This document shows positions 1 through 64,000 of a stretch of 64,000 bases of DNA, one piece after another. The notes below the pieces were generated by a model. That model was given only the letters and a program-made list of their open reading frames with translations. It had not been told where the DNA came from and did no database searches. How positions within the stretch are numbered: position 1 is the first letter of the stretch; the number at the start of each line of letters is the position of its first letter. The stretch is from Veillonella atypica KON (GTDB taxonomy: Bacteria > Bacillota > Negativicutes > Veillonellales > Veillonellaceae): the NCBI RefSeq assembly GCF_002959915.1, contig NZ_PPDE01000003.1, forward strand, positions 186,001 to 250,000, read 5' to 3'. The position numbers were made by a program, and so were the translations under genes.

Positions 1-1608
<1,608 letters not shown>

Positions 1609-1611
1609 TCC

Positions 1612-2019
1612 ATGGCGGAACCTATGACCCTAACGATAATAACACCTGATGCGATTGTATATGATGGTAAGGCTGACTTTTTCGTAGGGCATGCTATCGA
1701 TGGCGAATTTGGTGTATTGCCTAATCATGCACCTATGATTATTGCCCTCGATATAGCCCCTTTACGTGTCGATAATCCTGATGGACAACAGCATACATTT
1801 GCTGTTTTCGGGGGCTTTGTTGAAATTGAACACAACAAGGTGAGCATTGTAACACCTAATTGTGAAAGCCCAGAAACCATCGATATCGATCGCGCGAAAC
1901 GAGCAAAAGAACGCGCTGAAGGCCGTTTGTCTAATCCTACACCTGATATAGATGTAGAGCGTGCTGAACTCGCCTTAGCTCGGGCATTACTTCGTTTAAA
2001 GGTAACACAACGCATATAG
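1612..2019 (+). CDS. atpC: ATP synthase F1 epsilon subunit
   Basis: Small central-stalk subunit that couples rotation to catalysis and can inhibit ATP hydrolysis. The 135-residue protein has the N-terminal beta-sandwich (about 1-85, with the conserved GEFGVLPNHAPM stretch) and a C-terminal helical pair rich in Ala, Arg and Glu (about 90-135). It begins 3 bases after atpD, with its ribosome binding site inside the end of atpD. It is the last gene of the operon and is followed by two hairpins. Confidence 0.96.
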   Translation: MAEPMTLTIITPDAIVYDGKADFFVGHAIDGEFGVLPNHAPMIIALDIAPLRVDNPDGQQHTFAVFGGFVEIEHNKVSIVTPNCESPETIDIDRAKRAKERAEGRLSNPTPDIDVERAELALARALLRLKVTQRI

Positions 2020-2045
2020 TAGTTATACATTGATATAGCCTTGGT

Positions 2046-2125
2046 AAATAAGGAGTACTCTTGTAGTACTCCTTATTTGCTTGTATACGCAAAAAGGGTG
2101 TCACCCATGTGGGTGGCACCCTTTT
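2046..2125. terminator. Pair of hairpins at a convergent gene end
   Basis: Two perfect or near-perfect stems lie between atpC and the minus-strand gene that ends at 2145. The first pairs 2046-2059 with 2065-2078 (14 bp, AT-rich ends). The second, 2092-2125, has A-run and T-run flanks on both sides, so it can act as an intrinsic terminator in both directions. The convergent gene arrangement fits this. Confidence 0.85.
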
Positions 2126-2144
2126 GCTGTTGCATTGTTTTGAA

Positions 2145-2996
2145 TTATAATACACTAACACCTTTTAGTGAGTAAGCTGTATTTTTTGGTTGTTCTACTT
2201 GAAATTCATAGTCTGGAACAACTGGCATTTCTGCATTAATACCAGGAGCTTGATAACGATCTCGATCTGTTGGAACACGTTTATATGGTAATTGTTCAAG
2301 TAAGTCTTTTATGACTTTATTCCATATGGATTTATGTGTTGGCATAGTCAAGGTATCATCGATTTGGTTAAAACCACTACGGATGGTGTGAACGATACCT
2401 TCATTAGTATCGTAGAAATAAATCATAGCAGATACTTTAGCTTGAATGTGAATGTCGTCGCTATCATCATGATAGTATTGGCTGAGATAGGACGTTGGTA
2501 ATTGTACATATATGTCTTGCATTGGCACAGGCATAATGACAATTTCGGAATGTTGTGATGCTGCCACTTCGGCTAAATCAACGGCTGTGATTTGTGCTAA
2601 TGGTGTGTTGGTGCTTACTACGGTTGTATCATAGTATGGATAGCGCAAGACATTTGCCACTGAATCGGATAAATATTTACCAAAGGCAGCCGTATTTTCA
2701 TTGCGCAATGTTGTTGGTACTACAAGTGTTACCTTGCGAGATGGGAAATTGTCTAAATGGCCATCGTAGTTAGCCTTTCCCACTGTAGATGGTGTATTTG
2801 ACGTGGTCGAAGTAATTTGAATCGGCGACGTTTTGATAGTGCCAGGATCAGGGATGATCTTTACTGGCGCAATAGGAATAGAACGGGCTTTTGTAGTTTG
2901 AGCATCTACATTTGCTGCATTAGCGATTGTAAAAGTTGAAACAAATGCTAAGGCGAGACAAAAACTGATACGCATGGTTGCTTCTCTAAAGTTCAT
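2145..2996 (-). CDS. Secreted protein of unknown function
   Basis: I do not recognise this 283-residue family. The N-terminus has a signal peptide: a hydrophobic stretch at about residues 10-25 ending in an Ala-rich ANA-A cleavage-like site near residue 28. The rest is soluble, with a Thr/Ser/Pro-rich linker (about 30-75) and then a mixed alpha/beta domain (about 85-245) that begins RKVTLVVPTTL. The start ATG at 2996-2994 has an AAGGAGAG site at good spacing; a second Met at residue 8 is possible but less well placed. It lies downstream of, and in the same direction as, a tRNA operon with a terminator between. Export to the periplasm or cell surface is inferred; no catalytic motif was seen. 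Confidence 0.75.
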   Translation of the reverse strand: MNFREATMRISFCLALAFVSTFTIANAANVDAQTTKARSIPIAPVKIIPDPGTIKTSPIQITSTTSNTPSTVGKANYDGHLDNFPSRKVTLVVPTTLRNENTAAFGKYLSDSVANVLRYPYYDTTVVSTNTPLAQITAVDLAEVAASQHSEIVIMPVPMQDIYVQLPTSYLSQYYHDDSDDIHIQAKVSAMIYFYDTNEGIVHTIRSGFNQIDDTLTMPTHKSIWNKVIKDLLEQLPYKRVPTDRDRYQAPGINAEMPVVPDYEFQVEQPKNTAYSLKGVSVL

Positions 2997-3063
2997 ATTC
3001 GACTCTCCTTGATATAAATATAATCAAAACTATATCTTACAGTATACCATAGTTGCAATAAAA

Positions 3064-3091
3064 AAGAAGCAAGCGTCAGCTTGCTTCTTAC
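3064..3091 (-). terminator. Terminator of the tRNA Asn-Glu-Val operon
   Basis: An 11-bp stem (AAGAAGCAAGC paired with its complement, 4-base loop) directly follows the tRNA-Val 3' end on the minus strand and is followed there by a run of six T's. Confidence 0.85.
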
Positions 3092-3093
3092 TG

Positions 3094-3169
<76 letters not shown>

Positions 3170-3172
3170 ATG

Positions 3173-3247
3173 TGGTGACCCGTCCGGGAATCGAACCCGG
3201 GATACCGCCGTGAAAGGGCGGTGTCTTAACCGCTTGACCAACGGGCC
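3173..3247 (-). tRNA. tRNA-Glu (anticodon TTC)
   Basis: Acceptor GGCCCGT pairs with ACGGGTC; the anticodon arm is CCGCC-CTTTCAC-GGCGG, giving TTC for glutamate. The T arm is CCGGG-TTCGATT-CCCGG, and CCA is encoded. It is the middle gene of the Asn-Glu-Val tRNA operon, 3 bases from its Val neighbour. Confidence 0.95.
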
Positions 3248-3252
3248 AATAT

Positions 3253-3328
3253 TGGCTCCCCGAGTAGGACTCGAACCTACGACCGATCGGTTAACAGCCG
3301 ATTGCTCTACCAACTGAGCTATCGAGGA
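3253..3328 (-). tRNA. tRNA-Asn (anticodon GTT)
   Basis: Acceptor TCCTCGA pairs with TCGGGGA (one G-T pair); the anticodon arm is ATCGG-CTGTTAA-CCGAT, giving GTT for asparagine; CCA is encoded. It is the first gene of the minus-strand tRNA operon, just downstream of a promoter-like sequence. Confidence 0.95.
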
Positions 3329-3342
3329 ATAATATAGTGATT

Positions 3343-3371
3343 ATTATAAAGGAACATATCGATAATAGCAA
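3343..3371 (-). promoter_or_regulatory. Promoter of the tRNA Asn-Glu-Val operon
   Basis: Read on the minus strand, a -35 box TTGCTA (3371-3366) and a perfect -10 box TATAAT (3348-3343) are separated by 17 bases. The expected start point falls a few bases before the tRNA-Asn 5' end at 3328. Confidence 0.7.
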
Positions 3372-3861
3372 GGGGAAATGTTATAAAAAGTTAAAAATTT
3401 TTAGCATATGCTATAACTAAAACACATAATAGACAGAGCTTGAGGAATGATAAAATAATTTGATGAGATAGTCATAAAAAACGATAATTATATATATTGG
3501 TGAGAAATCCACTAATTAAGCGTGTTTTTGTGTATATGAACTCCTTGATGAATAGGGGAGTTAGTAAATTAATTGTATTGAAGATAATCGTTATACATAC
3601 TCATAATTAAAATCTTTTTATATAAAAATGATAGATAATCTCATTAAAGAAAGCAATATATTTTATGGTTAGAACACATATTGATTGGAAACGAACCATA
3701 TACAATAATATAATGTGATATTTATTACAGTTATATAGCCTTTTATTAGAGTTAAGCTACTATTTTTAATATTATCAAAGTGCATAAAAAAGGTATAATT
3801 AATCATTGAAAATAATTATCAAATCGATAAATTTCATTGAGAAAACTGTATAGGTAAAGCG
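3372..3861. other. AT-rich gene-free gap
   Basis: About 490 bases between the tRNA promoter and the fumarase promoter hold no ORF with a ribosome binding site. The stretch is strongly AT-rich. I see a weak inverted repeat around 3540-3563 (AACTCC with GGGAGTT) and a segment at about 3804-3832 with GATAAT/ATTATC-like halves that loosely resembles an iron-regulator (Fur) box. Neither is strong enough to call. Confidence 0.5.
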
Positions 3862-3890
3862 TTGAAAGGCCTTCGGTAGTGTGCTAGTAT
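3862..3890 (+). promoter_or_regulatory. Fumarase promoter
   Basis: TTGAAA (3862-3867), a 17-base spacer and TAGTAT (3885-3890) form a good sigma-70 type promoter, predicting a 5' leader of about 90 bases before the TTG start at 3988. The leader carries the 9-base direct repeat AGAGTTAAT at 3899 and 3949, and the inverted repeat GTTAA/TTAAC at 3902-3918, which may be regulatory. Confidence 0.6.
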
Positions 3891-3987
3891 GGAGTCATAG
3901 AGTTAATCTTAGCTTAACACTTTGAGAATAAATGTATCTCATTGTATTAGAGTTAATATCTAATTATTTTCCTGAGGAGGGATTATC

Positions 3988-4830
3988 TTGCGCGAGATTC
4001 AAGTATCTGAAATCACAAAAACAGTCCGTCAAATGTGTATGGACGCAGCTTACCACTTGCCAAAAGACATCTATGAAGGCTTGAAAAAAGGCCGTGAAAC
4101 AGAAGAGTCTCCAGTTGGTTGCATCGTTCTCGATCAAATCATCAAAAATGCAGAAATTGCTGATGCTGAAGATCGTCCATACTGCCAAGATACTGGTATG
4201 ACTATGGTATTCTTAAAAGTTGGTCAAGATGTTCATTTCGTTGGTGGTGATCTTACAGAAGCTATCAATGCTGGTGTTGCAGCTGGTTATGTTGAAGGTT
4301 ATCTTCGTAAATCCGTTGTAGCTGAACCATTGTTCAATCGTAAAAATACACAAAATAACACACCTGCAATCATCTATACTGAAATCGTTCCTGGCGATAA
4401 AGTAGATATTCAAGTAGAATTAAAAGGTTTCGGTTCTGAAAATAAATCCGATGTAGCTATGCTCGTACCTGCTGATGGTGTGGAAGGCGTTAAAAATGCA
4501 GTCCTTGAAATCGTAAAACATGCAGGTCCTAACCCATGCCCTCCAATTGTACTCGGCATTGGTATTGGCGGTACTATGGACCAAGCAGCTGTTATGTCCA
4601 AAAAAGCGTTGCTTCGTGACATTAGCGTACCTCATAAAGATGCAGACTATGCAAAATTAGAAGAAGAAATCATGGAAATGGTTAACAAAACTGGTATTGG
4701 ACCACAATTGGGTGGCACTACAACTTGTATCGGTGTAAACATCGAATGGGGTGCAACTCACATCGCAGGTCTTCCTGTTGCAGTTACTATCATGTGCCAT
4801 GCTGCTCGTCATGCTCACGTAGTACTTTAA
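3988..4830 (+). CDS. fumA: Class I fumarate hydratase, alpha subunit
   Basis: N-terminal half of the oxygen-sensitive [4Fe-4S] fumarase that interconverts fumarate and malate; in this lineage the enzyme is split into two subunits. The 280-residue protein carries the three cluster cysteines in their conserved contexts: C66 (PYCQDTGM), C184 (GPNPCPP) and C247 (TTTCIGVN). The start is TTG at 3988, chosen because GAGGAGG sits 8 bases upstream and no ATG is nearby. The beta subunit follows after 19 bases. L-tartrate dehydratase shares this fold and split, so the exact substrate is inferred from the metabolic context with aspA. Confidence 0.9.
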   Translation: MREIQVSEITKTVRQMCMDAAYHLPKDIYEGLKKGRETEESPVGCIVLDQIIKNAEIADAEDRPYCQDTGMTMVFLKVGQDVHFVGGDLTEAINAGVAAGYVEGYLRKSVVAEPLFNRKNTQNNTPAIIYTEIVPGDKVDIQVELKGFGSENKSDVAMLVPADGVEGVKNAVLEIVKHAGPNPCPPIVLGIGIGGTMDQAAVMSKKALLRDISVPHKDADYAKLEEEIMEMVNKTGIGPQLGGTTTCIGVNIEWGATHIAGLPVAVTIMCHAARHAHVVL

Positions 4831-4849
4831 TCGATAGGAGGTAAAAACA

Positions 4850-5410
4850 ATGGCTGAATCAATTCGCATTAATACTGAAGAATATAATGAAGAGTTTTCC
4901 CGCAAATTAAAAGTTGGTGATAGCGTTCTTATCACTGGTAAAATTTACTCCGCTCGTGACGCTGCTCATAAAGTTATGACTGAAGCTTTAGCGCGTGGTG
5001 AAAAATTACCAATCGACTGGACAAATAAATTCGTTTATTATCTTGGACCAACACCTGCAAAACCTGGTGATCCAATTGGTTCCGCTGGTCCTACAACTTC
5101 CGGTCGTATGGATGCTTACACACCAACAATGCTTGACCAAGGTATCAAAGGCATGATTGGTAAAGGTTCCCGTAAACCAGAAGTAGTTGAATCCATGAAG
5201 AAAAATGGTTGCACATACTTCGCAGCAGTTGGTGGCGCTGCAGCATTGATTGCAAAATCCATCAAAAAATACGAAGTACTTGCTTATGGTGAACTTGGTC
5301 CAGAAGCTTTGGCTGAATTGACAGTTGAAGATTTCCCTTGCATCGTAGTTGGCGATACTGAAGGTAACAACTTCTACGAACAAGGCCAAAAACCTTACAG
5401 AAAAATCTAA
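4850..5410 (+). CDS. fumB: Class I fumarate hydratase, beta subunit
   Basis: C-terminal half of the Fe-S fumarase, 186 residues, typical length for the split beta subunit. It has the conserved GPTTSGRMD and GKG motifs near the middle (about residues 82-104) that help form the active site with the alpha subunit. An AGGAGG site precedes the ATG. It is the last gene of the two-gene operon, with a terminator at 5431. Together with aspartase this gives aspartate to fumarate to malate. Confidence 0.9.
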   Translation: MAESIRINTEEYNEEFSRKLKVGDSVLITGKIYSARDAAHKVMTEALARGEKLPIDWTNKFVYYLGPTPAKPGDPIGSAGPTTSGRMDAYTPTMLDQGIKGMIGKGSRKPEVVESMKKNGCTYFAAVGGAAALIAKSIKKYEVLAYGELGPEALAELTVEDFPCIVVGDTEGNNFYEQGQKPYRKI

Positions 5411-5430
5411 TATCACCACTGAGTGATTGG

Positions 5431-5460
5431 AAGAGGCTTGCTTTAGCGAGCCTCTTTTTT
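5431..5460 (+). terminator. Fumarase operon terminator
   Basis: A GC-rich stem (AGAGGCTTGC with GCGAGCCTCT, one mismatch, short loop) is followed by a run of six T's, 20 bases after the fumarase beta stop codon. Confidence 0.9.
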
Positions 5461-5599
5461 GTATTTCAAACTAGTAACATATACAATAGATTAATTTATC
5501 ATAATAATTTCACGCATATGTCCTATAGTTTGGTCTATAAAAGACATATAATTTATGATAATATATTTATAGATTTGAATATTAAAAAGGGGCGATATC

Positions 5600-6151
5600 A
5601 TGCATTCTATTGAAACAATTAGACAAGAAGTACATACTGCTATGGAAGAACTCTTAACAGTAGCAAAGGTACACGAAGGACAGCTATTTGTAGTGGGATG
5701 TTCTACAAGTGAGATTTGTGGTAAAAAGATTGGCACTGATTCTCATGAGGATGTAGCAGCTGTTGTATTTGATGAGATTTATAAAGCCGTTAGCGAACGA
5801 GGTTTATATCTTGCTGTACAATGTTGTGAACATTTAAATAGAGCCCTTGTAATGGAACGTGAGGCTATGACTTGGGAAGAGGAATGTAATGTTGTTCCTC
5901 AATTGCATGCTGGTGGCGCTATGGCTATGACTGCGTATAACCGCTTTAAGGATCCTGTAATTGTTGAATTTATACAAGCAGATGCGGGAATCGATATAGG
6001 AGATACTTTCATTGGTATGCATATGAAACATGTAACGGTTCCTGTACGATTAAGCTTAAAAGAAATTGGGGAAGCTCATGTGACAGCTTGTCGTGTTCGC
6101 CCTAAGAGTATCGGCGGTATCCGTGCGGTATATAATGACGCATTATTATAA
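5600..6151 (+). CDS. DUF436 / YwlG-family protein (TIGR01440)
   Basis: A 183-residue cytosolic protein of the UPF0340/YwlG family, common in Firmicutes and without an established biochemical role that I know of. Recognisable parts are the GCSTSE motif at residues 33-38, the tandem cysteines C75-C76 in the VQCCEHLNRA segment, and the C-terminal CRVRPKSIGG stretch. The conserved Cys/His residues suggest a thiol or metal site, but this is inference. An AGGGG site precedes the ATG. The next gene starts 12 bases downstream, so the two are probably co-transcribed. Confidence 0.85.
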   Translation: MHSIETIRQEVHTAMEELLTVAKVHEGQLFVVGCSTSEICGKKIGTDSHEDVAAVVFDEIYKAVSERGLYLAVQCCEHLNRALVMEREAMTWEEECNVVPQLHAGGAMAMTAYNRFKDPVIVEFIQADAGIDIGDTFIGMHMKHVTVPVRLSLKEIGEAHVTACRVRPKSIGGIRAVYNDALL

Positions 6152-6163
6152 GAGGAGAATGTA

Positions 6164-7756
6164 ATGTCAACGTTTATCCCATATGTCGTATTGGCCGTTG
6201 TCGTACTTGGTTTCTTTGGAGTATGCTATGCGGTATTTAATAAAAGTGAAAGTAACAGTGACGCGCATTCTGTAATATCAAAGCCTCCAAAAACATCACG
6301 TCCAGGGCGTTTGTATGAACAAGAGAAGGTTCATATAACACCTCGGGAAACACATGATGGTGTTGATGTATACGAGGCTCATGTTGATGAACGAACATCT
6401 ATTAGTAAGGATGCTATTCAATTACATAATCCTGTAGAACAACATGATTTTGAGAATTCTGTTACCGCAGAACCTATTGTTACAGAACCCGTTGTTGCAG
6501 AACCTATTGATGCAGTGACTGATACAGAAAAAACGATGGAAATTCCTGCTGTTGAATCTTCTACAGAGGATACTATTGCATTAGGCGAGTCTCCTGATGT
6601 AATGGACGAAACACGATGCTTTGATGCTGATGCAACGCAGATGTTTGGCAGTGAAAATAGTGAAGTTGTAAATCCACAAGGTCCCTCTGCATTAGAAGAA
6701 ACACGCATGTTTAATGCCGATGAAATTAATGAACATTTATCCAACAAAGAAGAGGATGAGCCAGAACCAATTGGTCCATGGGCACAGGCTGCACAAGAGG
6801 ATAAACGCGTAGCCCTTGCAATTGAACCATTTGCTCATGCTTTCGGTGTCGTTCATGGTGATGCTATGCAATTCGTTGCAGATATTACGCGGGATGCATT
6901 AGCCGTTTTAGGCATTACGAAATTAAGCGAAGTCAAATTACTATTGCAAAATATCGTAATTCAAGAAGCATTATTGGCTATGCAAAAAGCCTATGCAGGA
7001 TCTCCAACGACTTGGATGAAAACAGCTGCGCTAGAAGCCTTTTCCGATGTGGTTCAATCGCCTAAGTCGAGTACACCGTACTTGGTAGCTTTTGATGCAT
7101 TGCGCGTTTTGCCCCATCTTACATTAGGACACTTTCAAGTGATGGCGTTAACATTATTATTACAATACTCTCGTAATTCTAATAACTATGGACGTATTCA
7201 TTTCCAACATTATGTGGAAAAATATATCGAACCATTTATTTCGGATTTGCCTCATGACTCATCGTTTTATCGTCAGCTAGATTATTTACGTTGTACTCAG
7301 CAAGAACGTGAGTCCGTAACATTGACGCAATTATTGAGTAATTCCTATCCGTTTGTATTTAACTATCGTGGCTTTACAAAGGAAGAGTTATTCCGTGCTA
7401 CTGATGGCCGCGGCGTAGATCCACGATTTGTGGTGCGCAGCCTAAACTCTAATCTTTATAAATTGGCTGTCGTCGATGAATCCTTGGCACAACGCTTCTT
7501 TAGAGAGGCTCGTATCTCTGATCCAATGGTGCAACGTGATCTCATAGCTTTGATGAAGAGTAAACCTACTGCATTTAGAGGGGAAGAGGCTCGTCAAATC
7601 ATGGACGATATTAGTCCGGTTCTTTCTGATTTGGCTCGCGTCTATGATGAAAGTCCTATGTGTTCTATTTCTCTTACATTACTTGGTCTCTATTTAGGTC
7701 GAGCTCATGTGAAAGCAACCATTGGGGAAGAATTTGATTTATCTCATTGGTTCTAA
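6164..7756 (+). CDS. Membrane-anchored protein of unknown function
   Basis: I do not recognise this 530-residue protein. One transmembrane segment (about residues 5-25) is followed by a long acidic, low-complexity region (about 30-205) and then a helical soluble domain (about 210-530). The acidic region contains a short repeat of TEPVVAEP type (102-117) and two copies of an (D/E)ETRxF(D/N)AD motif at 148-156 and 178-186, with a related TQMF at 158-161. Threonines in ETRxF settings resemble phosphothreonine sites read by FHA domains, which is speculation here. An AGAGGAG site precedes the ATG. It follows the DUF436 gene closely and ends at a terminator. Confidence 0.75.
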   Translation: MSTFIPYVVLAVVVLGFFGVCYAVFNKSESNSDAHSVISKPPKTSRPGRLYEQEKVHITPRETHDGVDVYEAHVDERTSISKDAIQLHNPVEQHDFENSVTAEPIVTEPVVAEPIDAVTDTEKTMEIPAVESSTEDTIALGESPDVMDETRCFDADATQMFGSENSEVVNPQGPSALEETRMFNADEINEHLSNKEEDEPEPIGPWAQAAQEDKRVALAIEPFAHAFGVVHGDAMQFVADITRDALAVLGITKLSEVKLLLQNIVIQEALLAMQKAYAGSPTTWMKTAALEAFSDVVQSPKSSTPYLVAFDALRVLPHLTLGHFQVMALTLLLQYSRNSNNYGRIHFQHYVEKYIEPFISDLPHDSSFYRQLDYLRCTQQERESVTLTQLLSNSYPFVFNYRGFTKEELFRATDGRGVDPRFVVRSLNSNLYKLAVVDESLAQRFFREARISDPMVQRDLIALMKSKPTAFRGEEARQIMDDISPVLSDLARVYDESPMCSISLTLLGLYLGRAHVKATIGEEFDLSHWF

Positions 7757-7776
7757 TTCTATACATATATACAATA

Positions 7777-7806
7777 AACCGCCTAAGGCTATGCCTAGGC
7801 GGTTTT
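7777..7806 (+). terminator. Terminator after the membrane-anchored protein
   Basis: AACCGCCTA pairs with TAGGCGGTT, with an extra GGC/GCC pair set inside, followed by TTTT. The minus-strand regulator gene ends just beyond it (7827), so it may serve both directions. Confidence 0.85.
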
Positions 7807-7826
7807 GTGTTGCGTACACGCTGTAT

Positions 7827-8552
7827 TTAATTGTTAAATCCAAATTCTACAATTTGTTGAGGGTCTAATAATGTCACATGGCGGCCATTGATTTCAATGA
7901 TACCCTCGTCGCGCAATCTTCCAAGTTCACGGCTTAACGCAGTACGTGAAACGTTGAGGGCTTCCGCCATTTGTTCGCGATTATGAGGTAACACCAGTTT
8001 TTCACTGTGTTGCATCGTGTATATATCTGTAAGATATGCGTAAATTTTTTCACGCATGCCCTTTAATGTTAAATAATGAACTTTTTTGGTAAGAAGCAAT
8101 GCTTTTTCCGATAAATCCTCTAATAGATTAGAAAGGATTTTGGTTTGGCATTGATGGCAATCCGGTAATGTTTCGATAAATGTTTCGAGTGGTATAAACA
8201 TAATTTTTGTTGGCTTTAATGCTTTTATGGTGGCTGGCCAAAGTGGATGCTTACTAAATAGCAAGGCTTCCCCAAAAATAGAGGATGCCTCTAAATTGGC
8301 CATGATAACTCGTTGGCCTAGCACATTTTCACGCGTAAGAAGAGCACTGCCTTCCAAGATAACGCCAATTCCTTCCATAGGATCTCCTGAAATAGCGATA
8401 AAGTCGTTCTTTTTATAATTCTTTATAATTACTTTTGCATTATGTAAGTAGCTCGTTAATTCTGGTATACCCAATGTATTGAATAGAGGACAAGCTGTTA
8501 AGATTGGTAAGTATTGTTTGATAATGTCATCGGATAGAACTTGTTTAATCAT
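7827..8552 (-). CDS. Crp/Fnr-family transcriptional regulator
   Basis: A 241-residue regulator with an N-terminal cyclic-nucleotide-type effector barrel (about residues 23-125), a dimerisation helix (about 135-165) and a C-terminal winged helix-turn-helix (about 192-219, MAEALNVSRTALSRELGRL). The N-terminus lacks the clustered cysteines of oxygen-sensing FNR; a CHQC pair at 132-135 sits before the long helix. AGGAGG precedes the ATG. It is transcribed away from hcp, an arrangement seen for regulators of the nitrosative-stress response (HcpR/NtcA-like), so control of hcp is likely. The effector is unknown. Confidence 0.9.
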   Translation of the reverse strand: MIKQVLSDDIIKQYLPILTACPLFNTLGIPELTSYLHNAKVIIKNYKKNDFIAISGDPMEGIGVILEGSALLTRENVLGQRVIMANLEASSIFGEALLFSKHPLWPATIKALKPTKIMFIPLETFIETLPDCHQCQTKILSNLLEDLSEKALLLTKKVHYLTLKGMREKIYAYLTDIYTMQHSEKLVLPHNREQMAEALNVSRTALSRELGRLRDEGIIEINGRHVTLLDPQQIVEFGFNN

Positions 8553-8865
8553 GTGTGCCTCCTAATATAGTATATAGCTATTTTAGCCCGAATTATACAT
8601 CGTATAGTGTGATGCTTTTTATAGGTAATTTGTAATGAGTATTGTAAAATAATTATATATGCTCTTGTGAGCAGCCTGTTCCAAAAGAAGAGTCAGGAAA
8701 TTTTTGAAAAAGTTTTTTTATTGTTGCTCAAGCTACAGAAATTGTATCACCTTTACGTTATACTTTCAATGTAATCAATCAGATACCTGATAATTCATCA
8801 GTGTAATGTATAGGTTTTATATTATCTAGCTTGAATGCGAGAAAGTCTCGCAAAGGAGGATTTAA
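8553..8865. promoter_or_regulatory. Divergent regulator/hcp intergenic region with candidate operators
   Basis: This gap holds the control region for hcp. At 8778-8801 three half-sites follow each other: ATCAG (8778-8782), CTGAT (8787-8791) and ATCAG (8797-8801), forming two overlapping palindromes with 4- and 5-base spacers, similar in type to Crp/Fnr boxes. A -10-like TATATT lies at 8818-8823 with no good -35, so the half-sites sit where an activator would bind. A perfect 7-bp inverted repeat follows at 8836-8852. Another palindrome-like GCTC/GAGC pair is near 8660. Confidence 0.55.
8836..8852 (+). promoter_or_regulatory. Inverted repeat abutting the hcp ribosome binding site
   Basis: TGCGAGA-AAG-TCTCGCA is a perfect 7-bp stem with a 3-base loop whose last base touches the AAAGGAGGA ribosome binding site (8852-8860) of hcp. 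It could be an mRNA hairpin that stabilises the 5' end or tunes initiation, or a protein operator; the sequence alone does not decide. Confidence 0.5.
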
Positions 8866-10431
8866 ATGAGCATGTTCTGTTATCAATGCGAACAATCTGC
8901 AGCACCAGGCGGCTGTACTGTACAAGGTGTATGTGGTAAAACTGCACCAGTTGCTAATTTACAAGACGAATTAACTGCTGCTTTAGTTGGTTTAGCACGC
9001 GCTTTAGACGTAAAAGGCCAAACTAAAGAAGGCGTTGACTATTTAATGCGCGGTTTGTTCATGTGTGTAACAAACGTAAACTTCTCTGAAGACCGCGTTC
9101 AAGAATTCATCGACGAAGTAAACGCTTATCATGCAAAAATCGATAGCGCAGCTCAAAACTTCGATTGGGAACAATTGTGGAAAGGTGAAGAAGATATCGT
9201 ATCCCTTCGTTCCACATTATTGTTAGGTATGCGTGGTATGGCTGCGTATGCATGGCATGCTGCACGCCTTGGTTTCCATGATCCTGAAGTTGATGCTTGG
9301 TTCATCAAAGGTATGGTAGAATTTGCTAAAGACCACAGTGCTGAAGAATGGTTGAACTTGTTGATGGAATTCGGTCAAATCAACTTGAAATGCATGGCTA
9401 TTCTTGATAAAGCTAATACTGAAACATATGGTACTCCAGTACCAACTACAGTACCTTTGACTGTAGAACCAGGTCCTTTCATCGTTGTAACTGGTCATGA
9501 CCTTCACGACTTGAATCAATTGTTGGAACAAACTGATGGTAAAGGTGTAAACATCTATACTCATGGTGAAATGTTACCTTGCCACGCTTACCCTGAATTG
9601 AAAAAACATCCTCAATTGAAAGGTAACTTCGGTACTGCATGGCAAAATCAACAAAAAGAATTCGTTGACGTTCCTGGCGCATTCTTGTTCACTACAAACT
9701 GCATTATGCCACCAAAAGAAAACTACAGAGCTAATATCTTCACTACAGATATGGTAGGTTTCGACGGCTGTGCACACGTAGAAGAAAAAGCTGATGGCAC
9801 TAAAGACTTCTCCGCTGTTATTGAACGCGCTATCGAATTGGGCGGTTACAAAGAAGCTCAAGAATTCACTGGCATCAACGGTGGTCACGAAGTAACTACT
9901 GGTTTCGGTCACGGTACAGTATTGGGTATTGCTGATAAAGTAATCGACGCTGTAAAAGCTGGCGCAATCAAACACTTCTTCTTAGTTGGTGGTTGTGACG
10001 GTGCTAAAGTAGGCCGTAACTACTACACAGAATTCGTAAAACAAACTCCAGATGATACTGTAGTATTGACATTGGCTTGCGGTAAATTCCGCTTCAACGA
10101 CCTTAACATCGGTGAAATCGGTGGTATCCCTCGTATCCTTGATATGGGTCAATGTAACGATGCTTACTCCGCTATTCAAGTAGCAGTAGCTTTGGCTGGT
10201 GCATTTGAATGTGACGTAAACGACTTGCCATTAACATTGGTATTGTCCTGGTACGAACAAAAAGCAGTATGTATCTTGTTAACATTGTTGGCATTGGGTA
10301 TCCGCAACATCTACATCGGACCTTCCTTGCCTAAATTCTTCTCCAGCAATGTATTGAACATTTTGGTAGAAAAATTCCAATTACATCCAATTACAACTCC
10401 AGAAGCTGATATGAAAGCTATCTTGGGCTAA
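8866..10431 (+). CDS. hcp: Hydroxylamine reductase / hybrid cluster protein
   Basis: Redox enzyme with a [4Fe-4S]-type cluster and a hybrid Fe-S-O cluster, linked in other bacteria to NO and hydroxylamine detoxification. The 521-residue length fits the shorter Hcp class. The N-terminal cluster cysteines are C5, C8, C17 and C23 (CYQCEQSAAPGGC-TVQGVC). Hybrid-cluster ligands can be seen in the HDLHDLNQLL, GEMLPCHAYPEL, TTNCIMP and GGCDGAK segments. A strong AGGAGG lies 5 bases from the ATG. Its codon use is like that of highly expressed genes nearby. It stands alone, with no NADH-dependent Hcr reductase beside it, and is divergent from a Crp/Fnr regulator. Confidence 0.96.
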   Translation: MSMFCYQCEQSAAPGGCTVQGVCGKTAPVANLQDELTAALVGLARALDVKGQTKEGVDYLMRGLFMCVTNVNFSEDRVQEFIDEVNAYHAKIDSAAQNFDWEQLWKGEEDIVSLRSTLLLGMRGMAAYAWHAARLGFHDPEVDAWFIKGMVEFAKDHSAEEWLNLLMEFGQINLKCMAILDKANTETYGTPVPTTVPLTVEPGPFIVVTGHDLHDLNQLLEQTDGKGVNIYTHGEMLPCHAYPELKKHPQLKGNFGTAWQNQQKEFVDVPGAFLFTTNCIMPPKENYRANIFTTDMVGFDGCAHVEEKADGTKDFSAVIERAIELGGYKEAQEFTGINGGHEVTTGFGHGTVLGIADKVIDAVKAGAIKHFFLVGGCDGAKVGRNYYTEFVKQTPDDTVVLTLACGKFRFNDLNIGEIGGIPRILDMGQCNDAYSAIQVAVALAGAFECDVNDLPLTLVLSWYEQKAVCILLTLLALGIRNIYIGPSLPKFFSSNVLNILVEKFQLHPITTPEADMKAILG

Positions 10432-10505
10432 TCGGATTAAAAACTGATAACAGCGGCCTTAATCCCCTCTCTCTTATATGATTCGGGCTGTTGCTATATA
10501 AATTA

Positions 10506-10539
10506 GGCTATGCCATCTTCGGATGGTATAGCCTTTTTT
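10506..10539 (+). terminator. hcp terminator
   Basis: A 12-bp stem (GGCTATGCCATC with its complement, one wobble pair) closed by a UUCG tetraloop and followed by TTTTTT. Confidence 0.93.
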
Positions 10540-10628
10540 GTCGTCAAAATAAATACGACATATGGGGTTGTACTATGGGGATTTGCTATTATTTTCTTGG
10601 CTGAGTTATATTAATAGTTAATTAATGG

Positions 10629-10671
10629 AATAGAGGTATGTTTGTCATAAGTGGACAAATATACCTCTATT
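10629..10671. repeat. 18-bp inverted repeat upstream of sdaAB
   Basis: Arms 10629-10646 and 10654-10671 are complementary over 18 bases except for one G-T pair, with a 7-base loop. No T-run follows on the plus strand, so it does not look like a terminator for hcp, which already has one. It ends 8 bases before the -35 box of the serine dehydratase promoter, so an operator role is possible. Confidence 0.7.
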
Positions 10672-10678
10672 GTGCATA

Positions 10679-10708
10679 TAGACAAGCCTCGATATTGATT
10701 GCTATACT
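10679..10708 (+). promoter_or_regulatory. Serine dehydratase promoter
   Basis: TAGACA (10679-10684), an 18-base spacer and TATACT (10703-10708). The predicted start point is about 45 bases before the sdaAB ATG at 10760. Confidence 0.55.
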
Positions 10709-10759
10709 ATAGATAAGAATTAGATTATATCTTTATTTATATATGCATAGAGGCTCATT

Positions 10760-11422
10760 ATGAACAGTATTTTTGATATTATCGGCCCTGTTATGATTGG
10801 CCCATCTAGTTCGCATACCGCTGGTGCAGCACGGCTTGGCAAGATGGCTCGTTGTATATTTGGGAATACGCCGAAGAAGGTTGAAATGACCTTGTATGGG
10901 TCGTTTGCAAAAACATATAAGGGGCATGGTACAGATCGTGCCTTATTAGGTGGTTTATTAGGCTTTAAAGAGGATGATAAACGCATCCGCAATGCAAAGG
11001 AACTCGCTGATGAAGCAGGTTTAGACTATACTTTCATCGAATCACCACTCGATATAGGCCATCCGAATGTAGTTAAGTTTGATTTATACGGCGACCATAA
11101 TCGTCATATGGCCGTTGTAGGTCGTTCGATTGGTGGTGGTCAAATCATGATTACCGAGGTTGATGGCAATGATATGTCCATTACGGGCGATGAATTTACC
11201 CTTGTTGTATTCCATGAGGATAGACCTGGTGCAATTTCTCTAATTAGTCAGGCCTTGAGTGAATCGGATATCAACATTGCGTCCATGCGCGTGTTTAGAA
11301 AGGGTAAATACAAGGACGCGGTTATGGTAATTACTACAGATTCCGTTGTAAACCCTATTACAGTACAATTTATGCGTGAATGCCCAGGCATCCAAGATGT
11401 GATGACCTTTGAGGCCCTATAG
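10760..11422 (+). CDS. sdaAB: L-serine dehydratase, Fe-S dependent, beta subunit
   Basis: Beta chain of the two-subunit iron-sulfur serine deaminase that turns L-serine into pyruvate and ammonia. Its 220 residues contain the GPSSSHTAG motif at 14-22, conserved in this family, and a C-terminal ACT domain (about 147-217, beginning FTLVVFHEDRPGAI) that in related enzymes binds serine or stabilises the complex. A GAGG precedes the ATG. The alpha chain follows after 9 bases, so the two are translated together. Confidence 0.95.
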   Translation: MNSIFDIIGPVMIGPSSSHTAGAARLGKMARCIFGNTPKKVEMTLYGSFAKTYKGHGTDRALLGGLLGFKEDDKRIRNAKELADEAGLDYTFIESPLDIGHPNVVKFDLYGDHNRHMAVVGRSIGGGQIMITEVDGNDMSITGDEFTLVVFHEDRPGAISLISQALSESDINIASMRVFRKGKYKDAVMVITTDSVVNPITVQFMRECPGIQDVMTFEAL

Positions 11423-11431
11423 GAGGATATG

Positions 11432-12304
11432 ATGAGTTATGAATATGAAACGATAGCTGATATTATCCGCCTTAGCGAAGAGAATAACATATCTTTTGGT
11501 GATGTGGTAATGCGCAGTGAGCTAGAACAGTATGATCGTAGTGAAAAGGAAATCGTTAAAGAAATTAAGCATCGATTAAGTATTTTTGAGGCCTCCATTC
11601 ACGATGGTATGCGTCATTTACAGCGGACTCAATCCAATATGTCTGGTGGAGATGCGGCTCGTTTAATGGAACGGAAACCATTATTCATGAGTGAAACTGC
11701 TTATAAGGCGATGTCTTATGCTATTGCGGTCAACGAAGCTAATGCGAAAATGTTCAGAATTGTGGCTTGCCCAACGGCGGGTTCTTGTGGCGTTATGCCT
11801 GGCGCCATTCAAGCCGTGGCTGAGCAATACAAACTAGATAGAGATGTCTTGGTGAAAGGATTCCTTGCCGCATCAGGCGTAGGGAATGTGGTTGCTAATC
11901 GCGCTTGTGTAGCCGGTGCGGTCGGTGGCTGTCAAGCTGAGATTGGTACAGCTGCATGTATGGCGGCAGCTGCCATTGTAGAAATGATGGGCGGTACTGC
12001 TCGTCAGGTCGGGCATGCCGTGTCATTGTGTATGAAAAATTTACTAGGTCTTGCGTGTGATCCTGTGGCAGGTCTTGTTGAGGTGCCCTGTGTGAAACGG
12101 AATGGCGTGTATGCCGTTCATGCCATTACAGCGGCTGAACTTGCTTTAGCTGGTATTGAAAGCCAAATTCCTACCGATGAGGTAATTGAGGCTATGAATA
12201 ATATTGGCCGCGCTATGCCTGCAGCTCTTCGCGAAACAAGTGATGGTGGCTTAGCCGTCACTCAAACAGGTCTTGCCATAGCGGAGAAAGTTTGTTCACT
12301 ATAA
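11432..12304 (+). CDS. sdaAA: L-serine dehydratase, Fe-S dependent, alpha subunit
   Basis: Catalytic chain carrying the oxygen-sensitive [4Fe-4S] cluster. Counted from the second of two adjacent ATGs (11432, which sits 5 bases from AGGAGG, rather than 11429 at 2 bases), it has 290 residues. Candidate cluster cysteines lie in conserved surroundings: C119 (PTAGSCGVMPG), C159/C167 (NRACVAGAVGGCQAEIG) and C209 (LGLACDPVAG). The rest is mostly helical with Gly/Ala-rich turns. It is the last gene of the operon. Pyruvate formed here can feed fermentation. Confidence 0.95.
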   Translation: MSYEYETIADIIRLSEENNISFGDVVMRSELEQYDRSEKEIVKEIKHRLSIFEASIHDGMRHLQRTQSNMSGGDAARLMERKPLFMSETAYKAMSYAIAVNEANAKMFRIVACPTAGSCGVMPGAIQAVAEQYKLDRDVLVKGFLAASGVGNVVANRACVAGAVGGCQAEIGTAACMAAAAIVEMMGGTARQVGHAVSLCMKNLLGLACDPVAGLVEVPCVKRNGVYAVHAITAAELALAGIESQIPTDEVIEAMNNIGRAMPAALRETSDGGLAVTQTGLAIAEKVCSL

Positions 12305-12317
12305 TTACATATATACA

Positions 12318-12376
12318 AAAGGTTCACTATTATGAGCATAATCTGCAATGTGCTTATAGTATGTGAGCCTTTTTTC
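12318..12376 (+). terminator. Serine dehydratase operon terminator
   Basis: A long imperfect stem: AAAGG-TTCAC and an inner TATTATGAGCA-like arm pair with TGCTTATAGTA and GTGAG-CCTTT, followed by a T-run at 12370-12375. Confidence 0.8.
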
Positions 12377-12428
12377 ATAACCCTATTTGTAGTACAATAA
12401 AAAGATAAATAGAAGGGAGGGTAGATGT

Positions 12429-13841
12429 ATGGAACAAGCTATACGTTTGCTGACAATTTTAGAAGAAGCGGGCTTTGAGGCTTTCATTATTGGCGGCGCT
12501 GTGCGAGATATGCTCATGCATGTAAAGCCACACGATTTTGATATCGTTACATCTGCCCGACCTGAACAGGTCATCTCTGTTTTAGGTGATGCGAATATTG
12601 AAACCACAGGCATCATAGGTAAGTCCTTCGGTGTGGTAGTGGCCATTGTAGATGGAAAACATTATGAAGTGGCTACGTATCGTAAGGAACGATATGGAGC
12701 AGATAGCCATCGCCCTGAAGAAGTCATCTATGCAGATACGCTCGAAGAAGATGTAAAACGTCGCGATTTTACCGTTAATGGTATGGCAATCAATCGCTAT
12801 AAAGAGGTTATCGACCTAGTCGGTGGACGCCGAGATATTAAGCATAAGGTTTTGCGTACCATCGGGAATCCAACAGAACGGTTCCAAGAGGATGCACTGC
12901 GATTATTTAGAGCTTGCCGATTCGTTGCAAAACTCGATTTTCTTCCTGATAAGGCCTTATTAGCGGCTATGCCTAAAGCGTTTCATCGTGTATCGGGGCT
13001 TTCACTAGAACGAGTGCGCAATGAATTAGACCGGTTATTATTGGAACCAGCAGTTGCAAAAGGGCTAGATGTACTCGTCCAATCGCGCTTGGCAGAATGT
13101 TCGTGCCGCGTCGTTGAAAATGGGGCAATTAAAGAGGTTCCTATATTGCCAGAGCTATATCATTTGGTGGGATTGCCTCAAGAAAAGGCGTTTCACGAAT
13201 TTGATGGATGGTATCATACATTGGCTGTCGTTTCAGAAACGGAACCTGATTTAACCCTTCGTTGGGGCGCCCTATTACATGATGTGGCAAAGGGAATGCC
13301 TACCATTAGGCAAGTTATCAATGGACGCTACACCGACCGAGGCCATGATAATCTAGGCGCAGAGATGGCCTATGACCTATTGATTCGTCTCGGCTATAAT
13401 AAGAAATTTGCTAGTCGCGTTTCGTGGATTGTTAAAAATCACATGCGCTTTCATTTCTTCGTGCAAAATGAAGAGGCAGATGAGAAAAAATGGATGCGCA
13501 AGGAAATTCGAAGTGGCGAGTTTAGAGATAGTCAAAGTATGCGGGAAGCATGGTTGCAATTGGCGAAGGTTTGTGCGGCCGATGTCCTTGGTTGTGGTAA
13601 GCCATATTCCGTTACTGATGGTACATTGGCGTTCGGGGAATGCATGGCTGATTTAAGCCTAGAAATGCCTGTACATACTAAAGATTTGAACTATGACAAC
13701 CGCGTTCTAGAAGCCTGTGGCGATAATGTGGCGAAAGGGTTACAATATTTGATGCAACAGGTGCAAAATGGTGTCGTTAACAATACACCGGATGATTTAT
13801 ATGAAGCGCTTATCCATAAGTTGCAGAGGTCATCGAAGTAA
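12429..13841 (+). CDS. cca: CCA tRNA nucleotidyltransferase / poly(A) polymerase family with HD domain
   Basis: Class II nucleotidyltransferase that adds or repairs the CCA end of tRNAs, or a related poly(A) polymerase. The 470-residue protein begins with the catalytic head: GGAVRD at 22-27, the metal-binding DFD at 36-38, RRDFTVNGMA at 111-120 and the nucleotide-selecting ERFQEDALRLFRACRF helix at 150-165. A C-terminal HD phosphohydrolase domain follows, with H284-D285 in LLHDVAKG. All tRNAs in this window encode CCA, so repair rather than first synthesis may be the main task. GGGAGGG precedes the ATG; a PBP gene follows after 21 bases. Confidence 0.92.
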   Translation: MEQAIRLLTILEEAGFEAFIIGGAVRDMLMHVKPHDFDIVTSARPEQVISVLGDANIETTGIIGKSFGVVVAIVDGKHYEVATYRKERYGADSHRPEEVIYADTLEEDVKRRDFTVNGMAINRYKEVIDLVGGRRDIKHKVLRTIGNPTERFQEDALRLFRACRFVAKLDFLPDKALLAAMPKAFHRVSGLSLERVRNELDRLLLEPAVAKGLDVLVQSRLAECSCRVVENGAIKEVPILPELYHLVGLPQEKAFHEFDGWYHTLAVVSETEPDLTLRWGALLHDVAKGMPTIRQVINGRYTDRGHDNLGAEMAYDLLIRLGYNKKFASRVSWIVKNHMRFHFFVQNEEADEKKWMRKEIRSGEFRDSQSMREAWLQLAKVCAADVLGCGKPYSVTDGTLAFGECMADLSLEMPVHTKDLNYDNRVLEACGDNVAKGLQYLMQQVQNGVVNNTPDDLYEALIHKLQRSSK

Positions 13842-13862
13842 TATATTGAGTGGGAGACCATA

Positions 13863-15812
13863 ATGAATATTTCAGGGAATGATAATAAGCGAATTGAATA
13901 TACGGTACGCGTATTACTGTGTATTGCTGTCGTATTAGTGGGGCGCTTATTCTTTTTACAAATAATAGATAAGTCTGATTTGCAGGCGAAGAACTTGAGC
14001 CAAGTGCAAGTGGATAGAAAATTACAATCTCCGCGCGGTACGATTTATGACCGCAATGGAAGACCATTGGCTATGAGTGTGGTTACAAAATCCCTATATG
14101 CGGATCCTAAGATGATTAAGCAATCGCCTAGTGAAGTTGCTGAACTTATAGCGCCATATGTGACGATGTCAAAAGAGGACATTGTGAAATCATTACAAGA
14201 GGATACTGCGTTCGTATGGATTGACCGTATGATGGAACCAGAAAAGTCGAAAGCGGTAGCCCAATTGATTGAGGATAAAAATTTAGAAGGTCTTAATTTT
14301 GTAGAAGAGTCTAAACGATATTATCCTAATGGTAATTTGGCCGCACAAGTGCTCGGCTTTGTCGGTACCGATGATAAAGGCCTTGATGGTCTTGAAATGG
14401 TGCTAGATGATGAATTGAAGGGCGGTATCCAAAAGGAACTAGTTGCAACAGATAGAAAGGGGAATGCCATCTTTGGCTCCGTACTATCTAAATATTTACC
14501 TGATAAGGGTAAGAGTGTGACACTAACGATTGATGCAAGTATTCAATTTATAGCAGAACGTGCTCTCGATAAAGCCATGGAAGATACAGGCGCTAAACAT
14601 GCTAGCGTTATTGTTATGGATCCTAAAACGGGTGAAATCTTGGCGATGGCGAACCGCCCAACCTATGACCCAAATCATTATAGTCAAGGTTCAGAGGAAG
14701 ATTTTAAGAATATTGCAGTAACAAATTTGTATGAACCAGGTTCTACATTTAAGCCGATTATTGCATCTGCTGCATTGGCATCAGGTAAATGGAAACTAGA
14801 CCAAGTGTATAACGACAAAGGTTCCTTTGTGGCCAATGGACATGTTATGCAAAACTGGAATGGTGAAGGCTATGGTCCTGTTCGATTGATCGATATTTTG
14901 AAGTTCTCCATCAATACAGGTATGGCAGAAATTGGTACCACTACAGGCGCGGATATATTATCTAAATATGTTCGTAACTATAGATTTGGTTCTAAAACAG
15001 GTATTGAATTGCCTGGTGAAGGTGATGGTATCTTATATAATCCTGATGATATGAGTAAGCTTGATGTAGCAACCATGTCCATCGGTCAAGGTATTGCGGT
15101 AACACCATTGCAAATGGTCCGTGCTTTTGGCGCTATAGCTAATGGTGGTAGCATGATGAAACCACATATTGTTAAATCTTACAGCAATATAAAAGGCGAG
15201 GTAACTAGTACTACTGACCCTGAAGTTGTGGGGCAACCAATACCAGAAGAAACGGCTAAAACGATTGCGGATATTCTTGAAAAAGAAGTATCTGAAGGTG
15301 GCGGTACTAAAGCGATGGTTGAAGGCTATCACTTTGGAGGCAAAACAGGGACTGCTGAAAAGTTAGACACCAAAAATGGCGGCTATTTAGCAGGACGTTA
15401 TATCGCATCCTTTATAGGCTTTGGTCCGGTAGAAGATCCTAAATTTGTTGTTCTTGTTGCCATCGATGATCCTAAAAAAGGTTCTATCTATGGTGGTCAA
15501 ATTGCGGCCCCAGTATTTAAGAATATCGTGTCTCAATTAGTGCGGTATTACCAAATGTCACCTTCCGTTAAGGATGGCGCTACTGTAGCGGCTGTACCAG
15601 CGGCCAAACTTCCAGCAGTAAAACCTAATGGTGATGGCAATGTAGTATTGCCAGACTTTAGAGGCTATACATTTGGAGAGGTACGTGATTGGTTGCATAC
15701 TGCGGGTTTATACTTTAAACCAGATGGTACTGGTAAGGCGATTTCACAGGAACAATTACCGGGAACCGTAGTATCTCCTGGTACACCTATTGTGGTTCAA
15801 TTTAGTCATTAG
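13863..15812 (+). CDS. Class B penicillin-binding protein with PASTA domain (FtsI/SpoVD-like)
   Basis: Peptidoglycan transpeptidase that cross-links cell-wall stem peptides on the outer side of the cytoplasmic membrane. The 649 residues contain an N-terminal membrane anchor (about 15-36), a dimerisation domain with RGTIYDRNGRPLA (58-70), and a transpeptidase domain with all active-site motifs: STFK (S294), SIN (349-351) and KTG (494-496). One C-terminal PASTA repeat lies at about 587-649. SpoVD, FtsI and PBP2 share this build; division or sporulation-type septal synthesis is more likely than elongation because of the PASTA domain, but this is inference. It ends at a terminator. Confidence 0.93.
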   Translation: MNISGNDNKRIEYTVRVLLCIAVVLVGRLFFLQIIDKSDLQAKNLSQVQVDRKLQSPRGTIYDRNGRPLAMSVVTKSLYADPKMIKQSPSEVAELIAPYVTMSKEDIVKSLQEDTAFVWIDRMMEPEKSKAVAQLIEDKNLEGLNFVEESKRYYPNGNLAAQVLGFVGTDDKGLDGLEMVLDDELKGGIQKELVATDRKGNAIFGSVLSKYLPDKGKSVTLTIDASIQFIAERALDKAMEDTGAKHASVIVMDPKTGEILAMANRPTYDPNHYSQGSEEDFKNIAVTNLYEPGSTFKPIIASAALASGKWKLDQVYNDKGSFVANGHVMQNWNGEGYGPVRLIDILKFSINTGMAEIGTTTGADILSKYVRNYRFGSKTGIELPGEGDGILYNPDDMSKLDVATMSIGQGIAVTPLQMVRAFGAIANGGSMMKPHIVKSYSNIKGEVTSTTDPEVVGQPIPEETAKTIADILEKEVSEGGGTKAMVEGYHFGGKTGTAEKLDTKNGGYLAGRYIASFIGFGPVEDPKFVVLVAIDDPKKGSIYGGQIAAPVFKNIVSQLVRYYQMSPSVKDGATVAAVPAAKLPAVKPNGDGNVVLPDFRGYTFGEVRDWLHTAGLYFKPDGTGKAISQEQLPGTVVSPGTPIVVQFSH

Positions 15813-15872
15813 TCGCAGGATAGGTAACTGCAACTATAGACAAAACGTTATATAATAGAATAAGAGAAAACT

Positions 15873-15898
15873 AAAGGTGCCTCTATAGGCACCTTTTT
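15873..15898 (+). terminator. Terminator after the PBP gene
   Basis: AAAGGTGCC-TCTATA-GGCACCTTT is a perfect 9-bp stem followed by T's. Confidence 0.92.
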
Positions 15899-15947
15899 AC
15901 ATGAATTTATATGAAGTTTATCCTTGAGATAATGAATGGAGATATAC

Positions 15948-16790
15948 ATGATAGAATTACGTGGTAAAGCGGTGGCTGATGCACATAAAGCGATTTTACA
16001 AGAGAAGATGATTGGTCTAGAGTCCGGTACAATTACAATGGCTGTATTGCTCGTTGGTGATGATCATGGCGCTAACATGTACGCGGACTTCATGGAGAAA
16101 ACGGCCAAAAATTTTGGCTATGGTTTCGTGCGTAAGCAACTACCAAGTACAGCTACGCATCAAGAGGTATACGATGCATTGATGGCTTTGAATAATGATG
16201 ATGCGGTGCATGGCATATTGCCACTCATGCCGATGCCAAAACAAATTGATACAGAGCAATTAATCGATGCATTGAATCCTAAGAAGGACATCGATGGTCT
16301 TACTACCTATAACATCGGTCTTGTTACAGCTGGTAAAGGTGGTTTTGCACCTTGTACTGCGAAGGCATGCCTAGCAATCTTGGATCATTATGGTATTCCT
16401 TTAGAAGGTAAACATGTGGTCGTTGTTGGTCGTAGTCAAGTGATTGGCAAACCGGTAGCGTTGATGGTGCTTGAACGTCATGCTACGGTTTCTATTTGCC
16501 ATTCTCGTACAGCTGACTTAGCACACCATGTACAACAAGCTGATATCGTGATTGCTGCTGCGGGCCGAGCACATATGATTACGGCCGACATGGTGAAAGC
16601 TAGCGCTGTTGTTATCGATGTAGGCATTAATGAATTAGACGGAAAAACAGTAGGGGATGTTGATTATGATGCGGTGAGCACGGTAGCTTCGGCTATCACA
16701 CCTGTACCAGGTGGTGTGGGCTCTGTTACGACTACGATGATGTTAGAAGCTGTTTATGAGGCGTACCATGCACGAAATGTCAATCGCTGA
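15948..16790 (+). CDS. folD: Methylenetetrahydrofolate dehydrogenase / cyclohydrolase
   Basis: Bifunctional enzyme of one-carbon metabolism: oxidises 5,10-methylene-THF to methenyl-THF with NADP and hydrolyses it to 10-formyl-THF. The start at 15948 (MIELRGK) gives 280 residues and is 7 bases from GGAGA; an upstream in-frame ATG at 15936 lacks such a site. Visible motifs are GVLPLMP-like HGILPLMPMP in the substrate site, PKKDIDGLT, the Rossmann loop VVVGRSQVIGKPVA and the C-terminal PGGVGSVTTTMML. The expected catalytic lysine region at YxxxK is altered: the YADFMEKTAKNFG stretch keeps Y and K. It overlaps hypA by 23 bases. Confidence 0.93.
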   Translation: MIELRGKAVADAHKAILQEKMIGLESGTITMAVLLVGDDHGANMYADFMEKTAKNFGYGFVRKQLPSTATHQEVYDALMALNNDDAVHGILPLMPMPKQIDTEQLIDALNPKKDIDGLTTYNIGLVTAGKGGFAPCTAKACLAILDHYGIPLEGKHVVVVGRSQVIGKPVALMVLERHATVSICHSRTADLAHHVQQADIVIAAAGRAHMITADMVKASAVVIDVGINELDGKTVGDVDYDAVSTVASAITPVPGGVGSVTTTMMLEAVYEAYHARNVNR

Positions 16791-17109
16791 GGGTATATTA
16801 GATATTGTCTTAGAGACCATGAAAAACAATGATGCGTCTATCGTTCATTCTGTGCAACTCGATTTGGGGTTGATGAGTGGTGTAGAACCTGATGCACTTT
16901 TATTCTGCTGGGATGCCGTTACAAAGAATACTCCGGCAGAGCATTCAAAAATCGATATTCATACGATTCCTATTAAAGGGCAATGCTTAGATTGTGATAC
17001 GATATTTGATGTACAAGATTACAAATTCATCTGTCCTCATTGTGAAAGCCATTTTGTAAATACTATAGGTGGTCGCGAATTACAAGTGACATCTATTGAT
17101 ATAGATTGA
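16768..17109 (+). CDS. hypA: Hydrogenase maturation nickel chaperone HypA
   Basis: Delivers nickel to [NiFe]-hydrogenase (and in some bacteria urease) together with HypB. The 113 residues start MHEMSIAEG, where His2 is the nickel ligand of the family, and contain a zinc site of two CxxC pairs at C73/C76 and C89/C92. The start at 16768 was chosen over an upstream in-frame ATG at 16756 because the family begins MHE. The reading frame overlaps the end of folD, which points to translational coupling. No hydrogenase structural gene is in the window. Confidence 0.95.
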   Translation: MHEMSIAEGILDIVLETMKNNDASIVHSVQLDLGLMSGVEPDALLFCWDAVTKNTPAEHSKIDIHTIPIKGQCLDCDTIFDVQDYKFICPHCESHFVNTIGGRELQVTSIDID

Positions 17110-17116
17110 GGTATAT

Positions 17117-17767
17117 ATGCAAGTAGAAGTAAAAACAAATGTGTTGGCGAAAAATGATGCCATTGCATCATCGTTACAACAAGTATTTAAAGAAAAAAAT
17201 ATATTTGTCTTTAATCTAATGGGCTCTCCAGGGGCCGGAAAGACCTCTTTGCTAGAAGCAACACTTCAAGATTTAGTTAAAGACTATAAATTAGCTGTTA
17301 TCGAAGGTGATTTATTTACATCTAAGGATGCAGAACGTATTCATGCCCTAGGTGTGCCTGTTATACAAATTAATACCGTTGGGGGTTGCCATTTAGATGC
17401 TAATATGATTCAAGATGCTATAACTGATTTAGATCTTGATGAACTCGATATGATTATTATCGAGAACGTAGGTAATCTAGTATGCCCTGCTGAGTTCGAT
17501 ATTGGTGAGGCGATGAAGGTTACCGTTTTATCTGTTACAGAAGGTGAAGATAAGCCTTTGAAATATCCTCTTATTTTTAAGGAATCAAAAGCTATATTGC
17601 TCAATAAGATTGACTTATTGCCATATGTGCCATTCGATAAAGATAAAGCCATTAAAGATATTCGTAATTTAAATCCTCAAGGCTATATATTTGAAATTAG
17701 CTGTACTGCTAAGGATGGATTGGCGCCTTGGTTAACATGGATTAGAGAACAAATGGAGAAACGTTAA
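17117..17767 (+). CDS. hypB: Hydrogenase nickel incorporation GTPase HypB
   Basis: GTPase that drives nickel insertion into [NiFe]-hydrogenase. The 216-residue protein has the P-loop GSPGAGKT at 36-43, the EGDLFTSKDAERI switch region, a metal-site GGCHLDA and the guanine-specificity NKIDLLP motif. It lacks an N-terminal CxxGCxC or His-rich nickel store, so it is the short form. It starts 7 bases after hypA with only a weak GAGG site and shares its last base with the next gene, suggesting one transcript folD-hypA-hypB-17767. Confidence 0.95.
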   Translation: MQVEVKTNVLAKNDAIASSLQQVFKEKNIFVFNLMGSPGAGKTSLLEATLQDLVKDYKLAVIEGDLFTSKDAERIHALGVPVIQINTVGGCHLDANMIQDAITDLDLDELDMIIIENVGNLVCPAEFDIGEAMKVTVLSVTEGEDKPLKYPLIFKESKAILLNKIDLLPYVPFDKDKAIKDIRNLNPQGYIFEISCTAKDGLAPWLTWIREQMEKR

Positions 17768-19104
17768 TGAAACATATGTTATCTCGTACTGCATTGACGA
17801 TGGCAGTGTTAAGTGCTTTAGGAACCGCATCGGTGGGGGCTGTTGATGCAGGACCAACAATACCGGAAGTAAAAAATACAGTGGCTGTTGTGAAAGCTCC
17901 TGCTGCTGATGAATCTTCGAAAACAGGTTGGTTAGCAGAACAGTTGGCTGTCACTGCTTTTGGTGACTCCTTACAGTATTGGCAAGCTGCTAGTGAAAAT
18001 GATGGTGTTATGCCACAAGATTCAAAAAATAATCTAGCAGATATCGGACGTTCTTATACGTCTAATAATTTACCAGCGCTTGGTGATGAGGATGACTATA
18101 GTCTGGCTCAAAAGCCCGAGTCTGAAGATGGTACAAGTATTGGACCGGTTTATCGCGTTGGTGATGTGTATGTACCTAGTCCATCTGCTCAAAAGACGGT
18201 GAAGGGTGTATTCACAACGTATCATGAAAAAGATATAGATATAACTGTGTATACAGGCCCAGATAAATCGCGTTTAGTAGATAATCAGTTGCGTGGACAA
18301 GGTGCGACCTATTTATTCCCTGTTGGTACTATTACTAATCTTCATACTATTGATAAAGGATTGGTTACAATTCGTGATATCGGAGTAGGCAGTTCTCGTA
18401 TGGAAATGATTTTCTCCTATGGTAGCCCTAATGCGATGTGGCGGAATCAGACTGATGAGTCATATATCTTCTTATATGAAGGTCATTCCGAAAATTCATG
18501 GTCAGAAAAAAAGGAATTTTCTTCTTCCGTAGCGAATACAAATAATAATAGCCAATTACCAGAAACTATTCAAAATGGAAAATTCTATGTGGCTTTCACC
18601 ATTAAAAATAATACGGTAGAGGCTGTTGATATTTTGGATGGTCAAGTATGGTCTCGATTTGGATTGCCTAAGGCGCCTATGTATTCCTTCCATGCCGGTC
18701 AGTTGACTGAGGATGACTTTGTACTACGCGGATTGCATTTGAATCAGCATTTTGTAAATGATGCAAATGGTGAATGGCGTACACAGGGAATGCTGTTTGG
18801 GTCTACGTTCATAGGCTATAATGAATATGGTGTTAGTGTTGACGATAATTCGCTTATTAATCGCGTTTTATTAAATGTCTACACACCAACACGTCGTGGT
18901 ATCGCTATGGGTGATACTAAATATTTATTGCTCTTTGTATATGGTATGCCGACACGTATTGCTGAATCTACAACTAGTACGGGAACGGCTACGGTATATG
19001 AATATAAAAATCCAAGGTTGAATAATTCCTATTTGCAGTTCGCCTTAGATGATAAAAATCAATATATCAAATCAGTGATGTTGTCTGACAGACCTGTTAA
19101 ATAG
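17767..19104 (+). CDS. Secreted protein with two internal repeats, unknown function
   Basis: I do not recognise this 445-residue protein. It has a signal peptide (about residues 1-25, ending GAVDA), a low-complexity linker (30-135) and then a beta-rich region. Two segments look like repeats of one module: 205-292 and 378-442 each hold a YG-(S/M)-P turn, a later Tyr-rich strand (YIFLYE; VYEYKN), then an FxI/FAL strand and a VDILDG/SVMLSD ending. This resembles the small SmpA/BamE-type fold, which is only a guess. The ATG overlaps the hypB stop by one base. No metal-binding motif links it to hydrogenase maturation. Confidence 0.7.
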   Translation: MKHMLSRTALTMAVLSALGTASVGAVDAGPTIPEVKNTVAVVKAPAADESSKTGWLAEQLAVTAFGDSLQYWQAASENDGVMPQDSKNNLADIGRSYTSNNLPALGDEDDYSLAQKPESEDGTSIGPVYRVGDVYVPSPSAQKTVKGVFTTYHEKDIDITVYTGPDKSRLVDNQLRGQGATYLFPVGTITNLHTIDKGLVTIRDIGVGSSRMEMIFSYGSPNAMWRNQTDESYIFLYEGHSENSWSEKKEFSSSVANTNNNSQLPETIQNGKFYVAFTIKNNTVEAVDILDGQVWSRFGLPKAPMYSFHAGQLTEDDFVLRGLHLNQHFVNDANGEWRTQGMLFGSTFIGYNEYGVSVDDNSLINRVLLNVYTPTRRGIAMGDTKYLLLFVYGMPTRIAESTTSTGTATVYEYKNPRLNNSYLQFALDDKNQYIKSVMLSDRPVK

Positions 19105-19130
19105 GTCATCTTATGTGAGGAGGCAAGGAT

Positions 19131-19595
19131 ATGGTTACTGTACAAGATGTGAAAGAACGGTGGGAACAAATTCAAAATAATGATGAACGCATATTGTTTA
19201 TCGTTGGTGGCCCAGGTTCTGGTAAAAGTTTATTGATTCGTGAATTATCAGAACAAAAAGGGTGGAAGTATCTAGAAGCCAAACAACTTATTGAAGAAGA
19301 GTTTTTGTTAGTACCTCGTGATGAAAGACCACAACTTGCAGAAGAAGTAATTCGTCGTGCATTAAGTCGCAGTGATACAGAAGTTGTTCTTATCGATGGT
19401 ATTAATGTATTGTTTGCACCGATATTAAATTTAAATCCTCTTGAACTATTAAAGACTATTAGTAAAACATATCCGATTGTTGTAGGTTGGCGTGGTCATC
19501 TCGAAGGTGATCAATTGTACTTAGAACACAATAATGATCCAAAACATGCGGTAGTGACAATCACTAAACCTGAGCGTGTTATGGTTATTGATTAA
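19131..19595 (+). CDS. Small P-loop ATPase resembling BREX-3 BrxF
   Basis: A 154-residue single-domain ATPase. Walker A is GGPGSGKS at 26-33; the Walker B strand is VVLIDG with D89, followed by INVLFAPILNLNPLELL; a VVGWRG strand comes near residue 130. The size, motif spacing and the (I/L)xxLFxPxLxLxPLxLL pattern are like BrxF, a small ATPase of type 3 BREX phage-defence systems. No other BREX gene (methyltransferase, PglZ phosphatase, BrxC) is in this window. It lies between a secreted protein gene and uppP, with GGAGG before its ATG. A housekeeping role is possible; identification is from memory of the family and moderate in certainty. Confidence 0.65.
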   Translation: MVTVQDVKERWEQIQNNDERILFIVGGPGSGKSLLIRELSEQKGWKYLEAKQLIEEEFLLVPRDERPQLAEEVIRRALSRSDTEVVLIDGINVLFAPILNLNPLELLKTISKTYPIVVGWRGHLEGDQLYLEHNNDPKHAVVTITKPERVMVID

Positions 19596-19671
19596 TTAGC
19601 GTTACATTAATTAATGAGGGCATTATATATTGCCATGCGTTGTGACCACATTTTGAAAGAAGGTGAATGAC

Positions 19672-20469
19672 ATGGAACAATATGTAATAGCCCTCATTTT
19701 AGGTGTTATAGAAGGTATAACAGAATGTATTCCTGTATCGAGTACAGGTCATATGATTATTATTGGGCATATGCTCAATTTTGAAGGCACACATGCTGAT
19801 GTATTTGAAGTGTTTATTCAGATAGGTGCCATCCTTGCTATTTATACACATTATAGACGTACATTTAACGGCTTTTTGAAACGGAAAAATTGGATAAAAA
19901 CACGCGGCGTATCTTTGCTACATATTAGTGCGGGCATGTTACCCGTATTAATGGCTGGATATCTATTGCAATACATTATAAAAGAGTATTTATTTGGACC
20001 AATTCCCGTTATAGTAGGCCTTATTATAGGTGCTATATTTATGATTTATGCGGAAAAAAGAACAGTATCTGGGCGATTGGTGGATTCTGTAAATAATTTG
20101 ACTATATATCAATGCTTTCAAATTGGTCTATATCAAATGCTTTGTCTATGGCCTGGATTTCCGCGCTCTGGCGCAACCATTGCAGGGGGGATGCTTATCG
20201 GCTGTACACGGAGGGCCGCAGCTGATTTTTCGTTTATCATGGCTGTGCCTGTTATGATTATCGTGTGTGTGTATGATTTAGTGCGTGTCATACATGCATT
20301 GGGATTAAATGATATCATTATGTTTATCATTGGCACCGTCGTATCATATATAGTGGGATATATAACGGTAAAAGGCTTTTTGTGGTATCTAAATAGATCC
20401 TCGTTGGCGTCGTTTGGATATTATCGAATTATAGTTGCTATTCTAGCAATAATCTATTTATATATGTGA
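19672..20469 (+). CDS. uppP: Undecaprenyl-diphosphatase
   Basis: Integral membrane enzyme that dephosphorylates undecaprenyl diphosphate to recycle the lipid carrier for peptidoglycan and other glycans; its overproduction gives bacitracin resistance (BacA). Counted from ATG 19672, which has GAAGG 8 bases upstream, it has 265 residues and about 8 hydrophobic segments. The two family motifs are present: EGITECIPVSSTGH at 14-27 and PGFPRSGATIAGG at about 160. A GTG three codons upstream is in frame but sits on the ribosome binding site. Confidence 0.94.
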   Translation: MEQYVIALILGVIEGITECIPVSSTGHMIIIGHMLNFEGTHADVFEVFIQIGAILAIYTHYRRTFNGFLKRKNWIKTRGVSLLHISAGMLPVLMAGYLLQYIIKEYLFGPIPVIVGLIIGAIFMIYAEKRTVSGRLVDSVNNLTIYQCFQIGLYQMLCLWPGFPRSGATIAGGMLIGCTRRAAADFSFIMAVPVMIIVCVYDLVRVIHALGLNDIIMFIIGTVVSYIVGYITVKGFLWYLNRSSLASFGYYRIIVAILAIIYLYM

Positions 20470-20527
20470 GTTTAGATGTGAGTTCCTATGAGGCAAAAAT
20501 GAAGTTGGAAAAATTCTAAAAAAATAC

Positions 20528-20556
20528 TTGCGTCAGAAAAACTTTCATGATATATT
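20528..20556 (+). promoter_or_regulatory. Upstream tRNA/tuf promoter (P1)
   Basis: TTGCGT (20528-20533), 17-base spacer, TATATT (20551-20556). It lies about 90 bases before a stronger promoter, a tandem arrangement common for stable-RNA operons. Confidence 0.45.
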
Positions 20557-20589
20557 GATATAGCACTAAGGGTGACTGCGAAGAACGAA

Positions 20590-20648
20590 CAAAACTTTCA
20601 AAAAAGTTTTGAAAAGTTCTTGACACTTAGTGTGGCAGATGATACAAT
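20590..20648 (+). promoter_or_regulatory. Main promoter of the tRNA Thr-Tyr-fMet-Thr-Met operon (P2)
   Basis: Perfect TTGACA (20620-20625), 17-base spacer and TACAAT (20643-20648), with the start point about 12 bases before the first tRNA at 20667. Just upstream is a perfect 9-bp inverted repeat, CAAAACTTT/AAAGTTTTG at 20590-20611, in an A/T-rich stretch that could act as an UP element or a protein site. Confidence 0.85.
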
Positions 20649-20666
20649 ACATCTTGTCGTAATGAT

Positions 20667-20742
20667 GCTGGCGTAGCTCAATAGGTAGAGCAGCTGACTT
20701 GTAATCAGCAGGTTGTGGGTTCAATTCCTATCGCCAGCTCCA
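20667..20742 (+). tRNA. tRNA-Thr (anticodon TGT)
   Basis: Acceptor GCTGGCG pairs with CGCCAGC; the anticodon arm GCTGA-CTTGTAA-TCAGC gives TGT for threonine; the T arm and an encoded CCA end are present. It is the first gene of a five-tRNA cluster that leads into tuf. Confidence 0.96.
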
Positions 20743-20752
20743 TTTTATTTAT

Positions 20753-20837
<85 letters not shown>

Positions 20838-20842
20838 TTTAT

Positions 20843-20918
<76 letters not shown>

Positions 20919-20948
20919 TAATTTCACAGTGAAGTGAACGTTCATTGT

Positions 20949-21024
20949 GCTGGTGTAGCTCAGTCGGCAGAGCGTATCCTTGGTAAGGATAAGGTCACCG
21001 GTTCAATCCCGGTCACTAGCTCCA
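20949..21024 (+). tRNA. tRNA-Thr (anticodon GGT)
   Basis: Acceptor GCTGGTG pairs with CACTAGC (one G-T pair); the anticodon arm TATCC-TTGGTAA-GGATA gives GGT; CCA is encoded. It is the second threonine tRNA of the cluster and covers the pyrimidine-ending Thr codons. Confidence 0.95.
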
Positions 21025-21029
21025 TACAT

Positions 21030-21106
21030 GGCGGCATAGCTCAGTTGGCTAGAGCAATCGGTTCATACCCGGTGTGTCCGCGGTTCAAATCCGTGTGCCG
21101 CCACCA
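21030..21106 (+). tRNA. Elongator tRNA-Met (anticodon CAT)
   Basis: Acceptor GGCGGCA pairs with TGCCGCC; the anticodon arm is ATCGG-TTCATAC-CCGGT. The acceptor is fully paired, unlike the initiator, and the body resembles Firmicute elongator Met. A lysidine-modified tRNA-Ile also has CAT genes and cannot be fully ruled out by eye. Confidence 0.9.
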
Positions 21107-21111
21107 TTAAA

Positions 21112-21197
21112 CCTCACATTGGTGGGGATTTTTTTGTATCTACTATAAAAATATAATTATAACTAATTACATCCCTCGAAATAGGATGTAATTTTTT
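21112..21197 (+). terminator. Two hairpins between the tRNA cluster and tuf
   Basis: The first (CCTCAC with GTGGGG, 21112-21127) is followed by TTTTTTT at 21130-21136. The second pairs AATTACATCC (21165-21174) with GGATGTAATT (21184-21193), followed by T's. They probably end most tRNA transcripts and let tuf be driven by its own promoter. Confidence 0.8.
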
Positions 21198-21202
21198 GTT
21201 TA

Positions 21203-21231
21203 TTGACATTTGTGTATTATGGTATAATAAT
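21203..21231 (+). promoter_or_regulatory. tuf promoter
   Basis: Perfect TTGACA at 21203-21208. The -10 region is TATAATAAT (21223-21231); AATAAT at 21226-21231 has 17-base spacing and TATAAT at 21223 has 14. The leader is about 90 bases long. Confidence 0.75.
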
Positions 21232-21326
21232 CTGTAGGAATGTATATTCCGTTGATTAAATTAGGTTATTATATTATAGTAATACTATAAAAGTATTTTG
21301 TTTTTGTGAAGGAGGATATAATCCTA

Positions 21327-22514
21327 ATGGCAAAAGAAAAATTTGAACGTACGAAACCGCATGTTAACATTGGTACTATCGGTCACGTTGACCATGGTAA
21401 AACTACTTTGACTGCTGCAATCACTAAAGTATTGGCTGAAAAAGGCCAAGCTGATTTCCAAGATTACAGCATGATCGATAAAGCTCCAGAAGAACGTGAA
21501 CGTGGTATCACAATCAACACTGCACACGTTGAATACGAAACTGAAAACCGTCACTATGCACACGTTGACTGCCCAGGCCATGCTGACTATGTTAAAAACA
21601 TGATCACTGGTGCGGCTCAAATGGACGGCGCTATCTTGGTATGTTCCGCAGCTGACGGCCCTATGCCTCAAACTCGCGAACACATCTTGTTGGCTCGCCA
21701 AGTTGGTGTTCCTGCAATCGTAGTATTCTTGAACAAAGCTGACATGGTTGACGACGAAGAATTGATCGAATTAGTAGAAATGGAAGTTCGTGAACTTCTT
21801 TCCTCCTACGAATTCCCTGGCGACGAAGTACCTATCATTGTAGGTTCCGCTTTGAAAGCTTTGGAAGGCGACGCTCAATATGTAGCTAAAATCGACGAAT
21901 TGATGGCAGCTGTAGATTCCTACATCCCAACACCAGTTCGTGATACTGACAAACCTTTCTTGATGCCTGTGGAAGACGTATTCACAATCACTGGTCGTGG
22001 TACAGTAGCAACTGGCCGTGTTGAACGTGGTCAAGTAAATGTAGGCGACACAGTAGAAGTTGTAGGCTTGAAAGAAAAAGCTGAACAATACGTTGTAACT
22101 GGTCTTGAAATGTTCCGCAAAACTTTGGACTCTGCAGTAGCAGGCGACAACGTTGGTGCATTGCTTCGTGGTGTTGACCGTAAAGACATCGAACGTGGTC
22201 AAGTATTGGCTAAACCAGGTTCCATCAACCCACACACAAAATTCAAAGCAGAAGTATACGTATTGACTAAAGAAGAAGGTGGCCGTCATACTCCATTCTT
22301 CTCCAACTACCGTCCACAATTCTACTTCCGTACAACAGACGTAACAGGTGTTGTAAACCTTCCTGAAGGTGTAGAAATGTGTATGCCTGGCGATAACGTA
22401 ACAATGAATATCGAATTGATTACTCCAATCGCTATCGAAGAAGGTCTTCGTTTCGCGATCCGCGAAGGTGGACATACAGTAGGCGCTGGCGTTGTAACTG
22501 AAATCGAAGGTTAA
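21327..22514 (+). CDS. tuf: Elongation factor Tu, first copy
   Basis: GTPase that brings aminoacyl-tRNA to the ribosome. The 395 residues start [10 protein letters not shown] at ATG 21327 (GGAGGA upstream), not at the earlier in-frame ATG at 21306, which lacks a site. GTP-binding motifs are GHVDHGKT (19-26), DCPGHADY and NKADMVD. The protein is identical to the second copy at 41975, and the genes differ at about eleven synonymous positions only. It lies behind five tRNA genes and before rpmG-secE-nusG, the tufB-type position of other bacteria. Confidence 0.98.
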
Positions 22515-22532
22515 TTAGTAGCCTTTGTAATA

Positions 22533-22635
22533 AATAGGACTCCGTAAGGGGTCCTATTTTTGTGTAAAGTTCTAGACAAGGAACGCCATTTTTTGTTATA
22601 CTATTTCTGTCAGGTACATGTGCCTGGCTTTTTTG
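22533..22635 (+). terminator. Two terminator-like hairpins after the first tuf
   Basis: The first (AATAGGAC...GTCCTATT, 22534-22559, then TTTTT) is a strong terminator. A second, weaker stem (GTCAGG with CCTGGC, 22609-22629) is followed by TTTTTT. A new promoter for rpmG lies just downstream. Confidence 0.85.
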
Positions 22636-22649
22636 AGTTGCTCAAAATC

Positions 22650-22678
22650 TTGACATTGCTAGACACATATGATACTAT
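22650..22678 (+). promoter_or_regulatory. Promoter of the rpmG-secE-nusG genes
   Basis: Perfect TTGACA (22650-22655), 17-base spacer, TACTAT (22673-22678). It lies about 70 bases before the rpmG start. Confidence 0.7.
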
Positions 22679-22749
22679 TCATTAGTATGTAGTCGAGCGT
22701 TTTCGAGTACAAGAGACTTATTAGTAAATATAAAGCGAGGTGTGTCCGG

Positions 22750-22899
22750 ATGCGTAATGCCATTACTTTAGCTTGCACAGATTGCAAACAACGTAATTAC
22801 CAAACGAACAAGAATAAGAAAAACAATCCTGATCGTATTGAAATGATGAAATATTGCAAATTCTGCGGTAAACATACATTACACCGTGAAACGAAATAA
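22750..22899 (+). CDS. rpmG: Ribosomal protein L33
   Basis: A 49-residue protein of the large subunit near the exit site. It reads [17 protein letters not shown] and ends in HRETK, with two zinc-binding CxxC pairs (C9/C12 and C36/C39), so it is the zinc form. Its GTCCGG-type upstream region has a GAGG at about 22737. It is followed by secE, the usual order. Confidence 0.95.
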
Positions 22900-22940
22900 T
22901 TCTTATCATTCATTACCTGTTGATTTGAGGATGTGAACAA

Positions 22941-23162
22941 ATGGCAAAGTCTAACTCAGCAGTACAACAACGTGGCGGATTTGGTAAATTCTTCCGCGGC
23001 GTAAAGGCTGAACTGAAAAAAGTAGTCTGGCCAACAAGAAAAGAGCTCATTAATTACACAATTGTAGTATTTTTGGTAACTATATTTATCGCTTTACTCA
23101 TTTATGTATTTGATGCGATTTTTGCTCAACTTATTAATATGTTGTTGCGGATTGTTGGATAG
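22941..23162 (+). CDS. secE: Preprotein translocase subunit SecE
   Basis: Small clamp of the SecYEG protein-export channel. The 73 residues form one conserved amphipathic helix (ELKKVVWPTRKELI, about 25-40) and a single C-terminal transmembrane helix (about 41-65), the short Firmicute form. GAGG precedes the ATG. It sits directly before nusG, as in nearly all bacteria. Confidence 0.95.
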   Translation: MAKSNSAVQQRGGFGKFFRGVKAELKKVVWPTRKELINYTIVVFLVTIFIALLIYVFDAIFAQLINMLLRIVG

Positions 23163-23173
23163 GGGGCCATTAC

Positions 23174-23710
23174 ATGGAAGCAGATAAGAAGTGGTATGTA
23201 ATTCATACCTATTCAGGCTACGAAAATAAAGTTAAAACCACTTTAGAACTTAAGGTTCAATCTATGGGCTTACAAGATGTTATTAGTCGAATTCTAGTAC
23301 CTCTTGAAGATGAAATAGATGAAAAAGATGGGGTTAAAAAAGTAGTAAAACGTAAAATATTTCCTGGGTACGTATTGGTTGAAATGGAAGTTAACGACCG
23401 TTCTTGGTATGTTGTGCGCAACACACCAGGTGTAACAGGTTTCGTTGGCTCTGCCACTAAACCAGTTCCACTTTCTGATTCCGAAGTAGAACATATACTT
23501 AAGTCTCAGGGCTTGGATAAGAAACCAACAATCAACGTCGATGTAGAGGTTGGTGAAACGGTACGCATTACATCCGGTGCCTTTGAAGATAGACTAGGTG
23601 TTATTACCGAAATTAACCCTGAAAAAGGAACATTGAAACTTAATGTAGAAATGTTCAATCGAGATACAGAGGTAGAGGTAGAGTTTTCTCAAGTTGAAAA
23701 AGCTCTTTAA
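23174..23710 (+). CDS. nusG: Transcription termination/antitermination factor NusG
   Basis: Binds RNA polymerase and links it to Rho or the ribosome. The 178 residues contain the NGN domain (about 5-110, with KWYVIHTYSGYE and GYVLVEM) and a C-terminal KOW domain (about 125-178, with VRITSGAFEDRLGVI). It starts 11 bases after secE with AGGGGG upstream. Confidence 0.97.
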   Translation: MEADKKWYVIHTYSGYENKVKTTLELKVQSMGLQDVISRILVPLEDEIDEKDGVKKVVKRKIFPGYVLVEMEVNDRSWYVVRNTPGVTGFVGSATKPVPLSDSEVEHILKSQGLDKKPTINVDVEVGETVRITSGAFEDRLGVITEINPEKGTLKLNVEMFNRDTEVEVEFSQVEKAL

Positions 23711-23752
23711 TATATAAATATAACTCTAAAAGAGCAATCGATTTTGGTTGCA

Positions 23753-23778
23753 GTGGGAGGATATTTATCCGTTACCAC
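23753..23778 (+). promoter_or_regulatory. Structured leader element before rplK
   Basis: GTGG-GA-GGAT-attt-ATCC-gtta-CCAC: an outer GTGG/CCAC stem (23753-23756 with 23775-23778), an asymmetric GA bulge and an inner GGAT/ATCC hairpin. The same build recurs before rplA. This looks like a ribosomal-protein (probably L1) binding site on mRNA that imitates its rRNA site; inferred from shape, not proved. Confidence 0.5.
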
Positions 23779-23809
23779 CACAGTAGAATCATAGGAGGTT
23801 TAATTACCC

Positions 23810-24235
23810 ATGGCTAAGAAATTAGTTAAACAAGTAAAACTACAAATTGAAGCCGCTAAAGCTACTCCAGCACCACCAGTTGGTCCTGCATTAGGTCAAG
23901 CAGGCGTTAACATCGTTGCTTTCACAAAAGAATTCAACGAACGTACTGCTAAACAAGCTGGCTTGATTATTCCAGTAGTTATTAACGTATATGAAGATCG
24001 TAGCTTCGACTTCATCACTAAGACACCACCAGCTGCAGTATTGTTGAAAAAAGCTGCAGGTATCCCAAAAGGTTCTGGTGTACCTAATCGTGATAAAGTA
24101 GCTAAAGTAGGTCGCGATAAAGTTCGTGAAATTGCTGAATTGAAAATGCCTGACTTGAATGCTAATACCGTAGAACAAGGTATGCGCATGGTAGAAGGTA
24201 CTGCTCGCAGCATGGGCATTGAAATCGTTGACTAA
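23810..24235 (+). CDS. rplK: Ribosomal protein L11
   Basis: Binds the GTPase-centre region of 23S rRNA and is the target site of thiostrepton. The 141 residues show the Pro-rich N-terminal hinge ([17 protein letters not shown]) and the C-terminal rRNA-binding domain (about 70-141). AGGAGG lies upstream of the ATG. It is first of the L11-L1 pair. Confidence 0.97.
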
Positions 24236-24267
24236 TAAGCGTACGACTTGCGCATAAGCGCAAATCG

Positions 24268-24293
24268 GTGGGAGGGAATTCCCGTTTGACCAC
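24268..24293 (+). promoter_or_regulatory. Structured leader element before rplA
   Basis: GTGG-GA-GGG-aatt-CCC-gtttga-CCAC repeats the build of the element before rplK: outer GTGG/CCAC, a GA bulge and an inner hairpin. It ends a few bases before the AAGGAGG of rplA, so binding of a protein here could block translation of L1. Confidence 0.5.
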
Positions 24294-24310
24294 ATAAGGA
24301 GGATATTATA

Positions 24311-25021
24311 ATGGCAAAAGTAGGTAAGAAATACGCTGAAGCAGTAAAACTTATTGAAGCTGGTAAGTTCTATGAACCAGTTGAAGCAATTGAGTTAGTT
24401 AAGAAAACTGCAACTGCAAATTTCGATGAAACAGTTGAAATCGCTTTCAACTTGAATGTCGACCCTAAATACGCTGATCAACAAGTTCGTGGTGCAGTAG
24501 TATTGCCTCATGGTACTGGCAAAACTAAACGCGTTCTTGTGTTCGCTAAAGGCGACAACATTAAAGCAGCTGAAGAAGCTGGCGCAGATTTCGTAGGTTC
24601 TGAAGAGTTAGTAGCTAAAATCCAAGGTGGTTGGAGCGACTTCGACGTAGTAGTTGCTACACCAGACATGATGGGTCAAGTTGGCCGTCTTGGTAAAATC
24701 TTGGGTCCTAAAGGCTTGATGCCAAACCCTAAAGTTGGTACTGTAACTCCAGACGTTGCTCGTGCAGTAAACGAAATTAAAGCTGGTAAAATCGAATACC
24801 GTACTGATAAAGCAGGTATCATTTCTTGCTCCATCGGTAAAGCTTCTTTCGATGATGAAAAATTACTTGACAATTACCGTACAATCGTTGATACTATTAT
24901 CAAGGCTAAACCTGTAGCAGCTAAAGGTCAATACATTAAATCTGTAACCTTGTCCGCTACAATGGGCCCTGGTGTGCCTTTGAACGTGTTCAAATTGAGC
25001 AACGTAACCAAAGAGCAATAA
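24311..25021 (+). CDS. rplA: Ribosomal protein L1
   Basis: Forms the mobile L1 stalk of the large subunit and often represses its own operon by binding the mRNA. The 236 residues contain the split RNA-binding domain and the conserved segment [15 protein letters not shown] in the second domain. AAGGAGG precedes the ATG. The gap to rplK (75 bases) holds the candidate L1-binding element. Confidence 0.97.
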
Positions 25022-25034
25022 TCACATATGTCTC

Positions 25035-25145
25035 TTAGCTGTAGACGGCTGGTATGTATAATGGATGTAAATCCGCCCGCTGAGGCTGACACTAGAACAA
25101 CCTAGGACTAGTTACGACCTCATCGCGTGCGATGAGGTCGTTTTT
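25035..25145 (+). ncRNA. L10-leader-type attenuator
   Basis: The 174-base gap before rplJ contains a structured stretch (CTAGAACAACCTAGG near 25092) followed by a perfect 13-bp stem ACGACCTCATCGC/GCGATGAGGTCGT (25114-25126 with 25129-25141) and TTTTT. This is the layout of the ribosomal protein L10 leader (Rfam RF00557), where L10-L12 binding upstream favours the terminator and lowers rplJL expression. The 5' border is approximate. Confidence 0.8.
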
Positions 25146-25195
25146 ACGCTAAGATAGTACATAGAGCACCACAAAATCTATAAGGAGGTAATCTA

Positions 25196-25702
25196 ATGGC
25201 TGTCACTGAATCAAAAAAAGCAATTGTTGCTCAAATGAAAGAAACTCTTTCTGAAGCAAAAGGTGCTGTATTGATTGGTTACTCTGGTTTGACTGTTGCG
25301 CAAGCAACTGATCTTCGTCGCAAAATGTTGGCTGAAGGTGTTGAATACAAAGTAATCAAAAATACTTTGACTCGCATTGCTGCAAACGAATTGAATCTTG
25401 AAGGTTTCTCTGAGCATTTAGAAGGTCCAACTGCATTGGCTACTTCTAAAGAAGATGCTGTTGCACCTGCTCGTGTAATCGAACAATTCATCAAAGCTAC
25501 AGAACAAGAAGTTGTTACTGTAAAAGCTGGTATCGTTGAAGGCGAAGTTATGGACGCTGCAGGCGTTAAAGCAATCGCAAGCCTTCCAAACCGCGAAGGT
25601 ATGCTTTCCATGTTGCTTTCCGTATTGCAAGCACCTGTTCGCAATGTTGCATACGCTGTCAAAGCTGTTGCAGACGCTCAACCAGCAGAAGCTGCAGAAT
25701 AA
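25196..25702 (+). CDS. rplJ: Ribosomal protein L10
   Basis: Anchors L7/L12 dimers to the ribosome stalk. The 168 residues consist of the globular rRNA-binding part (about 1-130) and the C-terminal helix that holds L12 dimers. AAGGAGG precedes the ATG. Expression is probably set by the L10-leader attenuator just upstream. Confidence 0.97.
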   Translation: MAVTESKKAIVAQMKETLSEAKGAVLIGYSGLTVAQATDLRRKMLAEGVEYKVIKNTLTRIAANELNLEGFSEHLEGPTALATSKEDAVAPARVIEQFIKATEQEVVTVKAGIVEGEVMDAAGVKAIASLPNREGMLSMLLSVLQAPVRNVAYAVKAVADAQPAEAAE

Positions 25703-25772
25703 TAATTTCTGCGAATTATTCATTGGTCGCTTAAGACCGATACAATAAACTATTTTATGGAGGAAAACTAAA

Positions 25773-26141
25773 ATGGCATTGAACATTGAAAACATCGTTG
25801 CTGAATTAAAAGAAGCAACTATTCTTGAACTTAATGATCTTGTAAAAGCAATCGAAGAAGAATTTGGCGTAACTGCAGCAGCTCCTGTAGCTGTAGCAGC
25901 TGCTGGTGGTGCTGACGGCGGCGCTGCTAAAGATTCCTTCGACGTAATCTTGAAAGAAGCTGGCGCATCCAAAATCAACGTAATCAAAGTTGTTCGTGAA
26001 GCAACTGGTCTTGGCTTGAAAGAAGCTAAAGCTATCGTTGACGGCGCTCCTGCACCTGTAAAAGAAGGCGTAGCTACTGAAGCAGCTGAAGCTTTGAAAG
26101 CTCAATTGGAAGAAGCTGGCGCAACTGTAGAATTGAAATAA
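25773..26141 (+). CDS. rplL: Ribosomal protein L7/L12
   Basis: Multi-copy stalk protein that recruits translational GTPases. The 122 residues contain the dimerising N-terminal helices (1-33), an Ala/Gly-rich hinge (about 36-52) and the factor-binding C-terminal domain with [20 protein letters not shown]. It lies 70 bases after rplJ and ends at a strong terminator; rpoB is not next, as it is in most bacteria. Confidence 0.98.
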
Positions 26142-26154
26142 TTCTAGCCATATT

Positions 26155-26185
26155 AAAAGGCGTACCTTTAGGTACGCCTTTTTTG
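26155..26185 (+). terminator. rplJL terminator
   Basis: AAAAGGCGTACC pairs with GGTACGCCTTTT, 4-base loop, then TT. It is a strong intrinsic terminator, so rpoBC needs another promoter. Confidence 0.93.
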
Positions 26186-26227
26186 CGTTCTGATTACTGT
26201 GAAACGACTCTGTATAAACTTGATATT

Positions 26228-26253
26228 AAAAAGCGTGCCCCGAAGGACACGCT
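26228..26253 (-). terminator. Terminator of the minus-strand glycosyltransferase
   Basis: On the minus strand, AGCGTG-CC-type arms (one mismatch) with a TTCG loop and a TTTTT tail begin three bases after the stop codon at 26257. Confidence 0.88.
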
Positions 26254-26256
26254 CTA

Positions 26257-27903
26257 TTAAAATGAAATATTATCTTGTACTTTATATATGGTAGCTCCAT
26301 TAGTTTTGCCCAATGGTTTTGTAATGACAGCTGCAGGTGAACTTTCAAAGTCTTTTATATTCCGATTAGGTACGATAACAATAGCATTTGATTCGTTTGG
26401 AAGTTGATCTAAAAACTCATCTTTGGTAATGGTAGGCATAATGTTTCTGGCCTTAGCCCAGCGTTCGTCATCAGTCTTATTTAAATATACTTGTGTTGGT
26501 ATATGTTTTGTATAATACACGACTGAAGTATAATATCCACCATATACGAAAACAGGTTGATTCGTATTTTCTATATAAGATGTAAACTGAATACCAGATT
26601 GACTCGTTAATATGGGCGTCACAGAAATGGTAGTGGCCGAATATAGGGCTAGTATCGGAAGTAAAAATAGCAATGTGAGTTGTGAATATGTTCGTATGTA
26701 ATGTCTAGCTATTTTAAAAATCAGAGCGCCTATGCTAACTATAATCATATATTCTAATATATAGTCGCTAGCACTGACGGCTACGCCAATACCTAGAATG
26801 CATGTATATATGCCAAATGGTAGTGTCACTAAAGAAGTACAATATTTAGATAGATTAGGGTTAAACAGTAAATTGACAATTGCATCACTACCCCATATGA
26901 TACAAGGAATAATTGCAGGTAGTGTATAGGTTAAATACTTGGTTGCTACAATAGAATAAAATAGTATTATAATAACAAACCATATACCGCCAAGTAGGTT
27001 GAATGATTCCTTCCAGTTCAGTTTCCGCAATTGATATATAACCACTGGTGTCCATGGCAATAAAGCAAGGGGCGTAATTATTAGATAGTAGTACCACACG
27101 TCGAATTTAGGGTGTTCGGATACGAGGGCACGACCTACATTTTGTAGACCAAGAAATCCACTAATAAAATCTTGGCCGTGAATAGAATACATTGCTATGT
27201 ACCATGGACTAGCAATGGCGAAAAATAATACAATACCTAGCGGTGTAAACGCAATCTTTAAATTTCTTAGTAAACTTACCTCATCCTTATTGGTTTTAAT
27301 ATATTTTTGAAGGACCATAAACACTAATAATATGAGTCCTGGTAATAGTAATCCGATGGGTCCTTTTGTTAAGACTGCAAAGGCAGCTGCAATATAGGCT
27401 TTCATCATCGACGACTTATCATTGTTTGTAAAAGCTAGGTAAGCATAACCAAATATGGCAAGACTAAAGAAAAATAAAAAGCCATCTGTTATAACCGCAT
27501 GTGATATATACCAAAATTGTAAGGTGCTCATCAAGAGGATGGCACTGGTTACTGCGACTGGGACGGACTGTTTGATACGGTATACCATGTGATACATGAG
27601 TGATACACTGGCCCCTGCAATTAATGTGTTGGGGATGCGTGATACAAAATCTGATATGCCGAACAATTTATAGCAAATCATAAGTGCCCAATATGTTAAT
27701 GGTGGTTTATCATACCATACATGGTCGTAAATCATAGGTGAAATCCATGAATTGTGAGTTAACATGGTTATGGCACTTAATACATAGTTAGATTCTACTG
27801 GATCGGTAATCGGTATATAGGCATTATAAAAACCATAGCTTATGACTGTAATTAAAAACAGCGCTATGATTCGTGTTCGATGACTTATGTTAATTTTAAA
27901 CAC
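26257..27903 (-). CDS. GT39-family (ArnT/PMT-like) membrane glycosyltransferase
   Basis: Polytopic enzyme that moves a sugar from a polyprenyl carrier to an acceptor at the outer face of the membrane, for example on lipid A, a cell-surface glycan or protein. The 548 residues have about 11-12 transmembrane segments and a C-terminal soluble part (about 440-548). The catalytic-loop signature is visible: D34/E37 in TDPVESNY and DKPPLTYW at 65-72. The annotated GTG (27903) lies on top of the AAAGGAG site (27909-27903), while an ATT at 27894 is 8 bases from it; the true start is uncertain. It faces away from aspA. Confidence 0.85.
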   Translation of the reverse strand: MFKINISHRTRIIALFLITVISYGFYNAYIPITDPVESNYVLSAITMLTHNSWISPMIYDHVWYDKPPLTYWALMICYKLFGISDFVSRIPNTLIAGASVSLMYHMVYRIKQSVPVAVTSAILLMSTLQFWYISHAVITDGFLFFFSLAIFGYAYLAFTNNDKSSMMKAYIAAAFAVLTKGPIGLLLPGLILLVFMVLQKYIKTNKDEVSLLRNLKIAFTPLGIVLFFAIASPWYIAMYSIHGQDFISGFLGLQNVGRALVSEHPKFDVWYYYLIITPLALLPWTPVVIYQLRKLNWKESFNLLGGIWFVIIILFYSIVATKYLTYTLPAIIPCIIWGSDAIVNLLFNPNLSKYCTSLVTLPFGIYTCILGIGVAVSASDYILEYMIIVSIGALIFKIARHYIRTYSQLTLLFLLPILALYSATTISVTPILTSQSGIQFTSYIENTNQPVFVYGGYYTSVVYYTKHIPTQVYLNKTDDERWAKARNIMPTITKDEFLDQLPNESNAIVIVPNRNIKDFESSPAAVITKPLGKTNGATIYKVQDNISF

Positions 27904-28114
27904 TCCTTTATGTTAATAGTATATGCTTATATTTTACTATACTTTGCAATGTTCAGATATGTCATGAGAGAAATTATATAGAATATTGTTTTTATGGAAT
28001 ACCTTAAATGACTTTTGTGTATACAAAATACATGTTATAATAAATTCAAAAGAAAGACCATTTTATACAATGTAATTTGAATGATATACACATTCAGTGG
28101 AAAGAAGGATAGCA

Positions 28115-29530
28115 ATGAGAAAAGAACATGATTTCCTAGGTGAATTAGAAGTAGCTGATGAGTTATATTATGGTGTACAAACGATTCGTGCGTTAGAAAA
28201 CTTTCACATTACAGGAAAACATTTAGACCAAGATTTTATTAAAGCTTTAGCAATGGTAAAAAAAGCCTCCGCTTTGGCCAATATGAAAACAGGTCGCCTC
28301 AATGTATCTATTGGTAAAGCCATTGTTCAAGCCGCAGATGAAGTCATCGCCGGCGAATTCGCAGATCAATTTCCAGTCGACCCAATTCAAGGTGGTGCAG
28401 GTACTTCTGTGAATATGAACATGAATGAAGTATTAGCAAACCGCGCTTGTGAAATTTTGGGTCATCCAAAAGGATCCTATGATATTGTAAGTCCTAATAA
28501 CCATTGTAATATGGCGCAATCTACCAATGATGCATTTCCAACGGCTATTAAGGTTTGTGCGATTTTGAAATCTAAACCTTTGCTTGAAGCGTTGCAACGC
28601 CTTGTGGATGAACTTGAGAAAAAGGCTGATGAGTATAGCGAAATTTTAAAAATGGGGCGCACTCATTTACAAGATGCGGTGCCTATTACATTAGGTCAAG
28701 AAATGGGTGCTTATGCATCAGGTGTTCGCCGTGGTATTAGACGTATTAAATCTGCTGTTGAAGGAGCACATGTTATCAATATGGGGGCTACTGCCGTTGG
28801 TACAGGCCTTAATGCAGAACCAAATTACATTCATGACGTAGCATACGAACTTAGCGAAGTCGTAGGCGAACCATTCTATACTGCAGATAACTTGATTGAT
28901 GCTACGAACAACACGGATATCTTTGCTGATATCTCTAGTGGTTTGAAGGTTACGGCTCTTGTATTGATTAAAATGGCCAACGATTTCCGTTTGATGGCAT
29001 CTGGCCCTCGTTGTGGTATCGGGGAATTGAAATTACCTGCTCGTCAACCTGGTTCTTCCATTATGCCTGGTAAGGTGAACCCAGTTATCGCCGAAGTATT
29101 GAATCAAGTATGTTATCAAGTTATCGGTAACGATCTTACCATTTCTTTGGCTGTAGAAAATGGTCAATTTGAATTGAACGTAATGGAACCTGTATTGGCT
29201 TACAATTTGTTCAATAATCTTTGCTACCTTAAAAATGGTGTTAACACATTCGTTGATAAATTGCTTATCGATCTTGAAGTAGACCGTGAACAATGCGAAT
29301 ACTGGTTGAACCGTTCTGTTGGTATCGTAACTGCATTGTTGCCTCACCTTGGTTATGAAACCGCTTCTGCACTTGCAAAAGAAGCCTACACATCTGGTCG
29401 TGCTATTCGCGATATTATCCTAGAAAAAGGTTTATTGACCGAAGATGAAATCAATCATATTCTTTCTCCTAAAGAAATGACACGCCCTGGTATTGCCGCT
29501 GCTGATTTGTTAAAACACAAAGGAAATTAA
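28115..29530 (+). CDS. aspA: Aspartate ammonia-lyase (aspartase)
   Basis: Deaminates L-aspartate to fumarate and ammonia, feeding fumarate to reduction or to the fumarase in this window. Counted from ATG 28115 (GAAGGA 5 bases upstream; the in-frame GTG at 28097 lacks a site), it has 471 residues. It shows the aspartase N-terminus FLGELEVADELYYGVQTIRALENF, the HLQDAVPITLGQE segment and the superfamily catalytic loop GSSIMPGKVNP at 313-323. ALENFHITG and overall pattern favour aspartase over class II fumarase. It has its own terminator. Confidence 0.93.
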   Translation: MRKEHDFLGELEVADELYYGVQTIRALENFHITGKHLDQDFIKALAMVKKASALANMKTGRLNVSIGKAIVQAADEVIAGEFADQFPVDPIQGGAGTSVNMNMNEVLANRACEILGHPKGSYDIVSPNNHCNMAQSTNDAFPTAIKVCAILKSKPLLEALQRLVDELEKKADEYSEILKMGRTHLQDAVPITLGQEMGAYASGVRRGIRRIKSAVEGAHVINMGATAVGTGLNAEPNYIHDVAYELSEVVGEPFYTADNLIDATNNTDIFADISSGLKVTALVLIKMANDFRLMASGPRCGIGELKLPARQPGSSIMPGKVNPVIAEVLNQVCYQVIGNDLTISLAVENGQFELNVMEPVLAYNLFNNLCYLKNGVNTFVDKLLIDLEVDREQCEYWLNRSVGIVTALLPHLGYETASALAKEAYTSGRAIRDIILEKGLLTEDEINHILSPKEMTRPGIAAADLLKHKGN

Positions 29531-29580
29531 TTTTTATTAATGAACTTTGTCATATAATGTGAATAATACGTGAAAATGTG

Positions 29581-29613
29581 AAAGCTGTCAGCCTTTTGGT
29601 TGACAGCTTTTTT
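29581..29613 (+). terminator. aspA terminator
   Basis: AAAGCTGTCA pairs with TGACAGCTTT around a GCCTTTTGGT loop, followed by TTTT. Confidence 0.93.
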
Positions 29614-29866
29614 ATATGATGATAGAATTATAAATTGCAAAAGTAGCATTTTCTACTTTTCCATGTAGAAGCTATAACTTACGTATTAAGGGTTTTCTTC
29701 CAAGGTTGTGCTTGGATAATGAACAGAGCAAGGTTATTTTTTAAATAAAAAAGGGCCTTGCTTATTTGGCGTTATTAAAGCAGGAAAACTGAGACCTGTA
29801 AGATGTCTTTTCTATGCCGTTATAGAAATATGGTGGACCAGTGTATTTGAAGGAGGGAAAGCACAT
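29614..29866 (+). promoter_or_regulatory. rpoB leader region
   Basis: About 250 bases without a gene between the aspA terminator and rpoB. Two stems are visible: AAAAGTAG/CTACTTTT (29639-29660) and GCAAGG/CCTTGC (29728-29761) enclosing an A/T-rich inner stem. The second could be an attenuator in the rpoBC leader. The promoter must lie here or upstream, but I see no clear -35/-10 pair. A GGAGGG site serves rpoB. Confidence 0.4.
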
Positions 29867-32800
29867 ATGTTCAAACCTGAACAGGTAGGCAAACGGACTC
29901 GTTATACATATGCAAAAATTAACGAAGTTATTAAGATGCCGCATTTGTTGGACATTCAGCGTAAATCGTACGAATGGTTCTTGGAGAGCGGTTTACAAAA
30001 TATTTTCAACGATATTTCTCCGATTAAAGACAATTCAGGTAATTTAGTACTTTCTTTTGAAGGTTTTAGCTTAGGTGAGCCTAAGTATGATATTAATGAG
30101 TGCAAAAATCGTGATGCTACATACGCAGCACCACTTCGTGTAAATATCCGTTTAGTTAATAATGATCCTGAAAATATGGACATTAAAGAACAAGAAGTAT
30201 TTATGGGTGATTTCCCATTGATGACGGATACAGGCACTTTCATTATCAATGGTGCAGAACGTGTTATCGTATCTCAATTAGTACGCTCCCCTGGCGTTTA
30301 CTATGGTAAAGAAATCGATACCATGGGTAACCGTTTGTATGAATCCACAGTTATCCCAAATCGCGGTGCTTGGATTGAATTAGAAACAGATGCTAGCGAA
30401 GTTGTAGCCGTTCGTATCGACCGTAACCGTAAATTACCAGCTACTGTGCTTGTTCGTGCATTAGGTTGGGATACTAATGAAAGTATTCTTGATCTTTTCT
30501 GGAACGGTCAAACAGATGAAGATGGTTTGCCAGTATATGATGAACGCATTGTTCGTACATTGGAAAAAGATACAACTCAATCTGCTGATGAAGCATTGGT
30601 AGAAATCTATAAAAAATTACGTCCAGGTGAACCTCCTACTGTAGAATCTGCTCGTAATTTATTCGATAATTTATTCTTCGATGCTCGCCGTTATGATTTA
30701 GCGCGCGTAGGTCGTTATAAATTAAATAAAAAACTAGGATGGCGTCAACGTATGTTGGGTCAAACATTGGCACAACCAATTGTTGATACTGAAACAGGTG
30801 AAATCATCCTTGATGCAGGCGTACAAGTTGGGGAAGAACAACTTGATATCGTTGCTAAGAGCGGTGTATTTAGCGGCGAAGGTTTTGCTGAATTCTATAT
30901 CACTAATTCAGATGGTGTAGTATCCAAAATCATTTGCAACAACTGCAACTTAGAATTTAACCATCGTACAGTTACAAGAGAAGATATGATTGCTAATATC
31001 TCTTACCTCTTGAACTTGATGGATGGTGCCGGTCATACAGATGATATCGACCATTTGGGTAACCGTCGTCTTCGTTGCGTAGGTGAATTGTTACAAAATC
31101 AATTCCGTATTGGTTTGACTCGTATGGAACGTGTTGTACGTGAACGCATGACAATTCAAGAAATTGAATCCATTACGCCTCAAGCGTTGATTAATATTCG
31201 TCCTGTTGTAGCAGCGATTAAAGAATTCTTTGGTTCTTCTCAGTTGTCTCAATTTATGGACCAAACAAACCCATTAGCAGAATTGACACATAAACGTCGT
31301 CTATCTGCCCTTGGACCTGGCGGTTTATCTCGTGAACGTGCAGGTTTCGAAGTTCGTGACGTGCATCACTCTCACTATGGCCGTATGTGTCCTATTGAAA
31401 CACCAGAAGGTCCTAACATCGGTTTGATTAACTCCTTATCTAACTATGCGAAGGTTAATGAATTCGGTTTCATCGAGGCTCCATACCGTAAGGTTGAAAA
31501 AATTTACGGCGAAGGTGCTGACGCGGATAAGGTTGTAAAAGTACGCGTATCTGAAAGCGTTGCTTATATGACTGCCGATGAAGAAGAAGGCATGACAATT
31601 GCCCAAGCGAACTCCCCTCTTGATGCAGACGGTTGTTTTGCTAATGACCATGTAGCATGTCGTCGTGGTCATGACGTATTAGAAGTAACACCTGATAAGG
31701 TTGATTACATGGACGTTAGTCCAAAAGAAGTTGTATCCATCGGTACAGCTATGATTCCATTCCTTGAAAACGATGATGCGAACCGTGCCTTGATGGGTGC
31801 GAACATGCAACGTCAAGCGGTGCCTTTGCTCCGTGCTCAAGCACCTTTAGTTGGTACAGGTATGGAATATACAGCGGCTACTGACTCTGGCGTTTGCGTA
31901 TTGGCACGCGAAGCTGGTAAAGTCGTACGTTGCTGGGGTAATGAAATCCACGTTCTTCGCGATAGCGATGGTCGTGTTGATACATACCGTTTGAATAAAT
32001 TCCTTCGTTCTAACCAATCCACATGCTTTAACCAAAAACCAATCGTTAATCGTGGTGACCATGTTGTAAAAGGCCAAGTATTGGCTGATGGTCCTGCTAC
32101 TGATGGTGGTGAATTGGCTCTTGGCTTTAATGTTCTTGTAGCGTTCATGCCTTGGGAAGGTTATAACTACGAAGATGCTATCTTGCTTAGTGAAGAACTT
32201 TGCAAAGAAGATATCTATACATCCATTCATATTGAAGAATACGAATGTGATGCGCGCGACACTAAACTAGGTGCCGAAGAAATCACTCGTGAATTGCCTA
32301 ATACTGGTGATGATACACTTAAAAACCTAGATGAAGATGGTATCATTTGCATCGGTGCAGAAGTACATCCTGGTGATATCCTCGTAGGTAAAGCTACACC
32401 AAAAGGCGAAACTGAATTAACACCAGAAGAACGTTTGTTACGTGCTATTTTTGGTGATAAAGAACGCGAAGTTCGAGATACATCCCTCCGTGTGCCTCAT
32501 GGTGAATGTGGTAAGGTTGTAGACGTTAAAGTGTTCACTCGTGAAAATGGTGATGAGTTACAACCAGGTGTAAACAAACTTGTTCGCGTTTACATCGCTC
32601 AAAAACGTAAAATCCACGAAGGCGATAAAATGGCCGGTCGTCATGGTAACAAAGGTGTCGTTTCTCGCGTAATGAGAAAAGAAGATATGCCATTCCTTCC
32701 AGATGGTACTCCAGTACAAATCGTATTGAACCCATTGGGCGTACCTTCTCGTATGAACATTGGTCAGGTTCTTGAAACTCACTTAGGCTGGGCTGTTCAA

Positions 32801-34015
32801 GGCTTGGGCATGAAAATTAAGGCTACAGATCTTCATATTCAAAATGTATTGAAAGAAGCGCGTACTGATGAATCCTATTGGGAACAAATCGATGCAATTC
32901 GCAAATTATATGCTGAAATTGAAGAGTTAGAAGCTAAAGCGAAAGAAGATGTAACAGTAGCTCATTTTGATATTGATGAAAAAATCATCGATTTGAAATC
33001 TCAAATCTTAGGTCACGTAGAAGAAGCTGCTCAAAAGAAATTGGCTGCACTTGGTGGCGAAGCTCGTTACAATGAATTGAAAGCATTAGAATCTAAATAC
33101 AATGCACTTCACATGGAATATTTCGGCACTGAAGAAGAAGTGCCTGAAATGGATCCATCTCTTGTTGAAGAATTAGAACGCATCAACAAGGTACGTGCTA
33201 CATTGAACCATATCGAAGAAGCTCGTGCTAAACGCGTTGAAATTCGCAAAGATTTGGAAAAATTAGGCTATGACTATGATACCTATGGTATGCCAAAACC
33301 GGATGTAGCTGGTATTCATATCGCTACACCTGTATTTGATGGTGCCCATGAAAAAGATGTATTCGAAACATTGGATATCGCTGGTCGCCCAGATGATGGT
33401 AAAACCATATTGTACGATGGCCGTACCGGTGAACCTATGGATAACCGTGTAACGGTTGGTTACGTATACATGTTGAAACTTCACCATTTGGTTGATGATA
33501 AAATTCATGCGCGCTCCACAGGTCCGTACTCCCTTGTTACACAACAACCATTGGGTGGTAAAGCTCAATTTGGTGGCCAACGTTTCGGGGAAATGGAAGT
33601 TTGGGCCCTTGAAGCATATGGCGCAGCCTATACTCTTCAAGAACTATTAACTGTTAAGTCTGACGACGTTGTTGGTCGTGTTAAAGCATACGAAAAAATC
33701 GTTAAAGGCGAAAATATTCCTGAACCAGGTGTGCCTGAGTCCTTCAAAGTATTGCTCAAAGAACTTCAAAGTATCGGTCTTGATGTAAAAATCTTGAACG
33801 AAGATCAAGAAGAAGTTGTTATGAAAGAACTTGATGACGAAGATGAAGTGGTAGAAACTGGTATTGAAGATGTTATGGACGGCGATGCTGTTGAAACAGA
33901 TGAAGTAACAGTTGTAGACCCAGAAGCAGAGGAAGAAGTATCTAATGGTGGCGATGATGATATTCTTAGCCAATTAGCATATCCAATTAGTGAATCCTCT
34001 GCAGATGAAGACTGA
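29867..34015 (+). CDS. rpoB: RNA polymerase beta subunit
   Basis: Second-largest polymerase subunit, forming one jaw of the active-site cleft. At 1382 residues it is well above the 1190-1200 of Bacillus. The rifampicin-binding cluster ([19 protein letters not shown], about residues 460-480, then SALGPGG) looks drug-sensitive in type. A charged, helix-rich insert fills about 983-1148, between LGM and the conserved [11 protein letters not shown], where E. coli has its own insert and Bacillus has none. The tail after about 1300 is acidic. AGGAGGG precedes the ATG; rpoC follows after 29 bases. Confidence 0.98.
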
Positions 34016-34044
34016 TACTGAATATTAGGAAGGGAGCGATAGTA

Positions 34045-37000
34045 GTGCTAGACGTAAATGAATTTGATTCCATGCGAATCGGTTTAGCCTCTCCAGAGCA
34101 AATTTTAGAATGGTCTCATGGGGAAGTTAAAAAACCAGAAACAATTAACTACCGTACGTTAAAGCCAGAACGTGATGGTCTATTTTGCGAACGCATTTTT
34201 GGACCAACAAAGGACTGGGAATGTCACTGCGGTAAATATAAACGCATCCGCCATAAAGGCGTTGTCTGCGATAAATGTGGCGTAGAAGTAACACGTGCTA
34301 AAGTGCGTCGTGAACGTATGGGCCATATCCAATTGGCTACACCTGTATCCCATATTTGGTACTTCAAGGGTATCCCATCTCGTATGGGCCTTATCCTTGA
34401 TGTATCTCCACGTTCCTTGGAACGCGTATTGTATTTTGCTTCCTATATCGTAGTTGATCCTGCAGGTAGCCCATTGGCAAAACGCCAATTGTTATCTGAA
34501 CAAGAATACCGTGAATACGAAGCTCAATTCAATGAAGAAGGATATACTATCGGTGGTAAATCCGTAGTTATTGAAACTGTGGCACAACGTAATGAACGTT
34601 TGGCTATCGTTCGTGAAGCACAACGTAAAGAACGTTATAATGCAGCACTTCGTGAAGATGCTACAATTCCAGAAGCTGATAAAGAATATGAAGAATTAAC
34701 TCGTGAAGAACGTTACGAATTAGGTGCTACAGAAGAAATCTTATTCGTATGTATCGACATGGGTGCAGAAGCGGTAAAAGCATTATTATCTGAACTTGAT
34801 TTAGAACAATTAAATGCTGAATTGCGCGAAGAGTTGAACACTGCAAGTGGTCAACGTAAAATCCGTGCCGTTCGCCGTCTTGAAGTAGTAGAAGCATTCC
34901 GTCAATCTGGCAATCGCCCAGAATGGATGATTATGGATGTCGTTCCTGTTATTCCACCTGAATTGCGCCCTATGGTTCAATTAGATGGTGGTCGCTTTGC
35001 TACATCTGACCTTAATGATTTGTATCGTCGTGTTATCAATCGTAACAACCGTTTGAAACGTTTGTTGGACTTAGGTGCTCCTGATATCATCGTGCGCAAT
35101 GAAAAACGCATGTTGCAAGAAGCGGTTGATGCATTGATCGATAATGGTCGTCGTGGCCGTCCTGTTACTGGCCCTGGCAACCGCCCATTAAAATCCTTGT
35201 CCGATATGCTTAAAGGTAAACAAGGTCGTTTCCGTCAAAACTTGCTCGGTAAACGTGTTGACTACTCCGGTCGTTCCGTTATCGTAGTAGGTCCAGAACT
35301 TAAAATGCATCAATGTGGTTTGCCTAAAGAAATGGCATTGGAATTGTTCAAGCCATTCGTTATGAAACGCTTGGTAGAACGTGGACAAGCATCCAATATT
35401 AAGGCTGCTAAGCGCCAAGTAGAACGCGTAGGTCCTGGTGTATGGGAATCCTTGGAAGAGGTTATCAAAGAACATCCAGTTCTTTTGAACCGTGCCCCTA
35501 CATTGCATAGACTTGGTATCCAAGCCTTCGAACCAATCCTTTGGGAAGGCCGTGCTATCAAATTGCATCCATTAGTATGTACAGCCTTTAATGCCGACTT
35601 TGACGGTGACCAAATGGCTTGTCATTTACCATTGTCCGTAGAAGCTCAATCCGAAGCTCGTACATTGATGCTATCCGTTCATAATATCTTATCAACAAAA
35701 GATGGTAAGCCAGTTGCTATTCCATCTCAAGATATGATTTTGGGTACTTATTACCTAACAGTTGTACGCGAAGATACTCGTGATAAAGCAAAAACATTTG
35801 CTACATATGACGAAGTAATGCTTGCTTACGATTCTCATGTTATCGGATTGCAAGATATTTTATACATTCGCTTGCCTGAACACGGTCGCGTAGAAACTAC
35901 AGCTGGTCGTTTGATCTTTAACAACGCTTTGTTCCCAGAATTATGGCAATATGAACAAAAAGAAGACGGTACTTACACATTGGGTAAGGTTATGGATAAG
36001 AAGACGGTTGGTAAACTTGTAGATCAATGTTTCCAATTATTCGGCAATGAAAAAACTGCTGAACTCTTAGACAGAATTAAATCCCTTGGTTACTCCTTTG
36101 CACGTCGTGCAGGTATGACAGTAGCCATTGCGGATATTAAAGTACCAGAAGAAAAATTCGATTTACTTGATACCGCAGAACAAGAAGTAGAAAAAGTATC
36201 TCGTCTATATCGCCGTGGTCTTATTACAGAAGAAGAACGTTATCGTAAAACTATCCAATTGTGGACAAAAGCAACAGAAGATGTTACTGATGCCATGATG
36301 GATAATATGGCGCGCGATAAAGATGGCTTCAACCCTGTATATATGATGGCTATCTCCGGTGCCCGTGGTAACAAACAACAAATTCGTCAGCTTGCTGGTA
36401 TGCGTGGTTTGATGGCTGACCCATCTGGTCGTATCATCGACTTGCCAATCAAGGCAAACTTTAAAGAAGGTTTGACTGTATTGGATTACTTTACCTCCTC
36501 TCATGGTGCTCGTAAAGGTTTGGCCGATACAGCACTTCGTACAGCTGACTCTGGTTATTTGACTCGTCGTCTTGTTGACGTATCTCAAGACGTTATCGTT
36601 CGTGAGGACGATTGTGACGTTGTAGGTATCGATCTCGTTCGTGAACGCGCTCGTTTGGCTACATCTCCACGTCAAGCTCTTGAAATGTTGAAAGACAAAT
36701 TGATTGGCCGCGTTCTCGATAAAGATGTAGTAAATGCTGAAACAGGTGAATTGGCTGTTCCTGCAGAAACTATTCTTGATGAACAAAGCTTAGCAGATAT
36801 CGCAGATGCTGGTGTAACAGCTATCTCCTTGCGCGGTGCACATTTGGGATCGGATAGCGATATTAACCATACTAATTTGGTACAAAAGATTCTTCTTGGT
36901 GAAAGCGACGATAGTATCCGTGCGACATTAAAAGAAACTATGATTCAAAATATGTTGAACAAGGATACTGTGAATGCTATCGTGGACAGCAATGGCGTAG

Positions 37001-38250
37001 AAATCTACCCTGCTGATACACGCCTTACAGAAGAAGGTATCGAAGCAATTCTAAACTCTGATGTAAAAGAGGTACAAGTACGCAATAATGAAATCAACGG
37101 TATTGAAGTAGAAGCTATCGTTGAAGGTACGGGTATTATTGAACCATTGAAAGACCGTATCGTAGGTCGTATTGCAGCTGAAGAATTAATCAATAAGGAA
37201 ACTGGTGAAGTTATCGTTCCATTGAATGGTGAAATTACTGAAGAACTTGCTGATGAAGTTGTAAAACATTACGATGTTGTTAAAATCCGTTCCGTATTGA
37301 CTTGTCGTAGCCCTTATGGCGTATGTCGTAAGTGCTATGGTCGTGACCTTGGTACAGGTGACCAAGTTCAAGTCGGTGAAGCAGTTGGTATCATTGCGGC
37401 TCAATCCATCGGTGAACCTGGTACACAATTGACAATGCGTACATTCCATACAGGCGGTGTCGCAGGTGACGATATCACACAAGGTTTGCCTCGTGTTGAA
37501 GAATTGTTCGAAGCTCGTAAACCAAAACGTAATGCAATCATTGCTGAAAATGAAGGTGTAGTACGTGTTGTACCTAACGAAGGTAAAAAAGGTACTAATA
37601 CTATCTTTATTACAGGTGAAGATGGTATTGAACTCGATTACCTCATCCCTTATGGTTCCCGCATTATCGTTAAAGACGGTGATGTTGTATCCTTGGGCGC
37701 ACGTTTGACAGAAGGTTCCATTAATCCTCATGACATCATGCGTGTAATGGGCACACAAGCAACACAACGTTACCTCGTATACGAAGTACAAAAAGTATAT
37801 AAATCTCAAGGTGTAGAAATCAACGATAAACACATTGAAGTTATTGTTCGTCAAATGCTTCATAAGGTTAAAATCGAAACTGCTGGCGATGCAGATATGC
37901 TTCCTGGCGACATGATTGATATCAACACATTTGATGAAGAAAATCGTCGTTTAACATTGAATGGCCGTGAAAATGCTACTGGTAAACGTACATTGTTGGG
38001 TATTACTAAAGCTGCATTGGCTACAGATTCCTTCTTGTCTGCTGCATCATTCCAAGAAACTACACGTGTTCTTACAGATGCTGCTATTAAGGGCAAAATC
38101 GATCCATTATTGGGTCTTAAGGAAAATGTTATCATCGGTAAATTGATTCCTGCCGGTACTGGTATGAGCCGTTACCGTAAAATTGAAGTAGTTAAAAAGG
38201 CTCCTGAAATTTTGGAATTAACTGATGACGGTGAAATCATAGAAAAATAA
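34045..38250 (+). CDS. rpoC: RNA polymerase beta' subunit
   Basis: Largest polymerase subunit with the active-site magnesium motif NADFDGD and two zinc sites. Zinc site 1 is the CHCGKYK...CDKCG pair near the N-terminus; zinc site 2 is C857, C1087, C1094 and C1097. The 1401-residue length exceeds the 1200 of Bacillus. The distance between the first two cysteines of site 2 is 230 residues against 74 in E. coli, because of an insert holding extra copies of a small repeated module (885-931, 963-1014 and the native 1036-1084). The start is GTG at 34045 with AGGGAG upstream. Confidence 0.98.
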
Positions 38251-38283
38251 GGTTTTATAGCTTATAGCTATGATTAGAAAATA

Positions 38284-38333
38284 AAAGAGATATTCCTAGA
38301 TTGTTATATAATTTAGGGATATCTCTTTTTTTG
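38284..38333 (+). terminator. rpoBC terminator
   Basis: AAAGAGATA..CCTA pairs with TAGG..TATCTCTTT around an AT-rich loop, followed by a T-run. It ends the rpoBC transcript before the str operon. Confidence 0.88.
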
Positions 38334-38523
38334 TTATATCAATTTTGCATAACAAGACTGCGCCAATAGAATTGAATATGTATAAAGTGTATAAAAATAA
38401 GCGAAATTATCTATATTTGTATAAAAAAACGAGAATACTTAATGTAATTCTTATAAATGATACACACGGATAGGTGTACATATTAAATACAGTGAAATAG
38501 CGGTTTTGAGTGTTAAAAAACCT
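38334..38523. other. Gene-free spacer before the str operon
   Basis: An AT-rich spacer with no ORF or hairpin that I can support; the str promoter follows directly. Confidence 0.5.
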
Positions 38524-38552
38524 TTGACATGCGTTTGAGTAATTGATATACT
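38524..38552 (+). promoter_or_regulatory. str operon promoter
   Basis: Perfect TTGACA (38524-38529), 17-base spacer, TATACT (38547-38552). It gives a leader of about 55 bases before the L7Ae-like gene. Confidence 0.85.
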
Positions 38553-38613
38553 TACATAGTGCTTAGAGGGCAAGTGCGCCCTGAGCATAGTTTCGTAAGG
38601 AGAAGATGTAACC

Positions 38614-38859
38614 ATGGACATTGCCCATTTGGCATCGGCGAACAAGACAATAGGTGCTAAGCAAACGATTAAATCAATTGCAAAAGGCTCTGTTAAGTTT
38701 GTGTTTCTCGGCTGCGATAGCGATAGCTACGTAGTAGATCCTGTACGGATGGCTTGCGTGGAACATAATATACCGTTCGACGATAAGCATACGATGGATG
38801 ACCTTGGTCGTGCGTGCCGCATTAAGGTGCGGGCTACAGCGGTAGGCATCCTACGTTAA
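38614..38859 (+). CDS. L7Ae/L30e-family ribosomal protein (YbxF-like)
   Basis: An 81-residue RNA-binding protein of the L7Ae/L30e/S12e fold that recognises kink-turn RNA; its Bacillus relatives YbxF and YlxQ sit in the same kind of place. The VKFVFLGCDSD and VEHNIPF segments match the family core. AAGGAGA precedes the ATG. It opens the str operon before rpsL, the usual Firmicute location. Confidence 0.88.
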   Translation: MDIAHLASANKTIGAKQTIKSIAKGSVKFVFLGCDSDSYVVDPVRMACVEHNIPFDDKHTMDDLGRACRIKVRATAVGILR

Positions 38860-38935
38860 TCTCGGTAATATCCGATGTAACAATTTGTTATGACGGATCA
38901 ATTATAAATCTCAAATTTGGAAAGGAGGTGCCCAA

Positions 38936-39310
38936 ATGCCAACAATTAATCAGCTAGTACGCAAAGGTCGCATGAGCTTGACTAAAAAATCTACAGCTCC
39001 AGCGCTTCAAGAATCTCCACAAAAACGTGGTGTATGTACTCGTGTGTACACAGCTACTCCAAAGAAACCAAACTCCGCGCTTCGTAAAGTTGCCCGTGTA
39101 CGTTTGACAAACGCTATTGAAGTAACTGCTTACATTCCAGGCATTGGTCACAATTTACAAGAACACAGTGTTGTACTTATCAGAGGCGGTCGTGTAAAAG
39201 ACCTTCCAGGTGTGCGTTATCACATCGTTCGTGGTGCATTGGATACAGCTGGCGTACAAAATCGTATGCAAAGTCGTTCCAAATACGGCGCGAAAAAAGC
39301 TAAAAAATAA
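38936..39310 (+). CDS. rpsL: Ribosomal protein S12
   Basis: Decoding-centre protein of the small subunit. The 124 residues contain the streptomycin-linked loop [15 protein letters not shown] with lysines at 43-44 and the PGVRYH loop. Both lysines are the wild-type residues. AAAGGAGGTG lies upstream of the ATG. It is second in the str operon. Confidence 0.98.
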
Positions 39311-39323
39311 TTTTAGCCATTAA

Positions 39324-39833
<510 letters not shown>

Positions 39834-39848
39834 TAAGAGGTGACAACT

Positions 39849-41924
39849 GTGGCAAGAGAGTTTTCCCTAGCAAAAACTCGTAATATCGGTATCATGGCTC
39901 ACATCGATGCTGGTAAAACAACAACTACAGAACGTATCCTCTACTATACAGGTATTGTTCACAAAATCGGCGAAGTACATGAAGGTGCTGCTACGATGGA
40001 CTGGATGGCGCAAGAACAAGAACGTGGTATCACAATCACTTCTGCGGCGACAACATGTCACTGGAAAGATCATCGTATCAATATCATCGATACTCCTGGT
40101 CACGTTGACTTTACTGTAGAAGTAGAACGTTCTCTACGTGTACTTGATGGCTCCGTAGCGGTGTTCAGTGCTAAAGGTGGCGTTGAACCTCAATCCGAAA
40201 CAGTATGGCGTCAAGCATCTAACTACGGCGTACCTCGTATCGCTTATGTAAATAAGATGGATACAGTAGGTGCTGACTTCTTCAACGTAGTTGATATGAT
40301 GAAATCCCGTTTGGGTGCAAATTCCGTAGCTATCCAAGTGCCAATCGGCGCTGAAGATACTTTCGAAGGCATCATCGATTTGATGACTATGAAAGCGGAA
40401 ATTTACAAATCCGATGACGGTAAAGAATATGAAATCACTGATATCCCAGCAGAATATCAAGAAGTAGCTGAAGCTCGTCGCGAAATGATGATCGATGCTA
40501 TCGCTGAAACTGATGACGATATCATGATGAAATATTTGGAAGGTGAAGAAATCTCCATTGAAGAATTGAAAGCAGCATTGCGTAAAGCAGTTATTGCTAA
40601 CCAATTGTTCCCAGTTCTTTGTGGTTCTTCCTACAAAAACAAAGGTGTACAAATGTTGTTGGACGCTGTTGTAGATTACATGCCAGCTCCTATCGACATT
40701 CCAGCTATTAAAGGTACCGTTCCTGGTACTGAAGAAGAAACTACTCGTCCTTCTTCCGATGATGAACCATTCTCCGCATTGGCATTCAAAATCATGGCTG
40801 ACCCTTATGTTGGTAAATTAGCGTTCTTCCGTGTGTACTCCGGTACATTGGAATCCGGTTCCTACGTTTTCAACTCCACAAAAGGTAAGAAAGAACGTAT
40901 CGGCCGTATTCTTCAAATGCACGCTAACACTCGTAAAGAAATCGATATGGTTTACGCTGGCGACATCGCTGCAGCTGTAGGCTTGAAAGATACTACTACT
41001 GGTGATACTCTTTGTGATGAAAAGAATCCTGTAATTCTTGAATCCATGGAATTCCCTGAACCAGTTATCTCCGTTGCTGTTGAACCTAAAACAAAAGCTG
41101 ACCAAGAAAAAATGGGTACAGCTCTTGCTCGTTTGGCAGAAGAAGATCCTACTTTCAAAGTTCGTACTGATGAAGAAACAGGTCAAACTATTATCTCCGG
41201 TATGGGCGAACTTCACTTGGATATCATCGTCGACCGTATGAACCGTGAATTCAAAGTAGAATGTAACGTAGGTAAACCTCAAGTAGCTTATCGCGAAACT
41301 ATCCGTAAAGCTGTTAAAGCTGAAGGTAAATTCGTTCGTCAATCTGGTGGTCGTGGTCAATATGGTCACTGCTGGTTGGAATTAATTCCTCAAGAACCAG
41401 GTGCTGGCTTCGAATTTGAAAATAAGGTCGTAGGTGGTGCAATTCCTCGTGAATACATCGGACCTGTTGAAAATGGTGTTAAAGAAGCTATGGAATCCGG
41501 TGTTATTGCTGGTTATCCAATGGTTGACATCAAAGTTATCGTATTTGACGGCTCCTACCATGACGTTGACTCCAACGAAATGGCCTTCAAAATCGCTGGT
41601 TCCATGGGCTTTAAAGAAGGTGCTCGCAAAGCAGATCCTGCATTGCTTGAACCATACATGTCCGTAGAAGTAGACGTTCCTGAAGAATACATGGGCGACG
41701 TTATCGGTGACTTGAACTCTCGTCGTGGTCGCATGGACGGCATGGAAGCTCGTAATGGTAACCAACATATCAAAGCATATGTTCCATTGAGCGAAATGTT
41801 CGGTTACGCAACTGACCTTCGTTCCAAAACTCAAGGTCGCGGTAACTACTCCATGACATTCGATCATTACGAAGAAGTTCCTAAGAAAATTGCTGAAGAA
41901 ATTCAAGCAAAGAAAAACGGTTAA
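39849..41924 (+). CDS. fusA: Elongation factor G
   Basis: GTPase that drives translocation on the ribosome. It has 691 residues from GTG 39849, giving the family start [14 protein letters not shown] and GAGGTG 6 bases upstream; an earlier GTG at 39840 lies in that site. GTP motifs are AHIDAGKTT near 17-25, DTPGHVDF and NKMD. Domains II to V follow in the usual order. It starts 15 bases after rpsG and precedes tuf. Confidence 0.98.
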
Positions 41925-41974
41925 TCTTACATTAGATTAATAGAATTACTATTTTCCTCGGAGGATAATTTAAA

Positions 41975-43162
41975 ATGGCTAAAGAAAAATTTGAACGTAC
42001 GAAACCGCATGTTAACATCGGTACAATCGGTCACGTTGACCATGGTAAAACTACTTTGACTGCTGCAATCACTAAAGTATTGGCTGAAAAAGGCCAAGCT
42101 GATTTCCAAGATTACAGCATGATCGATAAAGCTCCAGAAGAACGTGAACGTGGTATCACAATCAACACTGCACACGTTGAATACGAAACTGAAAACCGTC
42201 ACTATGCACACGTTGACTGCCCAGGCCATGCTGACTATGTTAAAAACATGATCACTGGTGCGGCTCAAATGGACGGCGCTATCTTGGTATGTTCCGCAGC
42301 TGACGGCCCTATGCCTCAAACTCGCGAACACATCTTGTTGGCTCGCCAAGTTGGTGTTCCTGCAATCGTAGTATTCTTGAACAAAGCTGACATGGTTGAC
42401 GACGAAGAATTGATCGAATTAGTAGAAATGGAAGTTCGTGAACTTCTTTCCTCCTACGAATTCCCTGGCGACGAAGTACCTATCATTGTAGGTTCCGCTT
42501 TGAAAGCTTTGGAAGGCGACGCTCAATATGTAGCTAAAATCGACGAATTGATGGCAGCTGTAGACTCCTACATCCCAACACCAGTTCGTGATACTGACAA
42601 ACCTTTCTTGATGCCTGTGGAAGACGTATTCACAATCACTGGTCGTGGTACAGTAGCAACTGGCCGTGTTGAACGTGGTCAAGTAAACGTAGGCGACACA
42701 GTAGAAGTTGTAGGCTTGAAAGAAAAAGCTGAACAATACGTAGTAACTGGTCTTGAAATGTTCCGCAAAACTTTGGATTCTGCAGTAGCAGGTGACAACG
42801 TTGGTGCATTGCTTCGTGGTGTTGACCGTAAAGACATCGAACGTGGTCAAGTATTGGCTAAACCAGGTTCCATCAACCCACACACAAAATTCAAAGCAGA
42901 AGTATACGTTTTGACTAAAGAAGAAGGTGGCCGTCATACTCCATTCTTCTCCAACTACCGTCCACAATTCTACTTCCGTACAACAGACGTAACAGGTGTT
43001 GTAAACCTTCCTGAAGGTGTAGAAATGTGTATGCCTGGCGATAACGTAACAATGAATATCGAATTGATTACTCCAATCGCTATCGAAGAAGGTCTTCGCT
43101 TCGCGATCCGCGAAGGTGGCCATACAGTAGGCGCTGGCGTTGTAACTGAAATCGAAGGTTAA
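41975..43162 (+). CDS. tuf: Elongation factor Tu, second copy
   Basis: Protein of 395 residues identical to the copy at 21327. The DNA similarity covers the coding region and stops within a few bases of the start and stop codons, as expected from gene conversion. A GGAGGATAA site precedes the ATG. It is the last gene of the str operon, 50 bases after fusA, the tufA-type position. Confidence 0.98.
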
Positions 43163-43207
43163 TTTAACCTTTTATGCTCATCGTAGTGATGCGTTGGGCA
43201 CAATATC

Positions 43208-43250
43208 CACGACATGTAAGAGCGGCATGTTCTGCCGCTCTCGTGTTGTG
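43208..43250 (+). promoter_or_regulatory. Large hairpin in the S10 operon leader
   Basis: A perfect 9-bp stem AGAGCGGCA/TGCCGCTCT (43219-43227 with 43233-43241) is extended by CACGACA/TGTTGTG (43208-43214 with 43244-43250) across an asymmetric internal loop. A short TTTTC follows. It may be a weak terminator after tuf or the start of an S10-operon regulatory leader. Confidence 0.5.
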
Positions 43251-43297
43251 TTTTCAAACTATGAAGTAGAAGGTTGCCTCTGCGGAGGAGAATTTCT

Positions 43298-43342
43298 ATG
43301 GAGCAGTTCATTCACGAAATGGACGACAGGAGGAATTATTAA
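43298..43342 (+). CDS. Candidate 14-codon leader peptide before rpsJ
   Basis: ATG 43298 is 7 bases from GGAGGAG (43284-43290), as good a site as those of the ribosomal protein genes. The ORF reads [14 protein letters not shown] and stops at TAA 43340-43342, 2 bases before the rpsJ ATG. Its last codons (AGG AGG) are the ribosome binding site of rpsJ, so ribosomes finishing it would uncover or occupy that site. Whether it is translated is unknown. Confidence 0.4.
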
Positions 43343-43344
43343 TA

Positions 43345-43656
43345 ATGGCTAAACAGCAAAAAATCCGTATTCGCCTTAAGGCATACGACCACAAAGCTCT
43401 CGATCAAAGCGCTGCTAAGATCGTAGACACTGCAAAAAGAAATGGCGCTATGGTATCTGGTCCGATTCCATTGCCAACAGAAAAGAATATCTTCACGATT
43501 CTTCGTTCCGTACACGTTAACAAAGATTCCCGTGAACAATTCGAAATGCGTACACATAAACGCTTGATCGATATTCTTGAACCAAATTCGAAAACAGTAG
43601 ATGCTATCACTCGTTTAGATTTACCAGCTGGTGTATCTATTGAAATAAAACTATAA
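43345..43656 (+). CDS. rpsJ: Ribosomal protein S10
   Basis: Small-subunit head protein that also serves as NusE in antitermination. The 103 residues read [18 protein letters not shown] at the start, the family signature. AGGAGG precedes the ATG. It is first gene of the S10-spc-alpha cluster; the leader before it contains a hairpin and a possible leader peptide. Confidence 0.98.
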
Positions 43657-43668
43657 GGAGGTGCGATA

Positions 43669-44310
43669 ATGTCTAAAGCTATTTTGGGTAAAAAATTAGG
43701 AATGACACAAGTCTTCACAGCTGAAGGCCAATTAGTTCCTGTAACAGTAGTGGAAACTACCCCAAGCGTTGTAGTGCGCGTTAAGACTGTTGAAACAGAC
43801 GGTTATGAAGCAGTACAAATTGGTTACGGTTCCATTAAAGAAAAACATTTAACAAAACCTGTAAAAGGTCAGTTCGACAAAGCTGGCGTAGCTCCAGTTA
43901 AATATCTTCGCGAAGTTCGCGTTGACAGTGCAGCTGACTACACAGTAGGCCAAACTCTGGCAGCTGATATCTTCGCAGAAGGTGAATTGGTGGACGTAGT
44001 AGGTACAGGTAAAGGTAAGGGTTTTGCTGGCACAATTAAACGCCATAATTTCTCTCGTGGTCCTGAAACTCATGGCTCCAAATCTCACCGTGAACCTGGT
44101 TCCATCGGTCCTATGATCTCCGGTGGCGGCGGTAAGGTATACAAAGGTAAAAAACTCCCTGGACAAATGGGTGGTTACAGAGTTACCGTACAACGCTTAT
44201 CCGTTGTGAAAGTTGATGCTGAACGTAACCTTTTATTGGTTAAAGGTGGTATCCCAGGCGCTAAAGGTAGCTTGGTTATGGTTCGCAACACGGTTAAACC
44301 TGTTAAATAA
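43669..44310 (+). CDS. rplC: Ribosomal protein L3
   Basis: Early-assembling large-subunit protein whose extension reaches toward the peptidyl transferase centre. The 213 residues start SKAILGKKLGMTQVF and contain the loop GPETHGSKSHREPGSIG. AAGGAGG precedes the ATG, 12 bases after rpsJ. Confidence 0.98.
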   Translation: MSKAILGKKLGMTQVFTAEGQLVPVTVVETTPSVVVRVKTVETDGYEAVQIGYGSIKEKHLTKPVKGQFDKAGVAPVKYLREVRVDSAADYTVGQTLAADIFAEGELVDVVGTGKGKGFAGTIKRHNFSRGPETHGSKSHREPGSIGPMISGGGGKVYKGKKLPGQMGGYRVTVQRLSVVKVDAERNLLLVKGGIPGAKGSLVMVRNTVKPVK

Positions 44311-44336
44311 TCATTTGTCGAAAGGAGGATTATGTA

Positions 44337-44960
44337 ATGCCTACAGTAGCAACATATAATCAATCCGGCGTTAAAGTCGGTGAAATACAGTTAAACGATG
44401 CAGTATTCGGCGTTGAAGTAAACGAAGCCGTTATGCATCAAGCCGTAGTTCGTCAATTGTCTAACGAACGTCTCGGCACACATGCAACAAAAACTAGAGG
44501 TATGGTTCGTGGCGGTGGCCGTAAACCTTGGAAACAAAAAGGTACTGGTCGTGCACGTTCCGGTTCCAGCCGTTCCCCAATCTGGATTGGTGGCGGTACT
44601 ACATTTGGTCCACAACCTCGCAGCTATTACAAAGCTATGCCTCGTAAGGCTAGACGTTTAGCAGTTAAATCTGCTCTTAGCGATAAGGTAAATAATAGCG
44701 AATTATACGTTTTGGAAGAAATCACATTAGCAGCTCCTAAAACAAAAGAAGTATTGAATATTATCAATAGCTTCAATGTTGGCGATGCAAAAGTATTGTT
44801 CATCACTGAAGGTGATGTAAATGTTGAACGTTCCGCTCGCAACATCCAAGGTGTTAAAGCATTGGCTTGCGAAGGTATGAACATTTTCGATCTTCTTCAT
44901 TACGATAAGCTCTTCATTACTAAAGGCGCTGTCGCAAAAATTGAGGAGGTACTTGGATAA
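44337..44960 (+). CDS. rplD: Ribosomal protein L4
   Basis: Large-subunit protein lining the peptide exit tunnel; in E. coli it represses the S10 operon. The 207 residues include the extended loop [20 protein letters not shown] (about 60-80) that reaches the tunnel. AAAGGAGG precedes the ATG. Its stop overlaps the rplW start by one base. Confidence 0.98.
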
Positions 44961-45244
44961 TGCAATTACATGATGTACTAATCCGTCCGGTTATTACCGA
45001 AAAATCCACAAAGCTTATGGAAGAAAACAAATACACGTTCCGCGTGCCTTTGACTGCAAATAAAGTGCAAATCCGTCAAGCTGTTGAAAAAATCTTCAAT
45101 GTAAAAGTAGAAAAAGTAGCTACTATTCGCGTATTAGGCAAAACTAAACGCATGGGTCGTACACAAGGTAAACGTAGCGATTACAAAAAAGCTATCGTAA
45201 CTTTAAAAGCTGGCGAATCCATTACATTATTTGAAGGTGTCTAA
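44960..45244 (+). CDS. rplW: Ribosomal protein L23
   Basis: Sits at the tunnel exit and docks trigger factor and SRP. The 94 residues contain [20 protein letters not shown] at the start and a basic [19 protein letters not shown] loop. The ATG overlaps the rplD stop (TAATG), pointing to translational coupling. Confidence 0.97.
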
Positions 45245-45270
45245 GAGTCTAGTTGTAAGGAGGCCCACTA

Positions 45271-46101
45271 ATGGCAATTAAATCATTTAAACCGTACTCC
45301 GCTGGTCGCCGGTTTATGACAGTATCCGCCTTCGACGAAATCACAGCAAGCAAACCAGAAAAATCTTTGTTAGCTAAGATTTCCCAAAAAGGTGGTCGTA
45401 ATAATACTGGTAAAATGACAGTTCGTCACCAAGGTGGCGGTCATAAACGTCAATACCGTATCATTGACTTCAAACGTACTAAAGATAATATCCCAGCTAA
45501 AGTAGCAACAATCGAGTATGATCCTAACCGTTCTTCTCGTATCGCTTTGCTTAACTACGCTGATGGTGAAAAACGTTATATTTTAGCTCCTAACGGCTTA
45601 AAAGTTGGTGACGTTGTATTCTCCGGTCCTGAATCTGATATTAAACCTGGTAACTGCTTACCATTGGCTAATATCCCAGACGGTACTCAAATCCACAACA
45701 TCGAATTAAAAATCGGTAAAGGCGGTCAAATCGTTCGTTCCGCTGGTACATCCGCTCAATTGATGGGTAAAGATAATGGCTATGCTATTCTTCGTTTACC
45801 ATCTGGCGAAATGCGCCGCGTACGTCAAGAATGCCGTGCAACTGTAGGTGTTGTAGGCAACGCTGAACACAGCAACCTAGTAATTGGTAAAGCTGGTCGT
45901 CATCGTTGGATGGGCGTTCGTCCTGGTAACCGTGGTGTTGTAATGAACCCTTGTGACCATCCACATGGTGGTGGTGAAGGTAAATCTCCTGTTGGTCGTA
46001 AACATCCTGTTACACCTTGGGGCAAACCAGCACATGGTGTTAAAACTCGCGACAAGAAAAAAGCTTCTAACAGCTTAATCATTAAACGTCGTACAAAATA
46101 G
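45271..46101 (+). CDS. rplB: Ribosomal protein L2
   Basis: Large-subunit protein near the peptidyl transferase centre and needed for subunit joining. The 276 residues contain [12 protein letters not shown] near the start and the conserved [15 protein letters not shown] segment with its critical histidines. AAGGAGG precedes the ATG. Confidence 0.98.
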
Positions 46102-46124
46102 GATAAAGGAAAGGAGATAAAATA

Positions 46125-46406
46125 GTGTCCAGATCTATTAAAAAAGGCCCTTTCGTAGCAGATCATTTGCTTAAGAAAGTTGATGCTTTAAACGAAACTA
46201 ACGAAAAGAAAGTTGTAAAAACCTGGTCCCGTGCCTCTACTATTATCCCTAGTTTTGTAGGCCACACAATTGCTGTGCATGATGGTCGCAAACATGTACC
46301 TGTATTTATTACAGAAGATATGGTAGGTCATAAATTAGGTGAATTCGCTCCTACACGTACTTTCAAAGGTCACGGTAAGGACGAAAAATCTACAGGCAAA
46401 AAATAG
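46125..46406 (+). CDS. rpsS: Ribosomal protein S19
   Basis: Head protein of the 30S subunit, close to the A-site finger. The 93 residues begin [18 protein letters not shown] and include [19 protein letters not shown]. The start is GTG at 46125, with AAGGAGA 6-7 bases upstream. Confidence 0.97.
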
Positions 46407-46418
46407 GAGGAATAATTA

Positions 46419-46754
46419 ATGGAAGCAAAAGCAATCGCTAGACATATCCGAATCGCGCCTCGTAAAATCCGTATCGTTGCTGATTTAGTGCGCGGTAAAA
46501 ACATCGGCGAGGCATTTGCCATCTTGAAGTTCACTCCGAAAGTTGGCGCTGATGTAGTCGAAAAAGTTATGCGTTCCGCAATCGCAAATGCAGAACACAA
46601 TTTTGATATGAATGTGGATAACTTGTATGTATCCGAGATCTTCGTTGATCAAGGTCCTACATTGAAACGTATTCATCCTCGTTCCCGTGGACAAGCTTTC
46701 AAAATTTTGAAACGCACTAGCCACGTAACAGTAGTAGTTAAAGAAAGAGCTTAA
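46419..46754 (+). CDS. rplV: Ribosomal protein L22
   Basis: Large-subunit protein whose hairpin lines the exit tunnel; changes there can give macrolide resistance. The 111 residues include [20 protein letters not shown] and the tip segment near [22 protein letters not shown] precedes the ATG, 12 bases after rpsS. Confidence 0.97.
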
Positions 46755-46770
46755 GAAGGAGGGAAACAGA

Positions 46771-47436
46771 GTGGGTCAAAAAGTTAATCCACACGGTTTG
46801 CGTGTCGGTATCGTAAAAGATTGGGACGCAAAGTGGTATGCAGAAAAAGATTTCGCTGCTAATCTTCATGAAGACGTAAAAATTCGTAACTTCTTGAAAG
46901 AAACCCTTTTCATTGCTGGTATTTCCCGCATTGAAATCGAGCGTACAAATAAACGTATTAAATTGACTATCCACACTGCAAAACCAGGTATGGTTATCGG
47001 TCGTGGTGGTGCTGGTATCGAAGATATCAAAAAAGCAATGACTCGTTTCACTGATAAACAAGTTGACGTAAACATTGCAGAAATTAAACAAGCAGACATG
47101 GATGCAGTTCTTGTTGCAGAAAATATTGCTGGCCAATTGGAACGTCGTATCGGTTTCCGTCGTGCTATGAAACAAGCTGTTGGTCGTACAATGCGCTTAG
47201 GTGCAAAAGGTATCAAAATCATGGTTAGCGGTCGTCTTGGTGGCGCTGAAATCGCTCGTAGCGAATCCTACCGTGAAGGTTCCATCCCATTGCACACACT
47301 TCGTGCAAATATCGACTACGGTACTGCTGAAGCTCATACAACTTATGGTTGTATCGGCATTAAAGTATGGATTTACAAAGGTGAAGTTTTGCCAGAAGCA
47401 AAACAACCTGCTAAGAAGGAAGAAGGTGGCAAGTAA
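46771..47436 (+). CDS. rpsC: Ribosomal protein S3
   Basis: Forms part of the mRNA entry channel and helicase. The 221 residues start [18 protein letters not shown] and contain the KH motif [13 protein letters not shown]. The start is GTG at 46771 with GGAGGG upstream. The stop overlaps the rplP start by one base. Confidence 0.97.
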
Positions 47437-47873
47437 TGCTTATTCCAAAGCGTGTAAAACATCGTAAGCAATTCCGCGGCCGTATGAAAGGTCGTGCTAT
47501 GCGCGGTAATACAGTGTCTCATGGTGAGTTCGGCTTGGTAGCATGCGAACCATCTTGGATCACAAACCGTCAAATCGAAGCTGCTCGTATTGCTATGACT
47601 CGTTATATCAAACGTGGCGGTCAAGTATGGATTAAAATTTTCCCTGACAAACCAATCACAGCTAAACCAGCTGGTACTCGTATGGGTTCCGGTAAAGGTT
47701 CTCCTGAATACTGGGTAGCAGTAGTTAAACCAGGTCGTGTAATGTTTGAAATGGACGGTGTGCCAGAAGCTGTAGCTCGTGAAGCTATGCGTCTTGCAAG
47801 CCATAAACTTCCAATCAAATGCAAATTTGTTGTTAAGGGTAAAGAATTGGGTGGTGACGTAAATGAAGGTTAA
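47436..47873 (+). CDS. rplP: Ribosomal protein L16
   Basis: Large-subunit protein near the A-site tRNA elbow. The 145 residues start [19 protein letters not shown] and contain [18 protein letters not shown]. It is coupled to rpsC (TAATG) and overlaps rpmC by 11 bases. Confidence 0.97.
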
Positions 47874-48066
47874 TGACATTCGCAATATGAGCGCTGCCGA
47901 AATGGAACAAAAAGTTTCCGGTCTTAAGGAAGAGTTATTTAACCTCCGTTTTCAGCTTGCAACAGGTCAATTAGAGAATCCTATGCGCATTCGTGAAGTT
48001 AAGAAGACAATCGCTCGTATTAAAACTGTACAACGTGAAGTTGAACTTAAATCTGAAAACGCATAA
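47863..48066 (+). CDS. rpmC: Ribosomal protein L29
   Basis: Small two-helix protein at the tunnel exit. The 67 residues include [20 protein letters not shown]. It begins inside the end of rplP (11-base overlap), with GGTGGTG as ribosome binding site inside rplP. Confidence 0.96.
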
Positions 48067-48105
48067 TGACAGATTTGTTAAAGTTTGAAAAGGAGGCTTA
48101 AAATC

Positions 48106-48366
48106 GTGGCAGAAGAAAGAAACGTACGTAAAGTCCGCGTAGGTAAAGTTGTTAGCAACAAAATGGAAAAAACTGTTGTTGTTGCTGTAGAACGTAAAGT
48201 ACCTCACGCATTATATAATAAGCCAATGGTTAGCAATAAACGCTTCAAAGCTCATGATGAAAATAATGAGTGCCGCATTGGTGATACAGTTAAAATTGTA
48301 GAAACTCGTCCACTTTCTAAAGATAAATGTTGGAGAGTTGTTGAAATTCTTGAAAGACAAAAATAA
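48106..48366 (+). CDS. rpsQ: Ribosomal protein S17
   Basis: Primary 16S rRNA binder of the small-subunit body. Taking the GTG at 48106 (AAAGGAGG 9 bases upstream) gives 86 residues starting [19 protein letters not shown]. An in-frame ATG at 48085 lies before the ribosome binding site and was rejected. Motif [18 protein letters not shown] is typical. Confidence 0.96.
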
Positions 48367-48390
48367 GAGTGATGTAAGGAGGAATAGACG

Positions 48391-48759
48391 ATGATCCAGC
48401 AACAAACAATTTTGAATGTTGCCGACAACACTGGTGCAAAACGTATTATGTGCATCCAAGTCATGGGCGGTTCTTATCGCAAATTCGGCAATATCGGTGA
48501 CGTAATCGTTGCTTCTGTAAAAGATGCATCACCCGGTGGCGTTGTCAAGAAAGGCGACGTAGTCAAAGCTGTTATTGTTCGTTCTAAAAAAGGTATCCGC
48601 CGTCAAGACGGTTCCTATATCCGTTTTGATGAAAACGCAGCAGTAGTTATTAAAGAAGATAAAACCCCTCGTGGTACTCGTATCTTCGGACCTGTAGCTA
48701 GAGAACTTCGTGAAAAAGACTTCATGAAAATCGTTTCCTTAGCTCCAGAAGTATTATAA
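48391..48759 (+). CDS. rplN: Ribosomal protein L14
   Basis: Large-subunit protein at the subunit interface. The 122 residues start [22 protein letters not shown] and end with [17 protein letters not shown] precedes the ATG. Confidence 0.98.
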
Positions 48760-48777
48760 GAAGGAGGAACGCAGCAT

Positions 48778-49098
48778 ATGGCTAAATTACAAATCAAAAA
48801 AGGCGATACAGTTGTTGTTATCTCCGGTAAAGATAAAGGTAAGCAAGGTACAGTAATTGCTACTGAACCTAAAAAAGAACGCGTATTTGTTGAAGGCGTA
48901 AACACTGTAAAACGTCACACAAAACCTTCTCAAGCTAACCCACAAGGCGGCATCGTTACTAAAGAAGCTGGTATCCATGTTTCTAACGTAATGGTTGTTG
49001 ACCCAGAAACTAAAACAGCTACTCGTATCAAAAAAGTTGAAGGTAAAGACGGTAAATTCGTTCGTGCAACTGTTAAATCCGGTACAGTACTTAAATAA
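48778..49098 (+). CDS. rplX: Ribosomal protein L24
   Basis: Assembly initiator of the large subunit with an N-terminal KOW motif ([21 protein letters not shown]). 106 residues, usual length. AAGGAGG lies upstream of the ATG. Confidence 0.97.
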
Positions 49099-49121
49099 TC
49101 AGGAAAGGAGGAGCTACATAA

Positions 49122-49661
49122 ATGTCTCGTTTATTTGAACAATACAACTCTGAAATTAAAAAGAGTATGCAAGAAAAATTCCAATACGGCAACGTAATGG
49201 AAATTCCTAAATTGGAAAAAATCGTTATCAACATCGGCGTTGGCGATGCTGTAGGCAATGCAAAAGCTTTAGAAGCTGCAGTTAATGACTTAACAATTAT
49301 TGCTGGTCAAAAACCTGTAATCACAAAAGCTAAAAAATCTATTGCGAACTTTAAAGTTCGTGAAGGCATGGCGTTGGGTACAAAAGTTACTCTTCGTGGC
49401 GAACGCATGTATGAATTCCTTGATAAATTGATCAATGCGGCATTACCTCGTGTACGTGACTTCCGCGGTATCAGCGCAACTGCATTTGATGGCCGTGGTA
49501 ACTACGCTTTGGGTCTTAAAGAACAGCTCATCTTCCCTGAAATCGAATATGATCAGGTAGAACGCGTTACTGGTATGGATATCATCGTAGTAACAAGTGC
49601 TAAAACAGATGAAGAAGCTCGTGAATTGTTGACTCAATTCGGTATGCCTTTTGAAAAATAA
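49122..49661 (+). CDS. rplE: Ribosomal protein L5
   Basis: Binds 5S rRNA and contacts the P-site tRNA. The 179 residues include [15 protein letters not shown] and the conserved [31 protein letters not shown] precedes the ATG. Confidence 0.98.
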
Positions 49662-49677
49662 TAGGAGGAACATATAG

Positions 49678-49947
49678 ATGGCTAAAAAATCTATGATTGA
49701 ACGCGAAAAGAAACGCGCTAAAATCGTTGAAAAATATGCAGCTAAACGTGCGGCGCTTAAAGCAGCAGGTGATTATGAAGGCTTGTCCAAATTACCAGCT
49801 AATGCATCCCCAACACGTTTGCACAATCGTTGCAACTTAACTGGTCGTCCTCACGGCTATATGCGTAAATTCGGTATCAGCCGTATTGCGTTCCGTGAAT
49901 TGGCGTACAAAGGACAAATTCCTGGTGTTAAAAAAGCCAGCTGGTAA
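49678..49947 (+). CDS. rpsN: Ribosomal protein S14, long zinc-free form
   Basis: 30S head protein. At 89 residues, with only one cysteine ([19 protein letters not shown]) and no CxxC pairs, it is the long zinc-free type usual in Gram-negatives. Most Firmicutes have the 61-residue zinc form at this position of the spc operon. AGGAGG precedes the ATG. Confidence 0.97.
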
Positions 49948-49974
49948 TATTAGACGAGAGGAGGTTTTTAGATT

Positions 49975-50361
49975 ATGGTAATGACCGATCCTATCGCGGA
50001 TATGCTTACGCGCATCCGTAATGCAAATGCTGCACTTCACGAAACGGTAAACATTCCTGCATCTAGAATGAAAGCAGCAGTTCTTGAAATCCTTTTACAA
50101 GAAGGTTTCGTAAAGAACGTTGAAAAAGAAGAAAACACTTTAAAAGTAACTTTGAAATATGGTTCCAATAACGAAAAAGTTATTACAGGAATTAAACGTA
50201 TTTCCAAACCAGGTTTACGTGTTTACGCGAAAAAGGAAGAACTTCCTCGTGTACTTGGTGGTTTGGGTATCGCAGTTATTTCTACATCCAAAGGCGTTAT
50301 GAGCGACAAACAAGCTCGTAAAGAAGGTCTTGGTGGCGAAGTAATCGCATACGTTTGGTAA
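49975..50361 (+). CDS. rpsH: Ribosomal protein S8
   Basis: Small-subunit assembly protein, and in E. coli the repressor of the spc operon. The 128 residues include [16 protein letters not shown] and a C-terminal [25 protein letters not shown] 49975 is 10 bases after AGAGGAGG; the next ATG (49981) is at 16 and less likely. Confidence 0.97.
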
Positions 50362-50385
50362 TAGTAGCAATAGGAGGTAGAAATA

Positions 50386-50931
50386 ATGTCACGTATCGGT
50401 AGAATGCCTATCGAGATTCCTGCAGGCGTTACTGTTACATATGATAACCATCATATGAACGTAAAAGGTCCTAAAGGTGAATTATCTCGCGATTTGCATC
50501 CAGATATGATCATCACTGTAGAAGGTAACACAATCACAGTAGCTCGTCCTTCCGAAGATAAAGCTCATCGTGCCCTTCACGGTTTGACTCGCGCTCTTGT
50601 TGCTAATATGGTAACAGGCGTAGCAGAAGGATTTACAAAAACTCTTGAAATCAACGGTGTTGGTTACAGAGCGGCTAAACAAGGCAATAAATTGGCTCTT
50701 ACACTTGGCTTCTCTCATCCGGTAGAGATGGAAGCTCCAGCTGGTATTACAATTGAAGTTCCAGCTCCTAACAAAATCGTTGTGTCTGGTGCAGACAAAG
50801 AAGTTGTAGGTGCAGTAGCAGCTGATATCCGTAAATGGAGAAAACCTGAACCTTACAAAGGTAAAGGTATCCGCTATGAAGGCGAAGTTGTTCGTCGTAA
50901 AGCTGGTAAAGCTGGTGCAAAAGGTAAATAG
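50386..50931 (+). CDS. rplF: Ribosomal protein L6
   Basis: Large-subunit protein near the sarcin-ricin loop and factor-binding site. The 181 residues start [14 protein letters not shown] and end with the [19 protein letters not shown] segment. AGGAGG precedes the ATG. Confidence 0.98.
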
Positions 50932-50966
50932 TAATATCATCTATATGAATGAAAGGAGTGAATATC

Positions 50967-51329
50967 TTGCCTCGTAAATCTAGTAGAAACATCGCTCGAG
51001 CAAAACGTCATCTTCGTATTCGCCGCCATATTTCTGGTACGGCAACTTGTCCACGTTTGAACGTATATCGCAGCTTGAGCAACATTTACGCTCAAGTTAT
51101 CGATGACGTAGCAGGTACAACATTAGTAGCTGCTAGCTCTTTAGATAAAGATTTAAACTTATCCTATGGTGGTAACATTGCTGCTGCTAAAGCTGTTGGT
51201 GAAGCAGTTGCTAAAAAAGCTATCGCTAAAGGTATTGACACTGTAGTGTTTGACCGTGGTGGTTACATTTATCATGGTCGCGTAGCAGCACTTGCAGAAG
51301 GTGCTCGTGAAGCAGGCTTAAAATTCTAA
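50967..51329 (+). CDS. rplR: Ribosomal protein L18
   Basis: 5S rRNA-binding protein. Starting at TTG 50967, 8 bases after AAAGGAGTG, it has 120 residues beginning [20 protein letters not shown]; an in-frame ATG at 50949 lies before the site. The C-terminal [20 protein letters not shown] is the family signature. Confidence 0.96.
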
Positions 51330-51347
51330 GAAGGAGGAACTATAGAC

Positions 51348-51851
51348 ATGGCGAGAATTGACTACACCAGTCTTGATCTTAAAGAAAGAGTAGTATTCAT
51401 CAACCGCGTAGCCAAAGTAGTTAAAGGCGGTCGTCGTTTTTCCTTCAGCGCACTTGTAGTTGTTGGTGATGGCAACGGTTATGTAGGCGTTGGCTTAGGT
51501 AAAGCTGCGGAAGTACCTGAAGCTATCCGCAAAGGTATCGATGATGCTAAGAAAAATATCGTAAACGTAGCAGTTAAAAATGGTACAATCCCTCACAGCG
51601 TAACAGGTGTATTCGGCGCAGGCCGCGTATTCTTGAAACCAGCTGCTGAAGGTACTGGCGTTATCGCTGGTGGCCCTGTTCGTGCCGTATTGGAATTGGT
51701 TGGTGTTCGTAACATCTTAACTAAATCTTTGGGCTCTTCTAACCCTAACAATATGGTTCGTGCTACAATTGAAGGTTTGAAAGATTTGAAACGTGCTAGC
51801 GAAGTTGCTGAACTTCGCGGTAAATCCGTTGAAGAAATCTATAACGCGTAA
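51348..51851 (+). CDS. rpsE: Ribosomal protein S5
   Basis: Small-subunit protein of the mRNA entry and decoding fidelity region (spectinomycin-resistance site). The 167 residues include [21 protein letters not shown] and [26 protein letters not shown] precedes the ATG. Confidence 0.98.
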
Positions 51852-51865
51852 TAAGGAGACAAGAA

Positions 51866-52045
51866 ATGGCACAAGTTAAAGTAACATTAACAAGAAGCTT
51901 AATCGGTCGTCCTGAAGATCAACGCGCGACAGTTAAAGCTTTGGGCTTGAAAAAAACTAATTCTCAAGTCGTAAAAGAAGTAACACCTCAAATTCAAGGT
52001 ATGCTTCACAAAGTTAGACATTTAGTAAAAGTTGAAGAAGTTTAA
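51866..52045 (+). CDS. rpmD: Ribosomal protein L30
   Basis: A 59-residue large-subunit protein: [20 protein letters not shown] at the start, [12 protein letters not shown] in the middle and [15 protein letters not shown] at the end. TAAGGAGA lies 6-8 bases before the ATG. It is placed between rpsE and rplO as in other spc operons. Confidence 0.96.
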
Positions 52046-52067
52046 TACTGATAAGGAGGTGCACTGA

Positions 52068-52511
52068 ATGAAACTTCATGAATTACAACCAGCAGCTGGT
52101 TCCAAAAAAACTCGTACTCGTGTAGGCCGTGGTTTAGGTTCTGGCTTGGGTAAAACATCTGGTCGTGGTCAAAAAGGTCAAAACTCCCGTTCTGGCGGTG
52201 GCGTTCGCTCCGGTTTTGAAGGCGGCCAAATGCCTCTTTATCGTCGTTTACCAAAACGTGGTTTCAACAACGTTTTTGCTAAACAATATGCTGAAGTTAA
52301 CGTAGAACAATTGAACCGTTTTGAAGACGGTGCAACAGTTGATCCAGTAGCTCTTATTGAAGCTGGTATTTTGAAAAACGTACGCGATGGCATCCGCATC
52401 TTAGGTAATGGTTCTTTGGAAACTAAAAACCTAACTGTTATTGCTAACGGCTTCACTAAATCTGCTGAAGAAAAAATCACAGCAGCAGGCGGAAAAGTAG
52501 AGGTGATCTAG
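52068..52511 (+). CDS. rplO: Ribosomal protein L15
   Basis: Late-assembly large-subunit protein. The 147 residues include the glycine-rich extension [19 protein letters not shown] and [25 protein letters not shown] precedes the ATG. The stop is 1 base before the secY start, and the secY ribosome binding site lies in its last codons. Confidence 0.98.
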
Positions 52512-52512
52512 T

Positions 52513-53775
52513 TTGCTAGATAGCCTCTCAAACATCTTTAAGATTACCGAGTTGCGTAATAAGATTTTGTACACATTGATGATGTTTGCCGTGTTTAGAG
52601 CCGGCATTCACATCCCTGTACCTGGTGTAGATGCATCTGTAATTGAATCTTTGTTTACATCCGGTAACCTATTCGGTCTATTAGACTTGTTTGCTGGTGG
52701 TGCGCTAAGTAAGTTCTCTATCTTTGCAATGAGTATTACACCTTACATTAATGCTTCCATCATCATGCAACTACTTCAAGCTGTAGTTCCACAGTTTGAA
52801 GCGTGGAGTAAAGATGGTGAAGAGGGCCGTAAAAAAATTGCGAAGGTAACTCGTTATGGTACGGTTGTTTTAGGTTTTGTCCAAGCCTTTGGCATGGCGT
52901 TTGCACTACGTGCAAATTCCGCTCTCGTAAATAATGATATCCTTAGTGTATTTGTTGTAGCCATCATCCTAACAGCAGGCACATGCTTGTTGATGTGGAT
53001 TGGCGAACAAATCACAGCATATGGCATTGGTAATGGTATTTCCTTGATTATCTTTGCTGGTATCGTAGCTCGTTTACCAGATGGTCTTCAAACCATTTAC
53101 CAATATATACAAACTGGAACTATTAACATGTTCCAAGCATTCTTATTTGCTGTAATTGCAATTGCAATGATTGCTGTTGTAGTAGCAGTTACGCAAGGCC
53201 AACGTCGTATTCCGATTCAATATGCTAAACGCGTAGTTGGTCGTAAAATGTACGGTGGTCACTCTACATTCTTGCCGTTGAAAGTCAATCAGGCAGGTGT
53301 AATTCCAATTATCTTTGCGTCATCTGTGTTGATGTTCCCTGTAACGATTGCGCAATTTATTGAAAACGATTTCGTTCATAAAATTGCGGATTTATTCACA
53401 TGGGGAACGCCGTTACAAACGGCATTGTATGCAATATTGATTTTTATCTTTACATACTTCTATACTGCAATCTCTATCAACATTACAGATATGGCAGATA
53501 ATATGAAAAAATACGGTGGTTTTATCCCTGGTATTCGTGCGGGTAAACCTACTGCTGATTATGTGGATAACGTGATGACCAAGATTACATTGGCTGGTGC
53601 TGTATTCTTAGCTATCGTCGCTATCATACCGAATTTCCTCGGTACGATTACAGGCGTGCAAGGCGTATACTTTGGTGGTACAGCTCTCTTGATCGTTGTA
53701 GGTGTAGCACTTGATACAATGCAACAAATTGAGTCACTTATGGTAACACGCCACTATAAGGGCTTTGTAAAATAG
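52513..53775 (+). CDS. secY: Preprotein translocase subunit SecY
   Basis: Central pore of the SecYEG protein-export channel in the cytoplasmic membrane. The 420 residues have ten transmembrane helices; FRAGIHIPVPGVD near the start and AYGIGNGISLIIFAGIVARLP in the middle are family signatures. The start is TTG at 52513 with AGAGGTGATC upstream inside rplO. It is followed by adk and map. Confidence 0.98.
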   Translation: MLDSLSNIFKITELRNKILYTLMMFAVFRAGIHIPVPGVDASVIESLFTSGNLFGLLDLFAGGALSKFSIFAMSITPYINASIIMQLLQAVVPQFEAWSKDGEEGRKKIAKVTRYGTVVLGFVQAFGMAFALRANSALVNNDILSVFVVAIILTAGTCLLMWIGEQITAYGIGNGISLIIFAGIVARLPDGLQTIYQYIQTGTINMFQAFLFAVIAIAMIAVVVAVTQGQRRIPIQYAKRVVGRKMYGGHSTFLPLKVNQAGVIPIIFASSVLMFPVTIAQFIENDFVHKIADLFTWGTPLQTALYAILIFIFTYFYTAISINITDMADNMKKYGGFIPGIRAGKPTADYVDNVMTKITLAGAVFLAIVAIIPNFLGTITGVQGVYFGGTALLIVVGVALDTMQQIESLMVTRHYKGFVK

Positions 53776-53787
53776 GAGGGAAACAGA

Positions 53788-54351
53788 ATGTATATTTTAT
53801 TAATGGGACCTCCTGGTGCTGGTAAAGGCACACAGGCAGCTCGACTTATTGAAAAATACGGTATTCCCCAAATTTCAACAGGTGATATGTTCCGCGCTGC
53901 GATTAAGAACGAAACACCTCTTGGAGTTGAGGCTAAGAAATATATCGATGCTGGTCAATTGGTACCAGACAGTGTAACTGTTGGTATCGTACGTGATCGC
54001 TTGGTTAAAGATGACTGCAAATCTGGATTTATTCTTGATGGATTCCCAAGAACTACAGCGCAAGCTGTATCCTTGGATGCAATCTTAAAAGAATTAGGAA
54101 TTTCTTTGGACGCTGTGCTTAACTTAAATGTTCCTTCTGAAGAACTTGTTAAACGCATTAGTGAACGAGCAGTTCTTGAAAATCGTGCTGATGATAACCC
54201 TGAAACAGTACAGAAACGTCTAGCTGTGTACGAAGAATCTACTAAACCATTAATTGATTACTATCGTAATAGCGGTTTGTATCAAGAAATTAATGGTTTA
54301 CAAGATGTAGACGCAGTATTTGCTGACATCATTAAGGCTTTGGAGAAATAA
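53788..54351 (+). CDS. adk: Adenylate kinase, short-lid form
   Basis: Interconverts ATP + AMP and 2 ADP. The 187 residues contain the P-loop GPPGAGKGT near the start, the AMP-site STGDMFR and the DGFPRT motif. The lid region (around [16 protein letters not shown]) is short and lacks the zinc cysteines, unlike the 215-residue zinc-lid forms common in Firmicutes. GGAGGG precedes the ATG. Confidence 0.97.
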
Positions 54352-54354
54352 TCC

Positions 54355-55125
54355 ATGATTATTTTGAAATCTGCCCATGAAATTGAATGTATCCGCAAGG
54401 CAAGCAAGCTTACAGCAGACACGTTGTCCTTGTTAGTAGAAAAGGCTAAACCTGGCATCACGACGCTTGAGTTAGATACAATTGCCGAAGAATATATTCG
54501 CAGCCACGGTGGTATACCAAGTTGTAAAGGGTACTATGGGTTCCCTGCTACAATCTGTGCTTCTATCAATGAAGAAGTTGTTCATGGTATTCCGAGCGCT
54601 AAGCGTAAGCTTAAAAACGGTGATGTCCTCAGTATTGATCTTGTAGCATCTATTGATGGATATCACGGCGATTCGGCTGTGACAATTCCAATTGGTCATG
54701 TCAAACCAGATGTGATGAAATTGTTAAAAGTAACAGAGGAAAGTCTGTTCAAGGGAATCGAACAAGTGAAAGTTGGCAACCATATCGGTGCTATCGGTCA
54801 CGCTGTTCAAACGTATTGTGAGAAACATGGTTACGGTGTCGTTCGCGACTTCGTTGGTCATGGTTTAGGCCGTGAAATGCATGAAGATCCACAAATTCCA
54901 AATTATGGTAATCCGGACCACGGTCCTGTGATGAAACCAGGTATGGTATTGTGTATTGAACCAATGATTACATTAGGTTCTTATAAAGTTCGTGTGTTGG
55001 GTGATGACTGGACGGCAGTTACCATTGATGGTAAACCAGCTGCTCATTTCGAACATACAGTGGTTGTTACAGAAAACGGCCCTGAAATATTAACCATGCG
55101 TGATGAACCGCGGTTAATTAAATAA
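54355..55125 (+). CDS. map: Methionine aminopeptidase, type I
   Basis: Removes the starting methionine from new proteins. The 256 residues show the metal-ligand motifs [11 protein letters not shown] (Asp pair), [20 protein letters not shown] (His) and VLCIEPMIT (Glu), plus the final Glu near [10 protein letters not shown]. It starts 3 bases after adk, with weak upstream site, so it is probably coupled to adk. Confidence 0.96.
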
Positions 55126-55147
55126 ACAGGTAACCGGAGGAAAAAAT

Positions 55148-55366
55148 ATGTCAAAAGAAGACGTTATTGAGGTGGAAGGTACGGTAGTAGAAGCATTACC
55201 TAATGCTATGTTCCAAGTAGAATTGGAAAATGGTCATGTGGTATTAGCTCACGTGTCAGGTAAAATGCGTATGAATTTTATCCGTATTCTTCCTGGTGAT
55301 AAAGTTACTATGGAACTGACACCATATGACTTAAATCGTGGTCGCATCACCTATCGCTTTAAATAA
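55148..55366 (+). CDS. infA: Translation initiation factor IF-1
   Basis: Small OB-fold factor occupying the ribosomal A site during initiation. The 72 residues read [21 protein letters not shown] and end [12 protein letters not shown], the family ends. CGGAGGA precedes the ATG. It lies between map and rpmJ. Confidence 0.98.
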
Positions 55367-55392
55367 GCATAGGGTCCACAAAGGAGGTACTA

Positions 55393-55506
55393 ATGAAGGT
55401 TCAACCATCAGTTAAAAAGATATGCGAAAAATGTAAAATCATTAAACGCAAAGGCCGCGTAATGGTTATTTGCGAAAATCCAAAACATAAACAAAAACAA
55501 GGATAA
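55393..55506 (+). CDS. rpmJ: Ribosomal protein L36
   Basis: The smallest ribosomal protein, 37 residues: [20 protein letters not shown] and ending KHKQKQG. Zinc ligands C11, C14 and C27 plus His32 mark the zinc form. AAAGGAGG precedes the ATG. Confidence 0.96.
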
Positions 55507-55529
55507 TCTGATAGGAGGTGGAGATTTAA

Positions 55530-55898
55530 ATGGCACGTATCGCCGGTGTAGATTTACCTCGTGATAAACGAGTGGAAATTGGTTTAACTTATATTTATGG
55601 TATTGGTCCTACTTTAGCAGACGAAATTCTAGCTAAAACTGGTATCAATCCTGACACACGTGTTCGCGATCTTTCTGAAGATGAAGTAGCGAAAATTCGT
55701 GAAGTGTTAGATGCTGATTATAAAGTAGAAGGTGACCTTCGTCGTGAAGAAGCACTTAACATTAAACGCTTGATTGAAATCAACTCCTATCGAGGCAAAC
55801 GTCATCGTATGGGTTTACCACTTCGTGGTCAACGTACTAAAACGAATGCACGTACTCGCAAAGGTCCTAGAAAAGCAATTGCTGGTAAAAAGAAATAA
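55530..55898 (+). CDS. rpsM: Ribosomal protein S13
   Basis: 30S head protein at the subunit bridge. The 122 residues include [19 protein letters not shown] and [16 protein letters not shown] at the C-terminal tail. AGGAGGTGG precedes the ATG. Confidence 0.98.
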
Positions 55899-55917
55899 GA
55901 TAAAGGAGGGATAAAGC

Positions 55918-56307
55918 GTGGCTAAAAAAGTTGTTAGAACAAAAAGAAAAGAAAAGAAACATATTGAATCCGGTGCGGCTCATATTCGTTCTACATTCAA
56001 TAACACTATCGTAACTTTGACAGATACAAACGGTAATGCGTTGTCTTGGGCTTCCGCTGGTGGCTTGGGCTTCCGTGGTTCCCGTAAATCCACTCCATTC
56101 GCTGCTCAAATGGCTGCTGAACAAGCTGCTAAAGCTGCAATGGAACATGGTCTTCGCACTGTTGAAGTATTTGTAAAAGGTCCTGGATCCGGCCGTGAAG
56201 CTGCAATTCGTGCTTTACAAGCTGCAGGTCTTGAAGTTACTTCCATTAAAGACGTAACTCCAATTCCTCACAATGGTTGTCGCCCTCCAAAACGCCGTCG
56301 TGTATAA
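55918..56307 (+). CDS. rpsK: Ribosomal protein S11
   Basis: Platform protein of the small subunit. The 129 residues include [18 protein letters not shown] and end with [13 protein letters not shown]. The start is GTG at 55918 with AAAGGAGGG upstream. The gene for S4, which often follows, is missing; rpoA comes next after a hairpin. Confidence 0.98.
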
Positions 56308-56313
56308 TATATA

Positions 56314-56333
56314 GACGGCCGTTTTGACGGCCG
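56314..56333 (+). terminator. Hairpin between rpsK and rpoA
   Basis: ACGGCC pairs with GGCCGT around GTTTTGAC, extended by neighbouring bases. No T-run follows, so it may be an mRNA-stability or partial termination element rather than a full terminator. Confidence 0.4.
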
Positions 56334-56380
56334 TGCTATAATTAAACTAAGAACGTGTGTTATATAGGAGGATGTTCCTG

Positions 56381-57379
56381 ATGAGCGAAGAAAAGAAACT
56401 TAAAATCGAGAAAGTGGACATCGCCGAAGGCGGTCGCTATGGTAAATTCGTATGCGAACCATTAGATCGTGGCTATGGTATCACTCTCGGTAATAGCTTG
56501 CGCAGAATTTTGCTTTCATCCTTGGATGGGGCAGCTATCACCTCTATCAAAATTGATGGGGTTCTTCATGAATTCTCTACTATTCCTGGTATCCGCGAAG
56601 ATGTTACGGATATCATCCTTAACTTAAAGCAATTGTGCATTAAGCTTGAAGAAGATGCAGAATGGCCATTGGAAGTTCACTTTGATTTCCAAAAGGATGG
56701 TGTATTAACAGCTGCTGATTTGGCTGAACAATTTCCAACAGAAGTAGAAGTATTGAATCCAGAGCTCGTGATTGCGACAATGGATGAAACAGCTCATTTA
56801 GTAATGGACGTAGTAATCGAACGTGGTAAGGGCTATGTTCCTTCTACTAAGAATAAAAAGGATACAGATGTTATCGGTTGCATTCCAATCGATTCCATCT
56901 TCTCCCCAATTCTTCGTGCTAAATACGAAGTGAGTGATGTTCGCGTAGGTAATGAAATGGACTTCGACAAACTTACATTAGAAGTTTGGACTGATGGTTC
57001 CATTACCGCTGCTGATGCAGTGGCAAAATCTGCTGCCATTATGATTGGTTATTTAGGGAACTTCACTAAATTAGCGCACTCTACAAGTGTTGTTGAATTA
57101 GACGATCAAAATCTTGAAGGTGATGTAGTTGATCCTACTCCTCAAGATGTTCAAGAAGATGATGGCCCAGCTAAGATTTCCATCGATGAATTGGAACTCT
57201 CTGTTCGTGCGTACAACTGCTTGAAACGTGCTGGTATCAACACAATTGCAGATTTGCTAGACAAAACCATTGATGACTTAGGAAAAGTTCGCAACTTAGG
57301 TAAAAAATCTATCGACGAAATCGCTGAAAAACTCAGCAACCACCCAGGTGGATTTAACCTTAAGCAAAAAGGCGAATAA
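56381..57379 (+). CDS. rpoA: RNA polymerase alpha subunit
   Basis: Dimeric scaffold that starts polymerase assembly and binds UP elements and activators. From ATG 56381 (GGAGGA upstream) it has 332 residues; an upstream in-frame ATG at 56357 lies before the site. The N-terminal domain contains PLDRGYGITLGNSLRRILLSSL; the C-terminal domain (about 255-320) contains ELSVRAYNCLKRAGI and a helix-hairpin-helix. Confidence 0.98.
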   Translation: MSEEKKLKIEKVDIAEGGRYGKFVCEPLDRGYGITLGNSLRRILLSSLDGAAITSIKIDGVLHEFSTIPGIREDVTDIILNLKQLCIKLEEDAEWPLEVHFDFQKDGVLTAADLAEQFPTEVEVLNPELVIATMDETAHLVMDVVIERGKGYVPSTKNKKDTDVIGCIPIDSIFSPILRAKYEVSDVRVGNEMDFDKLTLEVWTDGSITAADAVAKSAAIMIGYLGNFTKLAHSTSVVELDDQNLEGDVVDPTPQDVQEDDGPAKISIDELELSVRAYNCLKRAGINTIADLLDKTIDDLGKVRNLGKKSIDEIAEKLSNHPGGFNLKQKGE

Positions 57380-57391
57380 GGAGGAAGACGA

Positions 57392-57727
57392 ATGTACAGA
57401 AAATTAGGCCGCGATAGCTCCGCTCGTAAAGCGTTGTTCCGTAGCATGTTAACATCTTTCTTCCAATATGAGCGTATCGAAACTACTGAAGCTAAAGCGA
57501 AAGAACTTCGCTCTTTGGCTGATCAAATGGTAACTTTGGCTAAACGTGGTGATCTTCATGCACGTCGCCAAGTTCTTGCATACCTCATGGATGAAAGCGT
57601 AGTAAAAAAATTGTTTGATACAATTGCTCCAAAATATGCAGACCGTCAAGGTGGTTACACTCGTGTAATCAAAACTGGTCTTCGCAAAGGTGACGCTGCA
57701 CCTTGCGCTATTATCGAGTTAGTTTAA
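57392..57727 (+). CDS. rplQ: Ribosomal protein L17
   Basis: Large-subunit protein at the tunnel exit. The 111 residues begin [20 protein letters not shown] and end [19 protein letters not shown] precedes the ATG, 12 bases after rpoA. It is the last gene of the ribosomal cluster and is followed by a terminator. Confidence 0.98.
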
Positions 57728-57737
57728 TCAAACTCAT

Positions 57738-57773
57738 ACGGTGTTGTAACTTCGGTTGCAACACCGTTTTTTT
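57738..57773 (+). terminator. Terminator of the S10-spc-alpha cluster
   Basis: ACGGTGTTG-AAC pairs with GTT-CAACACCGT with a TTCG loop, followed by seven T's. It separates the ribosomal cluster from the ECF transporter genes. Confidence 0.93.
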
Positions 57774-57901
57774 ATTGTCAATTTTATGGTACAATCGACT
57801 AGTACAAATATCGTTATATAGTAGCAGTTATCGTAGTGATGGAAGATTAATTGTTAACTTTCACATAAAACGAAATTGACTAGAAAGATACGAGGCTATT
57901 C

Positions 57902-58765
57902 ATGAAATCAAACGAAACAATGATTGAGGTCAATCATTTAAGCCATTTATATGTTGATGAAAATGGTAATGACGTGCGTGCCCTAGATGATGTGAGTCTT
58001 ACCATACGGCGCGGCGAATTTGTGGCCATTATAGGTACTAACGGCAGTGGTAAAAGTACATTGGCTAAGCATTTTAATGTGTTATTGCAACCTACAGCGG
58101 GAAATGTTACCGTATGTGGTTTTGACACATTAAATGATGAACATATCTGGAATATTCGCCAACATGTGGGCATGGTATTCCAAAATCCAGATAATCAAAT
58201 CGTAGCAGCTGTGGTAGAAGAGGATGTAGCATTTGGTCCAGAGAATTTGGGCGTACCTAGTGCTGAAATTCGTAAACGTGTTGATGACGCTTTGGCTGCA
58301 GTAAATATGACTGAATATGCGGAACATGGTCCGCATTTATTATCTGGAGGTCAAAAGCAACGGATTGCCATTGCTGGTGTACTTGCTATGAAACCAGATT
58401 GTATCGTACTAGATGAACCTACTGCTATGTTGGATCCAAAAGGGCGTTTAGAGGTTCTTGAAACAATTCATAGACTCAATAAAGAAGAAGGTATTACCAT
58501 TGTAATCATTACCCATTTTATGGAGGAAGCGGTAACCGCAGACCGTGTTGTGGTTATGAAAAATGGCGTTAAATTACAAGAGGGAACACCGCGTGAAATA
58601 TTTACTCAAGTGGCTACGCTAAAAGATTTAGGCTTAGATGTACCTGTTGCAGCTGAGGTTGCATCGAAACTCATTCAAAAGGGCGTAGATATCCCTAATG
58701 ATATCATTACTAATGATGAACTTGGTGATGCATTAACGACGTACTATGCGAAGGAGGCACACTGA
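57902..58765 (+). CDS. ecfA1: Energy-coupling factor transporter ATPase EcfA1
   Basis: ABC ATPase that powers vitamin or metal uptake by group II ECF transporters. The 287 residues include Walker [10 protein letters not shown] (about 42-50), the signature [14 protein letters not shown] and Walker [13 protein letters not shown]. The ATG has a weak GAGG upstream. The end overlaps ecfA2 by one base. No substrate-binding S component is beside it, so the module probably serves several scattered S proteins. Confidence 0.95.
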
Positions 58766-59625
58766 TGGCTATTGTATTAGATAATATTACCTATACCTAT
58801 GGTGTGGGTACTCCTTTTGAGAAAACAGCGTTGAAGGGCATCTCAGTGACCATTGAAAATGGTGAATTTCTTGGCATTATTGGACATACTGGATCGGGTA
58901 AATCCACATTTGTACAACATCTCAACGGTTTATTGCATCCTACGACTGGTAAAGTGACGGTCAATGGTGTGGACGTAAGTGAAAAAACTGATGAAGCAAA
59001 ACATATGCGTCATAAGGTAGGCATGGTATTCCAATACCCTGAACATCAACTTTTCGAGGAAACGATTGCCGAAGACATTGCATTTGGGCCAAAAAACTTA
59101 GGCCTTGATGCAGAAGAGGTGGACCGTCGAGTGCGTGAAGCTATGGCCTTTGTAGGTCTGGATTATGATACTTATGCTGAACGTTCTCCGTTTCATTTAT
59201 CTGGCGGTCAAATGCGCCGCGTTGCCATAGCTGGTGTAGTGGCGATGGAACCGGATTTCCTTGTACTCGATGAACCTTCTGCAGGCCTTGATCCATTTGG
59301 GCGTGAAGAAATCTTTGATGAAATTATTAAATTACATAAGGAAAAAGATGTAACAGTCATCCTCGTATCTCATAATATGGAAGATATTTCACGCATGGCG
59401 AATCGTCTCATTGTATTAGATAAGGGTCAGATTGTACTGGATGGTAAACCGTTAGATATCTTTAATCATCATCGCCATGTATTACAACAGGTTGGCGTAG
59501 ATGTGCCACCTGTGTCCGTATTGATCGAATTATTGCGGAACCGAGGCCTTGATGTATCAAACGAAGTATTAACCGTAGATGATGCTGTACAAGCTATTCT
59601 AGAAGGAGGTCAACATGTTAAATAA
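58765..59625 (+). CDS. ecfA2: Energy-coupling factor transporter ATPase EcfA2
   Basis: Second, non-identical ATPase of the pair. The 286 residues contain Walker A GHTGSGKST, the signature HLSGGQMRRVAIAG and Walker B FLVLDEPSAGLD. An AAGGAGG lies in the end of ecfA1. Its last bases overlap ecfT by 11, so all three are translated together. Confidence 0.95.
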   Translation: MAIVLDNITYTYGVGTPFEKTALKGISVTIENGEFLGIIGHTGSGKSTFVQHLNGLLHPTTGKVTVNGVDVSEKTDEAKHMRHKVGMVFQYPEHQLFEETIAEDIAFGPKNLGLDAEEVDRRVREAMAFVGLDYDTYAERSPFHLSGGQMRRVAIAGVVAMEPDFLVLDEPSAGLDPFGREEIFDEIIKLHKEKDVTVILVSHNMEDISRMANRLIVLDKGQIVLDGKPLDIFNHHRHVLQQVGVDVPPVSVLIELLRNRGLDVSNEVLTVDDAVQAILEGGQHVK

Positions 59626-60415
59626 TATTACAATTGGCCAATTCTTCCCTGGTAACTCGTTATTACATCGTATGGATCCACGGGCAAAAATTATAGGCAC
59701 TACTATTTTCGTTGTTGCCATATTCTTGGCGAACACACCATTGGCATATGGCATTGTGGCGGCTTTCACCATTGGTGCTATGTTATTATCTCGTCTGCCA
59801 TTACGTTTGATGTGGAATGCGATAAAACCATTATGGATTATCATTGTATTCACAATGGGGATTCATATTTTTACAACTCCTGGTAATAGCATCATCTCCT
59901 ATGGCATCATTAATATTACGGATAATGGACTGGCTATGGGCTTGCAAATGGCGGCACGATTAGTATTCTTAATCTTATTCTCGTCATTGCTAACCTATAC
60001 GACATCACCTATACGGCTGACAGATGGCATTGAACATTTACTAAACCCATTCCGCCGCATCGGTGTGCCGGCTCATGAACTAGCTATGATGATGACCATT
60101 GCATTGCGTTTTATTCCTACCTTGCTTGATGAAACGGATCGTATTATGAAAGCCCAATCGGCTCGTGGTGCTGATTTTGTAACAGGTTCGATTATTCAGC
60201 GAGCTAAAAATATGGTGCCTCTCTTAGTGCCATTATTTATTAGTGCATTCCGCCGTGCTGATGAATTGGCTATCGCTATGGAAGCACGTTGCTATCGCGG
60301 CGGTGTCAATCGTACGCGTATGAAAGAACTCAGCATTACATGGGTTGATTATGTAGGCTTGGGAGCCGTGTTTATTGTAACGGCTATCTTATTACTCCTA
60401 TGGTGGTTAGGATAA
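59615..60415 (+). CDS. ecfT: Energy-coupling factor transporter transmembrane protein EcfT
   Basis: Membrane scaffold joining the two ATPases to the S component. The 266 residues have about five to six transmembrane segments and the two coupling helices with Ala-Arg-Gly-type motifs, AQSARGADF (about 188) and EARCYRGG (about 228). AAGGAGG is within ecfA2. The stop shares a base with the truA start. Confidence 0.95.
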   Translation: MLNNITIGQFFPGNSLLHRMDPRAKIIGTTIFVVAIFLANTPLAYGIVAAFTIGAMLLSRLPLRLMWNAIKPLWIIIVFTMGIHIFTTPGNSIISYGIINITDNGLAMGLQMAARLVFLILFSSLLTYTTSPIRLTDGIEHLLNPFRRIGVPAHELAMMMTIALRFIPTLLDETDRIMKAQSARGADFVTGSIIQRAKNMVPLLVPLFISAFRRADELAIAMEARCYRGGVNRTRMKELSITWVDYVGLGAVFIVTAILLLLWWLG

Positions 60416-61200
60416 TGCGGAATATACGATTAATTGTGGCCTATGATGGTACTGATTTAGCGGGTTATCAGAAACAACCTGCTGATAAGGGGATTACTGT
60501 TCAAGGGGCTTTGGAAAAGGCATTATCTATTATTTGTGCTGAACCAATCCAAATTTATGGTGCATCGCGTACCGATGCGGGTGTACATGCACGCTTTCAA
60601 GTCTGTGCATTTCAAACATCGGGATCCATACCGGTAGAGAATATTCCACGGGCGACGATTGCCCATTTGCCAAAGGATATCGTTGTAACAGAGGCTATTG
60701 AGATACCATTAGATTGGAAACCTCGTCATAATATTTTTGGTAAGGAATATATTTACTCCATTTATAATCGTGAAATTGCAGACCCTATGGGGCAGCGGTA
60801 TCATTGGCATGTAAAGAAATCTCTAGATGTTGAAGCCATGCGTCAAGCAGGTAAAGCTCTTGAAGGAACGCATGATTTTTCTACATTGAAAGGGGCTAAT
60901 ACGACACCGGTGGATCCGGTAAAAACCATTTATGCCATCGGTATTAAAGAGAATGCAGGGCGTATCGATATTTCTGTTGTGGGTGATGGATTTTTATATC
61001 ATATGGTTCGAAATATAGCAGGCTTATTAGTGGACATTGGGCTGGGCCGAAAATCAGTGGCCCAAATTCCTGAATTATTGGTCGCAAAGGATCGTAAGCG
61101 AATTGGAAAAACAGCACCGGCTCAAGGCCTAGTATTAGAGGAAATTTTCTTTACTACTGATAGACTACATGCGGTAATAGAACGTATTAAAGAAGAATAA
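60415..61200 (+). CDS. truA: tRNA pseudouridine(38-40) synthase TruA
   Basis: Makes pseudouridine at positions 38-40 of tRNA anticodon stems. From ATG 60415, which overlaps the ecfT stop (TAATG), it has 261 residues. The catalytic Asp54 lies in ASRTDAGVHA. ecfA1-ecfA2-ecfT-truA is the usual Firmicute order after rplQ, but rplM-rpsI, which normally follow, are absent here. Confidence 0.96.
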   Translation: MRNIRLIVAYDGTDLAGYQKQPADKGITVQGALEKALSIICAEPIQIYGASRTDAGVHARFQVCAFQTSGSIPVENIPRATIAHLPKDIVVTEAIEIPLDWKPRHNIFGKEYIYSIYNREIADPMGQRYHWHVKKSLDVEAMRQAGKALEGTHDFSTLKGANTTPVDPVKTIYAIGIKENAGRIDISVVGDGFLYHMVRNIAGLLVDIGLGRKSVAQIPELLVAKDRKRIGKTAPAQGLVLEEIFFTTDRLHAVIERIKEE

Positions 61201-61207
61201 TTATGAA

Positions 61208-61247
61208 ATGTTACATTGTAAAACGTCTACTATACATGTTACAATTG
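61208..61247 (+). promoter_or_regulatory. Repeated ATGTTACA motif upstream of the 2-oxoacid oxidoreductase
   Basis: ATGTTACA occurs at 61208 and again at 61236, 28 bases apart; the first continues into TTACATTGTAA, a perfect palindrome. This may be a regulator site in the promoter region of the operon. No clear -35/-10 pair was found. Confidence 0.35.
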
Positions 61248-61341
61248 CACTATGAGACAGGTTTATTACTTAGCTGTAATTAATATACATAGGGTAGACT
61301 CTTGTCAGCATTGTAATTATATCCTAAGGAGGGTGAATCTC

Positions 61342-63093
61342 TTGCAAAAACGTAAAGATTTTATCTGGAAAATGGGTGGACAACAAGGTGAAGGTATCGA
61401 GAGCTGTGGCGAAATCATGGCTACAATCCTTGCAAAAGAAGGATATTCTCTATATAGTCAACGTTTGTTTGCATCCCGTATCAAAGGTGGTCATACTACC
61501 TTCGCATTGCGCGTTGCATTAGAACAAGTTATGTCCATTGGTGAAGGCGTAGACTTCTTGTTAGCTCTTGACCAAGAAACTGTTGATATGCATGGCGTTG
61601 AAGTGCGTGATGGTGGTTATATCATCTGCGATAGTAAAGTAAAACCAGATTTTTCTAAATTTGAAGGTTCCAAAGTTAACTGCTTATCCTTGCCAATCTC
61701 TGAAACGGCAATGAAACAAGGTTCCTTGTTGATGCGTAATATCGTAGCACTTGGTATGTCCGTAGCGCTTCTTGGTTTCGACACTAAGATGTTTAAAGAT
61801 GCAATCGCTGCAAAATTTGCGAAAAAATCCCAAGAAATCGTGGATAAAAACTTGGCAGCTTTTGATGATGGTCATAGCCTTGTAATGGAAAAATTAGGTG
61901 ATGTAGAAATCGATACATTACCAGCTCCTGGTAAGAAAGATCAAATGTTCTTATTAGGTAATGAAGCATGTGCTCTTGGTGCTATTGCAGCAGGTTCCCG
62001 TTTCATGGCATCCTATCCTATTACTCCAGCATCTGAAGTAATGGAATACATGATTAAAAACATGGATAAATTAGGTGCTACTATCGTTCAAACAGAAGAT
62101 GAAATTGCAGCTTGTATGACTGCTATGGGCGGTGTATATGCAGGTGTTCGTGGTTTCACTTGTACTTCTGGTCCTGGTCTATCCTTGATGGCAGAATCCT
62201 TGTCTATGGCATCCATGGCAGAACTTCCTATGGTTGTTATCGACGTACAACGTTCCGGCCCATCCACAGGTATGGCTACAAAGGTAGAACAATCCGATAT
62301 TGATGCGGCTTGCTACAACGCTCATGGCGATTATGCAGGTATCGTTATTTCTCCAACATCCATCGAAGAATGTTTCTACGAAATTCAAAAAGCTTTCAAC
62401 TTGGCAGAAATGTATCAATGCCCAGTTATCTTTATGCCGGACTTACAACAAGGTTTGAATAAACAATCCGTTCCTACATTCGACTTGAACCGTGTACCTA
62501 TTAATCGCGGTAAAATGATGAAGGAAGCTGACCTTCCTGAATTGGAACAACCTAACTACTTCAAACGCTTTGAATTGACAGAAGATGGTATTTCTCCTCG
62601 TACGATTCCTGGCATGAAAAATGGTCTATTCCTTTCTACAGGTCTAGAACATAATGAAGAAGGTAAACCAGCAGAAGCGCCTACAATGCACGTAGCGCAA
62701 ACTGATAAACGTTTCCGCAAATTGGAAACTGTAGCTGATAACTATGAACCATTCTTGAACAATGCAAAATACGATGAAGCTGATGTACTCGTTGTAGGTA
62801 TGGCTTCTAGCCGTGGTGCTATCGAAGAAGCAGTTGCTGAATTCGATCAAGAAGGCGTTAAAGTTAACCATTTACAACTTCGTTTGATTAAACCATTCCC
62901 TGCAAAACAATTGCAACCATTCATGGATGCAGCTAAAAAAGTTGTTATTGTAGAACATAATGCAACAGGTCAATTGACTAACCTATTCAAAATCAACATG
63001 CATAAGAAATCCAAAATTTCTAGCTGCTTGAAATATGATGGTAATCCATTCACAAAATCATATGTGAAAAATGCAATTAAGGAGGTCCTATAA
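61342..63093 (+). CDS. korA: 2-oxoacid:ferredoxin oxidoreductase, fused gamma-alpha subunit (KorA-type)
   Basis: Turns a 2-oxoacid (probably 2-oxoglutarate) plus CoA into acyl-CoA, CO2 and reduced ferredoxin. Starting at TTG 61342, 8 bases after AAGGAGGG, it has 583 residues. The gamma domain comes first (about 1-190, GGQQGEGIESCGEI and SRIKGGHTTFALRV), then the alpha domain (about 205-583) with GNEACALGAIAAGSRF and YPITPASEVMEYM. The beta subunit starts 1 base downstream. The exact 2-oxoacid (2-oxoglutarate, isovalerate-type) cannot be fixed from sequence by eye. Confidence 0.9.
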   Translation: MQKRKDFIWKMGGQQGEGIESCGEIMATILAKEGYSLYSQRLFASRIKGGHTTFALRVALEQVMSIGEGVDFLLALDQETVDMHGVEVRDGGYIICDSKVKPDFSKFEGSKVNCLSLPISETAMKQGSLLMRNIVALGMSVALLGFDTKMFKDAIAAKFAKKSQEIVDKNLAAFDDGHSLVMEKLGDVEIDTLPAPGKKDQMFLLGNEACALGAIAAGSRFMASYPITPASEVMEYMIKNMDKLGATIVQTEDEIAACMTAMGGVYAGVRGFTCTSGPGLSLMAESLSMASMAELPMVVIDVQRSGPSTGMATKVEQSDIDAACYNAHGDYAGIVISPTSIEECFYEIQKAFNLAEMYQCPVIFMPDLQQGLNKQSVPTFDLNRVPINRGKMMKEADLPELEQPNYFKRFELTEDGISPRTIPGMKNGLFLSTGLEHNEEGKPAEAPTMHVAQTDKRFRKLETVADNYEPFLNNAKYDEADVLVVGMASSRGAIEEAVAEFDQEGVKVNHLQLRLIKPFPAKQLQPFMDAAKKVVIVEHNATGQLTNLFKINMHKKSKISSCLKYDGNPFTKSYVKNAIKEVL

Positions 63094-63094
63094 T

Positions 63095-63967
63095 ATGACA
63101 ACAGCTAAAGATTACAGAAATGATATTCGCCCTAACTGGTGTCCTGGTTGTGGTCATTATGGGGTACAAGCTGCCATTACTGATGCAGTAGTAGCAAAAA
63201 ATATTCCACCTGAAAAATTGGCAGTTATCTCTGGTATCGGTTGTTCTAGCCGTATCGGTGGTTATTTCTATGCATATGGTGCACATACAACTCATGGTCG
63301 TGCGCTTCCATACGCTCAAGGCGTTAAACTTGCTAACCAAGACTTAGAAGTTATCGCTTGTTCCGGTGATGGTGATGCGTTCGCTATCGGTATGGGTCAT
63401 ACTATTCATGCTTTCAAACGTAATGTAAACATGACATATATCGTTATGGATAACCATGTTTACGGTTTGACTAAAGGTCAAGCATCCCCTCGTTCCGATA
63501 TCGGTTTTGTTACAAAAACAACACCTCGTGGGGCCTTTGAATCACCATTGTCCGTTTGTGAAACTGCTATCGCTGCAGGTGCTACATTTGTTGCACAAGG
63601 TTATATGATTAACCGTGCTGAACTCGTTGATTTGATTCAACAAGCTATGGACCATGAAGGCTTCTCCTTCATCAACGTATTTAGCCCATGTGTTACATAC
63701 AACAAACACAATAGCTATGACTGGTTCAAAGAACATTTGACTAGCTTGCCAGAAGGATATGATCCAACAGACCGTGCGACTGCACTTAAAACATTAGGTG
63801 AAACACAAGGTTTGGTTACTGGTCTTATCTATCAAGATACGACTAAACCTTCCTTTGAAAAAGCTATGGCCGCTGTTAATGGTGGTACACATCCACGTCC
63901 ATTGACTGAAGATGTTGTTAAACCTGATCAAGCATTATTTGATAGCCTTTGCAATCAATTTAAGTAA
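63095..63967 (+). CDS. korB: 2-oxoacid:ferredoxin oxidoreductase, beta subunit (KorB-type)
   Basis: Thiamine diphosphate-binding subunit. From ATG 63095 (AAGGAGG 10 bases upstream, inside korA) it has 290 residues. Cluster cysteines lie in NWCPGCGHYG and GIGCSSRIGGYF; the TPP site is CSGDGDAFAIGMGH and MDNHVYGLTKGQASP. No ferredoxin domain is fused, and no delta subunit gene is visible before the window ends. Confidence 0.92.
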   Translation: MTTAKDYRNDIRPNWCPGCGHYGVQAAITDAVVAKNIPPEKLAVISGIGCSSRIGGYFYAYGAHTTHGRALPYAQGVKLANQDLEVIACSGDGDAFAIGMGHTIHAFKRNVNMTYIVMDNHVYGLTKGQASPRSDIGFVTKTTPRGAFESPLSVCETAIAAGATFVAQGYMINRAELVDLIQQAMDHEGFSFINVFSPCVTYNKHNSYDWFKEHLTSLPEGYDPTDRATALKTLGETQGLVTGLIYQDTTKPSFEKAMAAVNGGTHPRPLTEDVVKPDQALFDSLCNQFK

Positions 63968-64000
63968 GTTTAACTTAACATATATCGTGTTCTGATATAG

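Follow-up and report, generated by a model that had tools for sequence, protein, structure and literature searches.

What does a BrxF-like protein do where no BREX genes accompany it? To our knowledge, the BrxF family has been described only as a component of type 3 BREX, which defends cells against phages. The question is raised by a small gene in the window, which denotes here the whole 64,000-nucleotide stretch of Veillonella DNA that was analyzed; the source genome (2.04 Mb) is 99.99% complete. The original prediction, made from the letters of the DNA, described a lone 154-residue P-loop protein of BrxF type next to uppP, set among cell-envelope and hydrogenase maturation genes without any other BREX partner, and proposed that it may be a domesticated or ancestral family member with a cellular role. 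A search of open-access articles returned no mention of a BREX-free core BrxF lineage in the passages retrieved. The main comparative study likewise mentions neither Negativicutes nor Veillonella.

A BrxF-family protein outside a BREX operon

The open reading frame was confirmed, and profile searches placed BrxF first by a wide margin with no stronger match to any other ATPase family, as had been predicted. NF033453 (BREX_3_BrxF) was the sole NCBIfam model above its cut-off (99 bits against a cut-off of 50, E 1.9e-28, residues 5–140 of 154). The runner-up, adenylate kinase TIGR01360, reached 23.4 bits against a cut-off of 284 and aligned over the P-loop. BrxF also was identified in a PADLOC search (E 6e-24). 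Generic AAA/P-loop matches were returned by Pfam, all under cut-off, and the BrxB family (PF08747) scored 15.4 bits, which is below its cut-off of 26.8. With BrxF and this weak BrxB match set aside, the matches in PADLOC, Pfam and PHROG were to P-loops. Alignment of the solo proteins with BrxF rows from BREX loci using hhalign extended over the whole protein length (probability 100, E 5.8e-40, 160 columns); the BREX-3 operon at locus L091 was verified by its BREX-3 PglZ (NF033449, 815 bits). The solo protein is homologous over its full length to BrxF of type 3 BREX, is of the same size and carries the same LF-P and W-x-G motifs, but its gene lacks an adjoining operon of BrxC, PglX, PglZ and BrxA. 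We therefore class the product with the BrxF protein family and not with the BREX-3 system. The gene, its motifs and its immediate neighbors are collected in Table 1.

Table 1. Positions of the solo BrxF-family gene, its motifs and its flanking genes in the window.
Feature	Position	Strand	Remarks
c13, secreted protein gene	17767..19104	+	Ends 26 nt upstream of the BrxF-like ORF; Veillonellales-type neighbor
Shine-Dalgarno-like GAGGAGG	19117..19123	+	7 nt 5' of the ATG of the BrxF-like ORF; read from sequence
Solo BrxF-family P-loop protein gene	19131..19595	+	ATG start, 154 aa; NF033453 and PADLOC BrxF matches
Walker A GGPGSGKS, residues 26–33	19206..19229	+	GxxxxGK[ST] conserved in solo rows
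Walker B strand VVLID, residues 85–89	19383..19397	+	D89 invariant in solo rows; next residue not acidic
Family motif LFAPILNLNPLELL, residues 94–107	19410..19451	+	F95 invariant in Negativicutes solo rows
W-x-G motif, residues 120–122	19488..19496	+	Aligns with YPG of BrxB
uppP (undecaprenyl-diphosphate phosphatase)	19672..20469	+	PF02673, 227 bits; conserved, not obligatory neighbor

A conserved chromosomal place that is independent of its neighbors

The genes around the BrxF-like frame in the window encode a PBP, FolD, HypA, HypB and the secreted protein c13, and uppP follows downstream. From the layout of the sequence, c13 and the BrxF-like gene probably are co-transcribed. No family in Pfam or NCBIfam matched c13 above cut-off. 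The c13 secreted-protein family occurs across Veillonellales and is marked by repeated G-I-A-x-G-D...Y-G-x-P segments.

Thirty-seven solo loci of Negativicutes were mapped, 29 of which are outside Veillonellales. The names of sigH, pfkA and uppP were checked by profile; the remaining neighbors were named by reading their sequences. Outside Veillonellales the gene order is cysS-mrnC-thyX-rlmB-yacP-sigH, the solo brxF-like gene, pfkA and/or a nudix gene, and uppP, with tuf-secE-nusG-rplK beyond. sigH is within 1.1 kb upstream of the solo gene in 26 of these 29 loci, and pfkA follows directly (within ~95 nt) in 15 mapped loci. Over the full set of 37 loci, 33 have uppP at a downstream distance of no more than 4.5 kb. 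In Veillonellales loci, c13 stands where sigH is found elsewhere. The survey bore out the expectation of a conserved position near uppP, away from BREX genes, in many families of the class. The solo gene probably has been passed down vertically on the chromosomes of Negativicutes, where it occupies one ancestral place between the sigH side and the uppP side.

Such a neighborhood, with pfkA so close and uppP so regularly downstream, could signify an envelope or lipid-carrier role alongside UppP, or a regulator of sigH, pfkA or uppP. The distribution of the genes argues otherwise. UppP was unmatched in 10 of 14 Veillonella genomes, whereas the solo gene was kept in all 14. Decaying uppP remnants lie beside an intact solo gene at two Veillonella loci (149 of 265 residues at L033 and 30 residues at L035), and uppP was not found at two others (L037 and L039). 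Loss of UppP thus seems to be under way in the genus, although the uppP gene of the window is intact. In genome G015 uppP is retained, but at another location. Conversely, in family f14 the solo gene is absent and UppP is encoded in a different context. In family f2 the solo gene is mostly gone and c13 and uppP remain adjacent, with or without the nudix gene, which reads as a clean loss in which both flanks were kept. Nor is sigH beside the solo gene in Veillonellales. On this evidence a role tied to UppP, or in regulation of these neighbors, is improbable.

UppP as an obligatory partner is ruled out by the UppP counts in the 300 genomes surveyed below. Coupling to c13 also was considered and was rejected, since c13 persists where the solo gene has been lost, including genera g2 and g4 which have lost both the solo gene and UppP. 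The solo gene occurs without UppP, SigH or PfkA beside it, and it is unlikely that any one of UppP, SigH, PfkA or c13 is the partner by itself. Thus, the adjacency to uppP that had been singled out holds as a conserved feature but not as a required partnership, since most Veillonella have lost uppP and yet keep the solo gene. The solo gene is itself missing from whole groups (f14, most of f2, g2 and g4) and so is not essential for the class Negativicutes. Usable transposon essentiality data for Veillonella were not found in the literature search.

Most carriers lack PglZ

Profile searches of the Veillonella genome found no PglZ (PF08665), no BREX-3 PglZ (NF033449), no BREX-3 BrxC and no BrxB (PF08747). 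These negative results and the nature of the neighboring genes agree with the original description. Type 3 BREX is recognized by BrxC beside BrxF and by the presence of PglZ; the neighbors in the window are c13 and uppP. BREX-3 BrxC is absent also from the solo-only genomes that were examined.

The survey of the class comprised 300 Negativicutes genomes that were drawn evenly and to which the NF033453 and PglZ cut-offs were applied. The BrxF family exceeded its cut-off in 121 genomes. PglZ did so in 22 of the 300, but in 10 of the 121 BrxF-family carriers (G036, G049, G053, G057, G068, G078, G102, G105, G164 and G165), so that 111 carriers have no PglZ above cut-off. Weak PF08665 matches with frames of 506–510 aa are putative phosphoglycerate mutases, which share this superfamily. 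Among 60 genomes, BREX_PglZ_3 was above cut-off only where a BREX-3 BrxF copy was present or probable. BREX-3 BrxC was detected in three of 30 genomes examined, and a true BREX-3 BrxF followed by BrxC was located in these three (L091 in G165, L066 in G078 and L073 in G164). In both G078 and G164 the separate BREX-3 BrxF is accompanied by a solo copy at the typical chromosomal site, which demonstrates that the two forms co-exist in one genome. The mapped solo loci of Negativicutes contained no BREX remnants.

In ~290 genomes of other Bacillota, most members of the BrxF family precede BrxC. A second solo group with intact Walker A motifs is present in three families (L145 and L149; L153, L154 and L161; L155); its loci have neither BrxC nor BREX-3 PglZ above cut-off and do not share the Negativicutes neighborhood. 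At L140:8542-9838 a short gene and then a BrxA-like gene come after a BrxF-family gene, and none of BrxC, PglX and PglZ intervenes, an arrangement that is possibly a BREX-3 remnant. In genome G418 (L166:4967-12734) a BREX-3 operon lies ~3 kb downstream of sigH, adjoining the Negativicutes solo site, which may be coincidence. A search of plasmids returned six weak matches, five of which are annotated as brxF of BREX-3, and single-protein scans of viral contigs found no relative.

The only characterized relatives of the solo protein are defense proteins and some carriers also possess BREX, which leaves room for a defense protein that either stands alone or assists BREX or another system in trans. 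The site is among housekeeping genes with no defense island, inheritance is vertical, most carriers lack PglZ, and relatives are absent from the viral contigs scanned. A defensive function accordingly is given little likelihood.

Predicted structure and comparison with BrxB and P-loop kinases

An AlphaFold model of the protein was built with eight close sequences, and one of five models was good (pLDDT 71, pTM 0.63). The model places strands 122–125, 128–133 and 136–143 between core strands 116–118 and 150–152. BrxB and BrxF are reported to possess a STAND-like core with a three-stranded cap after strand 4 and to lack the C-terminal helical bundle (PMC12839542). The order of elements in this model of moderate confidence, namely strand 4, three extra strands and a final strand with no helical bundle, may fit this description. 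The predicted fold would resemble STAND and ORC-Cdc6-like P-loop domains in its alpha/beta P-loop core, in the additional strands that come after strand 4 and in the lack of a helical bundle at the C-terminus, but the solo protein is a single domain with no acidic residue following the Walker B aspartate.

Solved structures that matched the model were shikimate, gluconate and adenylate kinases (Z 7–8, up to 8.3; TM ~0.43). Together with weak P-loop sequence matches to kinases, these moderate scores might suggest a small-molecule kinase that merely resembles BrxF. However, the sequence matches are confined mainly to the P-loop, lie far under the curated cut-offs and do not extend over the full length, whereas the BrxF match runs from end to end of the protein and takes in the LF-P and W-x-G motifs of the C-terminal part. 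Structural scores of this magnitude are expected from the common P-loop fold, and the matches appear to be no better than that shared arrangement would give. A kinase identity is quite improbable.

BrxB, which is described as devoid of Walker motifs (PMC12839542; PMC12205998), differs in this respect from the solo protein, and its partner PglZ is absent from the Veillonella genome analyzed here. BrxB of type I BREX binds PglZ and has been proposed to act as a scaffold (PMC12205998). The solo protein shares with BrxB (PF08747) a weak match in the C-terminal half, in which YPG of BrxB corresponds to W120-x-G122. The profile alignment of the two is weak (E 4e-4 in one comparison), and places F95 opposite an aromatic BrxB residue. 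W135 of Escherichia fergusonii BrxB is one of the residues mutated in examining the PglZ interface (PMC12205998), and the aromatic residue aligned with F95 may correspond to W135 by position.

Strong conservation and a separate clade with intact Walker A

The solo gene was present in 13 of the 13 other Veillonella species searched. Its presence in all of these species, and its conservation where compared, indicate that the frame is not a chance one. When the window was compared with seven other Veillonella, the solo protein was 86–97% identical, with dN of 0.014–0.091 and dS of 0.18–2.7. The corresponding dN/dS of ~0.03–0.08 is a rough ratio as the large dS values are near saturation. In most comparisons conservation of the solo protein equals or exceeds that of HypB, FolD and PBP, and it is far greater than that of c13. 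Purifying selection on the solo gene is strong. At L033:5001-5462, the solo gene is 97% identical to that of the window in protein and 95.5% in DNA and most flanking proteins are only 66–88% identical, which suggests that the segment was exchanged between Veillonella species.

An unrooted tree of 78 rows was constructed with Negativicutes solo proteins, other solo proteins and BrxF from BREX loci. The 39 Negativicutes solo proteins constituted one side of a branch with bootstrap support of 98/99, which rose to 100/99 in a thinned tree, and the six other solo proteins occupied their own side of a branch (99/96). The BREX rows did not form one side of a branch in the 78-row tree, in which seven long-branched rows matter. 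When these seven were removed and near copies were thinned, a single branch separated all solo rows from BREX rows (96/92).

The residue patterns also set the groups apart. Walker A (GxxxxGK[ST]) was complete in every solo row, whether from Negativicutes (39 of 39) or from elsewhere (six of six), compared to eight of 33 BREX rows; alanine replaces the first glycine in a few further BREX rows. BrxF has been termed the inactive STAND counterpart of BrxB (PMC12839542), a label that, as far as the Walker A sequence goes, does not fit the solo group. The Walker B aspartate, D89, was retained in all 39 Negativicutes solo rows and is usually followed by G, R or N, which is not acidic in most solo rows. 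Without Glu or Asp at this position, ATP hydrolysis may be weak or absent. R37, A70, F95, W120 and G122 were invariant across the Negativicutes solo rows. In BREX rows F95 was present in 97% and W120 in 88%, and G122 was invariant in all rows, both solo and BREX. The solo form thus differs from BrxF of type 3 BREX as a separate clade with an always intact Walker A and a fixed chromosomal place.

That the gene remains from a type 3 BREX system since lost, and is drifting or was recently stranded, has in its favor the sequence family and name, and is highly improbable in view of the same place in many families, a clade apart from BREX BrxF, the strong purifying selection, a Walker A kept intact where BREX copies often lose theirs, and mapped loci devoid of BREX remnants.

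The earlier proposal, in which the gene has a cellular role and is either domesticated or ancestral within its family, stands as the best reading, the cellular role being deduced from conservation; the unrooted tree does not give the order in which the solo and BREX forms arose. The single branch that unites the two solo lineages (96/92), whose Walker A is intact where that of BREX copies is degraded, would be compatible with an older solo lineage from which type 3 BREX drew BrxF as a chromosomal housekeeping ATP switch. On the same reading Negativicutes, together with a small number of other Bacillota, would retain the original activity of the family. Both suggestions are possible but doubtful.

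A proposed cellular role and its implications

The solo BrxF-like gene very probably serves a cellular role that is independent of BREX. The product would be a small, single-domain P-loop protein of STAND/ORC-like type that binds ATP through its intact Walker A motif. The protein may change state with ATP, and the ATP state in turn may set docking. By analogy with type I BREX, in which BrxB docks on PglZ, the face that bears the LF-P and W-x-G motifs, as placed by the weak alignment to BrxB, would dock on a separate partner. That the protein acts specifically as a switch or adaptor is a tentative suggestion, to which we assign somewhat less than even likelihood. Taken as a whole, the reading of a BREX-independent solo BrxF that works as a cellular ATP-binding switch or adaptor with a separate partner is fairly probable.

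For annotation, NF033453 alone would mislabel solo genes as BREX parts. About two in five of the sampled Negativicutes genomes (121 of 300, nearly all with solo genes) would carry such a misleading name, and a BrxF hit alone is no evidence of BREX. Few parts of BREX are as poorly understood as BrxF and its counterpart BrxB. The solo form, which has an intact Walker A and is found without PglZ, BrxC or a methyltransferase, would allow the activity of the fold to be studied apart from BREX; the gene is present in Veillonella parvula SKV38, at a locus with no uppP downstream. Either defense may have recruited a switch from housekeeping, or cells may have domesticated a component of defense.
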